Source: Thalassospira sp. TSL5-1
Lineage (GTDB): Bacteria > Pseudomonadota > Alphaproteobacteria > Rhodospirillales > Thalassospiraceae
DNA length: 64,000 nucleotides
Assembly (NCBI RefSeq): GCF_001907695.1
Contig: NZ_KV880637.1
Coordinates: 1,426,001-1,490,000 of the forward strand
Reading direction: 5' to 3'
Shown here: positions 1-64,000 of the stretch, one piece after another
Position numbering within the stretch: position 1 is the first letter of the stretch
Layout of the letters: each line of letters begins with the position of its first letter
The notes under the pieces: generated by a model
Database searches by the model: none
What the model was told of the DNA's origin: nothing
What the model saw: the letters and a program-made list of their open reading frames with translations, nothing else
Translations under genes and position numbers: made by a program

Positions 1-597
1 CTGTTTGGTGGACATGGTGACGACCAGCTTTTCGGTGGAGCTGGCGACGACCTGCTGACAGGTGGTCAGGGCAATGACCTGCTTGATGGTGGCGATGGCA
101 ACGATCTGATGCAGGGCGGTTCTGGCAGTGACATCATGTATGGCGGTGCCGGTGACGACATCATGCTGGGTGGTTCCGGCGATGACCTGATGCAGGGTGG
201 TGACGGCAATGACGTCATGCTTGGCGGATCGGGTGACGATGTGATGAATGGCGGTGCCGGTAACGACCTGATCATGGGTGGTTCCGGTAACGATGTCATC
301 AATGGCGGTGCTGGCGACGATGTTCTTGTCGGTGGTGCCGGTCAGGATAACTTTGTCTTCTCTGGCGGTGGTGGCAACGATGTTGTCCTCGACTTCCAGG
401 TGGGTGAAGACATGCTCTCGATTTCCAAGGGCATTAACGACACCGATATTTCCTCGGCCGATGATGTTGCCGCACGGGCAACCCAGGATGGTGCCAATAC
501 GGTTATTGACCTTGGTAATGGTGATTCCATCACCCTTAACAATGTTGATGCACAGGAAGTCCAGGATCATCCGGACCACTTCTTCAACGTTCAGTAA
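1..597 (+). CDS. RTX (hemolysin-type) calcium-binding protein, C-terminal part
   Basis: The reading frame is open from base 1, so the gene starts outside the window. The visible 198 residues begin with thirteen nonapeptide repeats of the form GGxGxDxxx, the Ca2+-binding parallel beta-roll of RTX proteins. A C-terminal segment of about 80 residues follows, rich in D, N, V and I and ending FFNVQ, which is typical of type I secretion targeting regions. RTX proteins are exported by a TolC/ABC/MFP channel and fold outside the cell when they bind calcium. Adhesin, S-layer protein, protease or lipase cannot be told apart because the N-terminal part is missing. A strong terminator follows, so the gene is not co-transcribed with the glycan genes downstream. 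Confidence 0.9.
   Translation: MFGGHGDDQLFGGAGDDLLTGGQGNDLLDGGDGNDLMQGGSGSDIMYGGAGDDIMLGGSGDDLMQGGDGNDVMLGGSGDDVMNGGAGNDLIMGGSGNDVINGGAGDDVLVGGAGQDNFVFSGGGGNDVVLDFQVGEDMLSISKGINDTDISSADDVAARATQDGANTVIDLGNGDSITLNNVDAQEVQDHPDHFFNVQ
7..357 (+). repeat. 13 x 27-bp tandem repeat encoding RTX nonapeptides
   Basis: Thirteen in-frame 27-bp units follow each other without spacers, each beginning with a GG(T/C/A)GG-like pair of glycine codons. The DNA units vary at third positions while the GGxGxD pattern is kept, so selection is on the protein. Units 5, 7, 9 and 11 (GGS) alternate with GGA or GGD units, which suggests expansion by duplication of 54-bp pairs. Confidence 0.9.
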
Positions 598-604
598 CGA
601 TACC

Positions 605-644
605 GGGATGTTCGCAGTGCTCGCTGCGGGCATCCCATTTTTTT
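605..644 (+). terminator. Rho-independent terminator of the RTX gene
   Basis: The stem GGGATG (605-610) pairs with CATCCC (631-636), and an inner CGCAG/CTGCG pair extends it. Seven T residues follow (638-644). It lies 7 bp after the RTX stop codon and 30 bp before the next start. Confidence 0.85.
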
Positions 645-673
645 CGTTTCATCTGTAAGGGTACAGGCGCCAA

Positions 674-2911
674 ATGCTTGAACTTGCCACGTCTGATGAC
701 AGCCCGTTGTCCGGCGATATGCCGGAGGTCTGCCGACTGACCCCCGATACGCTGATTTTGGTCTGGAACCTGCCGACCCGTTTGTGGACTGTCCCCAAAC
801 TGGAAGCACGTGACGGGCAGAAAATTTCCCCGCAGGCAACCTTGCGTTTGCCGCTGGGGAGCGGTGGAACACGGCTTTTGCGTGTGATCCCCCAACCCAA
901 AGATCACCCGCTGTCCCTGGTGGCTGAAACCGGCACGTTGGGGCGGCAGGAGGAAATTACCATTGCGCCTGATGGGCAGTTTGACCCCATCGATGCCTAT
1001 GTGCTGCTCGATGATGTGACGCCAGCGGGGCGTTTATCTCTTCTTTCAGCCATGCTCGGCGCCTGGGCCAGCATGTTTCGCATGCGGCGCAGCCGCAGCT
1101 ATACCCAGGTTTTAAACCGCTTGGTGGCGCGGATTGTCGAAGACCCGCAGCGTGCCCAGCCGGTCGCCCGCCTGAGCGAACGGCAAATGCTGATCGCAAC
1201 TACACTGCCCGTCGCCTTTGGCGGGATTGAAGCCACCTATGTGGTGTCGCCCACCGGGTTTTGGCGCTTGCCGCAAACGGCCCATCATGGCCGAGAAACC
1301 CCAAATGGGGCGAAACAGACATTCTTTATCGCTGATCGCAATGGCCTGGAAGCCGGGGCCTATCTGGTGATTACCGGCAGCCGTGCGCTTGCCATTCGCC
1401 ACCTTGAAGGCAAGGCAAATTTGCCGTCCTTGTCGCGCTGGTGGCTGGCACAGGGCAAGGCCGATGCCGATTTGCGCGAATATGCCATTGATGCCCTGGC
1501 GCGCGGCGATGCCACATCGCGCAAGGCCGCCCTTGAATTTCAGTTGCGCTGCCCGCTTTCCGCCCAGCGCGTAACCGGTGGTGGTGGCCTGCCATCGGGC
1601 GAGGTGGACCTTGCCGTAACCACGGCACGCGGCACCCTGATTGGGGGCTGGTATCGTGATCCGGTTGAAATGGTGGGCGGGGTGGATGTGCTGGACCATA
1701 CCGGCACTGAACACGGCTTTGAAAATCATTTCTATCGTTATGCCGGGTCGGTGGTGGAGGACGAAAAAACCGTGCCTGCCACCGGGTTTGTCGGCTTTCA
1801 TCCGGAAATTAAAAGCCAGGTGCCGATTTTACAGCCGCGCAGCATTTTGCGGCTTACATCGGGCAGTCGCCATTTGATGGTGCCAACCGCCCAACCTGCC
1901 GACCCGGCGGAGGCCCGTGCACGTATTTTACGTGCCGTGCCGCCGCAGCACCTGAATGACGATATCATGGAAAACTGCCTTGCGCCGGTGATTGGGGATG
2001 TGCAGCAAAAACTGCTGGGCAGTATTGGTGGCCCGACCGTGATCGACATTGGTGAACAGCGTAACGATCCGTCGGTATCGATTATCGTGCCGCTTTACCG
2101 GGTATTGGATTTCCTGCGCGCACAAGTGGGCGCCTTTGCCTGCGACCCCTGGATTTCGCAGCATTGCGAACTGATTTACGTGCTTGATAGCCCCGAACAG
2201 GCCGAACAAACCGAACATCTTTTGCGTGGTCTTTATCAGTTGTATGGCGTGCCGTTGCGCCTGGTCATTATGGCGCGCAATGGCGGGTATGCCCGGGCGT
2301 GCAATAGCGGGGCTGCCGTTGCCCGGGCCGATTTGCTGGCGATGCTGAATTCCGACATTATCCCGCATCGCACCGGCTGGCTGGGCACGATGGCAACCCG
2401 CATGGGCGGCGATAAGGATGTTGCAGCTGTGGGTCCCAAATTGCTGTTCGAGGATGGATCACTTCAACATGCCGGGATGTATTTTGCGCGCAATGAACGC
2501 GGCCAGTGGTTGAACCATCATTATTACAAGGGCATGCCGGGCGGGTATCGCGATGCCTGTGTTGAACGGTCGGTGCCGGCGGTAACAGGGGCCTGCATGC
2601 TGCTGCATCGTGGCGTGTTCGAGGATGTCGATGGCTTTAGCGAGGATTACGTCATTGGCGATTACGAAGACAGTGATCTGTGCCTGAAAATCCGCGCCCA
2701 GGGCTTTGACATTCGTTATGTCCCCGATGCCGAACTTTATCATTTTGAACGCAAATCCATCTCGACCCATGCCGATTATATGCGCGGTGTTGCGACGCAA
2801 TATAACGCCTGGCTTCACGCCCGCCGCTGGAATGATCAGATGACCGAACTTTCCACTTACGGTGTTGCGCCACAAGCTGGCGACGTTTTGACGGGGGAAC
2901 GCCTATTATGA
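674..2911 (+). CDS. Multi-module protein with C-terminal GT2 glycosyltransferase domain
   Basis: A 745-residue protein. The C-terminal ~280 residues form a GT-A fold family 2 domain: SIIVPLY near residue 468, the nucleotide-proximal ARNGGYARACNSG stretch, the metal-binding NSD at 559-561 (DxD equivalent) and the acidic EDSD at 665-668 before a C-terminal YHFERKS. This matches rhamnosyl-/galactosyl-transferase-like GT2 enzymes that use NDP-sugars at the inner face of the membrane. The first ~450 residues match nothing I can name. Around residues 315-335 they contain a GTLIGGWYRDP motif that resembles modules in the proteins at 5387 and 8139. No membrane segment is obvious. The start codon follows a weak AAGGGTACAGG site. 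The stop overlaps the next start (ATGA). Confidence 0.85.
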   Translation: MLELATSDDSPLSGDMPEVCRLTPDTLILVWNLPTRLWTVPKLEARDGQKISPQATLRLPLGSGGTRLLRVIPQPKDHPLSLVAETGTLGRQEEITIAPDGQFDPIDAYVLLDDVTPAGRLSLLSAMLGAWASMFRMRRSRSYTQVLNRLVARIVEDPQRAQPVARLSERQMLIATTLPVAFGGIEATYVVSPTGFWRLPQTAHHGRETPNGAKQTFFIADRNGLEAGAYLVITGSRALAIRHLEGKANLPSLSRWWLAQGKADADLREYAIDALARGDATSRKAALEFQLRCPLSAQRVTGGGGLPSGEVDLAVTTARGTLIGGWYRDPVEMVGGVDVLDHTGTEHGFENHFYRYAGSVVEDEKTVPATGFVGFHPEIKSQVPILQPRSILRLTSGSRHLMVPTAQPADPAEARARILRAVPPQHLNDDIMENCLAPVIGDVQQKLLGSIGGPTVIDIGEQRNDPSVSIIVPLYRVLDFLRAQVGAFACDPWISQHCELIYVLDSPEQAEQTEHLLRGLYQLYGVPLRLVIMARNGGYARACNSGAAVARADLLAMLNSDIIPHRTGWLGTMATRMGGDKDVAAVGPKLLFEDGSLQHAGMYFARNERGQWLNHHYYKGMPGGYRDACVERSVPAVTGACMLLHRGVFEDVDGFSEDYVIGDYEDSDLCLKIRAQGFDIRYVPDAELYHFERKSISTHADYMRGVATQYNAWLHARRWNDQMTELSTYGVAPQAGDVLTGERLL

Positions 2912-4110
2912 ACAGTATTCTTGCCATTCCGGGGCATCGCCCGCAAAAAACCGAGGCCGATGCCGGGGCCGAGACAAAAACGTCGGAATATCCATCAATA
3001 CGCATCATGCGGGATCCGGCGGAAAAGCGCATGAATGCCAAAGACAGCTCTGGGGATACTGCAAATACCTCCGGGCCAGGTTCCGCGCCACAAGATCGCG
3101 CGGCCGCGGCGGCGGCGCAAATGTCCGATGTTGCCCCTATCGGGCCGCCCGCCGCCAAGGAGGGTGCCGTTGCAAGCGACGCCGATAGTGGCCTGTTAAT
3201 CCCCGATACATCTCTGGGTGAAACGGTGGATGGCGACGACGATACCCCAACCGAAAAAACCGCCAGGGGCCGCGCCGGACGCAAAACATCGTCCTTTGCC
3301 AATTTAACGCCGCGTCAGGAAGTGTATTTGGGGGCCATTTGTCGCCAGATCGCCCAAAACCGTTTTCTGCCAAGCCCGGCAAAGGACGAGGTCTTTGTTG
3401 GTGATGGCGATTACCTTGCTATCGGCGCTGAATTTTTAGGCCATTTTGTCCGGCTGGGCGGTTTGAAGCCGACCGAAAGTGTTTTGGATATTGGTTGCGG
3501 GATTGGCCGCATGGCGGTGCCGTTAACCCAATATTTGGTCCCGGGCAAAACCCGTTATCTGGGCATTGATCCGGTCGCGGACGGGGTGAAATGGTGCCAG
3601 CAAACCATTAGCCCGGTTTACAGGGATTTTCGTTTTCAAACTGTCGATCTTGCCAACGCGCTTTATAACCCGGACGGCAAGGTGGCTGGTGAAAGCTGGA
3701 AATTGCCCGCCCAGGATGGGGAATTTGATTTTGCCACGATGGTTTCGGTGGCAACCCATCTTCCCCCGGCCGAGGTTGAACGGTATTGCCAGGAAATTTT
3801 TCGGGTTTTGCGGCCCGGTGGTCGCCTTTTTATTACGGCCTTTATCATTCGCAGTGCCGAGGAACTGGCAGCCCCGAAATGTGACCCGCGCTTAAGTGGC
3901 CTTGTGCGCGAAAAGGACAAACCCTGCTGGCATTTGCGCGGTGAAAACCCGATGGCCGCTGTTGGTTTTGACGAAGGCTATTTGGAAAAGCTGCTGGCCA
4001 GGGCCGGGTTTGCCCTGCTGCGCAAAAGTTTTGGCGCCTGGCATGGCGATAAATCCCCGCATTATCAGGATATTCTGGTGGCCCAGAAACCGCGCAGGAG
4101 CAACACATGA
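2908..4110 (+). CDS. Class I SAM-dependent methyltransferase with disordered N-terminus
   Basis: A 400-residue protein. Residues 1 to about 125 are low complexity (A, D, E, P, G-rich) and probably disordered. The rest is a class I Rossmann methyltransferase: motif I VLDIGCGIGRMAVP near residue 195, an acidic residue after motif I in YLGIDPVADG, and the later motif FDFATMVSVATHLP with EIFRVLRPGGRLFITAF. The methyl acceptor is unknown. The position between two glycosyltransferases, with ATGA overlaps on both sides, suggests methylation of a sugar or glycan intermediate. A shorter protein starting at an internal methionine (e.g. residue 34 or 42) is possible. Confidence 0.85.
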   Translation: MNSILAIPGHRPQKTEADAGAETKTSEYPSIRIMRDPAEKRMNAKDSSGDTANTSGPGSAPQDRAAAAAAQMSDVAPIGPPAAKEGAVASDADSGLLIPDTSLGETVDGDDDTPTEKTARGRAGRKTSSFANLTPRQEVYLGAICRQIAQNRFLPSPAKDEVFVGDGDYLAIGAEFLGHFVRLGGLKPTESVLDIGCGIGRMAVPLTQYLVPGKTRYLGIDPVADGVKWCQQTISPVYRDFRFQTVDLANALYNPDGKVAGESWKLPAQDGEFDFATMVSVATHLPPAEVERYCQEIFRVLRPGGRLFITAFIIRSAEELAAPKCDPRLSGLVREKDKPCWHLRGENPMAAVGFDEGYLEKLLARAGFALLRKSFGAWHGDKSPHYQDILVAQKPRRSNT

Positions 4111-5372
4111 ACCCGCGTATTCTGGTATTGGCCCATAATCACCCGGACCTGCATCCCGGCGGGACCGAAATTTTCGCCCACGACCTGTTTAATGCCTATA
4201 AACGGGCCGGGTGCGAGGCCCTGTTTGTTGGCGCGACGAATGATGTGCATCGCACACGTCGCCCTGGCACAAGCTTTCAGGCGGTCAATGACAGCGACGA
4301 TGAATTACTGTTCTGGGCGGGTCATTTTGACCGTTTCAACATGTCCCAGACCGACCTTTATGCCGTTGTGCCTGCCATAACCGAACTTCTGGAAAATTTC
4401 CGGCCAGATGTGGTTCATATTCATCATTTGGTGTTGTTTGGTATCGAATTGCCGATGTTGATCCGCCGGGTTTTGCCGGATTGCAAAATTGTCATGACGC
4501 TGCATGATTATTACCAGATCTGCCCGCATGACGGCCTGATGATCCATCGTGAAACCCGGAAGCGATATCAGTCGCTGGATGTATCGGGCGAAAAATGCGG
4601 CCTTGCGGGGATCACCCCGGACCAGTTTGCCATGCGGGCAGTCAATATTCGCAATCATTTGCGCGCTGTTGACCTGTTTTTGTCACCCAGCCGGTTTTTG
4701 CGGGAACGTTATATTGAATGGGGCCTTGATCCCCATAAAATCGAGGTGATCCATAATGGTCGCCCGGCGGTGCGTTCCGTGCGCCGTCGTGATCATGGCA
4801 CGGGCGGCATGCCCAATGTGTTTGGCTATTTTGGCAATCTTAACCCCTGGAAGGGGGCGGATGTGTTGCTGGAGGCTGCCCGCAGGCTGATTGCGGAGGA
4901 TGTTGATTTTGAACTGCGCATTCATGGCGGTGCACCGTTCCAGACAGCGGCCTTTAATGAAAAAATTGACCGCCTGTTTGAACAGACCAGCAGCCGGGTT
5001 GTCCGCCTTGGTGCTTATGACCGTGATGATATTCCCGAACTGATGGCCGCCGTGGATTGGGTGGTTGCCCCGTCTATCTGGTGGGAAAACGCCCCGTTGG
5101 TCATTCAGGAGGCCTTTCAGCATAACCGTCCGGTGATTACTAGCAATATTGGCGGCATGGCCGAAATGGTGCGTGACGGCATGGATGGCTTGCATGTGCG
5201 CCCCGATGACCCGGCTGCCCTTGCCCGCACAATGGCCGATTGCGCCATCAACCCGAAACTGTGGAAGAAACTTTCGGGCAATGTGCGCGCCCCGGCCAAT
5301 ATTGATGATGTCGCCCAAACCCATCTTTCGCGTTTTCGTAACCTGATCCGGCCCGACTTTGTTGCGGCCTGA
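4107..5372 (+). CDS. Family 4 glycosyltransferase (GT-B)
   Basis: A 421-residue GT4 enzyme. The N-terminal Rossmann half starts with RILVLAHNHPDLHPGGTEIF, whose GGTE loop contacts the acceptor. The C-terminal half has the donor-binding EX7E region in VIQEAFQHNRPVITSNIGGM followed by AEMVRDGMDGLHV. GT4 enzymes are retaining and cytosolic and transfer hexoses or related sugars from NDP donors to lipid- or protein-linked acceptors. It is a clear paralogue of the gene at 10318, sharing the same N-terminal motif order, an SPSxFLxxRxIxWGLD block and a WWENxPxVIQEAF block. It overlaps the methyltransferase stop by 4 bp; the next gene follows after 14 bp. Confidence 0.9.
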   Translation: MNPRILVLAHNHPDLHPGGTEIFAHDLFNAYKRAGCEALFVGATNDVHRTRRPGTSFQAVNDSDDELLFWAGHFDRFNMSQTDLYAVVPAITELLENFRPDVVHIHHLVLFGIELPMLIRRVLPDCKIVMTLHDYYQICPHDGLMIHRETRKRYQSLDVSGEKCGLAGITPDQFAMRAVNIRNHLRAVDLFLSPSRFLRERYIEWGLDPHKIEVIHNGRPAVRSVRRRDHGTGGMPNVFGYFGNLNPWKGADVLLEAARRLIAEDVDFELRIHGGAPFQTAAFNEKIDRLFEQTSSRVVRLGAYDRDDIPELMAAVDWVVAPSIWWENAPLVIQEAFQHNRPVITSNIGGMAEMVRDGMDGLHVRPDDPAALARTMADCAINPKLWKKLSGNVRAPANIDDVAQTHLSRFRNLIRPDFVAA

Positions 5373-5386
5373 CAAAGGAGATTTTC

Positions 5387-6226
5387 ATGGCAGTTGCACA
5401 GGAAAAGACCAAGGATACGACTGATACGACCCCGCCAGCCGCCAATCCGTCGGTGCAGGCACAAAAGGCGGCACCGGCACAAAGTGGTGCCGCACAAAAT
5501 GCCAAGCCCGCCCAACAGGCGGAGGGACCCTTGGTGCTGGAAGGCAATGTCGATGCGATTGACCGTGAACGCCTGTTTGGCTGGGTGTGGTGCCCGCAGC
5601 GGCCCGATGCACAAATTGATGTAATCGTTCGCCTGAACGGTCATACCCTGTTGAAGGTCAAGGCGGATCGGGAACGGATTGATTTGCGTCGCAACGGCAT
5701 TGGCAATGGCAAACATGCCTTTGAAATCGAACTGCCCGAAGCCGCCCTTGCCGCTGCCGATAGCCTGAGCGTTGTGGCAATTACCCCGGAAACCGGGGCC
5801 GAAACCGCCTTGCGCATTCCCTCGCAAACCGAACAGGCGGCCCATTCGGCGATGAATGCACCGCTGGGCAAAATTCTGGACCGGCTGGACCGCTTGCTTG
5901 CAGCCCAGCATATTTTGCAAAACGGTCAGCGCGAAGCGGCCAAGCGCCTGATTGATTCCTCCAAACGCATGGATGAATTGGCATCGGCCGACGATGGCAT
6001 CGAGGCCGGTGTGCGCCTAGTACGCAATGGACAGGAAGAACTCGCCAGCCGGGTTGAGCAATTGGAAGTATTCTTGGTGCGGTTCGACAAATCGCTGGGC
6101 GGTTTTGATGAACGCCTTGCCGTCCTGAATGACAAGCACCGCAATGATTTGCGAACCCCGCTTTTGTTGCTGGCGGTTTTGGTGGGGCTGGTCGGTGGTT
6201 TGTCGCTTGGCGCAATTGTGTGGTGA
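5387..6226 (+). CDS. Tail-anchored coiled-coil protein with a GW module
   Basis: A 279-residue protein of unknown family. Residues 1-45 are a Pro/Ala/Gln-rich linker. Residues ~48-125 form a compact predicted beta module containing RERLFGWVWCPQRPDAQID and ending in NGKHAFEIELP. Similar GW-x-x-(D/C)P segments occur in the flanking proteins at 674 and 8139. Residues ~165-250 are heptad-like and charged, probably a coiled coil. One hydrophobic segment (about 258-279) ends the protein, so it is predicted to be tail-anchored with the rest in the cytosol. A good AAAGGAG site precedes the ATG. I infer a scaffold or membrane-recruiting role for the neighbouring soluble glycosyltransferases; no enzymatic motif is visible. 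Confidence 0.7.
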   Translation: MAVAQEKTKDTTDTTPPAANPSVQAQKAAPAQSGAAQNAKPAQQAEGPLVLEGNVDAIDRERLFGWVWCPQRPDAQIDVIVRLNGHTLLKVKADRERIDLRRNGIGNGKHAFEIELPEAALAAADSLSVVAITPETGAETALRIPSQTEQAAHSAMNAPLGKILDRLDRLLAAQHILQNGQREAAKRLIDSSKRMDELASADDGIEAGVRLVRNGQEELASRVEQLEVFLVRFDKSLGGFDERLAVLNDKHRNDLRTPLLLLAVLVGLVGGLSLGAIVW

Positions 6227-6236
6227 GGTGGGCAAA

Positions 6237-7166
6237 ATGACAATGAACCCGTTAAACGCCATTTTCGAACTGCCGGTTCGCAAATATGTCCTGTTATTGG
6301 GCGCGGGCGGCCAATTGGGGCAGGAATGCGCCGCACAATTGGCAGAGCAGGGCATTTCCCTGTTTGCGCCGCCCCGCCATGATCTTGATCTGGTCGAACT
6401 GTCGCCAATGTTACACGCGATAAAAGCACATCCCCCGGCGGTGGTGGTGAATGCGGCAGCATTTACCGATGTTGACGGGGCGGAAACCCTTCGGACAGAG
6501 GCACGCCAGATCAATGCGGAAGTGCCGGGCCTTTTGGCCGAAGTCGTGGCTGACATGGGTGTGCGCCTGATCCATGTATCGACCGATTTTGTTTTTTCAG
6601 GTGAGGGTTCCAGCCCTTATTTTGAAAGTGACAGGACCGGACCAGTCAATTGGTATGGTGCGACAAAACGGGCAGGGGAGCGTGCGGTGCGTATGTCGGC
6701 CCCTGAGACAGTGATTTTGCGAACTGCGTGGTTACATGGCCGTCATCGTCGGTGTTTTGTTCAGGCAATGGCCGAAAAGCTGGCGCGCGGTGAACAAATT
6801 TCCGCTGTGAATGACCGGTTTGGTTCGCCCACCTCGGCGGTGATGCTGGCCTCCCACATTATCCGCCTGTGCCAGCGCATTATTGCGGGTGACGCCATTG
6901 AAGCCGGGATCTTCCATTGTGCCGGGATTGGCGGGGCCAGCCCCTATGACATCGCATTGGAAATTGCCGATCATGTCGGGGCGGATCGTGGTTTGGTTGC
7001 GCCAGTTTCGGCGGCAAACCGCAATGAAATCGCCGCCCGCCCGCCATTTGCCGTGCTCGATTGCAGCAAAATCGCCCGTCATTTGCAGTTGCCCTGCCAA
7101 CCCTGGCCGCAGGGGTTGGCTCAAACCCTGACGCAATCGGGCATTCCAGAGGGGAAAATCGCATGA
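6237..7166 (+). CDS. rfbD: dTDP-4-dehydrorhamnose reductase
   Basis: RmlD/RfbD, the last step of dTDP-L-rhamnose synthesis: NAD(P)H-dependent reduction of dTDP-4-dehydrorhamnose. The short-chain dehydrogenase signature is visible: LLGAGGQLGQE (GxxGxxG nucleotide loop near residue 18), VVNAAAFTDVDGAE, VSTDFVFSG and the YGATK active-site Tyr/Lys. The ATG at 6237 is chosen because the preceding gene ends at 6226 and the nucleotide-binding strand then begins about 15 residues in; an in-frame ATG two codons later (6243) is equally possible. An upstream extension to 6129 would overlap the previous gene heavily. The stop overlaps rfbA (ATGA). rfbB, needed for the pathway, is not in the window. Confidence 0.92.
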   Translation: MTMNPLNAIFELPVRKYVLLLGAGGQLGQECAAQLAEQGISLFAPPRHDLDLVELSPMLHAIKAHPPAVVVNAAAFTDVDGAETLRTEARQINAEVPGLLAEVVADMGVRLIHVSTDFVFSGEGSSPYFESDRTGPVNWYGATKRAGERAVRMSAPETVILRTAWLHGRHRRCFVQAMAEKLARGEQISAVNDRFGSPTSAVMLASHIIRLCQRIIAGDAIEAGIFHCAGIGGASPYDIALEIADHVGADRGLVAPVSAANRNEIAARPPFAVLDCSKIARHLQLPCQPWPQGLAQTLTQSGIPEGKIA

Positions 7167-8146
7167 AGGGCATCATTCTGGCCGGCGGCACCGGCAGCAG
7201 GCTGTGGCCGATCACCCATGCGACCAACAAGCAATTGTTGCCTGTCTGGGACAAACCCATGATTTTTTATCCCCTAAGCACCCTGATGCTGGCGGGTATT
7301 CGCGACATTTTGATCATCACCGCTGCCGGTCAATCCGGCGCGTTCATGTCGCTTTTGGGTGATGGCAGCCAGTTTGGCGTACAGCTTTCCTATGCCGAGC
7401 AGCAGAAGCCCAACGGCATTGCCGAGGCGCTGCTGATTGGCCGGGATTTTCTGGATGGGGATTCTTGTGCGCTGATTTTGGGCGATAACCTGTTTCATGG
7501 CGATAATTTGGGCGCGCGCCTGCAAGCCGCCACCCGCCGCCATGACGGGGCCACGGTATTTGTCCATGCCGTGCGCGACCCGGAACGTTATGGCGTTATG
7601 GCATTTGATGGCGATGGCAAGCCATTGGATATTATTGAAAAACCATCCCATCCGCCGTCCAACCTGGCGGTAACGGGCCTGTATTTTTTTGATGCAACCG
7701 CGCCGGAACGCGCAAGCGCCCTTCACCCCTCCGGCCGGGGCGAACTGGAAATTACCGACCTTAACCGGGCCTATCTTGAGGATGGCATGCTGAATGTTGA
7801 AATGCTGGGCCGGGGATGTGCCTGGCTTGATACCGGCACACCGGCCAGCCTGTTGCAGGCCGCCCAGTTTGTGTGTTCGGTCGAGGAACGCCAGGGCCTG
7901 AAAATTGGCAGCCCCGAGGAAACCGCCTGGCGGCTGGGCTGGATTGCGCGTGACGAAATGACGCGCAGTGCGGGCTTTAACGCCAACAGCGAATATGGCC
8001 GCTACCTTGCGGATATGGCCCAGGCAGATGACCGCAACGCCATTGGCCTTGAGGTGGAAGGCCTGGGCGCGTTTGGCTTTGTGACCGCACATGAAAAACA
8101 GTCATTTTACAGTTCATCACATAACAGGAGAGCAGGGCATGAGTGA
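7163..8146 (+). CDS. rfbA: Glucose-1-phosphate thymidylyltransferase
   Basis: RmlA makes dTDP-glucose from dTTP and glucose-1-phosphate. The N-terminus KGIILAGGTGSRLWPIT is the nucleotidyl-transferase signature (GGxGxRL), followed by NKQLLPVWDKPM and the metal-binding LILGDNLFHG. LDTGTPASLLQA and the downstream GLKIGSPEE block are typical of RmlA. The predicted 327 residues exceed the usual ~290; the extra ~35 C-terminal residues (after SEYGRYLADMA) are unlike the family end and run 8 bp into the next gene. The ATGA overlap with rfbD sets the start. Confidence 0.93.
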   Translation: MKGIILAGGTGSRLWPITHATNKQLLPVWDKPMIFYPLSTLMLAGIRDILIITAAGQSGAFMSLLGDGSQFGVQLSYAEQQKPNGIAEALLIGRDFLDGDSCALILGDNLFHGDNLGARLQAATRRHDGATVFVHAVRDPERYGVMAFDGDGKPLDIIEKPSHPPSNLAVTGLYFFDATAPERASALHPSGRGELEITDLNRAYLEDGMLNVEMLGRGCAWLDTGTPASLLQAAQFVCSVEERQGLKIGSPEETAWRLGWIARDEMTRSAGFNANSEYGRYLADMAQADDRNAIGLEVEGLGAFGFVTAHEKQSFYSSSHNRRAGHE

Positions 8147-10331
8147 GCCTTCAGGCCTGCCATTGGACGGGGCAACCGTCATGGCCACACTGGTGGACGA
8201 AGGATTGGCCCTCATGGCCGGGGTGGGCAGTGCCATGCCCGCCACGATTGATGTTTACCTTAACGGGTCGCCCGATGCCAAGGTGCAGGCTTCCCTGATC
8301 AGTTGGCGTCGTAATGACAGTTCGGCTGATTCCGCCTTTGGTTTTATCGCCTTGCTGCCGCTGGTCAATGTTAGTGGGGGCCGCCTTAAAAAGGTGGTGT
8401 TCCGTCGCCCCGGCCAACCGGCTGAATATGCCATTGAAAGCCGGGGGCAGGGCCTGGAGGCGATATTGTCTGCCGTGGCGGAACAGTCCGGTGCGTCCTT
8501 TGCCGGGGTGATGGATGGCGTGATCGAGGCGCTGTTGGCCGGTAAAACCAACAAAAAACGCTTGCGCACGGTGGCCGCACTGGTCCGCATCGCAGCGAGC
8601 AGCAACGGCTTTGTCGAAGTCCTGGGTGGGCTTGAAGATAACGAACTTTATATTCAGGGCTGGTCCAGCAACTTTCCGCATGGCCGCACCCGTGTGATCG
8701 CGATTGAGGATGGCCCGGTACTGGCCGAATTGACCAGTGCGGAATTCCAGCGTGATGATCTGGGCGAAGATGCCGCCGGGGTTATTGGCTTGCTTGAGAC
8801 CGAACGGGTGGTTAAACCGGAAAAATTGCAGCGCATTTATTTCCGGGGCAAGGATGGCTGGTACGGGATCGAGGTCTATCAGCAGCGTGTGCTGGTCGCC
8901 CCGCGTGATGTCCCGGCGCATATCCGGTCTGTCTTGGGCCGGGTCAAGGCATCGGATCATATCCTGGAGCAAATGCAGCTTGCCGCCCATCGCTTTGATG
9001 GCCGTGATACGGTCTCCGACCTTGACCGTCCCATTCGTGTCGGCATCGACTTTGCGTTGGTGATTGAAGGCAGTGGTATTCTGGTTTCCGGCTGGATGCT
9101 GGACCCGGACCGTGGGGTCAATGAAATCAACCTGCGTGTGGGCCAGGACAGCATTCGCATTGACGATAGCTGGACCCGCCAGACCCGCCCGGATGTGACC
9201 GAAGCCTTCATCAATGATCCGATGTTTTCCGGCATGAATTCGGCGCGCAACAGCCACGGTTTTTTGGTGTTCTGCCCGCTGGCCGATACCCCGGCATCTG
9301 ATCAGCCGATTTATCTGGAATTCAACATTACTGACAGTTTCCCTGCCTATTGTCCGCTTAATCCGACCCGGGCATCGGCACGTCAGGCCCTTTCACGTGT
9401 TTTGCCGTCGCTGGACCCGCGATCTGTTACGGCATCAAGCAGCATTGAACGCCAGTTTGGCCCGATGCTGCAAAATATGACGGCGCAAAGCCCGTTTGCC
9501 ATTGATGTGCATGACATTGGCAATTTTGATGAAAATGCCCCCGTCACCCTGATTGTTGGCGCGGATGACACGATTGGCGATATGGGTGTGACCATCGCGC
9601 TTTTGGGCCTGGACCCGGAAACGCGCAAATTGCCCATCGTTATTGCTGGTCCGGCGGAAAGTTTTGATCAGGTTGGTAGCGACATGTTGCGCCTGGCAGC
9701 CTTTTACAAACTGAATGTGCGTTTCGTTTTTGCCGAAGGTGTCGAGGATTATTGCGATGCGCTGGAAGTCGGTGTGAAAGCCACCAAATCCGATGCCGTT
9801 TGTTTGATGTCTGTGCATGTATTGCCGCGCGAAAAGGGCTGGTTTGGCCCGCTTTTGAATGCCTATCGCAAGCGCGGCAGCAAGGGGGCGGTTTGCCCGA
9901 CCATTTTGTTTGAAGATGATTCCGTGCGCTGGGCCGGCACCTGGATCGAGGAAGGGCCGGAAGGCAAATATCTGGCAGATCGTTATGTGGGTTATCCGCG
10001 TGCGGTGTTAACCGATGCCGAACCCTGCGAGGTCAGTGCCGGGACGGTGGAATGCTGCATTTTGCCGCGTGCGGCCTTTCTGGATGTAAAGGGATTTACC
10101 CGTGGATATATCGGCCCGTCGGAAAAGGGCCTGGATATTGCGCTGAAATTGCGCATGGCCGGAACGCCATCCTACTGGCTGCCGGAAGTTGAATTATTGG
10201 GCAGTGAACAATCCATAACGTCCACGCCCGCCTGGGAGGAACTTTCGCATCGTTTGGACCGCTGGGCGTTTGATCGCCGCTGGTCTTTGGTCGTTTCAAA
10301 TTTGCGGAGCCACAATCATGCCGTCGACTGA
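8139..10331 (+). CDS. Multi-module protein with degenerate GT2-like domain (probable pseudo-glycosyltransferase)
   Basis: A 730-residue protein that follows the 674 gene product in layout. The N-terminal ~440 residues hold two or three beta modules with YIQGWSSNFP and LVSGWMLDPDRG motifs. The C-terminal ~260 residues line up with the GT2 domain of the 674 protein: LPREKGWFGPLL against IPHRTGWLGTMA, PTILFEDDSVRWAGTWIE against PKLLFEDGSLQHAGMYFA. However, the metal-binding NSD is replaced by SVH (558-560), the NGGYARACNSG stretch by GVEDYCDALEVG, and EDSD by EKGLD. Catalysis therefore looks lost, and a regulatory or sugar-binding role is my inference. The start at 8139 is set by AGGAGAG about 6 bp upstream; it overlaps rfbA by 8 bp and the next gene by 14 bp. 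Confidence 0.75.
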   Translation: MSEPSGLPLDGATVMATLVDEGLALMAGVGSAMPATIDVYLNGSPDAKVQASLISWRRNDSSADSAFGFIALLPLVNVSGGRLKKVVFRRPGQPAEYAIESRGQGLEAILSAVAEQSGASFAGVMDGVIEALLAGKTNKKRLRTVAALVRIAASSNGFVEVLGGLEDNELYIQGWSSNFPHGRTRVIAIEDGPVLAELTSAEFQRDDLGEDAAGVIGLLETERVVKPEKLQRIYFRGKDGWYGIEVYQQRVLVAPRDVPAHIRSVLGRVKASDHILEQMQLAAHRFDGRDTVSDLDRPIRVGIDFALVIEGSGILVSGWMLDPDRGVNEINLRVGQDSIRIDDSWTRQTRPDVTEAFINDPMFSGMNSARNSHGFLVFCPLADTPASDQPIYLEFNITDSFPAYCPLNPTRASARQALSRVLPSLDPRSVTASSSIERQFGPMLQNMTAQSPFAIDVHDIGNFDENAPVTLIVGADDTIGDMGVTIALLGLDPETRKLPIVIAGPAESFDQVGSDMLRLAAFYKLNVRFVFAEGVEDYCDALEVGVKATKSDAVCLMSVHVLPREKGWFGPLLNAYRKRGSKGAVCPTILFEDDSVRWAGTWIEEGPEGKYLADRYVGYPRAVLTDAEPCEVSAGTVECCILPRAAFLDVKGFTRGYIGPSEKGLDIALKLRMAGTPSYWLPEVELLGSEQSITSTPAWEELSHRLDRWAFDRRWSLVVSNLRSHNHAVD

Positions 10332-11643
10332 TTTGCGTGTGCTGGTCATCTCCCACGGTCATCCCAGTCTGTCGCTGGGCGGGGCCGAAGTCGGGTCTTA
10401 TAACCTGCATAAGGGACTGAACGAACTCGACGGTGTCGAGAGCTTTTATCTGGCACGGGTGGGGCATCCGGTGCCGCGCCACGGGGCATCCGCTCTGATG
10501 AGCCTGCGCCAGAAAGACAATGAAATTCTTTATCACGCGGAAAATTATGATCATTTTTTGCTATCAAACCGCAGCACCGGCGAAATTGACCGCGACCTTT
10601 TGCGGTTTGTGAAGGATTACAACCCCGATGTGGTGCATTTTCACCATGTGTTGGGGCTGGGCATGGAAACGATCTATGCGGTGCGCGAAGCCCTGCCGGA
10701 TGCTGCGATTTTCTTTACCTTCCACGAATTTCTGACCATGTGCCACAATCACGGCCAGATGGTTAAAAGTGGCGGGCACAAACTGTGTAACCGGGCCAGC
10801 CCGATTGATTGCAATGGCTGTTTCGCCAATATTTCCCCGGCATCCTTCCTGCGGCGTGAACGCTTTATCAAATCCATGCTGGACCTGGCCGACCATTATG
10901 TATCGCCCAGCCAGTTTTTGGCGGACCGTTTCATCGATTGGGGCCTGGATGCCGATAAAATGTCGGTCATTGAAAATGGCCTGGATATTGACAAACAGGC
11001 CGCCCTTCGCCCGCTGACCAAGGCGCAACCGCGTCGTTCCCGCTTTGCCTATTTTGGTCAGTTAACGATGTTCAAGGGTGCCGATGTGCTGCTCGATGCG
11101 GTGGGGCGTGTGCCGGAATCCATCTGGGGCGATGATGCCCGTTTGATGATCTTTGGTGGCAACCTTGATCGCCAACCCCTTGATTATCAGGAAAAAGTCA
11201 AAGACCTGATCGAAAAGGCGGGCGAGCGGGTGCGGTTTTATGGCGCCTATCAAAACACCGAAATGCCGCGCCTGATGGAAATGGCCGACTGGACCATTAT
11301 CCCGTCCATCTGGTGGGAAAATTCACCGATTGTTATTCAGGAAGCCTTCTTTCACGGGCGCCCCATGATCGCCAGTAACATTGGCGGCATGGCCGAAAAA
11401 ATCGAAGACGGGGTAAACGGCCTGCATTTCCGTGTTGGCAGTGCCGAAGACCTGGCCGACCGTTTGATAGAATGTCTGACAGACCAGACCTTGTGGGACC
11501 GGATGCACAACGGGATTCGTCGTGCGCCGACCTATATCGAATGCGCAGAACAGCATCTTGCGCAATATCGGGGGGTTCTCGAAAACCGCCCGTCCGCTGT
11601 CGCACCCGCTGCGACACCACACCAATCCGTGGTCGGGGCGTGA
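10318..11643 (+). CDS. Family 4 glycosyltransferase (GT-B), paralogue of the 4107 gene
   Basis: A 441-residue GT4 enzyme. LRVLVISHGHPSLSLGGAEV carries the N-terminal GGxE loop; PDVVHFHHV and FTFHEFLTMCHNHGQM match the acceptor half of the 4107 protein. The donor half has FAYFGQLTMFKGADVLL, IPSIWWENSPIVIQEAFFHG and SNIGGMAEKI (EX7E motif). A cysteine-rich insert (KLCN...IDCNGCF, residues ~160-180) differs from the paralogue. The ATG at 10318 is chosen because homology starts four residues later. It overlaps the pseudo-GT gene by 14 bp, so the two are likely translated together; the pair may act as a complex. Confidence 0.88.
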   Translation: MPSTDLRVLVISHGHPSLSLGGAEVGSYNLHKGLNELDGVESFYLARVGHPVPRHGASALMSLRQKDNEILYHAENYDHFLLSNRSTGEIDRDLLRFVKDYNPDVVHFHHVLGLGMETIYAVREALPDAAIFFTFHEFLTMCHNHGQMVKSGGHKLCNRASPIDCNGCFANISPASFLRRERFIKSMLDLADHYVSPSQFLADRFIDWGLDADKMSVIENGLDIDKQAALRPLTKAQPRRSRFAYFGQLTMFKGADVLLDAVGRVPESIWGDDARLMIFGGNLDRQPLDYQEKVKDLIEKAGERVRFYGAYQNTEMPRLMEMADWTIIPSIWWENSPIVIQEAFFHGRPMIASNIGGMAEKIEDGVNGLHFRVGSAEDLADRLIECLTDQTLWDRMHNGIRRAPTYIECAEQHLAQYRGVLENRPSAVAPAATPHQSVVGA

Positions 11644-11757
11644 CGGCTTTGCCTGTCACATCTTGAAGCGACCGGAACGTTAACCACGCCATAGCGCGAA
11701 AGAGTGTTGGCGAACGGAAAAAACAGCCCTCACTCATCAACTGCAAGGAGAAAGAAC

Positions 11758-12945
11758 ATGGCGCGCGTCCTCGTAATGATTCCCTCGGGCGAAGTCTACG
11801 ACCATGATTGTGTCCGCTGGTATAATTATCGCGATGTCCAGAAAAGCATTAACCACTATCACAATATTGGTGATGCCTTCGTGTTTGATTCATCACTCAA
11901 GCTGATGAACTTTGACAAGCTGGGTGTGTTGCCCATTGCCGATCCGAAAATGGAAGATATTGATCGCCTGCGCGAAGAATATGATTACGTCTTCCTGCGC
12001 GGTTCAAATTATATCCATTCCCATATGGACTGGCGCAATACGGTGGCGGTTCTTAAACGTCTGAAGCTGCCGGTTCTGGGCTTTGGCATTGGGGCACAGG
12101 CTCCGGTCAAGGGCAAGCTGGAGCTTTCCGAACAGACCAAAACCGTTTTGCATATGATGGCGGATTCAACCACCTCCATCGGGGTACGCGGGGCCTATAC
12201 CGCACAGGTTCTGTGGGACCTTGGCATTACCAATGTGCGTATTGTTGGCTGCCCGACAGCATTCCGTGCCAATAACCCCAACATGCGTATCAAACTGCCC
12301 GCATTGGAGGACGTTAAAAATGTGGGTGTGACGCTGCGTCGCGAAGTATCGCCCGCCTATGCACAGGATATTAAACGTTACCTGACCTTCCATCGGGACC
12401 TGGTCAAGGAACTGGCAAACCGGTTTGATGTGACCCTGATGGCCCAGGGCGAACCGGAGGAAAAGAAACTGGTTTTCGGCACGGACGTTCAAAAACAGGA
12501 AGCCATGCAGGCCCTGAAGGACAATGACTGGGTCAAGAACTGGTATCTTGATGATACGATGGAAAAGCTTTACCGGGAAAAGCTGTTCTATTCCGATGTG
12601 GTGTCGGATTACGAGGATTTGGTTCGTACGAAGGATTGCGTGCTGGGTTACCGTTTGCACGGCAACCTTATGGCATTGTCCAACGGTGTTCCATCCGTTT
12701 ACTTCACCTATGACAGCCGCACCGTCGAATTTGCCGAAACCTATCAAATCCCCAGCTATGACGTTTTCTCGCAAAAGGATTTCGTGCTGGAAGATTACTG
12801 GGACCAGTCCCTGTTTGACAAATTCAACCGCGCCTGGTTCCAGACCTATCGCGAAATGCAAACCTTCCTGAGCGAAAACAACATCGATCACAAGATGACC
12901 GATGTGATGGCATCGCAAAACCAGCCGCAGCGCAAAGTGGCCTGA
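11758..12945 (+). CDS. Polysaccharide pyruvyl transferase family protein (copy 1)
   Basis: A 395-residue protein of the polysaccharide pyruvyl transferase (CsaB/GumL-like) family, which transfers pyruvate from PEP to form ketals on cell-surface sugars; some members instead act as glycosyltransferase-like enzymes. Visible family features are NIGDAFVFDSSL near residue 37, DYVFLRGSNYI, LGFGIGAQAP, TTSIGVRGAYTAQVL, IVGCPTAF and the C-terminal GYRLHGNLMALSNGVPSVY, where the RxHG motif is typical. A strong AAGGAG site 7 bp upstream fixes the ATG. A 114-bp gap precedes it, so it may have its own promoter. It is paralogous to the gene at 14174. Confidence 0.85.
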   Translation: MARVLVMIPSGEVYDHDCVRWYNYRDVQKSINHYHNIGDAFVFDSSLKLMNFDKLGVLPIADPKMEDIDRLREEYDYVFLRGSNYIHSHMDWRNTVAVLKRLKLPVLGFGIGAQAPVKGKLELSEQTKTVLHMMADSTTSIGVRGAYTAQVLWDLGITNVRIVGCPTAFRANNPNMRIKLPALEDVKNVGVTLRREVSPAYAQDIKRYLTFHRDLVKELANRFDVTLMAQGEPEEKKLVFGTDVQKQEAMQALKDNDWVKNWYLDDTMEKLYREKLFYSDVVSDYEDLVRTKDCVLGYRLHGNLMALSNGVPSVYFTYDSRTVEFAETYQIPSYDVFSQKDFVLEDYWDQSLFDKFNRAWFQTYREMQTFLSENNIDHKMTDVMASQNQPQRKVA

Positions 12946-12959
12946 ATTTAAAAACCTCT

Positions 12960-12993
12960 GCATTGCCGCCAGCAAACAGGCGGGCGGCAATGC
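12960..12993 (+). other. Intergenic hairpin after pyruvyl transferase copy 1
   Basis: A perfect 11-bp inverted repeat: GCATTGCCGCC (12960-12970) and GGCGGCAATGC (12983-12993) with a 12-nt loop. No T-tract follows (CCCTTATTTG), so it is a poor intrinsic terminator. An mRNA-stabilising or partial-termination element that sets galE levels is possible. Confidence 0.75.
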
Positions 12994-13064
12994 CCCTTAT
13001 TTGCGGTTCATGGTCAAATTTACCCCGACCCCGACATGAACCGCCCTTGCAAGGAGGCAATAAA

Positions 13065-14060
13065 ATGACAGTACTTGTTACCGGTGGCGCAGGTTATATT
13101 GGCAGTCACGCCGCACTGGCTTTGCTTGATGCGGGGCGCAAGGTTGTAATCTTGGATAATCTCAGCCAGGGCCATCGCTGGGCGGTGCCCGCCGGGGCCG
13201 CCTTTGTCGAAGGCGATTGCGGCGACCTTGATCTGGTCTCGCGCGTTATTCGCGAACATGGTGTCACTGCCATCATGCACTTTGCCGGTTCCATCATTGT
13301 GCCGGAATCCGTGGTTTATCCGCTGGATTATTATTACAACAACACGGTCAATTCCCGGGCCCTGGCCCAGGCGGCGGTTGATAACAATGTCCGTCATTTT
13401 ATCTTTTCATCTACAGCAGGTGTGTACGGCGAACCGGCCAAAACCCCGATTTTGGAAGATTTCCCCTCCAAACCGATTTCGCCCTATGGCACGTCAAAAA
13501 TGATGACGGAAAAAATGCTGCAGGATGCTGCCGTGGCCTATGACTTCCGCTTTGTGGCCCTGCGTTATTTCAACGTTGCTGGGGCCGACCCGCAAGGCCG
13601 GGCCGGACAAACCTCGCGCAAGGCCACCCATCTGATCAAAATCGCCAGCCAGGCCGCCAGCGGTGTGCGCAGCCATTTGGATGTTTATGGTGATGATTAT
13701 CCGACCGAGGATGGCACCTGTGTGCGCGATTACATTCATGTCAGCGACCTTGCCAATGCCCATGTGCTGGCCCTGGAATATCTGGAAAAGGGTGGCGAAA
13801 GCGATGTGATGAATTGCGGTTATGGCCGTGGTTTCTCGGTTTATGAGGTGATTGATGCGGTTAAGCGTGTGTCGGGCAGTGATTTTACGGTGAACCTTGC
13901 CGAACGTCGTGCGGGCGACCCGGCAGCGTTGATTGCCGGGGCGGACCGCATTCGCGAGAAGCTTGGCTGGGAACCCAAATATGATGACCTTGATACCATC
14001 GTGACCCATGCGCTTGCCTGGGAAGAAAGCCTGAAACAGCGCCAGGCCAACGCCGCCTGA
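13065..14060 (+). CDS. galE: UDP-glucose 4-epimerase
   Basis: GalE interconverts UDP-glucose and UDP-galactose using bound NAD. The 331-residue protein begins TVLVTGGAGYIGSH (GxxGxxG) and has the catalytic SSTAGVYG serine region, the YGTSK Tyr/Lys pair (Y at about residue 147), LRYFNVAGAD, and the GalE-specific DGTCVRDYIHVSDLANAH. The ATG is fixed by AAGGAGG 8 bp upstream. I considered rfbB (dTDP-glucose dehydratase), but the RDYIHV and AGADP blocks are those of GalE. Hairpins flank the gene on both sides, so its dosage may be set separately from the two pyruvyl transferase genes. Confidence 0.95.
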   Translation: MTVLVTGGAGYIGSHAALALLDAGRKVVILDNLSQGHRWAVPAGAAFVEGDCGDLDLVSRVIREHGVTAIMHFAGSIIVPESVVYPLDYYYNNTVNSRALAQAAVDNNVRHFIFSSTAGVYGEPAKTPILEDFPSKPISPYGTSKMMTEKMLQDAAVAYDFRFVALRYFNVAGADPQGRAGQTSRKATHLIKIASQAASGVRSHLDVYGDDYPTEDGTCVRDYIHVSDLANAHVLALEYLEKGGESDVMNCGYGRGFSVYEVIDAVKRVSGSDFTVNLAERRAGDPAALIAGADRIREKLGWEPKYDDLDTIVTHALAWEESLKQRQANAA

Positions 14061-14118
14061 CATGGCAAAAACGGGGTGAAAACACCCTGACAAAACGCAA
14101 AAAATAAACGAGCAAATT

Positions 14119-14154
14119 GCCGAAATATGCACCGCATAGCGTGCATATTTCGGC
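14119..14154 (+). other. Perfect 14-bp hairpin upstream of pyruvyl transferase copy 2
   Basis: GCCGAAATATGCAC (14119-14132) is the exact reverse complement of GTGCATATTTCGGC (14141-14154), with an 8-nt loop CGCATAGC. It ends 7 bp before the CAGGAG ribosome-binding site of the 14174 gene and has no T-tract. In RNA it would sit directly 5' of the start region. As DNA it could also be an operator. Confidence 0.85.
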
Positions 14155-14173
14155 CCCGAGCAGGAGTTTCCAG

Positions 14174-15376
14174 ATGGTTGAAAATATCAAGCCGGGCCGC
14201 AAGCCCCGGATCGGCGTGCTTATGCCTGCGGGCAAGGTGGTTGATGGCCACGGTGTTGTCACCCACACCTTTGGTGCACCGCAGCGCGCAACCGAACTGT
14301 TTACCAATATTGGCGACTGTTTTGTCTATGACAGTTCACTGCGCATCCTTGATTATGCCGAACTTTACCCGATTTACGGCCAAAGCAGCGGCGGGCTGAG
14401 CCAGGAGCAGATCGAAAAGATCAATACCCTTGATTACATCTTTTTGCGCGGTTCGAACTACATTAACACCAATGGGCAGTGGGATGAAATCACGGCTGTT
14501 TTGGAAAAAACCAAGGTGCCGGTTATGGCCTTTGGCATTGGTGTCCAGGTGCCCGATAATTCCGACGAATATGTCAATGAATCAACCAAACGCTTCCTGC
14601 AACTGGTGGCGGACCGGTCCAAAACCATTGGCGTGCGTGGGGCCTTGTCGCGCAAGGCGCTGAATTCGATTGGCATTAAAAATGTGCGTATTTTTGGCTG
14701 CCCGACGGCGTTTCGCCATTGCAAACCGGAACTAAGCCTGCCGCGCCTTAAGGCCAGCGAGATTAAAAATCTTGGCTTTACTCTGCGCCGTAAAACGCAT
14801 GGCTTTGCCATGTTGCAGCGTTACATGCTGCGCACATTGGCGGAAAATTACCGTACCGAAATTTTATGTGCGGGCGAGCTGGAAGAAAAAGCCATTTTCT
14901 ATGCCCGCAGCAATCAGGTGAACAATCCCAAGCACGTCATGGAAAAGGCCGTTGCTAGCCTGATCAAGGAAAAATGGCTCTATGGCGAGAATGATCCGCT
15001 GCTGGATCTGTATCGTTCGTCGCTGAGCGTTTTTGAAACCGTCAGTGATTTTGAAGATGCCGAATGCCGCCAGGATGCCGTTACCGGTTTCCGCCTGCAT
15101 GGCAACCTTCTGGCTTTGGCAAACGAGGTTCCGGCCCTTTACATCACCTACGATACCCGGACCCGCGAATTCGTCAAAACACTGGGCATTCCGCATGTTG
15201 ACGGGCGCTATATCGACCGTTTCTCGTTCGAGGAAGCCTGGGACAACGCCGATTTTGATCTGTTTGAAAAAACCTATGCCGAACGGTTCAAGGATTTGAC
15301 CAAATTCCTTGATGAAAATGGCATGGCACATCGCCTGAGCCAGAACCCGACCCCAAACCTGAGCAAGGCGGCGTAA
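14174..15376 (+). CDS. Polysaccharide pyruvyl transferase family protein (copy 2)
   Basis: A 400-residue paralogue of the 11758 protein. The same ordered blocks appear: NIGDCFVYDSSLRI, DYIFLRGSNYI, MAFGIGVQVP, KTIGVRGALSRKAL, IFGCPTAFRH, FTLRRK and GFRLHGNLLALANEVPALY. The N-terminus has about 10 more residues than copy 1. Different substrates or a heteromeric enzyme would explain two copies in one locus. The ATG at 14174 is chosen over 14117 because CAGGAG lies just upstream and the longer version would be translated through the hairpin at 14119-14154. Confidence 0.85.
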   Translation: MVENIKPGRKPRIGVLMPAGKVVDGHGVVTHTFGAPQRATELFTNIGDCFVYDSSLRILDYAELYPIYGQSSGGLSQEQIEKINTLDYIFLRGSNYINTNGQWDEITAVLEKTKVPVMAFGIGVQVPDNSDEYVNESTKRFLQLVADRSKTIGVRGALSRKALNSIGIKNVRIFGCPTAFRHCKPELSLPRLKASEIKNLGFTLRRKTHGFAMLQRYMLRTLAENYRTEILCAGELEEKAIFYARSNQVNNPKHVMEKAVASLIKEKWLYGENDPLLDLYRSSLSVFETVSDFEDAECRQDAVTGFRLHGNLLALANEVPALYITYDTRTREFVKTLGIPHVDGRYIDRFSFEEAWDNADFDLFEKTYAERFKDLTKFLDENGMAHRLSQNPTPNLSKAA

Positions 15377-15385
15377 CCATGCCAA

Positions 15386-15428
15386 CGGAATGTGCAGGGA
15401 CCCTCCACGCCCTGCACATTCCGGCCCT
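15386..15428 (+). terminator. Strong hairpin with short T-run after pyruvyl transferase copy 2
   Basis: A perfect 14-bp stem, CGGAATGTGCAGGG (15386-15399) with CCCTGCACATTCCG (15410-15423), and a 10-nt loop. GCCCTTTTG follows, a run of only four T. It is probably a leaky intrinsic terminator between the pyruvyl transferase gene and the GTG-start gene at 15460. Confidence 0.65.
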
Positions 15429-15459
15429 TTTGTTGGCGACAATAGCGCGGATATGAAAA

Positions 15460-16653
15460 GTGCATAGAAACGCGATTATCGGATTTTTGGGAAGTGCCAT
15501 TCTGGCCGTAACGGCCGCCTGGCTTGTTCAATCGCCAAAGGCGCAGGAGCTGGATGTAAAGCTTGCCGGGCGCGATAGCGTTTTGTTTGATACAGCAATC
15601 AATGCCTGTGATGATTCCCATTTACCGGATGCCCCGGCACGCGCCTTTCGCGATGGGGAAGGGCGCATGGTGCTGTTTGCGCCCAATTTTCGCAATCGTG
15701 CCTTTGTCGGCCAAAACCTTGAAAACCTGCATAAGGATTGCAACAGCCGGTTTAAGGCCGCAGGCAAGGCCGACCCGGGCCTGCTGGATGACCGCACCTG
15801 GCTTCATGCCATTTATACCGACGATGGTGAAACGGTTTATGCCCTGGGCAGTGCCAGTTTCATGCCCTATCGCCATGACATGCCCTGCAAGGATGCCACC
15901 CAGCGCACCGATTGCTGGATCAACGGGCTTGTTACTCTGAAATCAACCGATGGCGGGCGGCATTTTACCTATCAGGCGCAACCGCCGCATCATGCCCCGT
16001 TTCCGCCGCCAATGGCTTATCGCGATGACCGCAAACATGCGCCAAGCTATGTGACGGCCACCAATATCGTGCGCTGGAAGGATTATCTTTATACTATCCT
16101 GTGGCGACGTGGGGTGGATTTCAAATCATCGCGCAATTGTTTGGCCCGTGCCCATGTCGATGACCCGCGAAGCTGGCAATTGTGGAATGGCAAAAAGTTC
16201 GTCGATGCCGCGCGCCTGACGCCCCATAACGGGTGGGAAGTGTATCAAACCGATTGCGCCCGTGTTGGCCCCTATGGGCTGACATCGATCAGGGGCATTG
16301 TACGCCATGAAGCCAGCAACACTTTTATCGCAGTGTATAAACACCGCCGTAAACACAAAGACGGCAGTTCTGAACACGGCATTTATTATTCAACGTCAAA
16401 GGACATGATCACCTGGTCCATGCCCCGTCTTTTGCTCCCGGCGGACCTAAAGCCCGATGCCGGGCCGGGCGACAGCTATGTGGCCTATCCATCCATCATT
16501 GATGAAGACAGCAAAGACCGCATTTTTGGCACGGTGGATGATCAGGCCAGCCTGCTTTACGTCAAATTCGTGCCGGTAAAGCGCAACGGCAAATGGGGCA
16601 TGACCCGCCAGCTTATGCGCCAGCCCATCCGCTTTACCAATGACGAAAAGTAG
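15460..16653 (+). CDS. Secreted beta-propeller-like protein with an Asp-box
   Basis: A 397-residue protein starting with GTG. Residues 1-30 form a signal peptide or signal anchor (hydrophobic IIGFLGSAILAVTAAWL). Later segments alternate short strands typical of a beta-propeller, and residues 162-169 (STDGGRHF) fit the Asp-box S/T-x-D-x-G-x-x-F/W of sialidase-type propellers; YYSTSKDMITW is a weaker second copy near residue 310. This suggests a periplasmic glycan-binding or glycan-cleaving protein that works on the locus product. No catalytic residues can be assigned with confidence. The ribosome-binding site is weak (GAAAAG). Confidence 0.6.
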   Translation: MHRNAIIGFLGSAILAVTAAWLVQSPKAQELDVKLAGRDSVLFDTAINACDDSHLPDAPARAFRDGEGRMVLFAPNFRNRAFVGQNLENLHKDCNSRFKAAGKADPGLLDDRTWLHAIYTDDGETVYALGSASFMPYRHDMPCKDATQRTDCWINGLVTLKSTDGGRHFTYQAQPPHHAPFPPPMAYRDDRKHAPSYVTATNIVRWKDYLYTILWRRGVDFKSSRNCLARAHVDDPRSWQLWNGKKFVDAARLTPHNGWEVYQTDCARVGPYGLTSIRGIVRHEASNTFIAVYKHRRKHKDGSSEHGIYYSTSKDMITWSMPRLLLPADLKPDAGPGDSYVAYPSIIDEDSKDRIFGTVDDQASLLYVKFVPVKRNGKWGMTRQLMRQPIRFTNDEK

Positions 16654-16691
16654 GGTGCAAATCCCCAAACTCCAATCAAGGAACCAAATTC

Positions 16692-17336
16692 ATGCAGTTT
16701 GACCGATTTGACATAGAAGGACCGCTGCTTTTTGTTCCCAATCAGCACCGTGATCCGCGCGGCATTTTTGCCGAAACCTTTCGCGAGGACGAATTTGCTG
16801 CCGCCATCGGCGATACCAAACTGGTGCAGGAAAACCAGTCCATCAGTGGGCCGGTGAATACCATTCGCGGCCTGCATTTTCAGGTTAATCCGCATGCCCA
16901 GGGCAAACTGGTGCGGGTGACACACGGGGCGATTCTGGATGTGGCTGTCGATATCCGGCCCGATAGCCCGACCTTTGGCAAACATATCCGCATCGAGCTT
17001 TCCGATCAGAACTGGTATCAGCTATGGGTGCCGCCAGGATTTGCGCATGGGTTCCGCACCCTGGTGCCCGATACCACGGTGGTTTACAAGGTCAGCGATT
17101 ATTACAGCCCCGAACATGATCGTGGCATCGCCTGGAATGACCCGGACCTGGCAATTGACTGGCAACTGGGCCGCATGGAGCCGGTGATTTCGGAAAAGGA
17201 TGAACGTCATGCTTCCTTTGCCGATTGGAAAATGTGCCATGAAAGCCGGGGTTTTCTAATGGATGAAGTCGCCATTCCGCAGCATCATCCCATTGCGTCC
17301 GAGATGTGGGACTATCAACCCATGCAGGCGTCTTAA
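16692..17336 (+). CDS. rfbC: dTDP-4-dehydrorhamnose 3,5-epimerase
   Basis: RmlC converts dTDP-4-keto-6-deoxyglucose to dTDP-4-keto-L-rhamnose. The cupin fold shows in HRDPRGIFAETF, QENQSISGPVNTIRGLHFQ with the catalytic His near residue 62, KLVRVTHGAILDVAVDIR, LWVPPGFAHGF and VVYKVSDYYSPEHDRGIAWNDP with the active-site Tyr. At 214 residues it is about 30 longer than the usual protein because of a C-terminal tail. It is separated from rfbDA by six genes. Substrate must come from an rfbB elsewhere in the genome. It ends 30 bp before a convergent gene. Confidence 0.95.
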   Translation: MQFDRFDIEGPLLFVPNQHRDPRGIFAETFREDEFAAAIGDTKLVQENQSISGPVNTIRGLHFQVNPHAQGKLVRVTHGAILDVAVDIRPDSPTFGKHIRIELSDQNWYQLWVPPGFAHGFRTLVPDTTVVYKVSDYYSPEHDRGIAWNDPDLAIDWQLGRMEPVISEKDERHASFADWKMCHESRGFLMDEVAIPQHHPIASEMWDYQPMQAS

Positions 17337-17366
17337 GCTGCTTTGCAATGGGAGATTATGCGTCGA

Positions 17367-18392
17367 TCAGGCGGCGAGGGCGGCAATCACCTGATCTTTG
17401 CTAAGCGTGCCAATGCGTTGTTGTTTGTGGTTGACCACATTCATGCCCGCCGGGCAGGCAATGGCAATGGGTAAAATATCTTCAAGGCGCATGTCGGCGG
17501 CAATTTCCGGCCAGTTGCCAGATTCTGCCTGTGGTGTGTTATCATCAATCGGCATCATCAGGGTTTTGGCGCGCAGTACGCGCGAACGGTTTATATCGCG
17601 GGTGAAGGCGCGTACATAATCATCGGCGGGTTTCATCACAATTTCTTCCGGTCGCCCCACTTGGATCAGGGCACCATCTTTTAAAATCGCAATCCGGTCG
17701 CCCAGCTTCAGGGCCTCGTCCAAATCATGGGTGATGAAAACAATGGTTTTATGAAGCTCGCTTTGCAGCTTCATCAATTCGTCCTGCATGTCACTGCGGA
17801 TCAACGGGTCCAGCGCGGAAAATGCTTCATCCATCAGCAAGACTTCCGGGTTGGTCGTTAAGGCACGGGCAAGCCCTACACGCTGTTGCATTCCGCCCGA
17901 AAGTTCGTCGGGAAAACTGTCTTCGTATCCGGCAAGGCCAACCCGTTCGATCCATTTACGGGCGGCATTTTGGCGTTTTTGCCGGTCGGTTTTCTGAATT
18001 TTCAGGCCATAGGCGACGTTATCGAGCACATTGCAATGGGGTAGCAGGCCAAAACGCTGAAACACCATGCCCAGCTTTGCCCGGCGAAAGGCATTTAGGC
18101 GTGCCGTCGTCATGTTCAGGATATTCTCCCCGCCAAACAGGATTTCCCCTGCCGTCGGGTCAATCAGGCGGTTCAAATGCCGGATCAGGGTTGATTTGCC
18201 CGAGCCCGAAAGCCCCATCACCACAAATGTCTCGCCCTGTTCAATCGACAGCGACACATTGTTTAACCCCACCGTATGGCCGGTTTGTGCAAGGATGTCG
18301 TCCTTGTTTGCGCCTTTTCGCGCAAGTTCCAGCGCCTTTTGCGGATGGGGGCCGAATATTTTGTAAATATTGCGAATATCGATATAGCTCAT
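17367..18392 (-). CDS. Glycine betaine/choline-type ABC transporter ATPase (ProV/ChoV-like, system 1)
   Basis: A 341-residue ATPase of the quaternary-amine uptake family. Walker [10 protein letters not shown] near residue 60, the ABC signature [15 protein letters not shown], Walker [17 protein letters not shown] and the H-loop THDLDEA are all present. The N-terminal IYKIFGPHPQKALELARKG extension is typical of ProV/OpuAA proteins. The C-terminal part is short, with only a weak CBS-like segment, unlike the 401-residue system 2 ATPase. It overlaps the permease gene by 4 bp (ATGA). No binding-protein gene is adjacent; the orphan binding protein at 26358 is a candidate partner. Confidence 0.9.
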   Translation of the reverse strand: MSYIDIRNIYKIFGPHPQKALELARKGANKDDILAQTGHTVGLNNVSLSIEQGETFVVMGLSGSGKSTLIRHLNRLIDPTAGEILFGGENILNMTTARLNAFRRAKLGMVFQRFGLLPHCNVLDNVAYGLKIQKTDRQKRQNAARKWIERVGLAGYEDSFPDELSGGMQQRVGLARALTTNPEVLLMDEAFSALDPLIRSDMQDELMKLQSELHKTIVFITHDLDEALKLGDRIAILKDGALIQVGRPEEIVMKPADDYVRAFTRDINRSRVLRAKTLMMPIDDNTPQAESGNWPEIAADMRLEDILPIAIACPAGMNVVNHKQQRIGTLSKDQVIAALAA

Positions 18393-19255
18393 GCCCCGTC
18401 TCCTGCCTTGGAGGTATGGCGGGATTTCTTGCCATAGGATTGCCCAATGCGGTCAAACACCACGGCCAGCAACACAATGGCAATGCCTGCCTCCACACCT
18501 TGCCCTACATCCAGGCGCTGAATACCGGTCAAAACCTGTTCGCCCAGGCCCCGCGCGCCAATCATGGAGGCAATCACCACCATCGAAATCGACATCATGG
18601 TGGTCTGGTTAATACCCGCCATGATGTTGGGCAGGGCCAGGGGCAGTTGTACCCCCCACAAAATTTGTGCCCGGCTGGCCCCAAAGGAGCGCGATGCCTC
18701 CAGCACTTCCTTATCGACCAGGCGAATGCCCAAATCGGTCAGGCGGATCACGGGTGGAGCAGCATAAATGACGGTTGCCAAAATCGCAGGGACCTTGCCC
18801 AAACCAAACAGCATCAAAGCCGGGATCAAATACACAAAGCTGGGCATGGTTTGCATCATATCGAGCAATGGCACCATCACGGCGCGTAGTTTGTTCGACA
18901 TTGCCATGCCAATGCCCACCGGAATGCCGATAATGACCGAAAGGCCGGTTGCAATAATCATCAGGGCCAGGGTCTGCATGGCCTTGTTCCACAGGCCCAG
19001 CGTACCAATGGCGACCATCGCCAGCGCCAGGCCCAAAGTGGTTTTCCAACTGCGGCTGGCATGAAAGGCAATGGCGGCGATAATCGCGATGACAAGCCAC
19101 CAGGGGGTGGCGCGCAGCAGATGTTCCAGCCACACCAATACGGTCAACAGGGCATCGGCAAAGGCCTCAAAGGCATCGCCGTAATTTACCACCAGCCAGT
19201 CCACCAGCGCATTGACCGATTTGCCAAGGGGGATATTCAGCTTTTCAGGAAACAT
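18389..19255 (-). CDS. Glycine betaine/choline-type ABC permease (ProW/ChoW-like, system 1)
   Basis: A 288-residue inner-membrane permease with about six hydrophobic segments. The binding-protein-dependent permease (EAA) loop appears as EASRSFGASRAQILWGVQLPLALP, and MQTMPSFVYLIPALMLFGLGKVPA is typical of the ProW family. The length matches short alphaproteobacterial ProW/ChoW proteins rather than the long enteric form. It is transcribed first in the proW-proV pair; the region upstream (19256-19592) is a divergent promoter region. Confidence 0.9.
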   Translation of the reverse strand: MFPEKLNIPLGKSVNALVDWLVVNYGDAFEAFADALLTVLVWLEHLLRATPWWLVIAIIAAIAFHASRSWKTTLGLALAMVAIGTLGLWNKAMQTLALMIIATGLSVIIGIPVGIGMAMSNKLRAVMVPLLDMMQTMPSFVYLIPALMLFGLGKVPAILATVIYAAPPVIRLTDLGIRLVDKEVLEASRSFGASRAQILWGVQLPLALPNIMAGINQTTMMSISMVVIASMIGARGLGEQVLTGIQRLDVGQGVEAGIAIVLLAVVFDRIGQSYGKKSRHTSKAGDGA

Positions 19256-19592
19256 GAACCTGTTTTCCGTTTTTTTAAGGGCAGGGCGTTTTCCTGAAAC
19301 CTAACAATGATGGGTCGATAACTCACTCTTTAATCGGTTTTTCCGCGTCAGCAGATGTCAGGAGAACCGTTGCCAATGTCACAGAACGCACGGATCAAAC
19401 ATAATGTTCCGCGTAATTAAATTACGCGGGTGGGGATTGATGCCGCAATTTTCAAGGAAATTCCGACGGATTTTAGGAAATATCTTTTGTTGAATTTTTC
19501 CTTCCTCTCCCAACGTTTGACTAAGGAAAGGCACTGTTTGCCGGTGCCTGTTTTGGGGCTGTCGATTTATCGGCAATTCGGAGGATGGATAT
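19256..19592. promoter_or_regulatory. Divergent intergenic region between the system 1 permease and a secreted sensor-like gene
   Basis: No gene is visible in 337 bp. It holds the perfect palindrome at 19409-19429 and a small 6-bp hairpin AGGCAC/GTGCCT (19529-19549) followed by GTTTTG, which could act as an attenuator for the 19593 gene. A GGAGG site lies just before 19593. Two divergent promoters are expected here; no convincing -35/-10 pair could be fixed by eye. Confidence 0.5.
19409..19429. promoter_or_regulatory. 21-bp perfect palindrome, operator candidate
   Basis: CCGCGTAATT and AATTACGCGG flank a single central A, so both arms are exact 10-bp reverse complements. The one-base centre makes an RNA hairpin poor and favours a dimeric repressor site. 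It sits centrally between the divergent genes at 19255 and 19593. Confidence 0.6.
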
Positions 19593-20183
19593 ATGACACT
19601 AAAAACGAAGATGCTGGCGATATTTGTTGTCGCACCACTGGCCCTGGTTGGCAGCATGACCTTGGCAAATGCCAACGAATTTGAAGGGCAATTGCGCAAT
19701 TACTCCCAGGATGTGAAAGCATGGCTGTCAGACCCAGTTGTGATTGATGCCGTGAAGGCCCAAAACGCCGAAAATGCCAACCTGACACAACAGGATATCG
19801 ACAATCTGGACAAGCAATGGCGGGCCGAAACCGCCGCCACGGACAAACCCCTGATTGACAAGGTTCTGGCGCGGCCGCTGTCGAATTTTTTGCGCGAGAA
19901 GGCTGACGCGGCCCAAGGGCTGATTACGGAAATCTTTGTGATGGATAACAAAGGGCTGAATGTCGGGCAAAGTGATGTCACCAGCGATTATTGGCAGGGT
20001 GACGAAGCCAAATGGCAAAAAACATTCCTTGTCGGGCCGGGCGCCATTCACATGAGCGACGTTGAGCTTGATGAATCGACCCAAACCTACCAGTCGCAGT
20101 TAAGCCTGCCCGTGGTTGATAGCGACGGTAAAACCGTCATTGGTGCGGTTACGGTCGGGGTCAATGTGGAATTGCTGGAATAA
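19593..20183 (+). CDS. Small secreted sensor-like (Cache/PDC-type) protein
   Basis: A 196-residue protein. Residues 1-28 form a signal peptide (LKTKMLAIFVVAPLALVGS, cleavage after ANA). The mature part has a long N-terminal helical region and then a PDC/Cache-like sequence: LITEIFVMDNKGLNVGQSDVTSDYWQGDEAKW and later LPVVDSDGKTVIGAVTVGVN, as in periplasmic sensor domains of chemoreceptors and kinases. There is no transmembrane helix after the signal and no output domain, so it would be a free periplasmic ligand-binding protein. It is followed after 88 bp by a chemoreceptor gene, and both lie between two osmolyte transport operons. I infer that it delivers a ligand signal to that receptor. Confidence 0.65.
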   Translation: MTLKTKMLAIFVVAPLALVGSMTLANANEFEGQLRNYSQDVKAWLSDPVVIDAVKAQNAENANLTQQDIDNLDKQWRAETAATDKPLIDKVLARPLSNFLREKADAAQGLITEIFVMDNKGLNVGQSDVTSDYWQGDEAKWQKTFLVGPGAIHMSDVELDESTQTYQSQLSLPVVDSDGKTVIGAVTVGVNVELLE

Positions 20184-20271
20184 CAATGCCTGGTTTCAGC
20201 CAGTCGTCGTGGCCTGGATCACGGATAATTAAGAAAAACGAAGTGTCCTTCGGGGCAGGGAATGTGGGAAA

Positions 20272-21954
20272 ATGAACATGGAAAATGGTGTAAAAGATGG
20301 TGGATCAGCCATTCCGCCGTTTGTCCGCAGTGGGTGGTCCATTCGCAGCAAACTGATTTTTGGTGTTGCCGCAACAGTTGTTATCGCTTTCATCGCAACG
20401 ATCTATGTTGGCATCATTTTTTCAATTGATTCAGCAAAGGCCCGGCTGACGGACAGCAATGCCATCGTCACCTCGTTGATCGCGTCGCAAAATGGCGGGG
20501 CGGTAAAATTCCACAAGGCCGACGTGATCGAGGCCTCTTTTCAGAATCTGATATCGGATGAGCGCGAAGCACTGGCATCTGTTCTGGCAATCGATGTGGA
20601 AGGCAAGGCGATTACAAACTTTGCAGCGCCGGGCGTGGCACCGGCGCTGGCTGCACAGCTAAACGAATTGGGACAGGCGGCCATTCAGGCCGCCGCACGC
20701 CAGGAAACCCGAATTGGCGACATGCAGGTGATTGCCGAACCGGCAATCTTTGGCAAAAATCAGGATGTCGTTGGTTCGATTGTCATGGCGTGGTCTTTTG
20801 CCTCGCTTAAGGCTGAAACAGTGAAGAACGCCATTGATCAAACCGTGATCGCCATTGTGTTGCTGACGGCTTGTCTGGCGTTTCTGTTTTTACTGATCCA
20901 TAAAATCGTGGCATCTCCCCTTAAATCCATGACCGGTGCCATGACACAAATCGCCGATGGCAATTTTGATGTTGTTGTGCCTGCCGGGATGCGACAGGAT
21001 GAAATGGGCGAAATGGCACATGCCCTGAATGTATTTAAGGAAAATGGTCAGCGCATCGCCCGCCTGCGTGAAGAACGAAAGGAACTTGATGCCCGAAATG
21101 CTGCTGAAAATACCCGCCGTCTTGATGAAACCGCAAAGTCGTTTCGCGGGACGGTTGGCAGTATTGTCGAGGCGGTTTTAAGTTCTGCCAATGGTTTATC
21201 GGATAACGCCCGCATTTTGGCTTCAGCCACCGATACCTCGCGGCAAAAAACGGATCGGGTGTTAAAAAGCGTTGCCGAAGCCTCAGACGGGGTGGAGCAG
21301 GTTGCAACCGCCGCCGATAGATTGCGCAGCGCCCTGCACGAGGTCTCCCAGCAAATGACGCAATCGCGTACCGCCATCGAAGAAGCGGTTTCGCAAACCC
21401 GCCATACCGACGAAACAGTTGCCAATTTGTCAGACGAGGCGCGCAAGATTGGCGATGTGGTGAAACTTATTCAGGATATTGCGGCCCAAACCAACCTGTT
21501 GGCGCTGAATGCCACAATCGAAGCCGCACGGGCAGGTGATGCCGGCAAAGGGTTTGCCGTGGTTGCCAACGAGGTTAAGGCCCTTGCCAACCAAACTGCT
21601 CGCGCTACCGAGGAAATCACCAAACAGATTTCAGCCGTGCAACATATTTCCGAGGACGCCGCCGGCGCGATTGGACAAATTGGCGAGCGGATCAGCCAGG
21701 TGCATGCTGTGTCGCTTAATATTGAAAATGCGGTTGAAGACCAATCAAATGCAGCGAACGACATTACCCGCACCATCGATCAGACCGGCCACGCCATTAC
21801 CAATATGAATGACGATATCCACGATGTGGTCGGTTCCATCCATGAAGCCGGCGAGGCAACCGGACATGTCCGGCGCTCCTCTGCCGAATTGGAGGAAGAG
21901 GCTCACAATTTACAGAAAAATGCCAATCTGTTTTTGGAATCCATTCGCAAATAG
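20272..21954 (+). CDS. Methyl-accepting chemotaxis protein
   Basis: A 560-residue chemoreceptor. Transmembrane 1 lies at about residues 28-50, a ~135-residue periplasmic sensor domain follows (with [17 protein letters not shown], a Cache-like strand pattern), transmembrane 2 is at ~188-210, then a HAMP domain with the [20 protein letters not shown] block. The cytoplasmic signalling domain contains the highly conserved hairpin tip [20 protein letters not shown] and [20 protein letters not shown], which contact CheW/CheA. No C-terminal NWETF-like CheR/B tether is seen. The location amid betaine-type transporters suggests, but does not prove, taxis to an osmoprotectant. A terminator follows at 21993. 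Confidence 0.93.
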
Positions 21955-21992
21955 GCGGGATACAGGCGGTTTTAACGGGTGCTACGGAAAAC

Positions 21993-22030
21993 AAAACAGC
22001 CCGCAGGCGTGAACCTGCGGGCTGTTTTTA
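21993..22030. terminator. Bidirectional terminator between the chemoreceptor gene and proX
   Basis: A perfect 15-bp stem: AAAACAGCCCGCAGG (21993-22007) with CCTGCGGGCTGTTTT (22014-22028) around a 6-nt loop. A-tract and T-tract flanks make it functional on both strands, ending the convergent chemoreceptor and proVWX transcripts. Confidence 0.9.
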
Positions 22031-22072
22031 AATGTCGGTGGTCAGAGAGTGGTCTGACGAAACGTCGCGAAC

Positions 22073-23089
22073 TTATTCCGCTGCGGCGCGGGCTTCTTTG
22101 AGCCAGCCGTCAAACTTGCTCTGGTTGGCCTTGATCCAGGCATCTGCATGACGCGAGATGTCCTCGGCTGATTTTTGACCGTCGCGCATCAGCAGGTTTT
22201 CAGCACTGATGTCATTTGCCGAAATCTGCATGATCGAGAACAGCTTGGCAGCTGCCGGGTTTGCTTCTGCCCATTTCTTGTTGGCAATGATCTGCTGGTT
22301 GTTCACCTGGAAACCATAGTTGCTGCCATCGGGCAGGGCGGTGTCGGCATCCTTGTTTTCACCCGGAAGGGATGAGAACGGAACCTGCAGCCACACGGTG
22401 TCTTTACCCGGGACCAGAACGCCCGATACCCAATACGGGGTCCAGGTGTAATACAGGATCGGATCACCCTGTTTGTAACGGGTAATGGTATCGGCGATAA
22501 TGGCCGAATAGGAACCCTGGTTATGCTCGACCGTATCGCGCAGACCATAGGAATCCAGGTGATGTTCGATCACCTTTTCACAGCCCCAACCCGGATTACA
22601 GCCAGCTAGGTCGGCTTTGCCGTCGCCATTGACGTCAAAAATCTTGGCAATTTTCGGGTCTTTAAGCTGTTCGATGTTGGTGATGTTGTATTTTTCGGCG
22701 GTTTTTTTGTCGATCAGGTAACCCTGAAGCGCACCCGGCGAATACACCCCCTCGCGATAGATTTTTTCATCGCCGCCTGCATTTTTATAGAAATCGGCAT
22801 GCAGCGGGTTCCAGAAGTCCGCCATAAAGGTGCCATCGCCATTGGCAATGGCAACAATACCGGTGGCATATTCGATTTCCTGGATGTCTTTGACGTTATA
22901 GCCAAGTTCTTCCAGTGCCTTCATCACGATCTGGGTCTGGAAGGTTTCTTCGGCGATCGAGCTTTTCAGCGGTTGAACGTCAACACCTTCGCCCGGCTTC
23001 ATATTGTCGGCAAATGCGGTGCCTGCCAGCAGCATGCTGCTTGTGACAGCAATCGCTGCACCGGTGGAAATTTTTTTCAGGATGGTCAT
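22073..23089 (-). CDS. proX: Glycine betaine/proline-binding periplasmic protein
   Basis: A 338-residue substrate-binding protein of the ProU system. A signal peptide ([18 protein letters not shown], cleavage after AFA) is followed by ITEETFQT-like [19 protein letters not shown], then [36 protein letters not shown] and [18 protein letters not shown]. The aromatic residues of these last blocks form the betaine cage in enteric ProX. From memory the whole length is strikingly like Escherichia coli ProX. A clear AAGGAG site precedes the ATG. It is the last gene of the minus-strand proV-proW-proX operon; a shared terminator lies at 21993. Confidence 0.95.
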
Positions 23090-23151
23090 TGGCTTCTCCT
23101 TGTTATGTGGTTTGGGCCGTTGATTCAGCCTTTATTGCAACCGCCTGGCGG

Positions 23152-24264
23152 TTATTTCTTGCCCATAAGGGAACGGACGAGGCCAACCGGACCGGTTTGA
23201 TACCAGTGACGGGAGCCCTTGCTGCGCATGTCCTGACCAAGGGCCTGGGTCATGCGGTCCAATACAATTGCGAGTAACACGATGCCGATGCCGCCCACAG
23301 TGGCGAGGCCCATATCCAGGCGGCCAATGCCGCGCAACACCATCTGACCAAGGCCACCCACGGCAATCATGGAGGCAATCACCACCATCGACAGCGCAAG
23401 CATCAGGGTCTGGTTGACACCGGCCATGATGGTCGGCATGGCAAGGGGCAACTGCACACGAAACAGAAGCTGTTTCGGGCTGGCACCAAAGGAACGGGCG
23501 GCTTCCACCAGATCAGCCGGGACCTGGCGAATACCCAAAATGGTCAGGCGGATCAGCGGGGGCAGGGCGAAAATAATGGTCACGACCACACCAGGCACGT
23601 TGCCAATGCCAAACAGCATCACGATTGGCACCAGATAAACGAATGCCGGTGTGGTTTGCATGGCATCAAGGATTGGCCGTGTAATGCGCGAGGCCTTGTC
23701 ATTACGTGCCAGCCAGATACCGGTAGGCAGGCCAATAATAACGCAGAACAGAACCGAGGTGATGACCAGGGCCAGCGTGATCATGGCTTCCGACCAGGCG
23801 CCAATCAGGCCAATGGCAACCAGCGACAAAAATGTGCCGATTGCCAGCCTGCGTCCTGCCACCTGCCAGGCCAGCAAGGCCATAACGACAATCACGATCA
23901 GGGCGGGGGTTGCTTGCAGGCCGGTTTGAACGCCGGTCAGAACGGCATCAATCGGCCAGCGCACGGCCTGAAAGAAGCTGCGGAAATTATCAACGACCCA
24001 GTCAAGGCCATTATTCACCCAGATATCAACCGGGAAGGCGGCATCGCGAAAGGGATGGACGATGCTAAAATGATGTTCCGGTGCCGGGGCGGTATTTGCC
24101 AGCCAGTCGCCTGAGGTATCAGAAACGCCGCTGCCGGCAGACGGGTCCGGGGTGCCCCAGGGGTTGGATGCTGCCGACGAGGCAGCGTCCCCGCCGCCCG
24201 ATGTGGCGGTATCGGCGGCACCTGATTGTCCGCTACTTGCCCACGGATTGCTGTTATCAGCCAT
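23152..24264 (-). CDS. proW: Glycine betaine/proline ABC permease
   Basis: A 370-residue permease. Unlike the system 1 permease it has the long N-terminal tail of enteric ProW: NPWASSG and NPWGTPDP repeats, a disordered Gly/Ser/Ala stretch, [20 protein letters not shown] and [14 protein letters not shown]. The membrane core has [20 protein letters not shown] and the EAA loop [20 protein letters not shown], and the C-terminus ends with [12 protein letters not shown]. The start is supported by GAAGGAG upstream; it overlaps the proV stop by 8 bp. Gene order proV-proW-proX is that of E. coli proU. Confidence 0.95.
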
Positions 24265-25462
24265 TGGTCAAATCTCCTTCCGGGTCAAGCGTTGCAAGCA
24301 ATTTCGCTTTTCTGATCACGCCGGTATATCGCCCATTGTCGGTCACAATCGGGACACCGCACGGGGCATGGGCAACCTTGCCGATCAGTTCGGAAAGCTG
24401 TGTGTCTTCGGTCACGGGCTCAATATCGGGCAGGAACGCCGCCGAAAGCTTTTCAGCCCCGGCCTTGATGGCGCGTTCAACGCTTTCCTGCGAAATCACG
24501 CCATGAAATTCCATGTTGCTGCCAACGATATAGCCAAATTCGCGGTTTTCGGTTTCAAGGCGGCGCTGTGCGGTTTTAAGGCCAACACCCTCGCGCTCGA
24601 TCACCGTGGTTTCGCGTTTGGAAACAATATCTTTTGCGGACAGAATGGTGGAAACATCCACTCCGCGAAAGAATGATTTGACGTAATCGTTTGCCGGGTT
24701 GTTGAGGATTTCCTCCGGTGTGCCAACCTGAACCACAATCCCGCCTTCCATGATGGCAATGCGGTCGCCAATGCGCATGGCTTCATCCAGATCGTGCGAA
24801 ATAAAGATGATGGTACGCTTGTGTTCGCGCTGCAAAATCAGCAATTCGTCCTGCATTTCGGCGCGAATAAGCGGGTCAAGGGCGGAAAAGGCTTCGTCCA
24901 TCAGCATCACGGCTGGGTCATTGGCAAGCGCACGGGCCAGCCCGACACGCTGCTGCATGCCACCGGAAAGTTCGTCGGGGTAGGAATCTGCCTGGGCGCG
25001 CAGGCCAACCTGCTCAAGCGCATTTAGCGCGCGCTGCTGGCGTTCTTCCAGGGCAACACCGGCAAGTTCCAGGCCAAAGGCGGCATTATCGACAACGGAA
25101 AGATGCGGCATCAGGGCAAAGGACTGAAACACCATCGACATATCGCGACGGCGCAAATCCATCAGTTCCTGCGCATTCATTGCTGCAATATCGACCCCGT
25201 CATACAACACCTGCCCGGCGGTGGGTTCGATCAAACGGTTGAGCAAACGGACAAGCGTGGATTTACCAGAACCCGAAAGCCCCATCACCACGAATATTTC
25301 GCCTTCGCGAACGGTGAAATTTGCACCGCAGACGCCAACTGTCTGGCCCGTTTTTTCAAAGATTTCTGCTTTGTCGATACCCTCATTCACCATTTTCATG
25401 GCCTGGTCGGGGTGGTCGCCAAAGACTTTATACAGGTCTTTTACAACAATTTTATCTGTCAT
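24257..25462 (-). CDS. proV: Glycine betaine/proline ABC ATPase with CBS domains
   Basis: A 401-residue ATPase, the first gene of the operon. Walker [11 protein letters not shown], signature [15 protein letters not shown], Walker [17 protein letters not shown] and H-loop SHDLDEAM are present. The C-terminal ~130 residues form a CBS pair ([62 protein letters not shown]), which in ProU-type transporters senses ionic strength or cyclic di-AMP. The length equals that of enteric ProV (400). The promoter region faces a divergent MarR-family gene. Confidence 0.95.
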
Positions 25463-25618
25463 GGTCCCCTGTCGGTTTTTGGAACGAGCATCTTGCCCCG
25501 CCCGGTTTATTCCGGAGGTTCAAGATCGTTCGTTTTGTGTTTGGCCAGTCTGACTGGTCGTGGCCAGTGCGATCGCTTCCCCGAGCACCGTCACATTCAA
25601 TACCAAAGATAGTTACAA

Positions 25619-25649
25619 TTCAAAACATTTGATGTCAAATTATATTTGA
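25619..25649. promoter_or_regulatory. Cluster of four alternating half-sites, candidate MarR operator
   Basis: Between the divergent proV and MarR genes, half-sites TTCAAA (25619), ATTTGA (25627), TCAAAT (25635) and ATTTGA (25644) alternate in orientation. ATTTGA-TG-TCAAAT and TCAAAT-TAT-ATTTGA are each perfect 6-bp palindromes that share the middle arm. AT-rich short palindromes near their own promoters are usual for MarR-family repressors. The site lies 41-71 bp upstream of the regulator start. Confidence 0.6.
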
Positions 25650-25689
25650 GATAAGTTGTCGGTGTTTTGGGAATTTTGAAAGTGTTTTG

Positions 25690-26187
25690 ATGACGTCAGA
25701 ACAGCAAAAACGACGCGACTCACTCGATGTTCTGGTTGCTCTGCGCCAGATCATTCGGGCATCCGATCTGCATTCAAAACATGTGATGAAGGTTTGTGGG
25801 CTAACCGTACCGCAACTTGTGGTGTTGCTCGCCATCCAGGAGCTTGGTGATGTAACGGTAAAGGAAATTTCGCGCCATGTCTCGTTAAGTCAGGCAACGG
25901 TGACGACCATCCTTAACCGTTTGGAGGAGCGAAACTTCGTGCGTCGTGTGCGTAATGCAACCGACAAGCGTGTGGTGAATAGCTGTCTGACCCAAAAGGG
26001 GTCGGATATGATCCGTAATACGCCACCTTTGCTGGATGATGATTTCATGGATCGCTTTGAAGGCTTAAAAGAAAACGAGCGCGGACGGATTGTTACATCA
26101 CTAAAGAAAATTGCGATGCTGATGGAGGGGGATGACGTGGATTTGCGTCCGCCAACGAAGCCTCGTCATAAAGAGGAAAGTTGTTGA
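25690..26187 (+). CDS. MarR-family transcriptional regulator, EctR/CosR-like
   Basis: A 165-residue winged-helix regulator. The DNA-binding region is visible as VTVKEISRHVSLSQATVTTILNRLEERNFVRRV (recognition helix SQATVTTILNRLE), then the wing with NATDKRVV and a C-terminal dimerisation helix. The N-terminal IIRASDLHSKHVMKVCGLT resembles MarR regulators of compatible-solute genes (EctR/CosR type). A TTG lies directly before the ATG; the ATG is preferred, although no good ribosome-binding site is seen. Divergent placement next to proVWX and the alternating half-sites at 25619-25649 suggest that it controls osmoprotectant uptake and itself; this is inference. Confidence 0.85.
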   Translation: MTSEQQKRRDSLDVLVALRQIIRASDLHSKHVMKVCGLTVPQLVVLLAIQELGDVTVKEISRHVSLSQATVTTILNRLEERNFVRRVRNATDKRVVNSCLTQKGSDMIRNTPPLLDDDFMDRFEGLKENERGRIVTSLKKIAMLMEGDDVDLRPPTKPRHKEESC

Positions 26188-26261
26188 TCCGATGTTTGTT
26201 TTAAGCTGGCTTTTATGCCGCGATTTTTTGATAACGCCCGTTTTGGGGTTTTGTTGCACGA

Positions 26262-26295
26262 TAAATAAAAAATTGGGGCAGCGCATGACTGCCCC
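26262..26295 (-). terminator. Terminator of the orphan binding-protein gene
   Basis: On the minus strand GGGGCAG (26295-26289) pairs with CTGCCCC (26281-26275) and is followed by AATTTTTTATTT. It lies 63 bp past the stop of the 26358 gene. Confidence 0.75.
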
Positions 26296-26325
26296 CAGGG
26301 TGGTTTCACGATCTGCATACGGTAG

Positions 26326-26342
26326 GCGACAATGATTGTCGC
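26326..26342. other. 17-bp perfect palindrome in the 3' region of the orphan binding-protein gene
   Basis: GCGACAAT and ATTGTCGC flank a single central G. The one-base centre argues against a hairpin. It lies 16 bp beyond the stop codon and before the terminator; its role is unknown. Confidence 0.45.
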
Positions 26343-26357
26343 TGCATAAAGACCCTT

Positions 26358-27398
26358 TTAAAGGCTGTCTTTTATTCGCTGGGCAACATCCGCCGGGACC
26401 CATTTTGTCCAGATATTCTGTTTTTCCTTTAGAAAATATTCGGCGGCTTCTTCAGTTTTTTCACCTTCATCCTGCATATAGGCCAGCATTTCCGAAACCA
26501 GCGCGCTGCTGGTGTGATAGTGCGATAAGAATTCCGTCAGTGTCGGGGCGGCTTTCATGAAGCCGGTATTCACACCGACCGTGACCGTACTTTGAGGATA
26601 GGCAGTTGCCTGGCTGACATCGCTGCCATCTTTCAGCTTGTCGAAAATTTCCTTGTTATAGGCCGGTTCTTCCAGCTTGACGCTGTCATAAAGGCCCATC
26701 ACCCAGGTCGGCCCCCAATAATAATACAGGATCGGCTCGCCCCGTTTATTGGCCGATGCAATGGCGGCTGACAGGGCCGCCCCCGTGCCAGGACGGAAAT
26801 TGGTGTAGCTGTCTTCAAGGCCATAGGCCTTAAGCTTGTTGCTATTGACCTTTTCACAGACCCAGCCGGACGGGCAGTTGTAAAAACGGCCTTTGCCCGG
26901 TTCTTCGGCATCTTCAAACAGTTTGGTGTATTTTGGAAGGTCCGAAACTGATTTCAGGTCGGGCGCCATTGGCTTGATACCGCGCTTTTCGTCCCCCTCA
27001 ATTACAAAACTGGGCACGAACCAGCCTTCGACCGCATCGTCAAAGTTAACGCCAATCTGTTTAACGGTTCCGGCTTCTTCGGCCTTTTTCCAGGCGTCTG
27101 CCACATTGTCACGCCAGATTTCCATCACAACATCAATGTCACCTTTGCCTGCCCCCGTGAGCAGCGGAATGGTCTCGCCGGGCAGGGCATCGGTTTGGCA
27201 GCCGTAACCTTTTTCCATGATGTAACGGGCAACTGCATTATGAAACAGGGCACTGTCATAATTAAGCCCGGCAAACATCACCGGGCGGTCAATCTCGCAG
27301 GATGCGTCGGCAGCACGGGCAGGGGTTGTATTAAGTTGCAGGGAAAGGCCGATACCTATGGCCATCAACGTTGTAGCTCCGGCGGGCAGGAATTTCAT
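26358..27398 (-). CDS. Orphan glycine betaine/quaternary-amine binding protein
   Basis: A 346-residue periplasmic binding protein of the OpuAC/ProX type. The N-terminus KFLPAGATTLMAIGIGLSLQ with cleavage after ARA is a signal peptide. The mature part has PVMFAGLNYDSALFHNAVARY, DIDVVMEIWRDNVADAW, FYNCPSGWVCEKVN and EPILYYYWGPTWVMGLYD, where the aromatic residues are the likely ligand cage. The start at 27398 is chosen because the signal peptide begins there and AGGAAC precedes it. No transporter genes are attached, so it may feed the system 1 ATPase/permease pair at 17367-19255, which lacks a binding protein. A terminator follows. Confidence 0.9.
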   Translation of the reverse strand: MKFLPAGATTLMAIGIGLSLQLNTTPARAADASCEIDRPVMFAGLNYDSALFHNAVARYIMEKGYGCQTDALPGETIPLLTGAGKGDIDVVMEIWRDNVADAWKKAEEAGTVKQIGVNFDDAVEGWFVPSFVIEGDEKRGIKPMAPDLKSVSDLPKYTKLFEDAEEPGKGRFYNCPSGWVCEKVNSNKLKAYGLEDSYTNFRPGTGAALSAAIASANKRGEPILYYYWGPTWVMGLYDSVKLEEPAYNKEIFDKLKDGSDVSQATAYPQSTVTVGVNTGFMKAAPTLTEFLSHYHTSSALVSEMLAYMQDEGEKTEEAAEYFLKEKQNIWTKWVPADVAQRIKDSL

Positions 27399-27736
27399 GT
27401 TCAGGGTTCCTCGACATTTTTTGACAGTCCGGAAGCGCATCATGTGCCAGCCGGCTTGTTATGATACGAACCAAAAAGGATATGGTTCCCTCATGCCTGT
27501 TTCTGGCGGTCCGATACAGTTTGGTGAAAAGTGTACCTGTCGTGTTTCGGGTCGTGCAACCTCTGATCCTGATGCAATTGACAGGATGTGTCAGCAGGTT
27601 GAGGGAACGGGCGGGCCGGTCATCAATATGGCAGCAGACGTCTCTCGCTTCAGGATCATGTCTGTTAATGCCGGTGCGTTCGGGTATATGGTCGCTCCAT
27701 GTCCGCCTGCGTCCCCTAACAGGATTGAAATCTGCC
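27399..27736. other. 338-bp intergenic region without recognisable gene
   Basis: This lies between the divergent binding-protein gene and the exonuclease gene. Several frames stay open across parts of it but none gives a recognisable protein or a good ribosome-binding site. Promoters for both neighbours are expected. I see no hairpin with a T-tract. Confidence 0.4.
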
Positions 27737-28567
27737 ATGCACGACAGTTTGTTTGTTTTTGATATTGAAACGGTGCCCGATACCGATGTTTTGCCCAACC
27801 TGACCGGTGAAACCGCACCGGACCCGGAAACCGGACGCAAAATGCTGGAGCAATATCATCTTGATATTACCGACGGGCGCAACGGTTTTGCCCGCCAGCC
27901 CTTTCACAAGGTGGTTGCGATCAGTTTTCTGCGGGCCACCATTCAGCGTGACGGCAATCTTGAAACCTACGAGATCGAGGAATTGCGATCCGGCGGAGAT
28001 TTGACCAGCGAAGAAAAAGACCTTGTTGCCGGTTTCTTTGCCTATTGCGGCAAGCTCTATCCCCGGTTGGTGAGTTTTAACGGGCGTGGTTTTGATTTGC
28101 CGGTTTTAAAATATCGGGCCATGAAGCATGGGGTTTCGGCGCGCTGGCTGCATCAGTCGGCTAATAAATGGGAAAATTACACGTCGCGTTACGCGCCCAA
28201 CTGGCATTGCGACCTGGCCGAGGTTTTGTCGGACTATGGTGCATCGGCACGGACTAAAATGAACGAGGTGTGTGCAGCACTTGATTTGCCCGGCAAAACC
28301 GGCGTTGATGGCAGCAAAGTTGCCGACATGTTTGACGCGGGCGAAATTGACGGCATTCGCCGTTATTGCGAAACCGATGTTTTAAACACCTATCTTCTAT
28401 ATCTTCGCTATGTCCTTCATACCGGCCTGTCGGACCATGATGGTTATAACCACGCCATCAATTTAACCGTGGCCTGGCTGGAAGAACGGGCAGGGGATAT
28501 CCCTGCTTATCAGGAGTTTCTCGAAGCCTGGCGGGTTTCCAGCAAGGGAAGTTTCAACATTTTGTGA
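27737..28567 (+). CDS. Predicted PolB-like 3'-5' exonuclease
   Basis: A 276-residue DnaQ-fold exonuclease of the PolB-associated predicted 3'-5' exonuclease family. All three Exo motifs are visible: FDIETVPD (Exo I, DxE) at residues ~6-13, SFNGRGFDLPVLKYRAM (Exo II) and IRRYCETDVLNTYLLYLR (Exo III, with the D of YCETD). It probably trims or proofreads DNA ends; the partner is unknown. The ATG at 27737 is chosen because the Exo I strand starts five residues later; the frame is open further upstream but gives no homology. It stands alone on the plus strand. Confidence 0.85.
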   Translation: MHDSLFVFDIETVPDTDVLPNLTGETAPDPETGRKMLEQYHLDITDGRNGFARQPFHKVVAISFLRATIQRDGNLETYEIEELRSGGDLTSEEKDLVAGFFAYCGKLYPRLVSFNGRGFDLPVLKYRAMKHGVSARWLHQSANKWENYTSRYAPNWHCDLAEVLSDYGASARTKMNEVCAALDLPGKTGVDGSKVADMFDAGEIDGIRRYCETDVLNTYLLYLRYVLHTGLSDHDGYNHAINLTVAWLEERAGDIPAYQEFLEAWRVSSKGSFNIL

Positions 28568-28687
28568 TCGGATTTTGGGGCAGGTTTGCCGGGCTGCGTG
28601 ATGTGTTTCACAGCGGCGGCGGATATTTGCGCATTCAGTTTGGAGTGCGAGCCATTTGCAGGTAACGTTCTTGCGGCTGAAAACCAT

Positions 28688-28705
28688 TCGCAATTTCATT
28701 TGCGA
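28688..28705. promoter_or_regulatory. Candidate iron-box inverted repeat upstream of Fe-binding gene 1
   Basis: TCGCAA-N6-TTGCGA is an exact inverted repeat 34 bp upstream of the start codon. Read on the minus strand it contains TGCGAATG, the same octamer found on the plus strand at 30012 before the second Fe-binding gene. It resembles alphaproteobacterial Fur-type boxes; identity is inferred. Confidence 0.4.
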
Positions 28706-28738
28706 TGTTACCACGTAAATCTGGAAAGGAACGCCCCG

Positions 28739-29761
28739 TTGAAGATCAAAAAAGTAATGACTGGTATTGCATTTGGTGCATTGGCACTGGGGTCGGCAAC
28801 GGCCACTGCATCAGCGCAGGAGGTCAATGTCTATTCGCTCCGTCAGGCGTTTTTGGTTGAGCCGCTGTTTGCAAAATTTACCGAACAGACCGGTGTTAAG
28901 GTGAATGTGATTTTCGCCGAAAAGGGACTGGTCGAACGGATCAAACAGGAAGGGGTTAACAGCCCGGCGGATGTGTTGATGACGGTTGATATCAGCCGTA
29001 TTTCCGATGCTGTGGCCGCCGGTGTGACCGAAAGTGTTGACAGTGATGTTTTGCAAAACAGCATTCCGGCCCATTTGCGCGATGAAGACGGGCACTGGTT
29101 TGCCTTAACCCAGCGCGGTCGCGCCATTTATGCTTCCAAGGAGCGGGTAGCAGAAGGCGAAATCACCAGTTATGAAGACCTGGCCGACCCGAAATGGGAA
29201 GGACGGGTTTGTACCCGGTCCGGCACGCACGATTACAATATCGCCCTGTTTGCATCCATGATTGCCCATCACGGGGCAGAGGATGCCAAGACCTGGCTGG
29301 AAGGTTTGAAATCCAATCTGGCCCGTAAACCGCAGGGCAATGACCGTGGGCAGGTCAAGGCAATCAAGGAAGGCGAATGTGATATCGCCATCGGCAACAC
29401 CTATTATTTCGGGAAAATGATGGACAACCCCGACCAGCGGAACTGGGCCGAAGCGGTCAATATCGTATTCCCCAATCAGGCTGATCGTGGCATGTCGATG
29501 AATATTTCCGGTATGACCCTTATTAAGGGCGCACCGCATAAGGAAAATGCCATCAAGCTGATGGAATTCCTGGTCAGCGATGAGGCCCAGCAAATCTATG
29601 CCGAAGTGAACTATGAATATCCGGTCAAACCGGGTGTTGAATGGGCTGAAAACGTAAAATCCTGGGGGACTTTCAAGGCCGACGCATTGCCGTTGTCCGA
29701 AATTGCCCGCCTGCGCGCTGATGCCGTGCGGATGGTTGATCAGGTTGGTTATAACGAATAA
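28739..29761 (+). CDS. Fe(III) ABC transporter substrate-binding protein 1
   Basis: A 340-residue periplasmic iron-binding protein of the FbpA/FutA type. A signal peptide of ~26 residues ends ASA-QEVNVYS. Mature features are SLRQAFLVEPLFAKFTEQTG, LVERIKQEGVNSPADVLMTVD, CDIAIGNTYYFGKMMDN, where the double Tyr is the usual Fe(III) ligand pair, and YAEVNYEYPVKPGVEW. A TTG start at 28739 is preferred: GGAAAGGA lies 9 bp upstream and it supplies the charged KIKK n-region, which the in-frame ATG at 28757 would lack. A strong terminator follows, so it is monocistronic. It is a close paralogue of the 30065 gene. Confidence 0.88.
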   Translation: MKIKKVMTGIAFGALALGSATATASAQEVNVYSLRQAFLVEPLFAKFTEQTGVKVNVIFAEKGLVERIKQEGVNSPADVLMTVDISRISDAVAAGVTESVDSDVLQNSIPAHLRDEDGHWFALTQRGRAIYASKERVAEGEITSYEDLADPKWEGRVCTRSGTHDYNIALFASMIAHHGAEDAKTWLEGLKSNLARKPQGNDRGQVKAIKEGECDIAIGNTYYFGKMMDNPDQRNWAEAVNIVFPNQADRGMSMNISGMTLIKGAPHKENAIKLMEFLVSDEAQQIYAEVNYEYPVKPGVEWAENVKSWGTFKADALPLSEIARLRADAVRMVDQVGYNE

Positions 29762-29798
29762 GCCCGTATCGCCGGGTTTAGCAGGATAGTTGCATTGC

Positions 29799-29835
29799 GC
29801 CTGGGGCAAGGTTTTGCCTCAGGCACTTTTTTTTT
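29799..29835 (+). terminator. Terminator after Fe-binding gene 1
   Basis: GCCTGGGGCAA (29799-29809) pairs with TTGCCTCAGGC (29814-29824), with one G-U wobble and a 4-nt loop; AC and nine T follow (29827-29835). A classic intrinsic terminator. Confidence 0.93.
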
Positions 29836-30011
29836 AGCATGCAACAAAAATATTTTGCTTTTAAATCTTTTTAAAACAGGGCTTTGTTTCGTGATCTTAA
29901 TGGCAATTTCAGACCGGTTTTGCATATGAAGTTGTTGAGAGAGGCGATATTGCTGTGATCGTTGTGATTGAGCCTTGCCAACTTGGTTCATGAAACGTTA
30001 ATTTCGCGCCC

Positions 30012-30029
30012 TGCGAATGTTTTTCATTC
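30012..30029. promoter_or_regulatory. Candidate iron-box upstream of Fe-binding gene 2
   Basis: TGCGAATG-TTTTT-CATTC contains an exact GAATG/CATTC inverted repeat and lies 35 bp before the start of the 30065 gene. It shares TGCGAATG with the minus strand of the site at 28688-28705. Fur-type control is an inference. Confidence 0.35.
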
Positions 30030-30064
30030 CCATTGTCATTATTGGAACGATCAGGAGAGCCTTC

Positions 30065-31078
30065 ATGAACCTGCGAAAAATTATTCTTGGACTGGCGATA
30101 GCAACTGTTTCATGCTCCGTCGCCCAGGCCGCGCAGGAAGTGAATGTCTATTCGCTGCGTCAGCCGTTCCTGATCAAGCCGATGTTTAAAAAATTCACCG
30201 AAGAAACCGGCATTCGCGTTAATACCCTGTTTTCGCAAAGCGGGCTGGTGGAACGTGTGAAACATGAAGGGCGCAACAGCCCGGCGGATTTGCTGTTAAC
30301 CGTTGATATTGGCCGCATTCAGGATGCGGTCGATGCCGATATCACTCAATCCCTGACCAGCGACGTGATCGAACAGAATATCCCCGCGCAATATCGTGAC
30401 AAGGATGCCCAGTGGGTTGGCCTGACCACCCGTGCGCGTGTTATCTACACGTCGCTTGACCGGCTGGAGCCGGATGCCCTTAAAACTTATGAAGAACTGG
30501 CCGATCCCAAATGGAAAGGCCGCATCTGCATTCGTTCGGGCATGCACGTTTATAATATTGCCCTGGTGGCCTCGATGATTGCCCATCATGGCCCGGAAAA
30601 GGCCAAGGAATGGCTGGTCGGGTTAAAGGATAATCTGGCCCGCAAACCGCAGGGTGCAGATATTGACCAGATCGAGGCCGTATCGCAGGGCGTATGTGAC
30701 GTTGCGATTGGCAATTCCTATTATTACGGCAAAATGCTGGATGATCCGAACAAGGCCGATGCAGCCAAACAGGTCCGCATCGTATTCCCCAATCAGGAGG
30801 GTCGCGGCACCCATGTGAATATTTCCGGCGTTGCACTGATGAAAAACGCGCCGAACAAAGAAAACGCCATCAAGCTGGTGGAATTCCTGTCGGGTGATGA
30901 AGCCCAGCATATGTATGCCGAAGTCAATTTTGAATATCCGGTAAAGCCCGGCGTTGAATGGTCGAAAATGGTGGCGTCCTGGGGCCGGTTTGATGCCGAT
31001 ACCCTGCCACTGAACGAAGTGGCGGATTTGCGGGGCGATGCCATTCGCATGATCGACGAAGTCGGCTTTAACGAATAA
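30065..31078 (+). CDS. Fe(III) ABC transporter substrate-binding protein 2
   Basis: A 337-residue paralogue of the 28739 protein. A signal peptide (NLRKIILGLAIATVSCSVAQA) is followed by the same blocks: SLRQPFLIKPMFKKFTEETG, LVERVKHEGRNSPADLLLTVD, CDVAIGNSYYYGKMLDD (Tyr ligands) and YAEVNFEYPVKPGVEW. The ATG is set by CAGGAGAG about 7 bp upstream. The permease gene begins 15 bp after its stop, so this copy is the one co-transcribed with the channel. The first copy may extend the substrate or concentration range. Confidence 0.92.
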   Translation: MNLRKIILGLAIATVSCSVAQAAQEVNVYSLRQPFLIKPMFKKFTEETGIRVNTLFSQSGLVERVKHEGRNSPADLLLTVDIGRIQDAVDADITQSLTSDVIEQNIPAQYRDKDAQWVGLTTRARVIYTSLDRLEPDALKTYEELADPKWKGRICIRSGMHVYNIALVASMIAHHGPEKAKEWLVGLKDNLARKPQGADIDQIEAVSQGVCDVAIGNSYYYGKMLDDPNKADAAKQVRIVFPNQEGRGTHVNISGVALMKNAPNKENAIKLVEFLSGDEAQHMYAEVNFEYPVKPGVEWSKMVASWGRFDADTLPLNEVADLRGDAIRMIDEVGFNE

Positions 31079-31093
31079 AGATATCGGTGCATT

Positions 31094-32830
31094 TTGGCAA
31101 CTCATCCGGATTATCGCTCGTCCGCCACCAGCGAGACCTTTGACCCGCTTAAACATCGTCCGCTGGTGCGTTCCATGCGCTGGTGGCCACAGGGGCAATC
31201 TTCCTGGTGGCTGGGTGGGGCAATGGTTATTGCCTTGCTGGTGGCCGCGCCGATTGTGGCTGTTGTTTATCTGGCCCTGTTCCCTACCGAAAATATCTGG
31301 CCGCATCTGGCCTCCACGATGTTGCCGCGTTATTTGTCCAACACCTTTATCCTGATGATCGGGGTGGGCATTGGTGTGACGCTGATGGGCGTTTCGTCCG
31401 CCTGGGTGGTGACAATGTGTCGCTTGCCGGGCAAGCGATTTTTTGAATGGGCGATGCTGCTGCCAATGGCTGTTCCGGCCTATATCGTGGCCTATGTTTA
31501 TACCGACCTTCTGGAATATGCCGGGCCGGTGCAGGGCACCATTCGGGCCTGGTTTGGTTTTCAAAGTGCGCGGGATTACTGGTTTCCTGATATCCGCACC
31601 AAGGGCGGCGCGATTATCGTGCTGAGCTTGACACTTTATCCCTACGTTTACATGCTGGCTCGGGCGGCGTTCTTGTCACAATCGGTTTGTGTGCTCGAAG
31701 CGGCACGGGTGCTGGGCCGTGGCCCCTGGAATGCCTTTGTCACCGTGGCCCTGCCATTGGCCCGCCCGGCGATTGTGGTGGGCGTGATCATCGCGCTGAT
31801 GGAAACCCTGAATGATTTTGGCACCATCGATTTCTTTGCCGTTCACACCCTGACTGCCGGTATTTTCAATGTTTGGCTGGGAATGGGCAATGCCGGTGGG
31901 GCGGCGCAAATTGCGCTGACCATGCTGGTGGTTGTTGTGGTGCTGATTTTGGCAGAGCGTTATTCCCGCCGCCGCCAGCGTTTTCACGATACCACATCAC
32001 GCTTTCAGGAACTGCCGGGCTATGAACTGGGGCTGGGGGCAAAAACGGCGGCCTTGCTGGTTTGTACATTGCCGATTGTGCTGGGCTTTGTCATTCCGGC
32101 CTGGGTGCTGATTTATTATTCGATTGGCTATTTTGACCAGTCCTGGACCAGCGACTTTTTTGAATTTGCCGGTAACAGTTTGCTGGTGTCGGGCCTTGCC
32201 ACCTTGATGGCGGTCGGGGCGGCATTGTTCTTGGCCTATGCCCTGCGCCTGTTTCCCAAACCGGCCCTGCGGGCCTGTATCCGGTTGGCATCGGTTGGTT
32301 ATGCGGTGCCAGGGGCCGTGCTGGCAATTGGCGTTTTGGTGCCCTTTGCCGGGCTGGATAATGCCGTTGATGCCTTTATGCGCGATCATTTTGGTGTATC
32401 AACCGGCTTGTTATTAAGCGGTACCATTTTCGCCATCGTTTTTGCTTATAGTGTGCGGTTCATGGCGGTGTCTTATGGCTCGATCGAGGCGGCCCTGGGC
32501 AAGGTCCGCCCCAGTATGGATGATGCGGCCCGCACCCTGGGCGAAACACCATTTGGCACCTTGAAACGCATTCATTTCCCCCTGGTGCGCGGCGGCATTT
32601 TGGCCGCCTGTGTGCTGGTTTTTGTCGATTCAATGAAGGAACTGCCCGCAACCCTGATTTTGCGACCCTTCAATTTCGACACCCTGGCAACCCATGTTTA
32701 CCAATATGCCAAGGATGAAATGATCGAACAGGCCGCCCTTGGGGCCTTAACCATTGTACTGGTTGGGGTTATTCCCGTGGTAATGTTAAGCCGTGCTATT
32801 TCGCGATCCCGGCCCGGACATCGTAATTGA
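31094..32830 (+). CDS. Fe(III) ABC transporter permease (fused two-domain)
   Basis: A 578-residue FbpB/SfuB-type permease with about twelve membrane segments and two EAA loops: EAARVLGRGPWNAFVTVALPLARP near residue 205 and DDAARTLGETPFGTLKRIHFPLVRG near residue 480. It thus carries both half-channels in one chain. Translation probably starts at TTG (31094); an ATG at 31175 would remove a 27-residue cytosolic tail. The cognate ATPase is not in the window and must be supplied from elsewhere, or the complex shares one. Confidence 0.88.
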   Translation: MATHPDYRSSATSETFDPLKHRPLVRSMRWWPQGQSSWWLGGAMVIALLVAAPIVAVVYLALFPTENIWPHLASTMLPRYLSNTFILMIGVGIGVTLMGVSSAWVVTMCRLPGKRFFEWAMLLPMAVPAYIVAYVYTDLLEYAGPVQGTIRAWFGFQSARDYWFPDIRTKGGAIIVLSLTLYPYVYMLARAAFLSQSVCVLEAARVLGRGPWNAFVTVALPLARPAIVVGVIIALMETLNDFGTIDFFAVHTLTAGIFNVWLGMGNAGGAAQIALTMLVVVVVLILAERYSRRRQRFHDTTSRFQELPGYELGLGAKTAALLVCTLPIVLGFVIPAWVLIYYSIGYFDQSWTSDFFEFAGNSLLVSGLATLMAVGAALFLAYALRLFPKPALRACIRLASVGYAVPGAVLAIGVLVPFAGLDNAVDAFMRDHFGVSTGLLLSGTIFAIVFAYSVRFMAVSYGSIEAALGKVRPSMDDAARTLGETPFGTLKRIHFPLVRGGILAACVLVFVDSMKELPATLILRPFNFDTLATHVYQYAKDEMIEQAALGALTIVLVGVIPVVMLSRAISRSRPGHRN

Positions 32831-32927
32831 CTGGTTTTGCTGGAACATTTCGCCATCTGCCTTGTTTTCTCTGGCGTAATCGCGCTATTAGATAGCGGGA
32901 TTTTCTTTCCACAGTGAGGATGGCGAC

Positions 32928-34247
32928 ATGGCAGAAAAATCGGCGAATTCAGGGGCTGACAAAAATTCCGTCGCCGATATTGGTCGTCAGCCGGGTTTAA
33001 CGCCGCTGGATGTTGCCTTGCGGCTGGCGTGTGAACAGGTGCCTGTCTCCGACCTGATCGAAACCCGTGACCTGATGGACTGTTACGGTGCCATCCTGCG
33101 CGAAGATGTTCTTGCCTCGGTCAATGTGCCATCGGTCGATAATTCGGCGATGGATGGTTATGCGCTTCGGGTGGCGGATTTGGCCGCATTGCCCAAAACC
33201 GGGCCGATCACCTTGCCGGTTGCCGGTGCCGCGCTGGCGGGGCATCCGTTTGTCGGGGATGTTCCGGTGGGTCGTGCCGTTCGCATTGCCACGGGGGCGG
33301 CCATCCCGCAAGGGGCGGATGCGGTGATCATTCAGGAAAATGTCGCAGCCAACGAGGATGAAAGCGAAATCCGCATCGAACGGGTGGCGATTGACCGTAT
33401 TCGCCATGGCGACAATATCCGGCGTGCTGGCGAAGATGTAAAAAAGGGAACGGTTGTTTTACCGGCAGGCAAACGGCTGCGCCCGCAGGATGTTGCCGTT
33501 GCGGCCGGGCAGGGGCGGGCGCATTTGGTGGTGGCACGCCCGTTGCGGGTGGCCGTTTTTTCCACCGGCGATGAATTAGCCGCACCGGGGGGCGACCTGC
33601 CGCCGGGCGGCATTTATGACAGCAACCGTTTTGCCATGATCGGCATGATGCGTGCCATTGGCTGTGATGTTACCGATCTTGGCCTGCTGCGCGATGATTT
33701 TTCGGTGTTGCTAGCCGCCTTAAGCGAAGCCGCACAAAACCACGACGTGATTTTAACCTCTGGCGGGGTCTCGGTTGGCAAGGCGGACCTGTTAAAGCCT
33801 GTTGTTGATTCCATCGGTGACATTCATGCCTGGAAACTGGCAATCAAGCCAGGCAAGCCCCTGATGCGGGGGCGGATTGGTAATTGTCTGGTGTTGGGGT
33901 TGCCGGGTAACCCGGTTTCGGTGATGGTTTCCGGCTTGTTATATGCTGTGCCGTTGCTGCTGCATATGATGGGCATCAGATCCGAAGACCGTGCAGCCGT
34001 TCGGTTCCCGGTTCCTGCCGGTTTTAACCTGAAACGGGGAACGGGGCGGCGCGAATGGTTGCGCGCGCGCCTGCATCGTAACGGTAATGGTCAAATGGTG
34101 GCTTTGCCGTTTCATTCCAGCAGTTCCGGGGTTTTATCATCAATGGTGTGGGCCGACGGCCTGATCGAACTGGCAGAAAACCGTGCCAGCGTAGAGCAAG
34201 GCGCGATTGTTGATTACATTCCATTTGCCGGTTTGCAGGCATTTTAG
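32928..34247 (+). CDS. moeA: Molybdopterin molybdenumtransferase
   Basis: MoeA inserts molybdate into adenylylated molybdopterin, the last common step of molybdenum cofactor synthesis. The 439-residue protein has NSAMDGYALR near residue 72, the IATGAAIPQGADAVI loop, STGDELAAPGG, YDSNRFAM, TSGGVSVGKADLLKPV and GLPGNPVSVM, covering all MoeA domains in order. A ~20-residue polar N-terminal extension precedes domain I. A GAGGATGG site lies just before the ATG. A weak CGCTAT/ATAGCG hairpin at 32883-32897 separates it from the iron permease gene. No other moa or mob gene is nearby. Confidence 0.95.
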   Translation: MAEKSANSGADKNSVADIGRQPGLTPLDVALRLACEQVPVSDLIETRDLMDCYGAILREDVLASVNVPSVDNSAMDGYALRVADLAALPKTGPITLPVAGAALAGHPFVGDVPVGRAVRIATGAAIPQGADAVIIQENVAANEDESEIRIERVAIDRIRHGDNIRRAGEDVKKGTVVLPAGKRLRPQDVAVAAGQGRAHLVVARPLRVAVFSTGDELAAPGGDLPPGGIYDSNRFAMIGMMRAIGCDVTDLGLLRDDFSVLLAALSEAAQNHDVILTSGGVSVGKADLLKPVVDSIGDIHAWKLAIKPGKPLMRGRIGNCLVLGLPGNPVSVMVSGLLYAVPLLLHMMGIRSEDRAAVRFPVPAGFNLKRGTGRREWLRARLHRNGNGQMVALPFHSSSSGVLSSMVWADGLIELAENRASVEQGAIVDYIPFAGLQAF

Positions 34248-34253
34248 AGTGAT

Positions 34254-34283
34254 GAATTATTGGATGTTTTTCGCCAATAATTC
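34254..34283. other. AT-rich hairpin after moeA
   Basis: GAATTATTGG (34254-34263) and CCAATAATTC (34274-34283) form a perfect 10-bp stem with a 10-nt loop ATGTTTTTCG. There is no T-tract after it, so it is at most a weak terminator. Confidence 0.55.
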
Positions 34284-34365
34284 TTGTGACTGATCCATAT
34301 CATGGAGCCATCTTCCTCGCGCGCTCATTGTAAGTTTCAGGTGGGCGATGCGTGAGGAGGCTTTG

Positions 34366-35937
34366 ATGACACTTTCAGTTACATTTTGTGGCGCGGCAGG
34401 TGGTGTGACCGGGTCCTGTTACCTGTTACGCACACCGGTTGGTAATTTCCTGATCGATTGTGGCATGTTTCAGGGCAACAAAACGGTCAAGGAACTGAAT
34501 TATGGCCCTTTTCCCTTTGATGCTAGCGACATTCGCGCCGTTTTGCTGACTCACGCCCATATCGACCATTCCGGCCTGATTCCCAAGCTGGTCAAGGCCG
34601 GTTTTATCGGTGTGGTTTTTGCCACCCAGCCAACCTGTGATTTGCTGACCTATATGTTGCCTGATTCCGGCTATATCCAGGAAACTGAAGTGGATCGCCT
34701 TAATCGTCGCAATGCCCGCCGGGGGAAGCCAGCCGTAGACCCCATTTATACGCGCGAGGACGCCGAAAAGGCCCTGAAACGGTTGCGTCCGGTTGAATAT
34801 CATGAATGGGTCGAAATTGTTCCCGGTTTCGAGGTGCGCTATTGGGATGCAGGGCATATTCTGGGCTCGGCCTCTATCGAGATTAAAATAGATGGGGAAG
34901 CCGGTCAGAAACCCAGGCATTTGCTGTTTTCAGGCGATATTGGGACAGGCGAAGCCGTGTTTAACGAGGCCCCCGAAGGCCCGGCCGATGTCGATTATCT
35001 GTTTGTTGAAACCACCTATGGCGACCGGGAACGGGTGGATATGTCGGCGAATGAACGCCGGGGACAGCTGGCCAGCGAAGTGCGGGCCGCCCTGGAGGCC
35101 GGTGGAAATTTGGTGATCCCCAGCTTTGCTGTTGCCCGCACCCAGGAATTGCTGGTGGACCTGGCAGCATTGTTTAACAGTGGCACATTGCCCAAGGCTG
35201 ATGTGTTTATCGATAGTCCGCTGGCCCAGCGCGCAACCGGGGTTTTCGCCCGCTACCTGCCGCCCGAAGATGCCCACGCCCTGACACATCCCAATTTTCA
35301 TATGGTGCCCGATGTCGAGGCCAGCATTCAGCTTGCCCGCATCAAAAAGGGGGCGATTATTTTGTCGGCCAGTGGCATGTGTGATGCAGGGCGTGTGCGC
35401 TATCATTTGAAAAACAATTTGTGGCGGGCGGAATGTACTGTGTTGCTGGTCGGGTTTCAGGCTGCCGGGTCATTGGGGCGTATTTTGCTGTCGGGGGCAA
35501 AATCGGTTCGTATTCACGGCGATGAAATTCAGGTGCGGGCGCGTATTCGCAACCTCGATATTTATTCCGGCCATGCTGATCAAAAAACGTTGTTAGACTG
35601 GGTGAAGGGGCGTTTGCCGGTTCATAAAAAGATTTTCCTGACCCACGGCGAAAATGCCGCGCGGGCAACGTTTCAGGATGTGTTGCTGGCAAATGACATT
35701 GCGCCCAAACTTCTGTCCTGTCCGACACTCGATGAAACGGTCCTGTTGCAGCGCGGGCAGGAACTACAGGCACCGATTGCCAAACGGGGCGGTGCCGATG
35801 CCATGTCGCGCGAAGACTGGCACAATGATTATGCCCGCACCCTTACCGCACTTTCGGAAAAACTGGCCGGTCTTGGCACCAATCGCGAACGCGAAAAATT
35901 ACTGGCGAAACTGGCAGGGATGATCAACCGGGCATGA
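34366..35937 (+). CDS. Metallo-beta-lactamase/beta-CASP RNA-processing hydrolase
   Basis: A 523-residue protein of the CPSF73-like beta-CASP family, usually zinc-dependent RNA endo-/exonucleases. Motif 2 is LLTHAHIDHSGLIP (HxHxDH) near residue 65; the YWDAGHILGSASIEI His, the FSGDIG Asp, VETTYGDR motif A, SFAVARTQELL motif B, LSASGMCDAGRVR and the IYSGHADQ motif C follow. The C-terminal part (RGQELQAPI...) is variable. The ATG at 34366 is chosen over 34348 because GAGGAGG lies between the two, 6 bp before the chosen start. Confidence 0.9.
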   Translation: MTLSVTFCGAAGGVTGSCYLLRTPVGNFLIDCGMFQGNKTVKELNYGPFPFDASDIRAVLLTHAHIDHSGLIPKLVKAGFIGVVFATQPTCDLLTYMLPDSGYIQETEVDRLNRRNARRGKPAVDPIYTREDAEKALKRLRPVEYHEWVEIVPGFEVRYWDAGHILGSASIEIKIDGEAGQKPRHLLFSGDIGTGEAVFNEAPEGPADVDYLFVETTYGDRERVDMSANERRGQLASEVRAALEAGGNLVIPSFAVARTQELLVDLAALFNSGTLPKADVFIDSPLAQRATGVFARYLPPEDAHALTHPNFHMVPDVEASIQLARIKKGAIILSASGMCDAGRVRYHLKNNLWRAECTVLLVGFQAAGSLGRILLSGAKSVRIHGDEIQVRARIRNLDIYSGHADQKTLLDWVKGRLPVHKKIFLTHGENAARATFQDVLLANDIAPKLLSCPTLDETVLLQRGQELQAPIAKRGGADAMSREDWHNDYARTLTALSEKLAGLGTNREREKLLAKLAGMINRA

Positions 35938-36237
35938 CGATATGACGGTTTCTAGAAGCGAACTTTTGGTGTGAAAGCCCAAAAACGGCTGAGGTGTCAT
36001 TCTTTTGGGTTGCTGTGTTTAACGGTTCATCAACCCAGAAATGTCGGGGGATAATTTTATTGCAGCCGCGAAAATGGCGTTGTTGCTGTAATTCGGCCGA
36101 TTTTATGACTTTCTGATATCTGCACGGGCGTTTCTGATGGTTGCATCTCACTGAAATCTGCTAACTATTGGAACGGATTTTCTTGTCATTATCCAAATTC
36201 CTGTCACTTTTATAAAAAAAGGCGATGGGGAGGTTCA
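35938..36237. promoter_or_regulatory. Upstream region of the second glycan operon
   Basis: About 300 bp with no recognisable gene. It contains a 7-bp inverted repeat TGGGTTG/CAACCCA near 36007-36038 and becomes AT-rich toward 36165-36220, where TTGGAA and TATCCA 16 bp apart could be a promoter for the operon. The assignment is weak. Confidence 0.4.
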
Positions 36238-36333
36238 ATGGGACATGGACGACGGAATGGCAGCAAGGTATTTGCTGGTAAGACAACCATGTCTTTAGGG
36301 ACACCCGAATTGCGGACGGTATTATGTCTTTAA
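36238..36333 (+). CDS. Candidate 31-codon leader ORF coupled to the glycosyltransferase start
   Basis: An ATG follows GGGGAGG by 4 bp, the best ribosome-binding site in this area. The ORF encodes 31 residues (starts MGHGRRNGSK, ends RTVLCL) and its TAA at 36331-36333 lies 7 bp inside the next gene, in another frame. The glycosyltransferase start at 36324 has only a weak CGGACGG site of its own, so translational coupling is plausible. ATGTCTTTA occurs both inside the leader (36289) and at the downstream start (36324). No known family is recognised, and expression as a protein is unproven. Confidence 0.45.
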   Translation: MGHGRRNGSKVFAGKTTMSLGTPELRTVLCL

Positions 36334-37547
36334 AGGGCGCACGCGGCTATCGTGTTTTGATCTATAGTCACGACACATTTGGCCTGGGTCATTTGCGGCG
36401 TTGCCGCACCATTGCGCATGCTTTGGTCGATAACAGGGATGATGTTTCGGTGTTGATCCTGTCGGGATCACCGATCATTGGCAGCTTTGAATTTCGATCC
36501 CGTGTCGATTTTGTACGCATTCCTGGCGTGATCAAGCTTTCCAATGGCGAATATACGTCGCTGAACCTGGATATCGATGTCGAACAGATGCTGGCGATGC
36601 GTGAATCGATCATTCAGCACACCGCCGATGCCTTTGACCCCGACCTGTTTATTGTCGACAAGGAACCGCTGGGTCTGCGTGGTGAGGTGGAACCGACCTT
36701 AAAAATGCTCAAGGAACGTCATACGCGCCTGGTGCTTGGCCTGCGTGATGTTATGGACGACCCTGAAACCCTGCGCGAAGAATGGCAGCGCAAAAACTGC
36801 GCGCCCGCCCTTGCCAATTATTATGACGATATCTGGGTTTATGGCCTGCGCGAAATCTGCAATCCGTTGCAGGGCATCGATCTTCTGCCTGGTGTCGAAG
36901 AGAAAATGACCTATACCGGCTATCTGCCGCGTACCGCGACCCGCAAACCTGCCCCTGAACACGGCTCATTGGGCCTTGATGATCCCTATTTCCTCGTGAC
37001 CACAGGTGGTGGTGGCGATGGTGTTAATCTGGTGGATTGGGTGATTAGTGCCTATGAGGCTGATCCTGACATTCCCATGCCTTCGCTGGTGGTTCTGGGG
37101 CCGTTTATGGCCCCGGCGGAACAGCAGAAATTTATGGAACGGGCCGAAAATATCGACAAACTTTCGGTCATCACCTTTGATGCCAATGTTGAAATGCTGA
37201 TGGCAAAATCGGCCGGTGTGATTGCGATGGGCGGGTATAATACCTTCTGCGAAATCCTGTCATTCGATAAACCCTCTATTATCGTGCCGCGCACCGTGCC
37301 CCGGCTGGAGCAATATGTGCGGGCATCGCAAGCCGAAAAGCTGGGCCTGGTTCGAATGTTAACCGAAGAGGGCGGACGCCCGCCGCTTGAAATGGCGGAG
37401 GCTTTGCGTGGCCTTGCTGCTCAACCAGCCCCCTCAAGTGTGACAGTGCCGGGGCTTATGGGCGGGTTGGAAACGGTGTCATCGATGGTGGAGCAATGGT
37501 TGCCCCGTACTGGTGGCCTGCCTGAACCCGAGTATGCGACGGCATGA
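36324..37547 (+). CDS. MurG-like (GT28-fold) predicted glycosyltransferase
   Basis: A 407-residue GT-B fold protein of the predicted glycosyl transferase family known as COG4671. RVLIYSHDTFGLGHLRRCRTIA at the N-terminus holds the glycine-rich acceptor loop; FLVTTGGGGDGVNLVDWV lies at the domain boundary and MGGYNTFCEILSFDKPSIIVPR with RLEQYVRASQAEKLGLV is the donor-binding region. Members are believed to be cytosolic and act on lipid- or sugar-linked substrates. It is the first long gene of the operon and overlaps its neighbour by ATGA. A second, more divergent family member lies at 40601. Confidence 0.8.
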   Translation: MSLKGARGYRVLIYSHDTFGLGHLRRCRTIAHALVDNRDDVSVLILSGSPIIGSFEFRSRVDFVRIPGVIKLSNGEYTSLNLDIDVEQMLAMRESIIQHTADAFDPDLFIVDKEPLGLRGEVEPTLKMLKERHTRLVLGLRDVMDDPETLREEWQRKNCAPALANYYDDIWVYGLREICNPLQGIDLLPGVEEKMTYTGYLPRTATRKPAPEHGSLGLDDPYFLVTTGGGGDGVNLVDWVISAYEADPDIPMPSLVVLGPFMAPAEQQKFMERAENIDKLSVITFDANVEMLMAKSAGVIAMGGYNTFCEILSFDKPSIIVPRTVPRLEQYVRASQAEKLGLVRMLTEEGGRPPLEMAEALRGLAAQPAPSSVTVPGLMGGLETVSSMVEQWLPRTGGLPEPEYATA

Positions 37548-38845
37548 TTTCTGCCCCGATGGAAGGTGTTGATCATATTGCCATTGTGGTAAAGGGCTAT
37601 CCGCGCCTGTCGGAAACCTTTATTGCCCAGGAAATATTGGGTATTCAGCAGGCCGGTATTCCCTACCGTATTGTTTCGCTGCGTCATCCGACCGATAAAA
37701 AACGCCATCCCATTCATCATCGTATTACCGGTTCGGTCGATTATTTGCCGGAATATTTGCATGACGAACCCTTGCGCGTATTGGCCGGCTGGTGGAAGGC
37801 ACGCCGTATGCCGGGCTATCGCGCGGCCATGCGGGCCTGGTGGCGCGATTTCAGGCGCGATGCTACCCGCAACCGCATTCGTCGCATGGGCCAGGCGATG
37901 GTGATGGCCGCTGAACTGCCCGCTGACATTACCCGCATTTACGCCCATTTCCTGCATACCCCGGCATCTGTTGCGCGCTATGGCGCGATGATACGGCGAT
38001 TGCCGTGGTCCTGTTCGGCCCATGCCAAGGATATTTACACCAGCCCCGATTGGGAAATGCGCGAAAAACTGGCCGATATGGACTGGCTGGTCACATGTAC
38101 CCGCGCCAATGTGGATCATTTAAAGGCATTGGCGGACGACCCAGCCAAGGTGAATTTGCTGTATCACGGCCTCGATTTTTCCCGCTTTCCCGAAGAATTA
38201 CCTAATCGCCCGTTACGTGATGGCAGTAATGAAAATGATCCGGTGATCATTTTATCTGTCGGGCGGCTGGTCGGTAAAAAGGGCTATGACGACCTGTTGC
38301 GTGCCCTGGCAAAATTGCCAACCGGCCTGCATTGGCGCTTTGTCCATATCGGCGGCGGCAAAGGCGAAAAATACCAGGCTCTGGCGCGGGAATTGGGCAT
38401 TGCCGATAAATGCGACTGGCAAGGCCCGCGTGACCAGGCCGAAGTGATTGCCGCCTGCCAAAAGGCCGATTTGTTTGTTCTCGCCAGCCGGATCGAAAAA
38501 GACGGGGACCGTGATGGGCTGCCCAATGTGCTGATGGAGGCACAGCTTTGTGGTCTTGCCGCGGTCTCCACATGTATTTCCGCCATCCCGGAATTAATTC
38601 GCGATGGGGAAAATGGCCTGCTGGTGCCCGAACGCGATGAAACCGCCCTTGCGATTGCCTTGCAGGATATGATTGGTGATCCGGCAAAGCGTATTCGTAT
38701 GGGGCAGGCGGGCAATGATATTGTGCGTCGCGATTTTTCCTTTCATGCCGGAATGCGCGAACTGGGCCGCCGGTTTGGCATTGTTCCTGCCGAAAAACCT
38801 GAAATTGCGGGTACAGATGACGCACTTGCCACCGTGCGGGAGTAA
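37544..38845 (+). CDS. Family 4 glycosyltransferase
   Basis: A 433-residue GT4 enzyme. The N-terminal half shows IAIVVKGYPRLSETFIAQEI, a colanic-acid/WcaL-like signature, and IYAHFLHTPASVARYGAM. The donor half has VGRLVGKKGYDDLLRALAKLP, HIGGGKGEKYQALARELG, FVLASRIEKDGDRDGLPNVL and MEAQLCGLAAVSTCISAIPELI with both Glu of EX7E. The start overlaps the preceding stop (ATGA); an ATG five codons later is possible. The next gene follows after 5 bp. Confidence 0.88.
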   Translation: MISAPMEGVDHIAIVVKGYPRLSETFIAQEILGIQQAGIPYRIVSLRHPTDKKRHPIHHRITGSVDYLPEYLHDEPLRVLAGWWKARRMPGYRAAMRAWWRDFRRDATRNRIRRMGQAMVMAAELPADITRIYAHFLHTPASVARYGAMIRRLPWSCSAHAKDIYTSPDWEMREKLADMDWLVTCTRANVDHLKALADDPAKVNLLYHGLDFSRFPEELPNRPLRDGSNENDPVIILSVGRLVGKKGYDDLLRALAKLPTGLHWRFVHIGGGKGEKYQALARELGIADKCDWQGPRDQAEVIAACQKADLFVLASRIEKDGDRDGLPNVLMEAQLCGLAAVSTCISAIPELIRDGENGLLVPERDETALAIALQDMIGDPAKRIRMGQAGNDIVRRDFSFHAGMRELGRRFGIVPAEKPEIAGTDDALATVRE

Positions 38846-38850
38846 CCGCC

Positions 38851-39996
38851 ATGCGAATTGCGTTTTACGCCCCGCTAAAGCCGCTTGATCATCCGGTGCC
38901 ATCCGGTGATCGTTTGATGGCCCGGTTGCTGGTGGCAGCCTTAAAACGCGCCGGGCATGATGTGGATATTGCAGCCCGTTTGCGAAGCCGGGTAGGCGAT
39001 GGCAACGCCCTGCGCCAACTACAACTGGCTGAACTGGGCGGCAAACTGGCTCGCCGGTTGCTGCGCCGTTATGAAACCGGTTTTTTGCCCCGGCCTGATA
39101 TCTGGTTTACCTATCATCTTTATTACAAGGCACCGGACTGGATTGGTCCGCTGGTCGCAGCCGAGTTGGGCATTCCCTATATCCTGTGCGAGGCATCCCA
39201 TGCCCCAAAACGGGCAACCGGCCTCTGGGCGGCCAGCCACCGGGCAGTTGAGCAGGCGTTAAAACAGGCCCGTGCGGTTTTGTGCCCTAACCGGGCCGAT
39301 ATGGCATGCCTGGCCCCGGTTACTGGGGGACAGAAACTTCATTTTTTACCGCCTTTCACCGATATTGGCGTGTGGCAGGGGGCGGACAGTCTATCTGCAT
39401 CACAAAAGGATGCGGCGGTAAATTCGGGGCCGGTCGAAATGATCACCGTTGCCATGATGCGCCCGGGCGACAAGTTTCAATCCTTTGTTCTGCTGGCCAA
39501 AGCGCTGGCCGCCCTGCCACCGGATTTGCAGCAAGGCTGGCGGCTGACGATCGTCGGCGATGGCCCGGCGCGAAAGGATGTTGCCGGGCTATTTGGGCGG
39601 TTTGCAGCAGACCAGGTGGTTTTTGCCGGGCAGTGCGATACCGAAAAAACACGGGATTATCTGGCCCGCGCCGATTTATGCGTTTGGCCCGCCATTAACG
39701 AGGCCTATGGCATGGCCCTGCTGGAGGCACAGGCCGCAGGCCTGCCGGTGCTGGCCGGTGACTATGGTGGTGTTGGTGGTATTGTGCGCGATGGCGAAAC
39801 GGGGTGGCTGGTCCCGGCGGGTGATCCGGCAGCATTTTCCCGCCAATTGGCACACTGCCTTGCCAATCGTGCGGTATTAAAACCCGTTGGGCAAAAGGCG
39901 GCACAAAATGCCTTGGCCCATCACGATATTTCAGCGGCAGCAAGGGTGCTGGACTGCGTGATTAGGGATGTTATTGATCAGCGGGGCACCCCATGA
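38851..39996 (+). CDS. Family 4 glycosyltransferase with altered EX7E motif
   Basis: A 381-residue GT4 enzyme: RIAFYAPLKPLDHPVPSGDR at the N-terminus, FTYHLYYKAPDWIGP in the acceptor half, and GDGPARKDVAGLF with VWPAINEAYGMALLEAQAAG in the donor half. The usual second Glu of EX7E (as in GGVPEVV) is replaced: the stretch reads DYGGVGGIVRDGETGWLV, so one donor-binding contact is changed. The substitution may alter donor choice; inactivity cannot be claimed. The stop overlaps the phosphatase gene (ATGA). Confidence 0.82.
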   Translation: MRIAFYAPLKPLDHPVPSGDRLMARLLVAALKRAGHDVDIAARLRSRVGDGNALRQLQLAELGGKLARRLLRRYETGFLPRPDIWFTYHLYYKAPDWIGPLVAAELGIPYILCEASHAPKRATGLWAASHRAVEQALKQARAVLCPNRADMACLAPVTGGQKLHFLPPFTDIGVWQGADSLSASQKDAAVNSGPVEMITVAMMRPGDKFQSFVLLAKALAALPPDLQQGWRLTIVGDGPARKDVAGLFGRFAADQVVFAGQCDTEKTRDYLARADLCVWPAINEAYGMALLEAQAAGLPVLAGDYGGVGGIVRDGETGWLVPAGDPAAFSRQLAHCLANRAVLKPVGQKAAQNALAHHDISAAARVLDCVIRDVIDQRGTP

Positions 39997-40604
39997 CGCA
40001 GGCTGATTTTTCATTTGCCGTTTTGCGACATGGTGCCACATCCTGGAACCGCGACGGACGTATTCAGGGACATAGCGATATTGGCCTGTTGCCCGAAACC
40101 CGCGATCAGTTGTGTCGGTTGCGTATCCCCGGCGAATGGGCCGATCAGCCCTGGTATACAAGTCCGTTAAAACGCACGGGCGAAACGATTTCGGCACTGG
40201 GTATTGACGCGGTTGGTGCATTGCCTGCTGTCATCGAAATGGATTGGGGGCAGTGGGAAGGCCGAAAATTGGCCGATATTCGCGCCGAGCTGGGCGATGC
40301 CATGCAACAAAACGAGGATCGCGGCTGGGATTTCCGCCCCGAGGGTGGTGAAAGCCCACGCGAGGTTTTGCGGCGTGTGTTGGCATTTTTGCGGCAATGG
40401 CCGGATGGTGACTTTGGCGTGACAACCCACAAAGGCGTTATTCGTGCCCTGTATGCACATGCGCGGGGCTGGAACATGCTGGGCAAAAGCCCCGATAAAC
40501 TGCACTGGGATGCCTTGCATGTTTTTCGCTGGTCGGCGGCGGATGGTTTGTCCGTCGCGCAATTGAATGTGCCCCTGATCCCGAGAAAAGGACGGCCCCA
40601 ATGA
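39993..40604 (+). CDS. Histidine phosphatase (phosphoglycerate-mutase-like) family protein
   Basis: A 203-residue protein. The catalytic FAVLRHGATSWNRDGRIQG holds the phospho-accepting His of the RHG motif near residue 13; WYTSPLKRTGETI supplies the second Arg, EMDWGQWEGRKLADI the acid, and VTTHKGVIRAL the second His. Its position inside a glycosyltransferase operon suggests removal of phosphate from a sugar phosphate or sugar-alcohol phosphate intermediate, by analogy with heptose or ribazole phosphatases; the substrate is not known. Both ends overlap neighbours by ATGA. Confidence 0.85.
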   Translation: MTQADFSFAVLRHGATSWNRDGRIQGHSDIGLLPETRDQLCRLRIPGEWADQPWYTSPLKRTGETISALGIDAVGALPAVIEMDWGQWEGRKLADIRAELGDAMQQNEDRGWDFRPEGGESPREVLRRVLAFLRQWPDGDFGVTTHKGVIRALYAHARGWNMLGKSPDKLHWDALHVFRWSAADGLSVAQLNVPLIPRKGRPQ

Positions 40605-41746
40605 CCGATGTAATGATTTATGTGCAGCATTTGCTGGGAATTGGTCATGTCCGCCGTACCGCCTTGCTGGTGGCCGAAATGCGCAAACTGGGCCTGACGG
40701 TGGGTGTTGTCAGCGGTGGCATCCCCGATGATGCAATTGATTTTGGGGCCGATTGCATCATTCAATTGCCCGCGTGTCGCAGTGCCGATCATGGTTTTTC
40801 CGGTCTGGTCGATCAGGATGGAAAACCGGTGGACGATGCCTGGAAGGATGGTCGCAAAAACGCATTGCTGGCGGCTTATCAAAAACTGTCGCCGCGCCTG
40901 TTGTTGGTGGAAATGTTCCCCTTTGGCCGCCGGGCCTTTCGGTTTGAATTATTGCCACTTCTCGAACAGGCCGGGCAGGAAGGGGTGAAGCGGGTATGCT
41001 CGGTGCGTGATTTGCTGGTGCGCAAAAATGATATCAGCAAGGAACGCTGGATGCGGGACGTGGCGTTATCGCATTTTGACCGGGTGCTCGTACATGGCGA
41101 CCCGGCGGTTTTTGGCTTTGACCGCAGTTTTCCCTTTGCTGCCGATCTGGATGATATGCTGGACTATACAGGCTATGTTGCCGCCAATGTGAAACGCGAT
41201 AACAGCGTATCTCGTGCAGGCGTGGTGGTATCGGCCGGTGGGGGGGCTGTTGGCGCGGATCTGATCCAGGCCGCAATTGCTGCGCGCCCATTATCGGCCA
41301 AATATGCAAAGGCCCGTTGGGATATTATTACCGGCCCGCATTTCCCTGCTGATACTTTTGCCCATCTGGCGGTCAATGTGCCTGACGGGATAACGCTGCA
41401 TCGCTTTTTACCCGATTTTCGCGACAGGTTGGCGCGGGCCGAAGTTTCGGTATCCCAGGCAGGCTATAATACTCTGATGGATGTGCTGGCCGCTGGCGTG
41501 CCGTCGGTGATGGTGCCCTTTGCCGAAGGCGGGGAAAGCGAACAGAGCGAACGGGCCGCGATTTTTGCCGATAAAGGCATTATTTCGCTACTGCCAGCCA
41601 GTCAACTTTGCCCGGATGAACTGGCGCGCGTGATTGATAATGCAGATTTTCCCAAAGAATTTGAATTATTGCTGGACGGGGCGCGTATAGGTGCGGCTAA
41701 AATCAGGGCAATAATAATGGGGAAAGATCATGGGCACCTGGGATGA
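40601..41746 (+). CDS. MurG-like predicted glycosyltransferase (second copy)
   Basis: A 381-residue GT-B protein of the same broad family as the 36324 product. VMIYVQHLLGIGHVRRTALLV is the glycine-rich N-terminal loop, GVVVSAGGGAVGADLIQAAI marks the domain junction, and VSQAGYNTLMDVLAAGVPSVMVPF with ESEQSERAAIFADKGII is the donor-binding half. The sequences have diverged, so the two enzymes probably use different acceptors or donors. It overlaps the next gene by 17 bp. Confidence 0.8.
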   Translation: MTDVMIYVQHLLGIGHVRRTALLVAEMRKLGLTVGVVSGGIPDDAIDFGADCIIQLPACRSADHGFSGLVDQDGKPVDDAWKDGRKNALLAAYQKLSPRLLLVEMFPFGRRAFRFELLPLLEQAGQEGVKRVCSVRDLLVRKNDISKERWMRDVALSHFDRVLVHGDPAVFGFDRSFPFAADLDDMLDYTGYVAANVKRDNSVSRAGVVVSAGGGAVGADLIQAAIAARPLSAKYAKARWDIITGPHFPADTFAHLAVNVPDGITLHRFLPDFRDRLARAEVSVSQAGYNTLMDVLAAGVPSVMVPFAEGGESEQSERAAIFADKGIISLLPASQLCPDELARVIDNADFPKEFELLLDGARIGAAKIRAIIMGKDHGHLG

Positions 41747-42488
41747 CCTTCGCACCGAGCTTGATTGCTGGGCGCAGGCCGGACAACAAGCGACGATGTG
41801 GTGGCGGGACGACGATGCCGTTTCCGTAACCCCGCAGCTTGAGGAAATCCTGTCCTGCGAGCGCAGTTATCATGTGCCTTTGGCGTTGGCTGTTGTTCCT
41901 GGAACGCTTGAAAATGACCTGCCTGAACGCCTTGTTGAAACGGTCGATACCCGTATTTTGCAGCATGGCTGGCGGCATCAAAGCCACACCCCGGCGGACC
42001 GTAAAAAGCAGGAACTCGATGATGTGCGCCCGGTCGAATCCGTCCTGGCGGAGGTTCAATCGGGCTTTGATATCCTCACCACGCGATTTGCAAGCCGTTT
42101 TTTACCCGTTATGGTTCCACCCTGGAACAGAATTGCCCCTGCCGTTTTGCAGGGCCTGCCTAAAATAGGCATCCGTGCGGTTTCAACATTTGGGGCGCGC
42201 AAAGCCAGCCAGCCGATTGACGGGTTATTGCAGGTGAATACCCATATTGATGTGATCGACTGGCGTGGAACCCGTGGATTTGTGGGGGAAAGCCCGTGCC
42301 TGGCGGCGATGATTGATCATTTGCAGGGCCGCCGTACCGGCACATATGACCCGGAAGAGACTACCGGTCTTTTAACCCATCATCTGGTGCATGATGCGCC
42401 GACAACCACCTTTTTGCATGATCTGTTTTCGTTTGAGCATCCCGCTCTGCAATGGCAGGCCATTCCCGGGGTGTTTCCGTGGCAATAG
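41730..42488 (+). CDS. Polysaccharide-deacetylase-like protein
   Basis: A 252-residue protein with NodB-type carbohydrate esterase features: MWWRDDDAVSVTPQLEE near residue 23 (Asp pair for base and metal), LQHGWRHQSHTP near residue 78 (HxxxH-type metal ligands) and VMVPPWNRIAP, the Arg/Pro motif. The family removes acetyl groups from N-acetylated sugars with a divalent metal. No signal peptide is visible, so a cytosolic intermediate, as in LPS or mycothiol-type pathways, is more likely than finished polymer. It overlaps the preceding gene by 17 bp. Confidence 0.75.
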   Translation: MGTWDDLRTELDCWAQAGQQATMWWRDDDAVSVTPQLEEILSCERSYHVPLALAVVPGTLENDLPERLVETVDTRILQHGWRHQSHTPADRKKQELDDVRPVESVLAEVQSGFDILTTRFASRFLPVMVPPWNRIAPAVLQGLPKIGIRAVSTFGARKASQPIDGLLQVNTHIDVIDWRGTRGFVGESPCLAAMIDHLQGRRTGTYDPEETTGLLTHHLVHDAPTTTFLHDLFSFEHPALQWQAIPGVFPWQ

Positions 42489-43153
42489 CGGTGGACCAGT
42501 TTTTAAAAGACAGCCCGGTGATAACGGGTGGATTAGGTGATACAAAAGTGAATATCAGTGAAGCAGACCTGAACAACAGCCCCGTGGTACCGGAAGGCCA
42601 GGACAGCCGTAACACCGATATCACGGTGATGCAGTATCCGCGCCGTGTGGTGATGCCCGATTTGATCCGGTCGGTGCTGGGGATTGTGCTGTGTGCCGGT
42701 ATCGCATTTACCCCTGATGTGATCGAGTTGCTGCGCTGGATCGCCGGGGCGCTGATTTTGCTGTTTCTGGGTTATCTGTTACGTACCCTTTTTCGGTTGG
42801 GAGCGCGTATTCATGTATCGGACTATGGGGTGCGGCAAAGCGGCGTGATGTCGGGCTCGGCTTTTGGCTGGTCGGAACTAACCGGTTTTCGCCTGCGTTA
42901 TTTTAGCACCTGTCGCGATGGCAAAAAGGGCTGGTTTGAAATGACCCTGGAGGCGGCAGGGACCAAACTGGTTGCGGAATCAACCCTGAACGGGTTTGGA
43001 CGTCTTCTGGAACTGGCACGCGATGCCGCAAACGAAAACCAGATTATGATCGACGACGTGACACGCACAAATTTGTTGCGCATGGACGAGGCGGATAATC
43101 TTGTCAAGGCGCAGATCAGCGGGCGTGGCGGGGTAATGGGCGAGGGGCAATGA
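42479..43153 (+). CDS. Membrane protein with PH-like domain, unknown function
   Basis: About 224 residues if started at the GTG at 42479; an ATG at 42452 would give 233. The first ~55 residues are polar. Two hydrophobic segments follow (SVLGIVLCAGIAFTPDVIEL and WIAGALILLFLGYLLRTLF), then a cytosolic region resembling bacterial PH-type domains (HVSDYGVRQSGVMSGSAFGW, ELTGFRLRYFS). I recognise no specific family. It overlaps the deacetylase-like gene by 10 bp and the ABC ATPase gene by ATGA, so it bridges the glycan and transporter halves of the operon. Confidence 0.6.
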   Translation: MAIAVDQFLKDSPVITGGLGDTKVNISEADLNNSPVVPEGQDSRNTDITVMQYPRRVVMPDLIRSVLGIVLCAGIAFTPDVIELLRWIAGALILLFLGYLLRTLFRLGARIHVSDYGVRQSGVMSGSAFGWSELTGFRLRYFSTCRDGKKGWFEMTLEAAGTKLVAESTLNGFGRLLELARDAANENQIMIDDVTRTNLLRMDEADNLVKAQISGRGGVMGEGQ

Positions 43154-45225
43154 CCGATATTCTGCGTATCCGGGATCTTGAGGTCGAATTCGTAACACCG
43201 CATATGCGGACGCGGGCCGTTGACAAGGTCAGCTTTCGGATCGGGGCGCAGCAGACGGTTGCTTTGGTTGGGGAATCCGGGTCTGGCAAAACCACCATAT
43301 CCCAGGCGATTATGGGCATTCTGCCCGAGGCCGCACAAATTACCGGCGGTAGCATTATTTTTGCCGACCCGAAAAAGCCTGGTACCCGGGTCGATATTGC
43401 CATGCTGTCGGCCAATAGCACCGAAATGCGGGCCATTCGCGGCGGCAGCATTTCAATGATTTTTCAGGAACCCATGAGTTCCCTTTCCCCCATTCATACC
43501 GTGGGCGACCAGATTACCGAGGCGGTACGCCTGCATCAGAATGTTGGTGCGAGCGAGGCACGCGACCTTGCGCGCGAGATGCTGGAACTGGTGGGATTTC
43601 CCAATGCAAAGTCTGCCTTGCGCACCTATCCGTTTGAACTTTCCGGCGGGTTGCGCCAGCGCGCCATGATCGCAATGGCGCTGGTATGTCGCCCGGCATT
43701 GCTGGTGGCCGATGAACCGACAACCGCCCTGGATGTGACCATTCAGGCGCAAACTTTGCGTTTAATCAAGGATTTGCAGAAGAGCCTTAAGATGTCGGTT
43801 TTGCTGATTACCCATGATTTGGGGGTTGTTGCCAACATGGCCGACCATACCGTGGTGGTTTATAATGGCCGGGTGGTTGAACGCGGGCGCACCGACGATA
43901 TTTTCATTAATCCCGGCCATGCCTATACACGGTCGCTGCTACAGGCGGTGCCGCATTTTGATATGGGACCGGATGAAAGGTTAAAGCCCCTGCGCGAAAT
44001 TAAACCGCGCACTGATGGTTTGCTTACCCTGACCGACAAGTTTGACCGCAAAATGGCCCGCCTGAAAGAACATGCGGCCTCTGGCAACGGGCGGGGCGAA
44101 AAAGACGACACCGCGTTGGCACATAATCAAACTGGCAGGGACGGTACAAATCCTGACAGTACAGCGCACCAGCCTGCCGGTCTTGGCGCTGTGATGACAG
44201 GTGAGGGTGCAAACGCCCAGCCAAACCAGCGTTTGTCGGGCGTGGCCAGGGGCGAGGCGGTGTTGTCGGTTACGCATTTGAATAAAAGTTTCCCGGTGCG
44301 TAAAAGCGGCTGGTTTGGTGTTGATGAACGGCGCATTCAGGCCGTAAGCGATGTGTCGTTAACGGTGGGTCGTGGGGAATGTGTGGGGCTGGTTGGCGAA
44401 AGTGGCTGTGGCAAGACCACCCTTTCCAAGCTGATTATGCGGGCAATGGCACCCGATAGCGGCAGCATTCTGTTTCGCGGCGAAAGCGGCCAGATGACGG
44501 ATCTGGTCGGCCTGGATGAAGAACGGTTAAAACCCTATCGCAAGCGCATACAGTTTGTGTTTCAGGACCCGTTTTCATCGTTGAACCCCCGCATGACAGT
44601 GCAGGACCTGATTAGCGAACCGATGCTGATTCATGGGGTCGGCACATCGGAATACCGGCGCAAAATGGTGCTGGAACTAATGGAAGTTGTCGGGCTTGAT
44701 CCGCGCTTTTTAAACCGCTATCCGCACAGTTTTTCAGGTGGGCAGCGCCAGCGTATTGGCATTGCCAGGGCGCTGTGCCTCAGGCCGGATTTATTGATCC
44801 TTGATGAGCCGACTTCCGCCCTCGATGTGTCGGTTCAGGCGCAAATTCTTAACCTTCTAAAGGATTTGCAGCGCGACCTTAACCTGACTTATTTGTTTAT
44901 TTCGCATAACCTTGCCGTGATTGACTATATGGCAGACCGTATTGCGGTGATGTGCGCCGGGCGTATTGTGGAATCCGCACCGCGTTCCAGCCTGTTTAAA
45001 AATCCGGCCCATCCCTACACCCGTGCGCTATTAAATGCCGTGCCCTATGCCGACCTGGATCATCCGCTGGATTTTTCCAAAATCATGGATGGAAAATGTT
45101 CTGACCCGTCGGCCTGGCCTGCCCCCTTTACGGTTGACCGTCAGTCAAACCCGCCAATGGTGCAATTGGCCGAAGACCATTTTGTGCGCATGAGTCGACC
45201 CGATTATCAGGAGATTGCTGTTTGA
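43150..45225 (+). CDS. Peptide/nickel-type ABC transporter ATPase, fused DppD-DppF (YejF-like)
   Basis: A 691-residue protein with two complete ATPase domains. Domain 1: Walker A GESGSGKTT near residue 42, signature LSGGLRQRAMIAMAL, Walker B LLVADEPTTALDV, THDLGVV. Domain 2: GESGCGKTT near residue 417, FSGGQRQRIGIARAL, LLILDEPTSALDV, SHNLAVI. Each is followed by the oligopeptide-type HPYT/HAYT tail (GHAYTRSLLQAVP, AHPYTRALLNAVP). Residues ~300-355 form a low-complexity linker. The fused layout is like YejF. It overlaps the upstream gene by ATGA and meets the binding-protein gene at TGATG. Confidence 0.93.
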   Translation: MTDILRIRDLEVEFVTPHMRTRAVDKVSFRIGAQQTVALVGESGSGKTTISQAIMGILPEAAQITGGSIIFADPKKPGTRVDIAMLSANSTEMRAIRGGSISMIFQEPMSSLSPIHTVGDQITEAVRLHQNVGASEARDLAREMLELVGFPNAKSALRTYPFELSGGLRQRAMIAMALVCRPALLVADEPTTALDVTIQAQTLRLIKDLQKSLKMSVLLITHDLGVVANMADHTVVVYNGRVVERGRTDDIFINPGHAYTRSLLQAVPHFDMGPDERLKPLREIKPRTDGLLTLTDKFDRKMARLKEHAASGNGRGEKDDTALAHNQTGRDGTNPDSTAHQPAGLGAVMTGEGANAQPNQRLSGVARGEAVLSVTHLNKSFPVRKSGWFGVDERRIQAVSDVSLTVGRGECVGLVGESGCGKTTLSKLIMRAMAPDSGSILFRGESGQMTDLVGLDEERLKPYRKRIQFVFQDPFSSLNPRMTVQDLISEPMLIHGVGTSEYRRKMVLELMEVVGLDPRFLNRYPHSFSGGQRQRIGIARALCLRPDLLILDEPTSALDVSVQAQILNLLKDLQRDLNLTYLFISHNLAVIDYMADRIAVMCAGRIVESAPRSSLFKNPAHPYTRALLNAVPYADLDHPLDFSKIMDGKCSDPSAWPAPFTVDRQSNPPMVQLAEDHFVRMSRPDYQEIAV

Positions 45226-47165
45226 TGTTTTCTTTTGCCAGTTTTCCCACCGTGCCGCATGCACAAAAACACAAGGTGGCATTCGCATCGGGCGCGATGG
45301 CTTTTTTGCTGGGCTGTACGCTGTTTGCAGGCAGTGCCTGGGCCGAGATCCCCTATTTTGCCGATAAGGTAAAATCTGGCGTGTTGCCAGCAATGGAGCA
45401 GCGTTTGCCCGAACATCCCCTGAAACTGGATTTCGCTGCCGAAGGTAAGGAAATTGGCAAATATGGTGGCGATATGGTCACAATCATGGGGCGGTCCAAG
45501 GACATCCGCATGGCGGTGGTTTATGGCTATACCCACCTGATCGGTTATGACCAGAACCTGGAGCTGAAGCCCGATATCCTTGAAAGCCTGGATGTGAACG
45601 AGGATGGCAGCGTTTTTACCCTGCGTCTGCGCAAAGGGCATAAATGGTCGGACGGGGCCCCATTTACGGCCGAGGATTTCCGTTTTTACTGGGAAGATGT
45701 GGTTAATAACGAGGAATTGTTCCCGGTTGGGCCGCCGCGCTTTTTGCTGGTGGATGGTGAACCCCCGAAATTCGAGGTGCTCGATAAATATACCGTGCGC
45801 TATAGCTGGTCGCAACCAAACCCGTTTTTCCTGCCGGAACTGGCTGCCACGCGGCCGCCCTTTATTTACCGGCCCGCGCATTATTTAAAACAGTTCCACG
45901 AAAAATATCAGGACCCGCAAAAGCTTGCGGCGATGGTGAAGGAACGGGGCCTGCGCAATTGGGCGGTTTTGGAAACCGATATGGACCGGCCCTATAAACT
46001 GGAAAATATTGACCTGCCAACATTGCAGCCCTGGGTTATCCGTACCCAGGAACCGTCGGACCGGTTTATCTTTGAACGTAATCCATATTTTCACCGGGTA
46101 GACCCGGATGGGAACCAGTTGCCCTATATTGACCGGATGATTTTTAATATCTCGAATGCCAAGCTGGTTCCGGCCAAGGTCGGTGCAGGCGAGGTGGATA
46201 TTCAAAGCCGTATTCTGACCTTGAAGGACTATACGTTCCTGAAACAGGCGGAAAAGGACAAGTCCTTTCATGTACGTTTGTGGGATGTGGGCTATGGCAA
46301 CTATGCCACTCTTTATCCGAACCTGACGGTGTCGGACCCGGTATGGCGCAGATTGCTGCGCGATTTGCGCTTCCGCAAGGCATTGTCGCTGGCGATTAAC
46401 CGGACAGAGTTAAACCGGGTACTGTTTTTTGGACTGGCCACACCACGCAACAATACGATTTTGCCCAAAAGCCCGTTATTCAAAAAGGAATATGCGACCG
46501 AGAATATCGGGTTTGACCTGAATAAGGCCAATGCGCTGTTAGATGACATGGGCCTTACCAAACGCAATGACGATGGTATTCGCCTGATGCCCGATGGCAG
46601 GCCGCTGGAAATTATCGTCGAAACGGCCGGGGAAAACCCGGAATATGATGACATTCTCGCCCTGATTGGTGATAGCTGGCAAAAGGCGGGCATCAAGCTT
46701 TATGTCAAGGCGTTGCAACGCGAAGTGATGCGCACCCGTGCCTATAGCGGGGATACGGTGATGTCGCTTTTTACCGGCATTGACAATGGTCTTGCTGTGC
46801 CATCATCGGTACCGTCGGAATTTGTCCCGGTTAATCAGGATAGTTTGCAATGGCCCAAATGGGGCCAGTATTACCAAACCGGCGGGGAAGCAGGCGAAAA
46901 ACCCGATATGCCCGCTGCTGAAGAATTGATGAAGCTTTATGATCAGTGGCGCATCGGCGGGCCGGGACAGCAGAAAAAGGCATGGGAACATATCCTTGAT
47001 ATTAATGCCGAAAATCTGTTTTCTATTGGGCTGGTCGGAAATGTGCCGCATCCGGTTGTGGTGGCTGACGGTTTAATGAATGTGCCGGAAAAGGGTATTC
47101 ACAGCTGGGAACCGGGCGGATTTTTTGGCATCTATCATCCCGATACCTTTTGGTGGGATCGTTAA
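45225..47165 (+). CDS. Family 5 extracellular solute-binding protein
   Basis: A 646-residue periplasmic binding protein of the DppA/OppA/YejA type. A long n-region and hydrophobic MAFLLGCTLFAGSAWA form the signal peptide (cleavage after AWA). The mature protein has LRKGHKWSDGAPFTAEDFRFYW, the SBP family 5 signature, RFRKALSLAINRTELNRVLF, and AFxA-like PWVIRTQEPSDRFIFERNPYF. Family members bind peptides, nickel chelates, opines or oligosaccharides. The ATG at 45225 overlaps the ATPase stop by one base; CAGGAG lies 10 bp upstream. The location after a glycan operon raises the possibility of a sugar-containing ligand. Confidence 0.92.
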   Translation: MFSFASFPTVPHAQKHKVAFASGAMAFLLGCTLFAGSAWAEIPYFADKVKSGVLPAMEQRLPEHPLKLDFAAEGKEIGKYGGDMVTIMGRSKDIRMAVVYGYTHLIGYDQNLELKPDILESLDVNEDGSVFTLRLRKGHKWSDGAPFTAEDFRFYWEDVVNNEELFPVGPPRFLLVDGEPPKFEVLDKYTVRYSWSQPNPFFLPELAATRPPFIYRPAHYLKQFHEKYQDPQKLAAMVKERGLRNWAVLETDMDRPYKLENIDLPTLQPWVIRTQEPSDRFIFERNPYFHRVDPDGNQLPYIDRMIFNISNAKLVPAKVGAGEVDIQSRILTLKDYTFLKQAEKDKSFHVRLWDVGYGNYATLYPNLTVSDPVWRRLLRDLRFRKALSLAINRTELNRVLFFGLATPRNNTILPKSPLFKKEYATENIGFDLNKANALLDDMGLTKRNDDGIRLMPDGRPLEIIVETAGENPEYDDILALIGDSWQKAGIKLYVKALQREVMRTRAYSGDTVMSLFTGIDNGLAVPSSVPSEFVPVNQDSLQWPKWGQYYQTGGEAGEKPDMPAAEELMKLYDQWRIGGPGQQKKAWEHILDINAENLFSIGLVGNVPHPVVVADGLMNVPEKGIHSWEPGGFFGIYHPDTFWWDR

Positions 47166-47242
47166 GTAAAAATATTTGGCGCACGGCAGGGGAGTGGTGC
47201 GCTAAAGCCCGTTACGGGGGAACATCTTGGGGAAGAGCACGC

Positions 47243-48241
47243 ATGCTAACATATGTGGCGAGAAGGCTGCTGGTTATGATACCGACACTGTTTATGATCA
47301 GTGTGCTGGTCTTCATTGTCATTCAGCTGCCCCCGGGTGATTTTTTAACCACCTATATGAACGAGCTCAAGGCCCAGGGGGAAGCGGTTGATCCTTCAAA
47401 AATTGCTTTCCTGCGGGCGCAATATGGCCTTGATGACCCCCTTTACATTCAATATTTCCATTGGGCGTGGGGGCTTTTGCACGGCAATCTTGGTTTCAGT
47501 TTTGAATATAATTTGCCCGTGACCGAGGTGGTCGGTGACCGTTTGTGGCTTTCGATGGTGCTGAATTTCAGTACCATCCTGTTTATTTACGTGGTCAGTT
47601 TCCCCATCGGCATTTATTCCGCTACACGGCAATATAGCTGGGGCGATTATGGCATTACGCTGTTGGGCTTTTTGGGCCTTGCCATGCCCAATTTCCTGTT
47701 TGCGCTGATCCTGCTTTATTATGCCAATGTGGTGTTTGGCACCTCGATTGGCGGGTTGATGGACCCGCAATTTATCAATGCCGGTTGGTCATGGCCCAAG
47801 GTCATTTCGATTATCGAACATTTATGGGCACCGGTTTTGGTGATTGGCACGTCGGGCACAGCGGCGATGATACGGCGGTTGCGCGCCAATTTGCTTGATG
47901 AACTGGGCAGGCAATATGTCGTGACGGCACGCGCCAAGGGCTTGTCGCCGATGAAGGTTTTGTTCAAATATCCGCTGCGTATGTCTTTGAACCCGTTCAT
48001 TTCCGATATTGGCAATATCCTGCCGCAGGTGGTTTCGGGGTCGGTTCTGGTGTCTGTGGTGATGTCTTTGCCAACAACCGGGCCAATGCTGTTATCGGCG
48101 CTGCAAAGCCAGGATATGTATCTTGCCGGGTCATTTTTGATGTTCCTGGCATTGCTCACGGTGGTGGGCATGTTCGTTTCGGATTTGCTGCTGGCCTGGC
48201 TTGATCCGCGTATTCGCCTGCAGGGGAGCATTTCCCAATGA
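47243..48241 (+). CDS. Peptide-type ABC transporter permease (DppB/YejB-like)
   Basis: A 332-residue permease starting with MLTYVARRLLVMIPTLFMIS, the usual DppB N-terminal helix. IQLPPGDFLTTYMNEL, LDDPLYIQYFHWAWGLLHGNLGFSF and the EAA-type loop YVVTARAKGLSPMKVLFKYPLRMSL are visible, with about six membrane segments. The ATG at 47243 is chosen because the family N-terminus begins there and GGGGAAGAG precedes it; the frame is open to 47150 but that extension has no homology. It overlaps the next permease gene by ATGA. Confidence 0.92.
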   Translation: MLTYVARRLLVMIPTLFMISVLVFIVIQLPPGDFLTTYMNELKAQGEAVDPSKIAFLRAQYGLDDPLYIQYFHWAWGLLHGNLGFSFEYNLPVTEVVGDRLWLSMVLNFSTILFIYVVSFPIGIYSATRQYSWGDYGITLLGFLGLAMPNFLFALILLYYANVVFGTSIGGLMDPQFINAGWSWPKVISIIEHLWAPVLVIGTSGTAAMIRRLRANLLDELGRQYVVTARAKGLSPMKVLFKYPLRMSLNPFISDIGNILPQVVSGSVLVSVVMSLPTTGPMLLSALQSQDMYLAGSFLMFLALLTVVGMFVSDLLLAWLDPRIRLQGSISQ

Positions 48242-49410
48242 GCCGCCATACACAGGACCGCGCCGACGAGCATTTTGTCGATACCCAGCCTTTCGATCCA
48301 TGGGATAAAGAAGAGCTTTCGCCCGAGCAGGAACGCTATTTCCTGGCGTCACAATGGAAGCTGATCTGGTGGCGGTTAAAAAAGCATAAACTGGCTTGTG
48401 TTTCGCTGATCATTCTTGCCGTGATGTATGCCGCCATTTTCATTGTCGAGTTCCTGGCACCCTATGCCCAGGAATCGCGTGATAGCCAAAATATCCATCA
48501 TCCGCCGCAGGGCATTCACCTGTTTAACGACGGGTCATTTGTTGGTCCGTTCACCTATGGCACCGACTTTTCCATCGATATGGATACCCTAAAGCCGATT
48601 TATAAACCCAACCCGGACAAGATCGACAGGCTGCGGTTTTTCTGTGCGGGCGACCCTTATGAATTTTGGGGCCTGTTTAAGGCGGATGTGCATCTGGTGT
48701 GCCCGGCCAGGGATGGCACGCTGTTTTTGCTGGGAACCGACCGTTTGGGCCGCGACATGTTTTCGCGCATTATTTATGGCGCACGCATTTCGCTGACCAT
48801 TGGTCTGGTTGGTATTGCCGTTAGTTTTGTGCTGGGCGTTCTGATTGGCGGGATAGCCGGATATTTTGGCGGCTGGGTGGACAGCTGTGTGCAGCGCGTG
48901 ATCGAGGTGATCCGCTCCCTGCCGGAAATTCCGCTCTGGATGGCGCTTTCGGCGGCCTTGCCCGTCACCTGGAGCCCGGTTTTAATCTATTTTGGCATTA
49001 CCATCATTTTGGGGCTGATTGACTGGACGGGGCTTGCCCGTGCGGTGCGGTCCAAATTCCTGGCCCTGCGCGAGGAGGACTATGCCCTTGCGGCACGCCT
49101 GACCGGGGCGACCCCAAAACGCATCATTGCCCGCCATTTGCTGCCCAATTTTGCCAGCCATCTGATTGCATCGGTAACGTTGTCGATCCCGAATATGATT
49201 TTGGGTGAAACAGCACTTAGTTTCCTGGGGCTTGGCCTGCGCCCACCGGTGACAAGCTGGGGCGTGTTACTTAACGAGGCGCAAAACATCAATGCCGTGG
49301 CGGTTTATCCGTGGTTGATGCTGCCGGTTGTACCGGTGATTATCGTGGTACTGGCCTTCAACTTTTTGGGCGATGGCCTGCGTGATGCGGCCGATCCCTA
49401 TAAAAACTGA
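48238..49410 (+). CDS. Peptide-type ABC transporter permease (DppC/YejE-like)
   Basis: A 390-residue permease. Residues 1-45 are cytosolic, LSPEQERYFLASQWKLIWWRLKKHKLA leads into the first helix, a long periplasmic loop (~residues 75-170) follows as in YejE-type proteins, then LFLLGTDRLGRDMFSRIIYGARISL and the EAA loop YALAARLTGATPKRIIARHLLPNF. FLGLGLRPPVTSWGVLL is the usual DppC end block. It completes the importer: fused ATPase, binding protein and two permeases. A convergent gene begins 24 bp after its stop. Confidence 0.92.
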   Translation: MSRHTQDRADEHFVDTQPFDPWDKEELSPEQERYFLASQWKLIWWRLKKHKLACVSLIILAVMYAAIFIVEFLAPYAQESRDSQNIHHPPQGIHLFNDGSFVGPFTYGTDFSIDMDTLKPIYKPNPDKIDRLRFFCAGDPYEFWGLFKADVHLVCPARDGTLFLLGTDRLGRDMFSRIIYGARISLTIGLVGIAVSFVLGVLIGGIAGYFGGWVDSCVQRVIEVIRSLPEIPLWMALSAALPVTWSPVLIYFGITIILGLIDWTGLARAVRSKFLALREEDYALAARLTGATPKRIIARHLLPNFASHLIASVTLSIPNMILGETALSFLGLGLRPPVTSWGVLLNEAQNINAVAVYPWLMLPVVPVIIVVLAFNFLGDGLRDAADPYKN

Positions 49411-49434
49411 TCGGGCTGGTGGCGCAACGGATGG

Positions 49435-50292
49435 CTATTTCTTGCGCAGCCACAGACTGGTTTCGATGCTGCCTTCGACCAGGGGCAGGTCATTGGCGAT
49501 GGAGGCGGTGACCGTGTCCTTCATGAAGCTGTTGGCATAGGCTGATGACCACATGATGTCAAAGCCATTGCCCGACAGCAGGGCGGCAACGCCCTGTTGT
49601 TCGTTATAACCGCGCCACTGCCAGACTGACGGATAATCGCCAGGCAGGCAAATATCGTGGATATGAATGATCACCCCGGATGGCAGCATTGGCAGCACGT
49701 TTGAAAACAGCATATCCACATCGGTACCGGGCATCAGGATGTGGCTGCTGTCAATCGACAGAATATCCCCCGCCGACAGGTCGGCGAAAACTGACATCGG
49801 CACCTGTTGGACGATTGTTTGGTGGAGGGTGATGGGCAGCTGGGCAATATCGGCGCGCGGGGCCGGGTCGATAGCGGAAATAAGGGTATCAAGCCTTTCA
49901 TCCAGCACAGCACGATAGAAAAAACGGGTGCTGTGCCCTGATCCCACCTCGACAATGCGCTGCGGGCGCAATTCGCGGGTAATGACATAGGCCATCATGC
50001 CATCCATGCCGGGAAACCAGCCCTGTTCCCAGCGCGGGTCAGGCGGCGTTGCCTGTTTAAACCCGACCAGAGCATCGCGATAAAGCTCTGCCTTTAACAA
50101 CCAGGATTTGAAGTCCTCGCGGTATTTTGTAAACTGTTTTTCCAGTGTTGTGTAATGCGGGCGGCCAACCGTCTGTGCGGTTTGTGCTGCATACCGATAG
50201 GGGATGAAATACCCGGCTGGTTCCTTCCCGAACAGGGTTTTTAGGCCCAGTTTCCAGCGGCGGATTTTTTTGGCAAAGGGAAGGTTGGTCAT
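49435..50292 (-). CDS. Class I SAM-dependent methyltransferase-like protein
   Basis: A 285-residue protein. IVEVGSGHSTRFFYRAVLDE near residue 117 matches motif I of class I methyltransferases, ISAIDPAPRADI is the acidic second strand, DILSIDSSHILMPGTD and VLPMLPSGVIIHIHDICLPGD complete the fold, as in the Methyltransf_24 type. The acceptor is unknown. Two ATG codons lie 6 bp apart; the second (50292) is preferred because the first overlaps the AAGGA site. It is monocistronic and convergent with the peptide ABC operon, followed upstream by a 146-bp gap. Confidence 0.75.
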   Translation of the reverse strand: MTNLPFAKKIRRWKLGLKTLFGKEPAGYFIPYRYAAQTAQTVGRPHYTTLEKQFTKYREDFKSWLLKAELYRDALVGFKQATPPDPRWEQGWFPGMDGMMAYVITRELRPQRIVEVGSGHSTRFFYRAVLDERLDTLISAIDPAPRADIAQLPITLHQTIVQQVPMSVFADLSAGDILSIDSSHILMPGTDVDMLFSNVLPMLPSGVIIHIHDICLPGDYPSVWQWRGYNEQQGVAALLSGNGFDIMWSSAYANSFMKDTVTASIANDLPLVEGSIETSLWLRKK

Positions 50293-50438
50293 TATCATCC
50301 TTTATATCGGCCCGATCGGGCAATATTCCTAGGTTCCTGCCCGCTATCTACCCGGTTTTGGCCGGAAAGGTAAGGGGCATAAATACCTGATATGTTGTGT
50401 GTTCAGGGAATTGCATTAAAGGTTGGAAGTGATTGCCG

Positions 50439-51617
50439 TTAAATGGGAATGGTGTTGCCTTCCTGCCAGCGCCGGCGGAGCCATAGCGAGAAGAAAAGCG
50501 AGATTGCCGCAAAGATGACCATCAGGAAATAGGTTTGTGAACCGAAATGCTCAAAAAGCGGGCCGGACATCCAGATCGAGCCACCCAAAAACAACCCCAT
50601 CGAGAGTGTTGCCATCAGGCTTTGTGCTGATGTTGCAATTTGGGCGGGAACCGCCCGGGCAATAAAACCAATGGCGCCCAAATGCGCAATGCCGAATGTC
50701 AGTGCGTGCAGGGGCTGGACCAGCAGGATCAGCCAGAAATTATCCGTCATGCCCAAAACCGTCCAGCGGACGATGCCGCCAATCGCCCCGATGGCGAATA
50801 ACAGGCCCGGATGATAAGACCGCATATATTTCCCGGCCAGCGCAAACAGAACGATTTCGGCCATCACACCGGTTGACCAGAAAAGACCGATCTGATCATG
50901 GGAAAAACCCACATTTTCCCAATGGACCGAGGCAAAACCGTAATAGGTGCCGTGACTGGCCTGGGAAAAGCAGATACAGCCCAGATAGATCAGGAAAACC
51001 GGCGATTTAATCAGATACAGGATCGAGGACCCACTGCGCAACGGACGGTCGGTTTGCGGGTTCGGCATTTGGGTGATGATGGCAAAATTGACAATGCCAG
51101 CGGCACAGATCATCCAGATAATCGCGTCATTGCCGGTAGCATCCAATACCCAGCCTGCCCCATAGGAGGCGGCAATAAAGGCCAGTGACCCCCACAGGCG
51201 AATACGGCCATAATCAAGGTCGCGCTGTTTGCATTCATGCACCGTGATGGTGGTGCCAAGGGGCAAAAGCGGCGCATAGGTAAAGCCAATGATGGCCGAA
51301 AGCCCCAACAGGAACCAGAACTGGTCGGCAAAGGAAAAGGCGATGATGGTCAGGATATAAATCCCGGCCAGAATGATCATGGGCGTTTTGCGATTGCCGG
51401 AGCGATCCGCCTGTTGGGCGATCAGCGGGTCGGCAAAGATGCGGATCCAGTTGGGTAAAGACAGCAAAATGCCAATTTCGCCCCCCGACAGCCCGTGTCC
51501 CTTAAGCCATACCGGCCAATAAGGCAAAAACACGCCCTGGATCAAAAACAGGCCAACAAAAAACAGCGCCAGAATAATGGCCGTCTGGCGGCGGGTGGCA
51601 TTAGCGGGGCGTGTCAT
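50439..51617 (-). CDS. MFS transporter (HcaT/LacY-like MFS_1 group)
   Basis: A 392-residue membrane protein with about twelve hydrophobic segments. Signatures are FFVGLFLIQGVFLPYWPVWL in helix 1, LSGGEIGILLSLPNWIRIFADPLIAQQADR (the loop 2-3 motif, DR), DYGRIRLWGSLAFI and the C-terminal SLWLRRR. The pattern fits the 3-phenylpropionate/nucleoside-type MFS group; the substrate is unknown. The ATG at 51617 is used because the frame further upstream lies inside the next gene. It starts 10 bp after mnmC, suggesting co-transcription with mnmC and dusA. Confidence 0.85.
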   Translation of the reverse strand: MTRPANATRRQTAIILALFFVGLFLIQGVFLPYWPVWLKGHGLSGGEIGILLSLPNWIRIFADPLIAQQADRSGNRKTPMIILAGIYILTIIAFSFADQFWFLLGLSAIIGFTYAPLLPLGTTITVHECKQRDLDYGRIRLWGSLAFIAASYGAGWVLDATGNDAIIWMICAAGIVNFAIITQMPNPQTDRPLRSGSSILYLIKSPVFLIYLGCICFSQASHGTYYGFASVHWENVGFSHDQIGLFWSTGVMAEIVLFALAGKYMRSYHPGLLFAIGAIGGIVRWTVLGMTDNFWLILLVQPLHALTFGIAHLGAIGFIARAVPAQIATSAQSLMATLSMGLFLGGSIWMSGPLFEHFGSQTYFLMVIFAAISLFFSLWLRRRWQEGNTIPI

Positions 51618-51627
51618 GGGTGACGTC

Positions 51628-53004
51628 TCATGGGGTGATTTCTCTGGGGGCGATAAGTCCGCGTTTGATGGCGCGAACAATATAACGTGCCGGATGCACG
51701 GCTTCTTGTACAGGGTTTGCCAGCGGGTGAGACTGGCCGGTGATGTGGCTGGCAATAAGTTCGGCGGCAAGCGGCGCGCCAATCATGCCGCGCGCGCCAA
51801 AGCCTGTACAGACATACATGTTTTTGTGGTAAGGCGCACGGCAATATCGCGCATAATGCCGCCCCTTATCAAGGTCGGGATAGGCCTCCAGATAAGCCTG
51901 ATAATCAGGGGCAGGGCCAATCAGGGGCAGGTGGTCTGGCGTGGTGGTGCGCAGGCCCGCGCGACCGGTTAAATGCGCTGGTGACAGGCGTTGTGCCAGT
52001 TCAGGCAGGGCAAGGCCCAGTTGGGCGATATTGGCTGCGTGGTCGCTATCAAACACATCGGTATGGCTGGCATGGCGGTCAAATGTTGCGCCAAAAACAT
52101 GTTGTCCGTTGCGTTCCGGTGTCAGATAGCCCTTGTGGCTTAGAACACAATTTACCTTTAAATCATCCAATATATCCTTGGAAAAACAGGATATTTGTCC
52201 GCGCAGCGCCACCAGGTAATCCTGCATCCAGGATGTTTGGGCAAAGGCGGCTGTTTCCATTGCCCCGGCAATGATGACAGCGGCAAAATCGCCTAAAACG
52301 GCCCCATCATGCCCGCGTAGCTGCACACCACCTGTCGGGTGCGACATGATTTGCGTTATCTTTTGCCTGGTCTGTCGAACGGATTTTTCGGCCAGAACAT
52401 TGCAAACAGACGGCGGATTAACCCAGCCTGCATCGCGGTAAAACAACCCGCCGACGGGGACGGGCATGCCAAGGACGTCGCTGGCATCAGCAACAGAGAG
52501 ATATTGAACCCCTACCGCATTATTATCGTCTGGCGCGGTTGCGGACTGTTTTTCCAAAATGGCGTGCTGGCGGGTGTCATCACGCGGTGTGGCGGGCAGG
52601 GAGAGCACACCACAAAAGGCCGCCTCGATGGCAGCTCCGCCATTCAGCTTTTCCCGCACAAGAGCGCTGCTATGGCGAAAGCCAGCCTCGTAAAAGCGCC
52701 CGGCAAGGCTGTTATCGGCGGTAATATAGGGCTCCAACATGCCAATCGGGTTGCCCGAAGCCTCGTTTGCCAGGCGGGCATGGCGTTCAAATAATGTGGT
52801 GCCAATACCTTGCTGATTTAGCGCGTGGCAGCAGGATGTCCCCGCAATGCCGCCGCCAATCACGGCAACATCATTGGTGTGGAGGGGGCTGCGTATAAAG
52901 GGCGCTGTCGGGGCAAACCACGGCTTGTCGGCCAGTTTGTAAACCGTTTTGTCACTGACATTGGTATTGGCATTGGCCCTGTCGTCGCCCGGCGGGATCG
53001 TCAT
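51628..53004 (-). CDS. mnmC: FAD-dependent cmnm5s2U34 oxidoreductase (MnmC C-terminal domain type)
   Basis: A 458-residue flavoprotein that matches only the C-terminal (MnmC1/oxidase) half of E. coli MnmC, which removes the carboxymethyl group from cmnm5(s2)U34 of tRNA. DVAVIGGGIAGTSCCHALNQQG is the FAD-binding Rossmann fold near residue 45; EASGNPIGMLEPYIT, LRTTTPDHLPLIGPAP and CTGFGARGMIGAPLAAELIAS follow the MnmC pattern. The PWF segment before the fold is also typical. The methyltransferase half is not attached or nearby. Its stop lies 10 bp from the MFS gene start and its start overlaps dusA by 4 bp. Confidence 0.8.
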   Translation of the reverse strand: MTIPPGDDRANANTNVSDKTVYKLADKPWFAPTAPFIRSPLHTNDVAVIGGGIAGTSCCHALNQQGIGTTLFERHARLANEASGNPIGMLEPYITADNSLAGRFYEAGFRHSSALVREKLNGGAAIEAAFCGVLSLPATPRDDTRQHAILEKQSATAPDDNNAVGVQYLSVADASDVLGMPVPVGGLFYRDAGWVNPPSVCNVLAEKSVRQTRQKITQIMSHPTGGVQLRGHDGAVLGDFAAVIIAGAMETAAFAQTSWMQDYLVALRGQISCFSKDILDDLKVNCVLSHKGYLTPERNGQHVFGATFDRHASHTDVFDSDHAANIAQLGLALPELAQRLSPAHLTGRAGLRTTTPDHLPLIGPAPDYQAYLEAYPDLDKGRHYARYCRAPYHKNMYVCTGFGARGMIGAPLAAELIASHITGQSHPLANPVQEAVHPARYIVRAIKRGLIAPREITP

Positions 53005-53993
53005 GCACTGGCTTCGTCGGGTTGTTCGGCCACCAGGGCCAGGGCCTCGCGCACCACATTGGCATCAGCACCTTTGCGATGGGCGTTTTCACTGATGTAA
53101 CGGCGCCATTGTTTGGCCCCGCGCAGGCCCTGAAACAGGCCCAGCATATGCCGCGTCACATGGCCCAGCATGGCGTGGGGTTCCTCAAGGTGGGCTTCGA
53201 TATAGGGCAGCATAGCCTCCACCACCTGATGGCGGGTGCGCGGGGTGGTGTCGTCATCGTAAAAACGCGCATCCACATCGGCCAGCACATAGGGGTTCTG
53301 ATAGGCTTCCCGCCCGATCATGACACCGTCGACCTGTGCCAGGTGGGTTTCGGTTTCATCAAGTGTCTTGATGCCGCCATTAATGATGATTTCAAGCTCC
53401 GGCAGTTCCTGCTTTAACTGATAAACCAGATCATATTTCAGCGGTGGAACTTCGCGGTTTTCCTTGGGGCTAAGACCGTTTAGCCACGCCTTGCGGGCAT
53501 GGACGATAAAGGTTTTGCACCCGGCATCGGCCACGGTTTCAACAAAGCGTTTTAGCGACGGGTAATCTTCCTGATCATCAATGCCAATGCGGTTTTTAAC
53601 CGTGATGGGGGCATCAGATGCCGCAATCATGGAACGTACACAATTGGCGACAATATCGGGCGTTGCCATCAGGCAGGCGCCAAAGGCCCCGTTTTGCACC
53701 CGGTCGGACGGGCAACCGCAATTCAGGTTGATTTCATCGTAGCCATAGCCATTGGCAATGTCGCAGGCGCGTGCCAGGTCTTCGGGGTTGCTGCCGCCAA
53801 GCTGCAGGGCAACGGGATGTTCCGCATCATTATAGTGCAAATGCCGGTGGGCATCGCCGTAAATGATGGCACCGGTTGTCACCATTTCGGTGTAAAGCAG
53901 GGCATGCTGGCTGATCAGCCGAAGAAAATAGCGATCATGCCTGTCTGTCCAGTCCATCATCGGGGCAATAGAAATACGCCGGTTGACAGTCAT
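53001..53993 (-). CDS. dusA: tRNA-dihydrouridine synthase A
   Basis: DusA reduces U20/U20a in the tRNA D-loop with FMN. The 330-residue protein shows ISIAPMMDWTDRHDRYFLR, LLYTEMVTTGAI, HYNDAEHPVALQLGG, the catalytic-Cys loop DEINLNCGCPSDRVQNGAFG, TVKNRIGIDD, FIVHARKAWLNGLSPKEN and IINGGIKTLDE with GVMIGREAYQNPYV. The last two place it in the DusA rather than DusB class. The start at 53993 matches the family N-terminus and follows AGGATGGC; the frame is open to 54080. It overlaps mnmC, so two tRNA-modification genes form one unit. Confidence 0.93.
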   Translation of the reverse strand: MTVNRRISIAPMMDWTDRHDRYFLRLISQHALLYTEMVTTGAIIYGDAHRHLHYNDAEHPVALQLGGSNPEDLARACDIANGYGYDEINLNCGCPSDRVQNGAFGACLMATPDIVANCVRSMIAASDAPITVKNRIGIDDQEDYPSLKRFVETVADAGCKTFIVHARKAWLNGLSPKENREVPPLKYDLVYQLKQELPELEIIINGGIKTLDETETHLAQVDGVMIGREAYQNPYVLADVDARFYDDDTTPRTRHQVVEAMLPYIEAHLEEPHAMLGHVTRHMLGLFQGLRGAKQWRRYISENAHRKGADANVVREALALVAEQPDEASA

Positions 53994-54142
53994 GCCATCC
54001 TGTTCCTGAAATGGGTTGCATCCTTGGGGTTGCCGTATCGTTGGCGCGGTCTTTATATAGTGTCTTGGATTTTGGTGCAAATGCCTGCAACCCGATGGTT
54101 GGCATGGCTGCTTTGCGCGTGTCTGGCAAACAGGATGTTTTT

Positions 54143-54496
54143 ATGATTACGGTTTACGGTATCAAGAATTGCGACACGGTGCGCAAATCGCTGAAATGGT
54201 TTGAGGCACAGGGTGTAGAAACCAAATTCCACGATTTTCGCGTTGACGGGTTGGAACCCGCGCTGGTGGTGATGTGGCTGGGTGAAGTGGGCGGCAAGGT
54301 GCTGGTTAATAAACGCGGGCCCAGCTATCGCAACCTTTCTGATAGTGATAAGGCCGCCTTGGAAACCGATGATCTGGCAGCGGCAAAGGTGCTGGCGGCA
54401 AATCCAACCGTGATCAAACGCCCGGTGGTGGATTTTGGAAGCGTGCGTACTGTTGGTTATGATGAAAACCGCTGGAAAGGTCTGGTGACGGCATAA
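54143..54496 (+). CDS. ArsC/Spx-family (YffB-like) reductase
   Basis: A 117-residue thioredoxin-fold protein. TVYGIKNCDTVRKSLKWFEAQG carries the single active-site Cys of the ArsC/YffB family, LVNKRGPSYRNL and TVIKRPVVDFGSVRTVGYDENRW are the characteristic later blocks. YffB-type proteins bind glutathione; a role in arsenate or thiol reduction is not proven. The ATG at 54143 follows CAGGATG; the open frame upstream overlaps the divergent dusA promoter. It is joined to the next gene by a one-base overlap (TAATG). Confidence 0.88.
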   Translation: MITVYGIKNCDTVRKSLKWFEAQGVETKFHDFRVDGLEPALVVMWLGEVGGKVLVNKRGPSYRNLSDSDKAALETDDLAAAKVLAANPTVIKRPVVDFGSVRTVGYDENRWKGLVTA

Positions 54497-55176
54497 TGGA
54501 TCAGGTTGTAGTAAAGCCGAAAATTGGTGCCGTGCTGTTTGATTGTGACGGGGTGCTGGTTGATACCGAAAATCTTGGTAATGCCGTTCTGGTCAAGCTG
54601 CTAAATGAATATGGCTGCCCTGTGACCGAAGACATGACGCATCGGCTGTTTGTGGGCGGGACGCTGTCCATGATCGGCCCGAAAATGACGGAAATGTATG
54701 GTGTTACCCTGCCGGATAACTGGACAGATGAATGTTATGCCCGCACCTTCGAGGCGCTGCGCAATGACATGGAACCGTTTGATTATGTCGACGATATTCT
54801 TGACCTGCTAGACGGGGCCAATATCCCCTTTGCCATTGGCAGCAACGGTCCGCACGACAAAATGGACATTTCGCTGGGCAAGGTGAATATTTTAAACCGT
54901 TTTACCGGGCGCATTTGTTCCGCTCGCGATGTGCCTCATGCCAAACCCGCGCCGGATGTTTATCACCTTGCTGCCAGCCGGGTGGAGGTTGATATTCATG
55001 ACTGTATCGTCATTGACGACAGCGTGAGCGGTGTACGCGCCGGTGTTGCTAGCGGGGCCACCACGATCGGTTTGGTTGGCGCGACACCGGGCAATTTGTT
55101 GCTGGAAAATGGGGCGCATTACCTTGCCAATGACCATCGTGAGCTTTACGAGATGCTAAAGGGCTGGTTGTCCTGA
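54496..55176 (+). CDS. HAD-superfamily hydrolase (phosphoglycolate-phosphatase-like)
   Basis: A 226-residue HAD enzyme. Motif I is AVLFDCDGVLVDTENLGNAV (nucleophile and general acid Asp, residues ~15-17); motif II is FAIGSNGP; the lysine is in CSARDVPHAKPAPDVYHLAA; motif IV is CIVIDDSVSGVRAGVASGA. A C1-type helical cap lies between motifs I and II. These enzymes remove phosphate from small sugar or glycolate phosphates; the substrate is unknown. It is co-transcribed with the ArsC-like gene and followed by a terminator at 55195. Confidence 0.9.
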   Translation: MDQVVVKPKIGAVLFDCDGVLVDTENLGNAVLVKLLNEYGCPVTEDMTHRLFVGGTLSMIGPKMTEMYGVTLPDNWTDECYARTFEALRNDMEPFDYVDDILDLLDGANIPFAIGSNGPHDKMDISLGKVNILNRFTGRICSARDVPHAKPAPDVYHLAASRVEVDIHDCIVIDDSVSGVRAGVASGATTIGLVGATPGNLLLENGAHYLANDHRELYEMLKGWLS

Positions 55177-55194
55177 GACGATATATCTGGACCA

Positions 55195-55223
55195 AAAAAC
55201 GGGCCCCTGAAGGCCCGTTTTTC
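55195..55223. terminator. Bidirectional terminator between the HAD and ggt genes
   Basis: AAAAACGGGCC (55195-55205) and GGCCCGTTTTT (55212-55222) form a perfect 11-bp stem around a 6-nt loop, with A- and T-rich flanks for both strands. It ends two convergent units. Confidence 0.9.
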
Positions 55224-55250
55224 GTATCCGCTTTATGATTTGGTGATTGT

Positions 55251-57134
55251 CTATTGGCCGACCACAATGCCTTCACGGCGTGGATCGGCCCCGCCGGTCA
55301 GGCCATCAGGGCCGATCTTGATGATATGCAGGCCTGAATTAAGGTCGCGGATATCGGTTTTAAATCCGGCGGCTGTGAGGGCTGGTGCCAGTTCTGTTGC
55401 CTTGGTGCCTTCTTCGATATCAAAGGTACCAAAACGGTTGACCAGATGCGGCATGGCGGCGGCCTGTTGCGGGTCCATGCCCCAATCGATCATGGCGATG
55501 ATGGATTGCGCGACATAGCCAATGATGCGGCTGCCGCCTGGCGAGCCTGCGGCAATGACGGGTTTGTCACCCTGCATGACAATGGTGGGCGACATGGATG
55601 AACGCGGGCGTTTGCCCGGTTCTACACGGTTGGCAACCGGGTTGCCATTGGCATCGGTGGGTTTGAAGGAAAAATCGGTCAGTTCGTTGTTCAGCAAAAA
55701 GCCGTTTGTCATCAGGCGCGAACCAAAGCCGTTTTCAATGGTGGTGGTCATGGAAACAACATTGCCCCACGAATCCACAATCGAGAAATGGCTGGTGCAG
55801 GGGAATTCGATGGCATTGTCATCGGCCCAGTTCGACGCATGGATTTGCGGCGGATTACCCGGTTTGACGGCATCGGCGGGCAGGGCCATGCCGCGGTCGA
55901 GCAGGCGGGAGCGTTCTGCCAGATAACCTTCATCCAGCAGGCCCTTGGTGTTCATCGGCACAAAATCGCTATCTGCCATATAGCGCCCGCGATCGGCAAA
56001 GGCCAGACGCGAGGCATCGCCAATCAGCCGCCAGCTGGTGGCGGAATAAGGGCCATATTTGGCAATGTCATAGGGTTCGATCATGCCCAGAATTTGCCCG
56101 ACCGTCAGTGCGCCGGACGAGGGTGGGCCCATGCCGCATACATCGTAGCTGCGGTAAAAGGCGCAAACCGGGTCGCGTTCCTTCACGTCATAGGCCGACA
56201 GGTCTTCCTGCGAGAGCAGGCCGGGATTCCAGCTTGCTCCACGGACTTTGTTTACAATCGCATCGGCAATCGGGCCGTGATAAAAGGCATCCGCGCCGCC
56301 CTGGGCCAGCGTGCGCAGGGTATTGGCATAGGCCGGGTTTTTAAGCAGTTTGCCAGCGGGCAGTGGTTCGCCCTTGGCATCAAGAAAATAGGCCGCAGCT
56401 TCGGGGTCCTTTTTCAGGCGTCCGCCATCTTCCTGCAGTAATTCTGCCAGACGCGGGCTGACCAAAAAGCCCTTTTCGGCGCGGTCGATCGCTATCTCAA
56501 ACAGGCTGGGCCAGGGCATTTGCCCCCATTTTTGATGCGCTTTCTCCAGCAGCATCGGGGTGCCCGGCGTGCCGACAGACCGCCCGCCAACAACCGCATC
56601 ATAAAATTTAAGCGGTTGGCCATCCTTGCCCATGAACAGGTTTTCATCCGCTGCCATTGGCGCAGTTTCGCGGCCATCAAGGGTTGTCAATTTTTGGTGG
56701 GCGGCATCGTAATAGACCAAAAAGGCCCCGCCGCCCAGGCCCGATGATTGCGGTTCGACAAGGCCCAGCATGGTTTGCACGGCAACCATCGCATCAATTG
56801 CATTGCCACCCCGGCGCAGTACATCCGACCCGGCCTGAACAGCCAGCGGGTTGGCGGCACTGATCATCCAGTTTTGCGATTTAACCGCCTCTCGTGTCTG
56901 GTTGGTGGCTGCACCACTTTCGGGGGCAACGGCATCGGTGACTTGTTGTGCCAGGGCATGCTGGGGGATGGCGGCAAAACCAAGGCTTGCCACGAACGCG
57001 GCCAGCGCAAGACAGGGCAGGGTGTGATGGTGGCGTGTGGAGCAACCCGGTTTGGGCAAAACAGAAAGAATGCTGTTGTGAGTGGCACGCTGGGATGTTG
57101 TCTCGACGGCTGCCGAAAAGAATTTTCCTGTCAT
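55251..57134 (-). CDS. ggt: Gamma-glutamyltransferase
   Basis: Ggt cleaves the gamma-glutamyl bond of glutathione in the periplasm and is an autoprocessed N-terminal nucleophile hydrolase. The 627-residue precursor has a long n-region and the hydrophobic PCLALAAFVASLGFAAIP signal. SGLGGGAFLVYYD and ETAPMAA (Arg/Glu substrate contacts) lie in the large subunit. The autocleavage site is in FPCTSHFSIVD, with the catalytic Thr at about residue 447; ELTDFSF, KRPRSSMSPTIV and SPGGSRIIGYVAQ form the small subunit. The start at 57134 follows AGGAAG. A plus-strand-type hairpin lies upstream at 57257. Confidence 0.95.
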   Translation of the reverse strand: MTGKFFSAAVETTSQRATHNSILSVLPKPGCSTRHHHTLPCLALAAFVASLGFAAIPQHALAQQVTDAVAPESGAATNQTREAVKSQNWMISAANPLAVQAGSDVLRRGGNAIDAMVAVQTMLGLVEPQSSGLGGGAFLVYYDAAHQKLTTLDGRETAPMAADENLFMGKDGQPLKFYDAVVGGRSVGTPGTPMLLEKAHQKWGQMPWPSLFEIAIDRAEKGFLVSPRLAELLQEDGGRLKKDPEAAAYFLDAKGEPLPAGKLLKNPAYANTLRTLAQGGADAFYHGPIADAIVNKVRGASWNPGLLSQEDLSAYDVKERDPVCAFYRSYDVCGMGPPSSGALTVGQILGMIEPYDIAKYGPYSATSWRLIGDASRLAFADRGRYMADSDFVPMNTKGLLDEGYLAERSRLLDRGMALPADAVKPGNPPQIHASNWADDNAIEFPCTSHFSIVDSWGNVVSMTTTIENGFGSRLMTNGFLLNNELTDFSFKPTDANGNPVANRVEPGKRPRSSMSPTIVMQGDKPVIAAGSPGGSRIIGYVAQSIIAMIDWGMDPQQAAAMPHLVNRFGTFDIEEGTKATELAPALTAAGFKTDIRDLNSGLHIIKIGPDGLTGGADPRREGIVVGQ

Positions 57135-57256
57135 GGCTTCCTGTCTTTTTGTTGTGATGTTTTGACGATAGGAAGGAATGGTTTCAGAAAAATGCAACTT
57201 TGAAAAGTAAACAATCCCGCATGGTGCGTCGTGTGGTGTTTAACATTCAGCTTTGG

Positions 57257-57293
57257 CGGGGCATCGGTCGTAAAACGGATGCCCCGGTTTTTT
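57257..57293 (+). terminator. Hairpin with plus-strand T-tract between ggt and the hydrolase gene
   Basis: CGGGGCATC (57257-57265) pairs with GATGCCCCG (57278-57286), a perfect 9-bp stem; G and six T follow on the plus strand. Both flanking genes are on the minus strand, so the tract points the wrong way for the hydrolase gene, whose transcript would enter the hairpin from the T side. Confidence 0.6.
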
Positions 57294-57301
57294 ACGTAAA
57301 A

Positions 57302-58138
57302 TCAGGCGGCATTTTTGCTTTTTGAACTGTCACCTTCGTGTGCCAGGGTCTTTTTCATCCAGCCAAGAATATTATCGGCGGCATCCTGCCAGTGGGTATC
57401 AAGCATCATGGCATGCGCAATATGGTCCAGTAGAATATAGTCGGCGTCATAGCGTGCAGCGGTATGATGGACCAGTTCGCTTGGCACGATTTCATCACGT
57501 TTCGAACCAATGACCAGCATGGGGGGCAAATCGGCGGGTGATAAAAAGACCGGGTTGGTCCCGGCCATGTCCATCAATGCCCGGTGGCTTTCGGTTTCAA
57601 GGCGGCCAAAATAGATCATGCCGTCGTCTGATGCGACATCGCTTGAGAGCATGGCCCGTCCCAAACGATCCCTAAGCAGGGTGTGCGGCCCAATTGCCTG
57701 AAGCCAGAACATTTGTAAAAATAGATCGGGCTGGGACATCGCCATCATTGCATTGTTTGCCAGCAATCCTTCGGGCGGAACCGAAGACATCAGAACAACG
57801 GCGCGCGCCGGATGTTTTTCCAGATATTTCTGAACAACATAGCCCCCCATTGAATGACCAATCAGGATTGGGGTTTGGCCCAGCGTGTCGATGACGGTTT
57901 CAAGGTCTTCGACATAATCGTCAATCGAGGCAAGGTTGCGTATGTTGCGTCCGCCAGAACCGCCATGTCCGCGTAGGGAGAATGAAATCGTCTCATAACC
58001 CTTATCGGCAAAATAGGTCAGAAAATGTTCATTCCAGCACCAGGCCCCGGTAAAGGCCCCGTGCACCAGAACCACGGGATTGGAGCACAGGTGAGGGCCG
58101 GTTGGCTTGCGACGAAAAATTTCCAGTTCAGGACTCAT
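57302..58138 (-). CDS. Alpha/beta hydrolase
   Basis: A 278-residue alpha/beta-hydrolase fold protein. PVVLVHGAFTGAWCWNEHFL holds the oxyanion-hole HG motif, ISFSLRGHGGSGG the first loop, and LIGHSMGGYVVQKYLEKHP the nucleophile elbow GHSMGG (Ser near residue 108). The acid is probably the Asp of VIGSKRDEIVPSEL and the His is in LDHIAHAMMLD. The substrate is unknown; lipase, esterase and lactonase activities all use this layout. The start at 58138 follows AAGGAGG; the open frame to 58273 has no homology. Confidence 0.9.
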   Translation of the reverse strand: MSPELEIFRRKPTGPHLCSNPVVLVHGAFTGAWCWNEHFLTYFADKGYETISFSLRGHGGSGGRNIRNLASIDDYVEDLETVIDTLGQTPILIGHSMGGYVVQKYLEKHPARAVVLMSSVPPEGLLANNAMMAMSQPDLFLQMFWLQAIGPHTLLRDRLGRAMLSSDVASDDGMIYFGRLETESHRALMDMAGTNPVFLSPADLPPMLVIGSKRDEIVPSELVHHTAARYDADYILLDHIAHAMMLDTHWQDAADNILGWMKKTLAHEGDSSKSKNAA

Positions 58139-58538
58139 CAAAGCCTCCTTACGCAGTTGTTTCGGGCGGATGTCGATTAAGGTCGCGAGGTTGTATGGCA
58201 GCAATAACAAACGGGTTGGGCTAAGGCATTTTCCGTGCGCTGTCCCTAGCGTGGCCTGGGGCAGGCTCATCACTTTTCAGGCACTTGCGTTCCGAATTGG
58301 CAGAGACAAAACCGCTATCCGGGAACTGTGTCGTCTGCCGGGCAATCGGCAAACATCAACGGACAATATTTTAGCACATGATCATGCAAATGGCACGTTT
58401 CTATCCCTTGTAGATAGGATTGCGATCATCATGTGCATTCCTTATGATAAGAGTGACGACGTGTGATCGACATGCAGTTCCCGGTAAGGAGGGTGAGATT
58501 ACCGGTCATGAATTGCAGGTCAGAAAAGGCCGGGGGCG
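58139..58538. promoter_or_regulatory. 400-bp divergent intergenic region between the hydrolase and Crp-like genes
   Basis: No convincing gene is seen. It contains a 9-bp inverted repeat GCACATGAT (58374-58382) and ATCATGTGC (58428-58436) with a 45-bp spacer, and a 5-bp hairpin CTATC/GATAG between them. Promoters for both neighbours are expected here; none is clear enough to place. Confidence 0.4.
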
Positions 58539-59216
58539 ATGATAAAACTGGGTGTCGTTGGAATATTGTCAGATCTGGACGATGCAGCATTGGCAGATGT
58601 TGAAAAACATGTGCGTCGACGTGTTTTTCAGCCAGGGGCGGAAATTATTGAATCGGAAGGGGAAAGCAGTGATGTTTTCCTGATCCTTTCCGGGGCGGTA
58701 CGGGTGGTCAATTATTCCTTATCGGGCCGGGAAGTGACATTGGAAGAAATTGGCACCGGGGGCTGTGTTGGTCATTTGGCTGCAATTGATAGCGAACCTC
58801 GATCTGCCTGTGTGCTGGCGATTGGCGTTACCGAAGTTGCCATGATGAACCCTGCCAGTTTTGAAACCGTGGTGAAGAACCACCCCACCGTAGCGTGGCG
58901 GGTTATTTGCGAACTGGCCCGGATTGTTCGGGCGTCGACACGGCGTATTGTTGATGTCAGTACCCTGGGGGCAAATGCCCGGGTGATTGCTGAAATATTC
59001 CGCATGGCGCAACCGATGACCCAGGAAGATGGATCTGCCGTGATAAAACCGGTTCCGGTTCATTCGGACCTGGCCGCAAAGGTGAGTACTTCGCGCGAAA
59101 CGGTGGCGCGTGTTTTTGGCAGTCTGACCCGTCAGGGCATTGTGCTCAAGCAGGGCGACAGCCTGTTTGTGCCCGATATTTTGCGCCTGGAGGCCCTGTT
59201 AACACAGTCAGACTAA
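58539..59216 (+). CDS. Crp/Fnr-family transcriptional regulator
   Basis: A 225-residue regulator. The N-terminal cyclic-nucleotide-binding fold shows FQPGAEIIESEGESSDVFLILSGAV, then GGCVGHLAAIDSEPRSACVLA, where PRSA (87-90) matches the Arg-Ser pair that contacts cAMP phosphate in CRP. A dimerisation helix follows, and the C-terminal winged helix has SDLAAKVSTSRETVARVFGSL; SRETVAR (185-191) equals the CRP recognition-helix core that reads TGTGA half-sites. The N-terminal Cys cluster of FNR is absent. A perfect TGTGA-N6-TCACA site lies 85 bp after the stop. A GGGGGCG site precedes the ATG. Confidence 0.9.
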   Translation: MIKLGVVGILSDLDDAALADVEKHVRRRVFQPGAEIIESEGESSDVFLILSGAVRVVNYSLSGREVTLEEIGTGGCVGHLAAIDSEPRSACVLAIGVTEVAMMNPASFETVVKNHPTVAWRVICELARIVRASTRRIVDVSTLGANARVIAEIFRMAQPMTQEDGSAVIKPVPVHSDLAAKVSTSRETVARVFGSLTRQGIVLKQGDSLFVPDILRLEALLTQSD

Positions 59217-59301
59217 GGCCTTGGCGCCATCCTGAAGATGTATTTAAAATGCAGCCGAAATATATCCATATTTGGGAAGTGTGAAAAAAAATGATCCATC
59301 T

Positions 59302-59317
59302 TGTGATGGCTGTCACA
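59302..59317. promoter_or_regulatory. Consensus CRP-type binding site
   Basis: TGTGA (59302-59306), six bases, TCACA (59313-59317): an exact match to the CRP consensus spacing. It lies 85 bp downstream of a Crp-like gene whose recognition helix keeps the TGTGA-reading residues, and 37 bp before the small-RNA candidate. Confidence 0.65.
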
Positions 59318-59353
59318 GCGCAAGCTACAGGCGGGGCGTAGGCTTTGAGCGTC

Positions 59354-59430
59354 CGATCTGATGATCGTGGCAAATCTCCCCCAAGAGATAAATTTACTGG
59401 CCGCGCCTTCGGGCGCGGCCATTTTTTTTG
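59354..59430 (+). ncRNA. Candidate small RNA with three hairpins and a terminator
   Basis: Three stems follow each other: CGATC/GATCG (59354-59367), ATCTC/GAGAT with a C-rich CCCCAA loop (59374-59389), and GGCCGCGCC-TTCG-GGCGCGGCC (59399-59420) followed by A and eight T, a very strong intrinsic terminator. C-rich loops that can pair with Shine-Dalgarno sequences are common in alphaproteobacterial sRNAs. No ORF ends at this terminator; the nearest gene stop (crp-like) is 183 bp upstream. Alternatives are a long crp 3' end or an attenuator leader for the 59484 gene. The 5' end is not fixed. Confidence 0.45.
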
Positions 59431-59483
59431 GTTTGTCGGTGGCATTTATTCTACTATCCGCGGCAGTGCGACGGAATGGTGAG

Positions 59484-59891
59484 ATGAAAATGCGAATATC
59501 GATTGGACTGGCGGGATTAAGTGGCATGAGTGCCGTGGCATTGGGGGCCTTTGCCGCACACGGTATGGCGGGCCAGGAAATGGCTTATGCCCGCGAATTG
59601 GTGGAAAAGGGCGCACATTACCAGCTGGTTCACGCCGTTGCGATTGTGGCGGTTGCGGTGTTTGCGCTTGTGCGGCCCCATATACGTTTGCTGGCTTATG
59701 CCAACGCGGCCTTTTTGCTGGGCAGCCTGCTGTTTTGTGGGTCGCTTTATGCGATTGCCTTTAGCGGTGTGCCGGCCTTTGGCATGGTGGCCCCCATTGG
59801 CGGGGTCAGCTTTATGGCGGGGTGGCTTATGCTGGCCATCGCCGGTTTTAAGGCAGAGCCAACTCCGTTGGGGTCTGATGACGCGAATTGA
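59484..59891 (+). CDS. DUF423 family small membrane protein
   Basis: A 135-residue protein with four hydrophobic segments. RISIGLAGLSGMSAVALGAFAAHG at the N-terminus and AYARELVEKGAHYQLVHAVAIV are typical of the DUF423 (YgdD-like) family; GSLLFCGSLYAIAF and APIGGVSFMAGWLMLAIAG complete it. Function is unknown. The ATG at 59484 is chosen because the family starts there; the open frame upstream to 59361 runs through the terminator at 59399. It has its own promoter if that terminator is efficient. Confidence 0.85.
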   Translation: MKMRISIGLAGLSGMSAVALGAFAAHGMAGQEMAYARELVEKGAHYQLVHAVAIVAVAVFALVRPHIRLLAYANAAFLLGSLLFCGSLYAIAFSGVPAFGMVAPIGGVSFMAGWLMLAIAGFKAEPTPLGSDDAN

Positions 59892-59911
59892 TATGATGTC
59901 GTAAGATCAGA

Positions 59912-59944
59912 TGTGATGTGATGGTCAAGTGCTGTCACATCACA
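59912..59944. other. Inverted repeat after the DUF423 gene
   Basis: TGTGATGTGA (59912-59921) and TCACATCACA (59935-59944) are exact reverse complements around a 13-nt loop. Each arm is two TGTGA/TCACA half-sites in tandem, but the spacing (13 bp) is not that of a CRP site. There is no T-tract. Confidence 0.5.
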
Positions 59945-59965
59945 CGGGATTGAACCGAACATGAA

Positions 59966-59999
59966 AAAAGGCGTGATCCAATAAAGGGTCACGCCTTTT
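59966..59999. terminator. Bidirectional terminator between the DUF423 gene and rpmG
   Basis: AAAAGGCGTGATCC (59966-59979) pairs with GGGTCACGCCTTTT (59986-59999), one G-T wobble, 6-nt loop, with A- and T-rich ends on both sides. It closes rpmG on the minus strand and the DUF423 gene on the plus strand. Confidence 0.85.
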
Positions 60000-60037
60000 A
60001 AATTCGGGTAATCCAGTTGCCCTTGCGGACAAGTTGA

Positions 60038-60205
60038 TTACTTCATTTTCGCTTCTTTAAACTCGACATGCTTGCGCACGACCGGGTCATATTTGCGAAA
60101 CGAGAATTTCTCGGTGGTATTCCGCGGGTTTTTCTTCACAACGTAGAAATAACCGGTGTCTGCGGTGCTTACCAACTTAACGAGGATCGAAGCGGGCTTC
60201 GCCAT
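60038..60205 (-). CDS. rpmG: 50S ribosomal protein L33
   Basis: A 55-residue protein in a short minus-strand frame. The translation begins [18 protein letters not shown] and continues with [16 protein letters not shown] and [20 protein letters not shown], the complete L33 of the cysteine-free type (no CxxC pairs). It is a component of the large ribosomal subunit near the E site. AGGATGCAGAG lies just before the ATG. It is monocistronic, with a terminator at 59966. Confidence 0.95.
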
Positions 60206-60298
60206 GTCTCTGCATCCTGTACTCAGGTGTGTCTAGGCGGCGGAACATAAAGAAAATGGCCGTGGTGTCAACCCATATTGAGGCCTTTTTCCGCTTTT

Positions 60299-61927
60299 TT
60301 AGTTGTTTGTTGGTTTTGGTGCGATTTCCTGGCTGCTTTGCTGGCGAAAATAGCCATATGCGACTGGATTTTTGAGAATGTCCAACGCCACATCGACATC
60401 ATATTTGTCGGTGCTGTAGCTTGGCGGACATTTTTTGCGCAGGGCGGCACGTTCCGATTCATTTTTTAAATCAACCGTTCGCCAGGCCTGCAGGGTATCG
60501 GCCAGCTTGCCTTTCTGGCGCATGGCATGGTCTATCAGCTCTGCCGGGGACTGGTCTTCTATGCCCGAGGTGCATATTGCCGGGTGTAAACCGATTCGAT
60601 CAAATGTGTAACCCGAGGGGGCAACCAGGCGCGACCAGGTAAAGGTGATGGTTCCGTGGTTTTTAAGGTCGTTAATCGCTTGTACAGAGCCTTTGCCAAA
60701 GCTGGTTGAGCCTACCAGCACGCCCCGGCCACGATCCTGCAGGGAGGCTGCCACAAGCTCCGCCGAGGAGGCAGTGCGCCCGTTGATCAGCACCACAAGC
60801 GGCAGGCCATTGGTAAAATCGCGCGCATCGGCGGTAAAAATGTGTTTGGCTGCGGGCACGCGGGTGATTGTGGTGCCAATCGGACCATTGTTTAAAAACG
60901 CATCGGCAACCGATACGCCCTGATTTAGGATGCCGCCACGGTTGCCCCGCAAATCCAGGATAACGCCCGCCAGCGGGCCGGATGACCATATTTTGGCATC
61001 GGCAATGGCCTGTTCGATTTCGTCGGCGGTGTCGTTATTGAAACTGCGAACCTCGACGATCAGGACATGATTTCGGATTTCGGCAAATACCGTGCGGGCA
61101 ATAATCCGTTCACGCGGAACTTCAAGTGTGCGCACAAGGCTTGAGCCAGTCGGGTTGATTTCAAGCACGGCAATGCTGTCGGGCGCCCCTTTGAGGCGCT
61201 CGATCACATCCATTCGGCTGCGATTATAAAGGTCCGTGCCATCAACACTGATGATCTGATCGCCCGCATGAATGCCATATTTCAGGGCCGGGGCGTTTTC
61301 GACGATTGTTTTTACGACCGGATAGCCGTTTCCGGCAATCAGATCGACACCAATGCCAATATATCCCTCGCGTCGATCACGGGATGTTTCAGCGCGGTTG
61401 GGGGTTTCATAACGGCTGTAAGGATCCAGGCCATCAATGGCCCCCGAAATAAGGCGTGACTGGATTTCAAGCGCGCTGGCCTGGCGGATGGCCGGGGAAT
61501 AGACCCGATAGGTTCGTAAACTGTCCATGATCAGGTTTACCCAGATATCGGCATGGATATGGTCGTTTCTATCGGCATATTCCGCATCGGGCAGGGGCAG
61601 TTTTGCAACCTGTTCGCGGCCATAGCGCGCTATAAGGTCATCCGGTGTGATTGAAACCGAAATTTCGGGATCAATCATCTCGAGCCCATCGATGGCTTTG
61701 ATGGTTAATTGTTCGGGCAGAAGCGGGTCGATATAGCGATTGCCAAGCAGATTTAACGCCTGGGTGACGACGGCCCGGGTGGCGTCATCGCTGGTGTCGG
61801 TCAGGGTAAGGGACGGGCGCTGGGTACAGGATGACAATAAAAACAGGGCAAGGCCCAAAGGGGTGATGACGGATTTGACAAAACCGACCCCTTTTGCCCC
61901 GGAGCGGTGGCGGTACCCTTCAGTCAT
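60299..61927 (-). CDS. S41-family (CtpA-like) protease lipoprotein
   Basis: A 542-residue protein. The N-terminal signal ends in the lipobox LLSSC, so it is predicted to be a lipoprotein in the periplasmic leaflet. After a variable helical region, GYIGIGVDLIAGNGYPVVKTIVENAPALKYGIHAGDQIISVDG is a PDZ domain (~residues 175-260). The S41 core follows: VILDLRGNRGGILNQGV, INGRTASSAELVAASLQDRG with the catalytic Ser near residue 387, and GSTSFGKGSVQAI with the Lys. Tail-specific processing of periplasmic proteins is the known role. The ATG at 61927 is chosen because the signal starts there. Confidence 0.9.
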   Translation of the reverse strand: MTEGYRHRSGAKGVGFVKSVITPLGLALFLLSSCTQRPSLTLTDTSDDATRAVVTQALNLLGNRYIDPLLPEQLTIKAIDGLEMIDPEISVSITPDDLIARYGREQVAKLPLPDAEYADRNDHIHADIWVNLIMDSLRTYRVYSPAIRQASALEIQSRLISGAIDGLDPYSRYETPNRAETSRDRREGYIGIGVDLIAGNGYPVVKTIVENAPALKYGIHAGDQIISVDGTDLYNRSRMDVIERLKGAPDSIAVLEINPTGSSLVRTLEVPRERIIARTVFAEIRNHVLIVEVRSFNNDTADEIEQAIADAKIWSSGPLAGVILDLRGNRGGILNQGVSVADAFLNNGPIGTTITRVPAAKHIFTADARDFTNGLPLVVLINGRTASSAELVAASLQDRGRGVLVGSTSFGKGSVQAINDLKNHGTITFTWSRLVAPSGYTFDRIGLHPAICTSGIEDQSPAELIDHAMRQKGKLADTLQAWRTVDLKNESERAALRKKCPPSYSTDKYDVDVALDILKNPVAYGYFRQQSSQEIAPKPTNN

Positions 61928-62099
61928 TGCAATCAGATATCCTGTATGCCGTGCGATTCCGTGAATGTTGTATTGCGACGCCAGCCATTGCCTGCTGGAC
62001 ATCATATGCCTAAAAAGCCGTCTACCGCATGGATATTTCAAAGTTTTTTTGGGGGTAGTAAGGCTACCTCGCAAGAATTTGCGAGCGATGCCCTGTTTG

Positions 62100-62501
62100 T
62101 CAACCCCGGATGCCCATTGCCCACTGCACCCCCAAAACCCCGCCTTTGACAAAAGGCAGCAGGCCAAGTGTCAGGGCAAGTGTTACCGGTATCCATATGC
62201 CCAGTTGCAGCGCCATGGATGGTGTGCCCGATTGCTCGACGGCCAGGGCACCGGGCACCACCAAATGCCCGACAATGAAAATTGTGAAATAGGGCGGGGC
62301 ATCGTCGCAGCGATATTCGCCCAGTTTATGGTCACAGCAGTCACAGGTTTCACGAATTTTCAGATACCCGTTAAAGGCCAGCCCATGTCCGCAATTGGGG
62401 CATTTGCGGCGAAAACCCCGTCTTAGGCCGGTGAAAAACCGCGACGCGCCGGATTCCGGGGGGTAATCATGCGATGTATCATGCGGGTCTGGGGTCATCA
62501 T
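62100..62501 (-). CDS. DUF983 family membrane protein
   Basis: A 133-residue protein. GFRRKCPNCGHG and ETCDCCDHKLGEYRCDDAPPYF show the two-Cys-pair zinc-ribbon-like region at residues ~32-70 that marks the alphaproteobacterial DUF983 family. FTIFIVGHLVVPGALAVEQ and WIPVTLALTLGLLPFVKGGVLGVQW are two membrane segments. Members often lie near cytochrome oxidase genes; none is here. Two adjacent ATG codons at 62501/62498 are both possible starts. Confidence 0.85.
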   Translation of the reverse strand: MMTPDPHDTSHDYPPESGASRFFTGLRRGFRRKCPNCGHGLAFNGYLKIRETCDCCDHKLGEYRCDDAPPYFTIFIVGHLVVPGALAVEQSGTPSMALQLGIWIPVTLALTLGLLPFVKGGVLGVQWAMGIRG

Positions 62502-62705
62502 TTGCAGGGTCCCTGACGGTGGTAATAGGTATCCATATGGAACTAATCATTTTTCTGCGATCAAACGTGTAAATTTAATGCACGCAAATGACTGCACGTA
62601 TATGTATGCTTGAAACAAGACCATCATCGGAGCGATCGCTACGATCGGCAAGCATTTTTACGTGTTCTCGCGACGCGACAGAAAGACTCAGGAGCCTTCT
62701 TTATC

Positions 62706-63494
62706 ATGGACAATGCTGACGACATTATCTCGCGGCTGAAGCAGGACTTCATTGAAGATACGATTGACCGTGTTGACCGGATTGAAACCACGATTGACCG
62801 GGTTGCTGGCGGTATGGATGACGCATCGGCCGGTATCGCCGAATTGCGCCGCGAGGCACACACCGTCAAGGGACTTGCCGGGTCTTTCGGGTTTCCGCTG
62901 GTCGGCGCGATTGCACACCGGCTGGAAGATTATATTGCCGATTTAACCAAAATTGACGATCAACATGCGGCATCGCTGGTCGATTTTACCACCTGGATAC
63001 GCGAAATCGTTGAAAGTGGCACCAATCCGGCTGCTGAAGAAGAAATTCGCATTTTGCGTTCGCTGCCATCGCGTACCGCATCGGGCAACGCGGCAGACGG
63101 GGCGCCAGGGGCGACTTCCGCGCGTAGTAACCAGCTGGAAGTGCTGATTGTGACGGCAACCGCTGTCCAGGCGCACTTTTTGCAGCGTGAATTGCGCGAA
63201 CGTGGCTACCGCACCATTGCCGCGCGTTCAGCGGTCGAAGCCTTTCAGACGGTCGTGCAATCGCGCCCGGATGCGATTATTTCGGCGGCCGTGCTCGATG
63301 GTCTTAGCGGGATTGAACTTATTCGTGCCCTTTCGGCGATGAAAACGCTGCAAGGCAAGCCGCTGGGTCTTCTGACCAGTTTTGATGCCAGCCACCCTGA
63401 CCTTGAGGGGCTGCCAGAAAATGTTACCGTGATTACCAATCGCGGGCGCGAAACAACAAAACATCTGGTGAAATTTATTGAAACGCTGGGGTAA
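62706..63494 (+). CDS. HPt domain protein with degenerate receiver domain
   Basis: A 262-residue protein. Residues ~1-105 form a histidine phosphotransfer domain with REAHTVKGLAGSFGF, phospho-accepting His at residue 52. Residues ~145-262 resemble a CheY-type receiver (LEVLIVTATAVQAHFLQREL, VEAFQTVVQSRPDAIISAAVLDGLSGIELI), but the acidic pair after the first strand is missing and the phospho-Asp position is Ala194. The receiver half probably senses or docks without being phosphorylated. The partner kinase is not in the window. The ATG at 62706 follows AGGAG by 11 bp. A terminator lies at 63535. Confidence 0.8.
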   Translation: MDNADDIISRLKQDFIEDTIDRVDRIETTIDRVAGGMDDASAGIAELRREAHTVKGLAGSFGFPLVGAIAHRLEDYIADLTKIDDQHAASLVDFTTWIREIVESGTNPAAEEEIRILRSLPSRTASGNAADGAPGATSARSNQLEVLIVTATAVQAHFLQRELRERGYRTIAARSAVEAFQTVVQSRPDAIISAAVLDGLSGIELIRALSAMKTLQGKPLGLLTSFDASHPDLEGLPENVTVITNRGRETTKHLVKFIETLG

Positions 63495-63534
63495 AGCCGG
63501 GTGTTTTCACAAGGTCGTTTTGATCGTTTAAAAG

Positions 63535-63566
63535 ACAAAACCCCGCATTTTGTGCGGGGTTTTGTT
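63535..63566. terminator. Bidirectional terminator between the HPt gene and rnr
   Basis: ACAAAACCCCGCA (63535-63547) and TGCGGGGTTTTGT (63553-63565) form a perfect 13-bp stem around TTTTG. T- and A-tracts are part of the arms, serving both convergent genes. Confidence 0.92.
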
Positions 63567-63579
63567 GTTATGGCGGGGC

Positions 63580-64000
63580 TTATGATTGAGGTTTGCTGGC
63601 CGCACGGTTGGCCGCGCGCAATTTGCGCTGCTTTTTCGGCATTGTTTTTTTACCATCGGCCTTTGTGCCCGCGGCCTTTTTGGCACTGGCACGAAAGCCC
63701 GGTTTGGCACCGTGGCGGTCATTGCGGTCACCAGGGCTGCGTTTGCCTTTGCCGCGCGGTGGGCCGCTGCGCCTCCCGCGCGGGCGTTCAACCAGGTCGC
63801 GTGTCGTAATGTCGGCATGATCGGCCAAACGCAAAGAAAGTGAACCTGTGGCGGCATCGGCATCGGCCACGCGCACCACAACATCATCCCCCAGTCGGAA
63901 GGTTTTGCCGCGATTTTCACCGACCAGACAATGATTGATTGCGTCATGGACGTAATAATCGTCGGGCAGGGTGCTGATGGGCACCAGGCCATCGGCCCCG
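63580..64000 (-). CDS. rnr: Ribonuclease R, C-terminal S1 domain and basic tail (partial)
   Basis: The frame is open through base 64000, so only the last ~139 residues are seen. GADGLVPISTLPDDYYVHD and FRLGDDVVVRVADADAATGSLSLRL form the RNase R S1 RNA-binding domain. The remainder (residues after ERPRGRRSG) is a Lys/Arg/Ala-rich tail typical of alphaproteobacterial RNase R, a processive 3'-5' exoribonuclease that degrades structured RNA. The catalytic RNB domain lies beyond the window. A shared terminator follows at 63535. Confidence 0.88.
   Translation of the reverse strand, partial: GADGLVPISTLPDDYYVHDAINHCLVGENRGKTFRLGDDVVVRVADADAATGSLSLRLADHADITTRDLVERPRGRRSGPPRGKGKRSPGDRNDRHGAKPGFRASAKKAAGTKADGKKTMPKKQRKLRAANRAASKPQS

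Follow-up and report, generated by a model that had tools for sequence, protein, structure and literature searches.

A conserved alphaproteobacterial operon joins glycosyltransferase genes to a family 5 ABC importer and suggests a sugar molecule that is made, sent out and taken back

The window, a stretch of 64,000 nucleotides from Thalassospira sp. TSL5-1, carries eleven open reading frames (G1 to G11, 36324-49410), which all lie on the forward strand and were all open in the ORF check (Table 1). Neighbouring frames are spaced by -17 to +77 bp. Five junctions are 4-base overlaps (G1/G2, G3/G4, G4/G5, G7/G8 and G10/G11), G5/G6 overlap by 17 bases and G8/G9 by one base, and gaps of 5, 2 and 77 bp lie at G2/G3, G6/G7 and G9/G10, respectively, with G7 starting at a GTG (42491) and G10 at an ATG (47243). 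An earlier note on this DNA had described a tightly coupled operon of glycan and importer genes whose only gaps were 5 and 77 bp; the coupling was borne out, in a unit larger than first noted, and the gap statement holds to within 2 bp, as a third gap of that size is present at G6/G7. The tightness of the junctions goes beyond chance because it recurs in other genomes, where six of the ten junctions, among them G7/G8, at which the glycan genes give way to the importer genes, have a median gap of -4 and the remaining four have medians from -7 to +2 (starts approximate). An internal terminator or promoter separating the importer from the glycan genes was also looked for, and none stands out in scans against shuffled sequences: terminator-like sites number 26 versus 20.6 (sd 4.7) in shuffles, promoter-like sites 10 versus 12.6 (sd 3.7), and the scan found neither kind in the 77-bp G9/G10 gap. 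The leader upstream of G1 is the probable promoter region; a promoter-like match is present at G1 (36298-36325), such matches being no commoner than in shuffles. Rfam returned no match in the window.

Table 1. Features of the operon and its flanks in window coordinates.
Feature	Position	Strand	Basis
Leader before G1, 386 bp	35938..36323		Sequence
G1, glycosyltransferase, GT28 C-terminal type (MJ1255-like)	36324..37547	+	PF04101, 33.3 bits (cut-off 22)
G2, GT4 glycosyltransferase (EpsE-like)	37544..38845	+	PF00534
G3, GT4 glycosyltransferase	38851..39996	+	PF00534, PF13692
G4, histidine phosphatase (branch 1)	39993..40604	+	PF00300, 112.5 bits
G5, second GT28-type glycosyltransferase	40601..41746	+	PF04101, 51.8 bits
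G6, predicted CE4/NodB-fold deacetylase	41730..42488	+	Structure model, Foldseek, invariant residues
G7, probable membrane protein, two long helices and PH-like fold	42491..43153	+	Model, Foldseek
G8, fused ABC importer ATPase, two NBDs	43150..45225	+	PF00005 in two stretches, oligo_HPY
G9, family 5 (cluster C) solute-binding protein	45225..47165	+	PF00496, 212.6 bits
G10, importer permease	47243..48241	+	PF00528, PF19300
G11, importer permease	48238..49410	+	NCBIfam Opp4C, 270 bits (under cut-off 350)
Possible accessory Methyltransf_24 methyltransferase, convergent with G11	49435..50298	-	PF13578

Pfam backs the four glycosyltransferases of two types and the histidine phosphatase that had been read from the sequence, assigning two to the GT28 type and two to GT4. 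NCBIfam matches lie below their cut-offs for G1 (TIGR00661, 40.9 bits, cut-off 195.9), G2 (EpsE at the top, 134 bits, cut-off 400) and G4, which is cobC-like (79 versus 163 bits for that equivalog). In the Pfam and NCBIfam tables, none of the eleven operon proteins is an initiating transferase, a flippase or polymerase, or a Wzm/Wzt component, and the operon is not a Wzx/Wzy or ABC-2 polysaccharide locus in gene content.

G6 and G7 match no family in Pfam (E 0.001) or NCBIfam (E 0.01). The AlphaFold2 model of G6 (pLDDT 97.2) retrieves mostly polysaccharide deacetylases as its top Foldseek matches (best E 8e-7); aldolases first appear at rank 30. The CE4/NodB motif consists of a catalytic Asp and a metal-binding HxxxH, and in G6 both are found (D27, D28, D29, H79 and H83), these residues being invariant, together with N133, R134 and H217, in 44 of 44 aligned sequences. 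Structure prediction thus places the protein, formerly called deacetylase-like, in the CE4/NodB fold, and deacetylase activity is predicted. For G7, whose model has a pLDDT of 86.8 with 36 relatives aligned, two helices, probably transmembrane, and a PH-like fold are predicted. The PH-like membrane protein of the earlier note is therefore suggestive only, as PH-domain matches reach a Foldseek probability of 1.0 with none at E<=0.001, and the best of them (E 6.4e-3) follows an unrelated first rank (3.6e-3). The start of G7 lies between 42452 and about 42630; a start at the upstream ATG (42452) would make G7 overlap G6, and later starts are seen in many relatives.

G8 to G10 were assigned by Pfam, and G11 was scored against NCBIfam only. 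With an SBP_bac_5 protein, two permeases (G11 by its below-cut-off Opp4C match) and ATPase domains, they make up a family 5 (cluster C) importer. Two stretches each of Walker A, signature and Walker B are present in G8, and the N terminus of G9 is signal-peptide-like by eye. The nearest solved relatives of G9 are Thermotoga OppA and the pectin-binding SPH1118. The closest entry is PDB 5ipw, annotated as oligopeptide-binding, followed by SPH1118 (E 1.5e-80) and by 6epy, an alpha-galactoside-binding protein of the MelB type. 6epy resembles G9 as a large family 5 sugar binder and differs in its much weaker match (E 3e-29). The former description of the importer as peptide-type stands as a family label, but two of the four best solved matches of G9 are SPH1118 and a third is the alpha-galactoside binder, and judging from these sequence relationships the importer may be a peptide transporter in name only.

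SPH1118 of Sphingomonas sp. A1, which takes up plant pectin and stacks the sugar on Trp594, is like G9 a cluster C family 5 protein, about 620 aa long, whose sequence had led to an oligopeptide-binding annotation (PMC9314435). Residues were compared in 55 sequences, namely the G9 of the window and 54 others scoring over 550 bits. Trp594 aligns with W in 54 of them, Phe592 with an aromatic residue in 53 and Arg466 with R in 48, and Glu216 faces D or E in 41, whereas opposite Arg57, Leu295, Ser298, Asn324, Arg438 and Arg496 the residues vary or differ. The position of Arg294, which in the available text contacts only a buffer molecule, is kept in 53 of 55 sequences (PMC9314435). Among the residues stressed in that paper (Arg57, Arg438, Arg466 and Trp594), Arg466 and Trp594 are kept and Arg57 and Arg438 are not, so that one of the three key arginines persists. 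Since most residues of SPH1118 that form hydrogen bonds with the trisaccharide are not kept, an acidic pectin-like ligand of G9 is not indicated. The available parts of the paper place oligopeptide-ABC-transporter genes near SPH1118 and mention no glycosyltransferase operon (PMC9314435).

This relationship bears on one alternative, in which the importer takes up a glycoside or oligosaccharide from the surroundings for use as acceptor or precursor, the glycosyltransferases, phosphatase and deacetylase then turn it into a glycan of surface or osmotic function, and nothing is recycled. Such a pathway would fit the same gene linkage, the best-studied near relative of G9 imports a plant glycan (PMC9314435), and a degradative enzyme was not found as a core member. 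However, plasmid records with G2 relatives come from soil, root nodules, sea water and an algal phycosphere, which do not form one niche with one glycan supply, and we consider external supply unlikely.

A separately encoded ABC exporter is inherited together with the operon. It is MsbA-like, with a cyclic-nucleotide-binding domain fused or often adjacent, and is found in 90 of 92 genomes with G1; in 64 of the 92 it lies within 5 kb of G1, divergently in 61 of those. In this genome it is about 1.1 Mb from the operon, outside the window, encoded by a single frame whose 1074 aa include the fused cNMP-binding domain. Its two top NCBIfam scores are MsbA and HepA, all scores being far under equivalog cut-offs, and Pfam ABC_tran matches it only at profile positions 2-80 of 137, which is consistent with a long insert in the predicted NBD. 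The set thereby recalls glycan loci with MsbA-, HepA-, NdvA-, ChvA- or PglK-type exporters, from which it differs in these low scores, in the fused or adjacent cNMP-binding domain and in the inclusion of a family 5 importer.

The MsbA/HepA likeness also speaks for a structural lipid-linked sugar as the product, with an importer of peptides or envelope fragments and the PH-like G7 at the membrane serving envelope homeostasis. G7 sits between the two halves of the operon, GT28 includes lipid glycosyltransferases, and GsiA and then YejF are the best NCBIfam scores of G8. Yet these scores are well under the equivalog cut-offs (590 versus 1077 and 529 versus 834 bits), and a G7 was detected in no more than 36 of the 60 regions, although so short and divergent a protein may escape detection; we regard this explanation as quite unlikely.

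According to the class-wide sample (289 genomes, searched for G1, G6, G9 and the exporter with E-value limits of our choice), G1 relatives (E<=1e-60) occur in 92 genomes, about a third, G6 in 84, G9 in 90 and the exporter in 95. G6 and G9 occur together in 81 genomes, that is, in 81 of the 84 holding G6, and G6 lies within 6 kb upstream of G9 on the same strand in 65. All four markers are present in 78 of the 99 genomes holding any, in counts that ignore relatedness. In 60 regions of up to 20 kb from 54 genomes, all eleven genes occur in the same order in 24, a proportion that is not an unbiased rate, as the regions were hand-picked for coverage of families, with split and partial clusters among them; only matches above score limits set by us were counted, and contigs ending inside regions lower the counts. 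Relatives are found in nodule symbionts (Rhizobium and Sinorhizobium), Azospirillum and Ruegeria. Some clusters are without G6 (genomes G138 and G257), and in tblastn searches the rhizobial loci L151, L152, L154 and L156 showed no G4 or G7, and L154 also no G3 or G6. Rearranged versions place the importer before the glycosyltransferases or divergent from them, including loci L125 and L126, and genome G330 holds the parts in three separate loci.

Distance correlations between glycosyltransferase and importer genes are within the range seen inside each half; those of G1 with G8 (r 0.67) and G9 with the exporter (r 0.66) each exceed all 200 permutations, and four of 36, all involving G6 (with G1, G9, G11 and the exporter), do not rise above them. 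These correlations also agree with simple vertical descent. It could be supposed that unrelated neighbouring operons were fused by chance and retained by descent, the co-occurrence figures taking no account of relatedness, but rearranged and split versions keep the parts, and 81 of the 84 deacetylase genomes have the binding protein. Co-occurrence without linkage contradicts this idea and leaves it extremely improbable. The linkage of importer and glycan genes is class-wide rather than restricted to this genome. Together with the lack of an outstanding terminator or promoter between the halves and the co-occurrence of the parts even where genomes have them split, this strongly supports the shared pathway that had been proposed.

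A PF14099 lyase was seen in two of the four sets of rhizobial loci annotated or searched (in L151 and in L152/L156 of Sinorhizobium, but not in L154). This lyase and a nucleotide sugar dehydrogenase in rhizobial loci prompted the idea of an acidic-glycan lyase as a general member. As a core member this enzyme was rejected: its profile matched two of 18 genomes with all four markers and none of 18 comparison genomes (13 with none of the four markers and five known only to lack G1), and one rhizobial lyase as query found nothing in the 60 regions. A single-sequence search hit one of 289 genomes and misses divergent members such as that of this genome itself. Across the genomes and the 60 regions searched, neither a lyase nor a hydrolase emerged as part of the core. 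Recycling of a breakdown product is accordingly something that we infer, the PF14099 lyase, the sole candidate breakdown enzyme, lying outside the core.

Family 5 importers are also known for metal chelates, and the product might be a metallophore-like small molecule, glycosylated and able to bind peptides or metals, that is made and then re-imported. NikA- and CntA-like NCBIfam matches of G9, all below cut-off, and the synthesis-export-import gene set fit this idea. The content rich in glycosyltransferases points instead to a sugar, and no peptide ligase, NRPS or chelator-forming gene is among the annotated recurring neighbour families, which makes such a product very unlikely.

We propose that a small extracytoplasmic amino-sugar glycan, either a free oligosaccharide or a glycoconjugate, is made, exported and taken up again by a conserved system whose core is this operon (probability roughly 0.45). 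The unit itself is well supported, its gene content, order, co-inheritance and predicted folds being direct observations, and the product and imported ligand, the direction and order of the steps and the role of the cyclic nucleotide are proposed as follows. The four glycosyltransferases would build the glycan in the cytoplasm, G4 would take a phosphate off an intermediate or acceptor, and the CE4-type G6 would deacetylate an amino-sugar residue. The MsbA-like exporter, presumably under cyclic-nucleotide control, would move the product across the inner membrane, and G9 with the importer (G8-G11) may return the glycan or a fragment for recycling or sensing. A bolder form, which we consider doubtful, is a widespread, as yet undescribed alphaproteobacterial glycan cycle, in which a dedicated oligosaccharide is released via a cyclic-nucleotide-gated ABC exporter and sensed or retrieved by the family 5 importer, as a signalling or recycling loop and not a capsule.

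Mycothiol-type pathways use a GT4 enzyme, a phosphatase and a deacetylase in sequence, and the operon is similar in having a glycosyltransferase, a phosphatase and a deacetylase in succession; however, only a generic, below-cut-off MshA match was obtained, and the mycothiol deacetylase presumably has the LmbE fold, unlike the CE4-fold G6. Locus L189, distant and outside the class, shares two GT28-type and two GT4 enzymes, a G6-like DUF2334 protein and an MsbA-like exporter, but additionally encodes a heparinase II/III-type protein and two kinases of the APH family, and no relative of G8-G11 was found in the 20 kb examined. No paper naming this gene set was found in open-licence PMC full text, an absence of little weight since the search matches exact words there. 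The conserved operon and its matching exporter suggest an undescribed sugar molecule that is made, sent out and taken back. If so, an importer annotated for peptides would in fact be devoted to a glycan that the cell makes itself, with export gated by a cAMP-type signal; the product of these conserved glycosyltransferase operons, and the reason for both export and import, become testable.

CyaK (SMb20776) was considered as the cyclase of the cluster and tentatively set aside: a published abstract ties its infection-control pathway to CHASE2-domain cyclases, and the cluster cyclase shows a cyclase domain only. On pSymB of Sinorhizobium 1021, the importer permeases lie at 834894-837064 of NC_003078.1, a place where neither this record nor that of 2011 annotates a gene. 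Finally, 20 of the 60 regions contain a member of the Methyltransf_24 family, and every one of these also has glycosyltransferase genes of the cluster.

Genes G1 to G11 occupy one strand of the 4.97-Mb genome, every reading frame being open. The tightly tiled unit that the earlier note had described is borne out by measurement, as the ten junctions from G1 to G11 are -4, +5, -4, -4, -17, +2, -4, -1, +77 and -4 bases, although the +2 value between G6 and G7 assumes a GTG start codon for G7, and where that gene really begins is uncertain. The closest G1 proteins among the matches listed, at 94 percent identity, belong to Thalassospira mesophila and one other Thalassospira.

Features of the operon and of associated genes in the Thalassospira sp. 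TSL5-1 genome (L168 and L280 are loci outside the window)
Feature	Coordinates	Strand	Assignment	Basis
G1-G11	36324-49410	+	whole operon	
G1, G5		+	glycosyltransferases, GT28-type	Pfam/NCBIfam profiles
G2, G3		+	glycosyltransferases, GT4	Pfam/NCBIfam profiles
G4		+	histidine phosphatase	Pfam/NCBIfam profiles
G6		+	CE4-like deacetylase (predicted)	predicted structure and invariant residues
G7		+	two long helices plus PH-like fold (predicted)	predicted structure
G8		+	ATPase with two NBDs	profiles and sequence
G9		+	family 5 binding protein	profiles
G10, G11		+	permeases	profiles (G11 by NCBIfam only)
Methyltransferase (window's own copy)	49435-50298		Methyltransf_24	
ABC exporter	L168:7728-10949 (contig C1, ~317-320 kb)		MsbA/HepA-like	
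MBL-fold gene	L168:10996-11772		Anti-Pycsar Apyc1	Pfam, 99.9 bits
Polysaccharide lyase	L280:6393-9001		PF14099	

G9 is present in all 25 genus genomes searched, the window's genome included; at the level of the order, 41 of 120 genomes carry G6. A class-wide sample of 289 genomes yielded G6 in 84, G9 (E<=1e-120) in 90 and both in 81, of which 65 carry G6 on the same strand no more than 6 kb upstream of G9. Sixty regions of up to 20 kb were then compared, taken from 54 genomes hand-chosen to cover a spread of families and some atypical cases; in 24 of the regions the eleven genes are all present in precisely the window's order, and six of the ten junctions, the one between the glycan half (G1-G7) and the importer half (G8-G11) among them, have a median gap of -4. 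The importer precedes G1 in records from Azospirillum, Rhizobium, Sinorhizobium and Ruegeria, is divergent in genomes G170 and G298, and in genome G330 the parts are split over three places. That the parts occur together even where their linkage varies speaks against hitch-hiking, and the eleven genes almost certainly constitute one functional system. G9 relatives also occur apart from the operon (loci L128, L131, L132, L135, L140 and L141), with two copies in genomes G163 and G412; the operon proper lacks G9 in genomes G200 and G412.

An ABC exporter gene, divergent from G1 in many loci, is inherited together with the operon. Counted by the first half of the protein (E<=1e-70, with G1 at E<=1e-60), the exporter is present in 95 of the 289 class genomes, G1 in 92 and both in 90; in 64 of the 92 G1 genomes the two genes are no more than 5 kb apart, and in 61 they are divergent. 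All four markers (G1, G6, G9 and the exporter) occur in 78 of the 99 class genomes holding any one. We tentatively propose, with a probability of roughly 0.45, that operon and exporter would make a deacetylated glycan, export it and take it back. To our knowledge, no described system has this gene set, nor was a paper on it found in the open-access literature, a negative that counts only weakly towards its absence. The individual parts are of known kinds, and their combination is new to us.

As for the deacetylase, G6 matched no curated family in Pfam or NCBIfam, and its AlphaFold2 model (pLDDT 97.2) has CE4 deacetylases as best structural matches, the Asp cluster and HxxxH being kept in 44 of 44 aligned sequences. 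The PH-like fold predicted for G7 gave no Foldseek match at E<=0.001.

The window genome's exporter sits ~1.1 Mb from the operon and has 1074 aa, with an MsbA/HepA-like membrane domain and a fused C-terminal cyclic nucleotide (cNMP)-binding domain; elsewhere the cNMP-binding protein is often encoded by a gene of its own adjoining the exporter. The NBD of the window genome's exporter is matched only partly by Pfam, consistent with a long insert, and ~300 residues separate the two stretches matched by NCBIfam profiles. Within the 60 regions, the exporter occurs in 32, the cNMP protein in 29, Methyltransf_24 in 20, Methyltransf_17 and MBL in 17 each and a cyclase in 10, and every region with any of these holds glycosyltransferase genes of the cluster. 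The MBL-fold gene adjoining the window genome's exporter matches a cyclic-nucleotide-cleaving family and may switch the exporter's signal off. On Sinorhizobium pSymB (L152, L156), matches to the exporter fall into two pieces in both strains, as do those to G1 in one strain, so these copies may be broken.

The importer had earlier been called peptide-type, which names a family. Among solved structures, G9 comes closest to Thermotoga OppA (5ipw), the pectin-binding SPH1118 and an alpha-galactoside binder (6epy). According to the accessible part of the SPH1118 paper, that protein binds acidic sugars and hardly binds yeast extract or tryptone, no peptide complex is reported for 5ipw, and Arg57, Arg438, Arg466 and Trp594 are stressed (PMC9314435). 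Judged against the residues named in that part, the Trp594 position is W in 54 of 55 G9 sequences (W629, numbering of the 647-aa reading), Arg466 is R in 48 (R500, same numbering) and Phe592 is aromatic in 53, whereas Arg57 and Arg438 face unconserved positions and the other hydrogen-bonding residues are mostly unconserved. Taken together, a carbohydrate would be a likelier ligand than a peptide, though probably a different sugar from that of SPH1118.

G1 (E<=1e-30) was found in 27 of 349 phylum-wide genomes, 25 of them within the class, and the two outside matches share only 36-38 percent identity. In a scan of named genomes, a G1 relative (E<=1e-3) is encoded by at least 583 of the 589 stretches that matched, and the 80 best of these 583 include some titled, as deposited, Beta- or Gammaproteobacteria MAGs; three of the best 80 (L263, L266 and L274) hold genes of the set in reshuffled order. 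One of the two outside matches lies in a sister-like cluster (L189, genome G507), which resembles the operon in its two GT28-type and two GT4 glycosyltransferases, DUF2334 protein and MsbA-like exporter, but differs in a heparinase II/III-type protein and two APH kinases, and no importer lies within the stretch read.

In some rhizobia the locus also includes a nucleotide sugar dehydrogenase and a PF14099 lyase, as would be expected if an acidic glycan were cut and then re-imported. As a general rule, such cutting by a PF14099 lyase fails, the family occurring in 2 of 18 four-marker genomes and 0 of 18 comparison genomes; the rhizobial lyase sequence used as query gave 0 matches in the 60 regions. 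The single PF14099 gene of the window's genome lies 118 kb away from the operon, directly 3' of a PAS chemotaxis-receptor gene.
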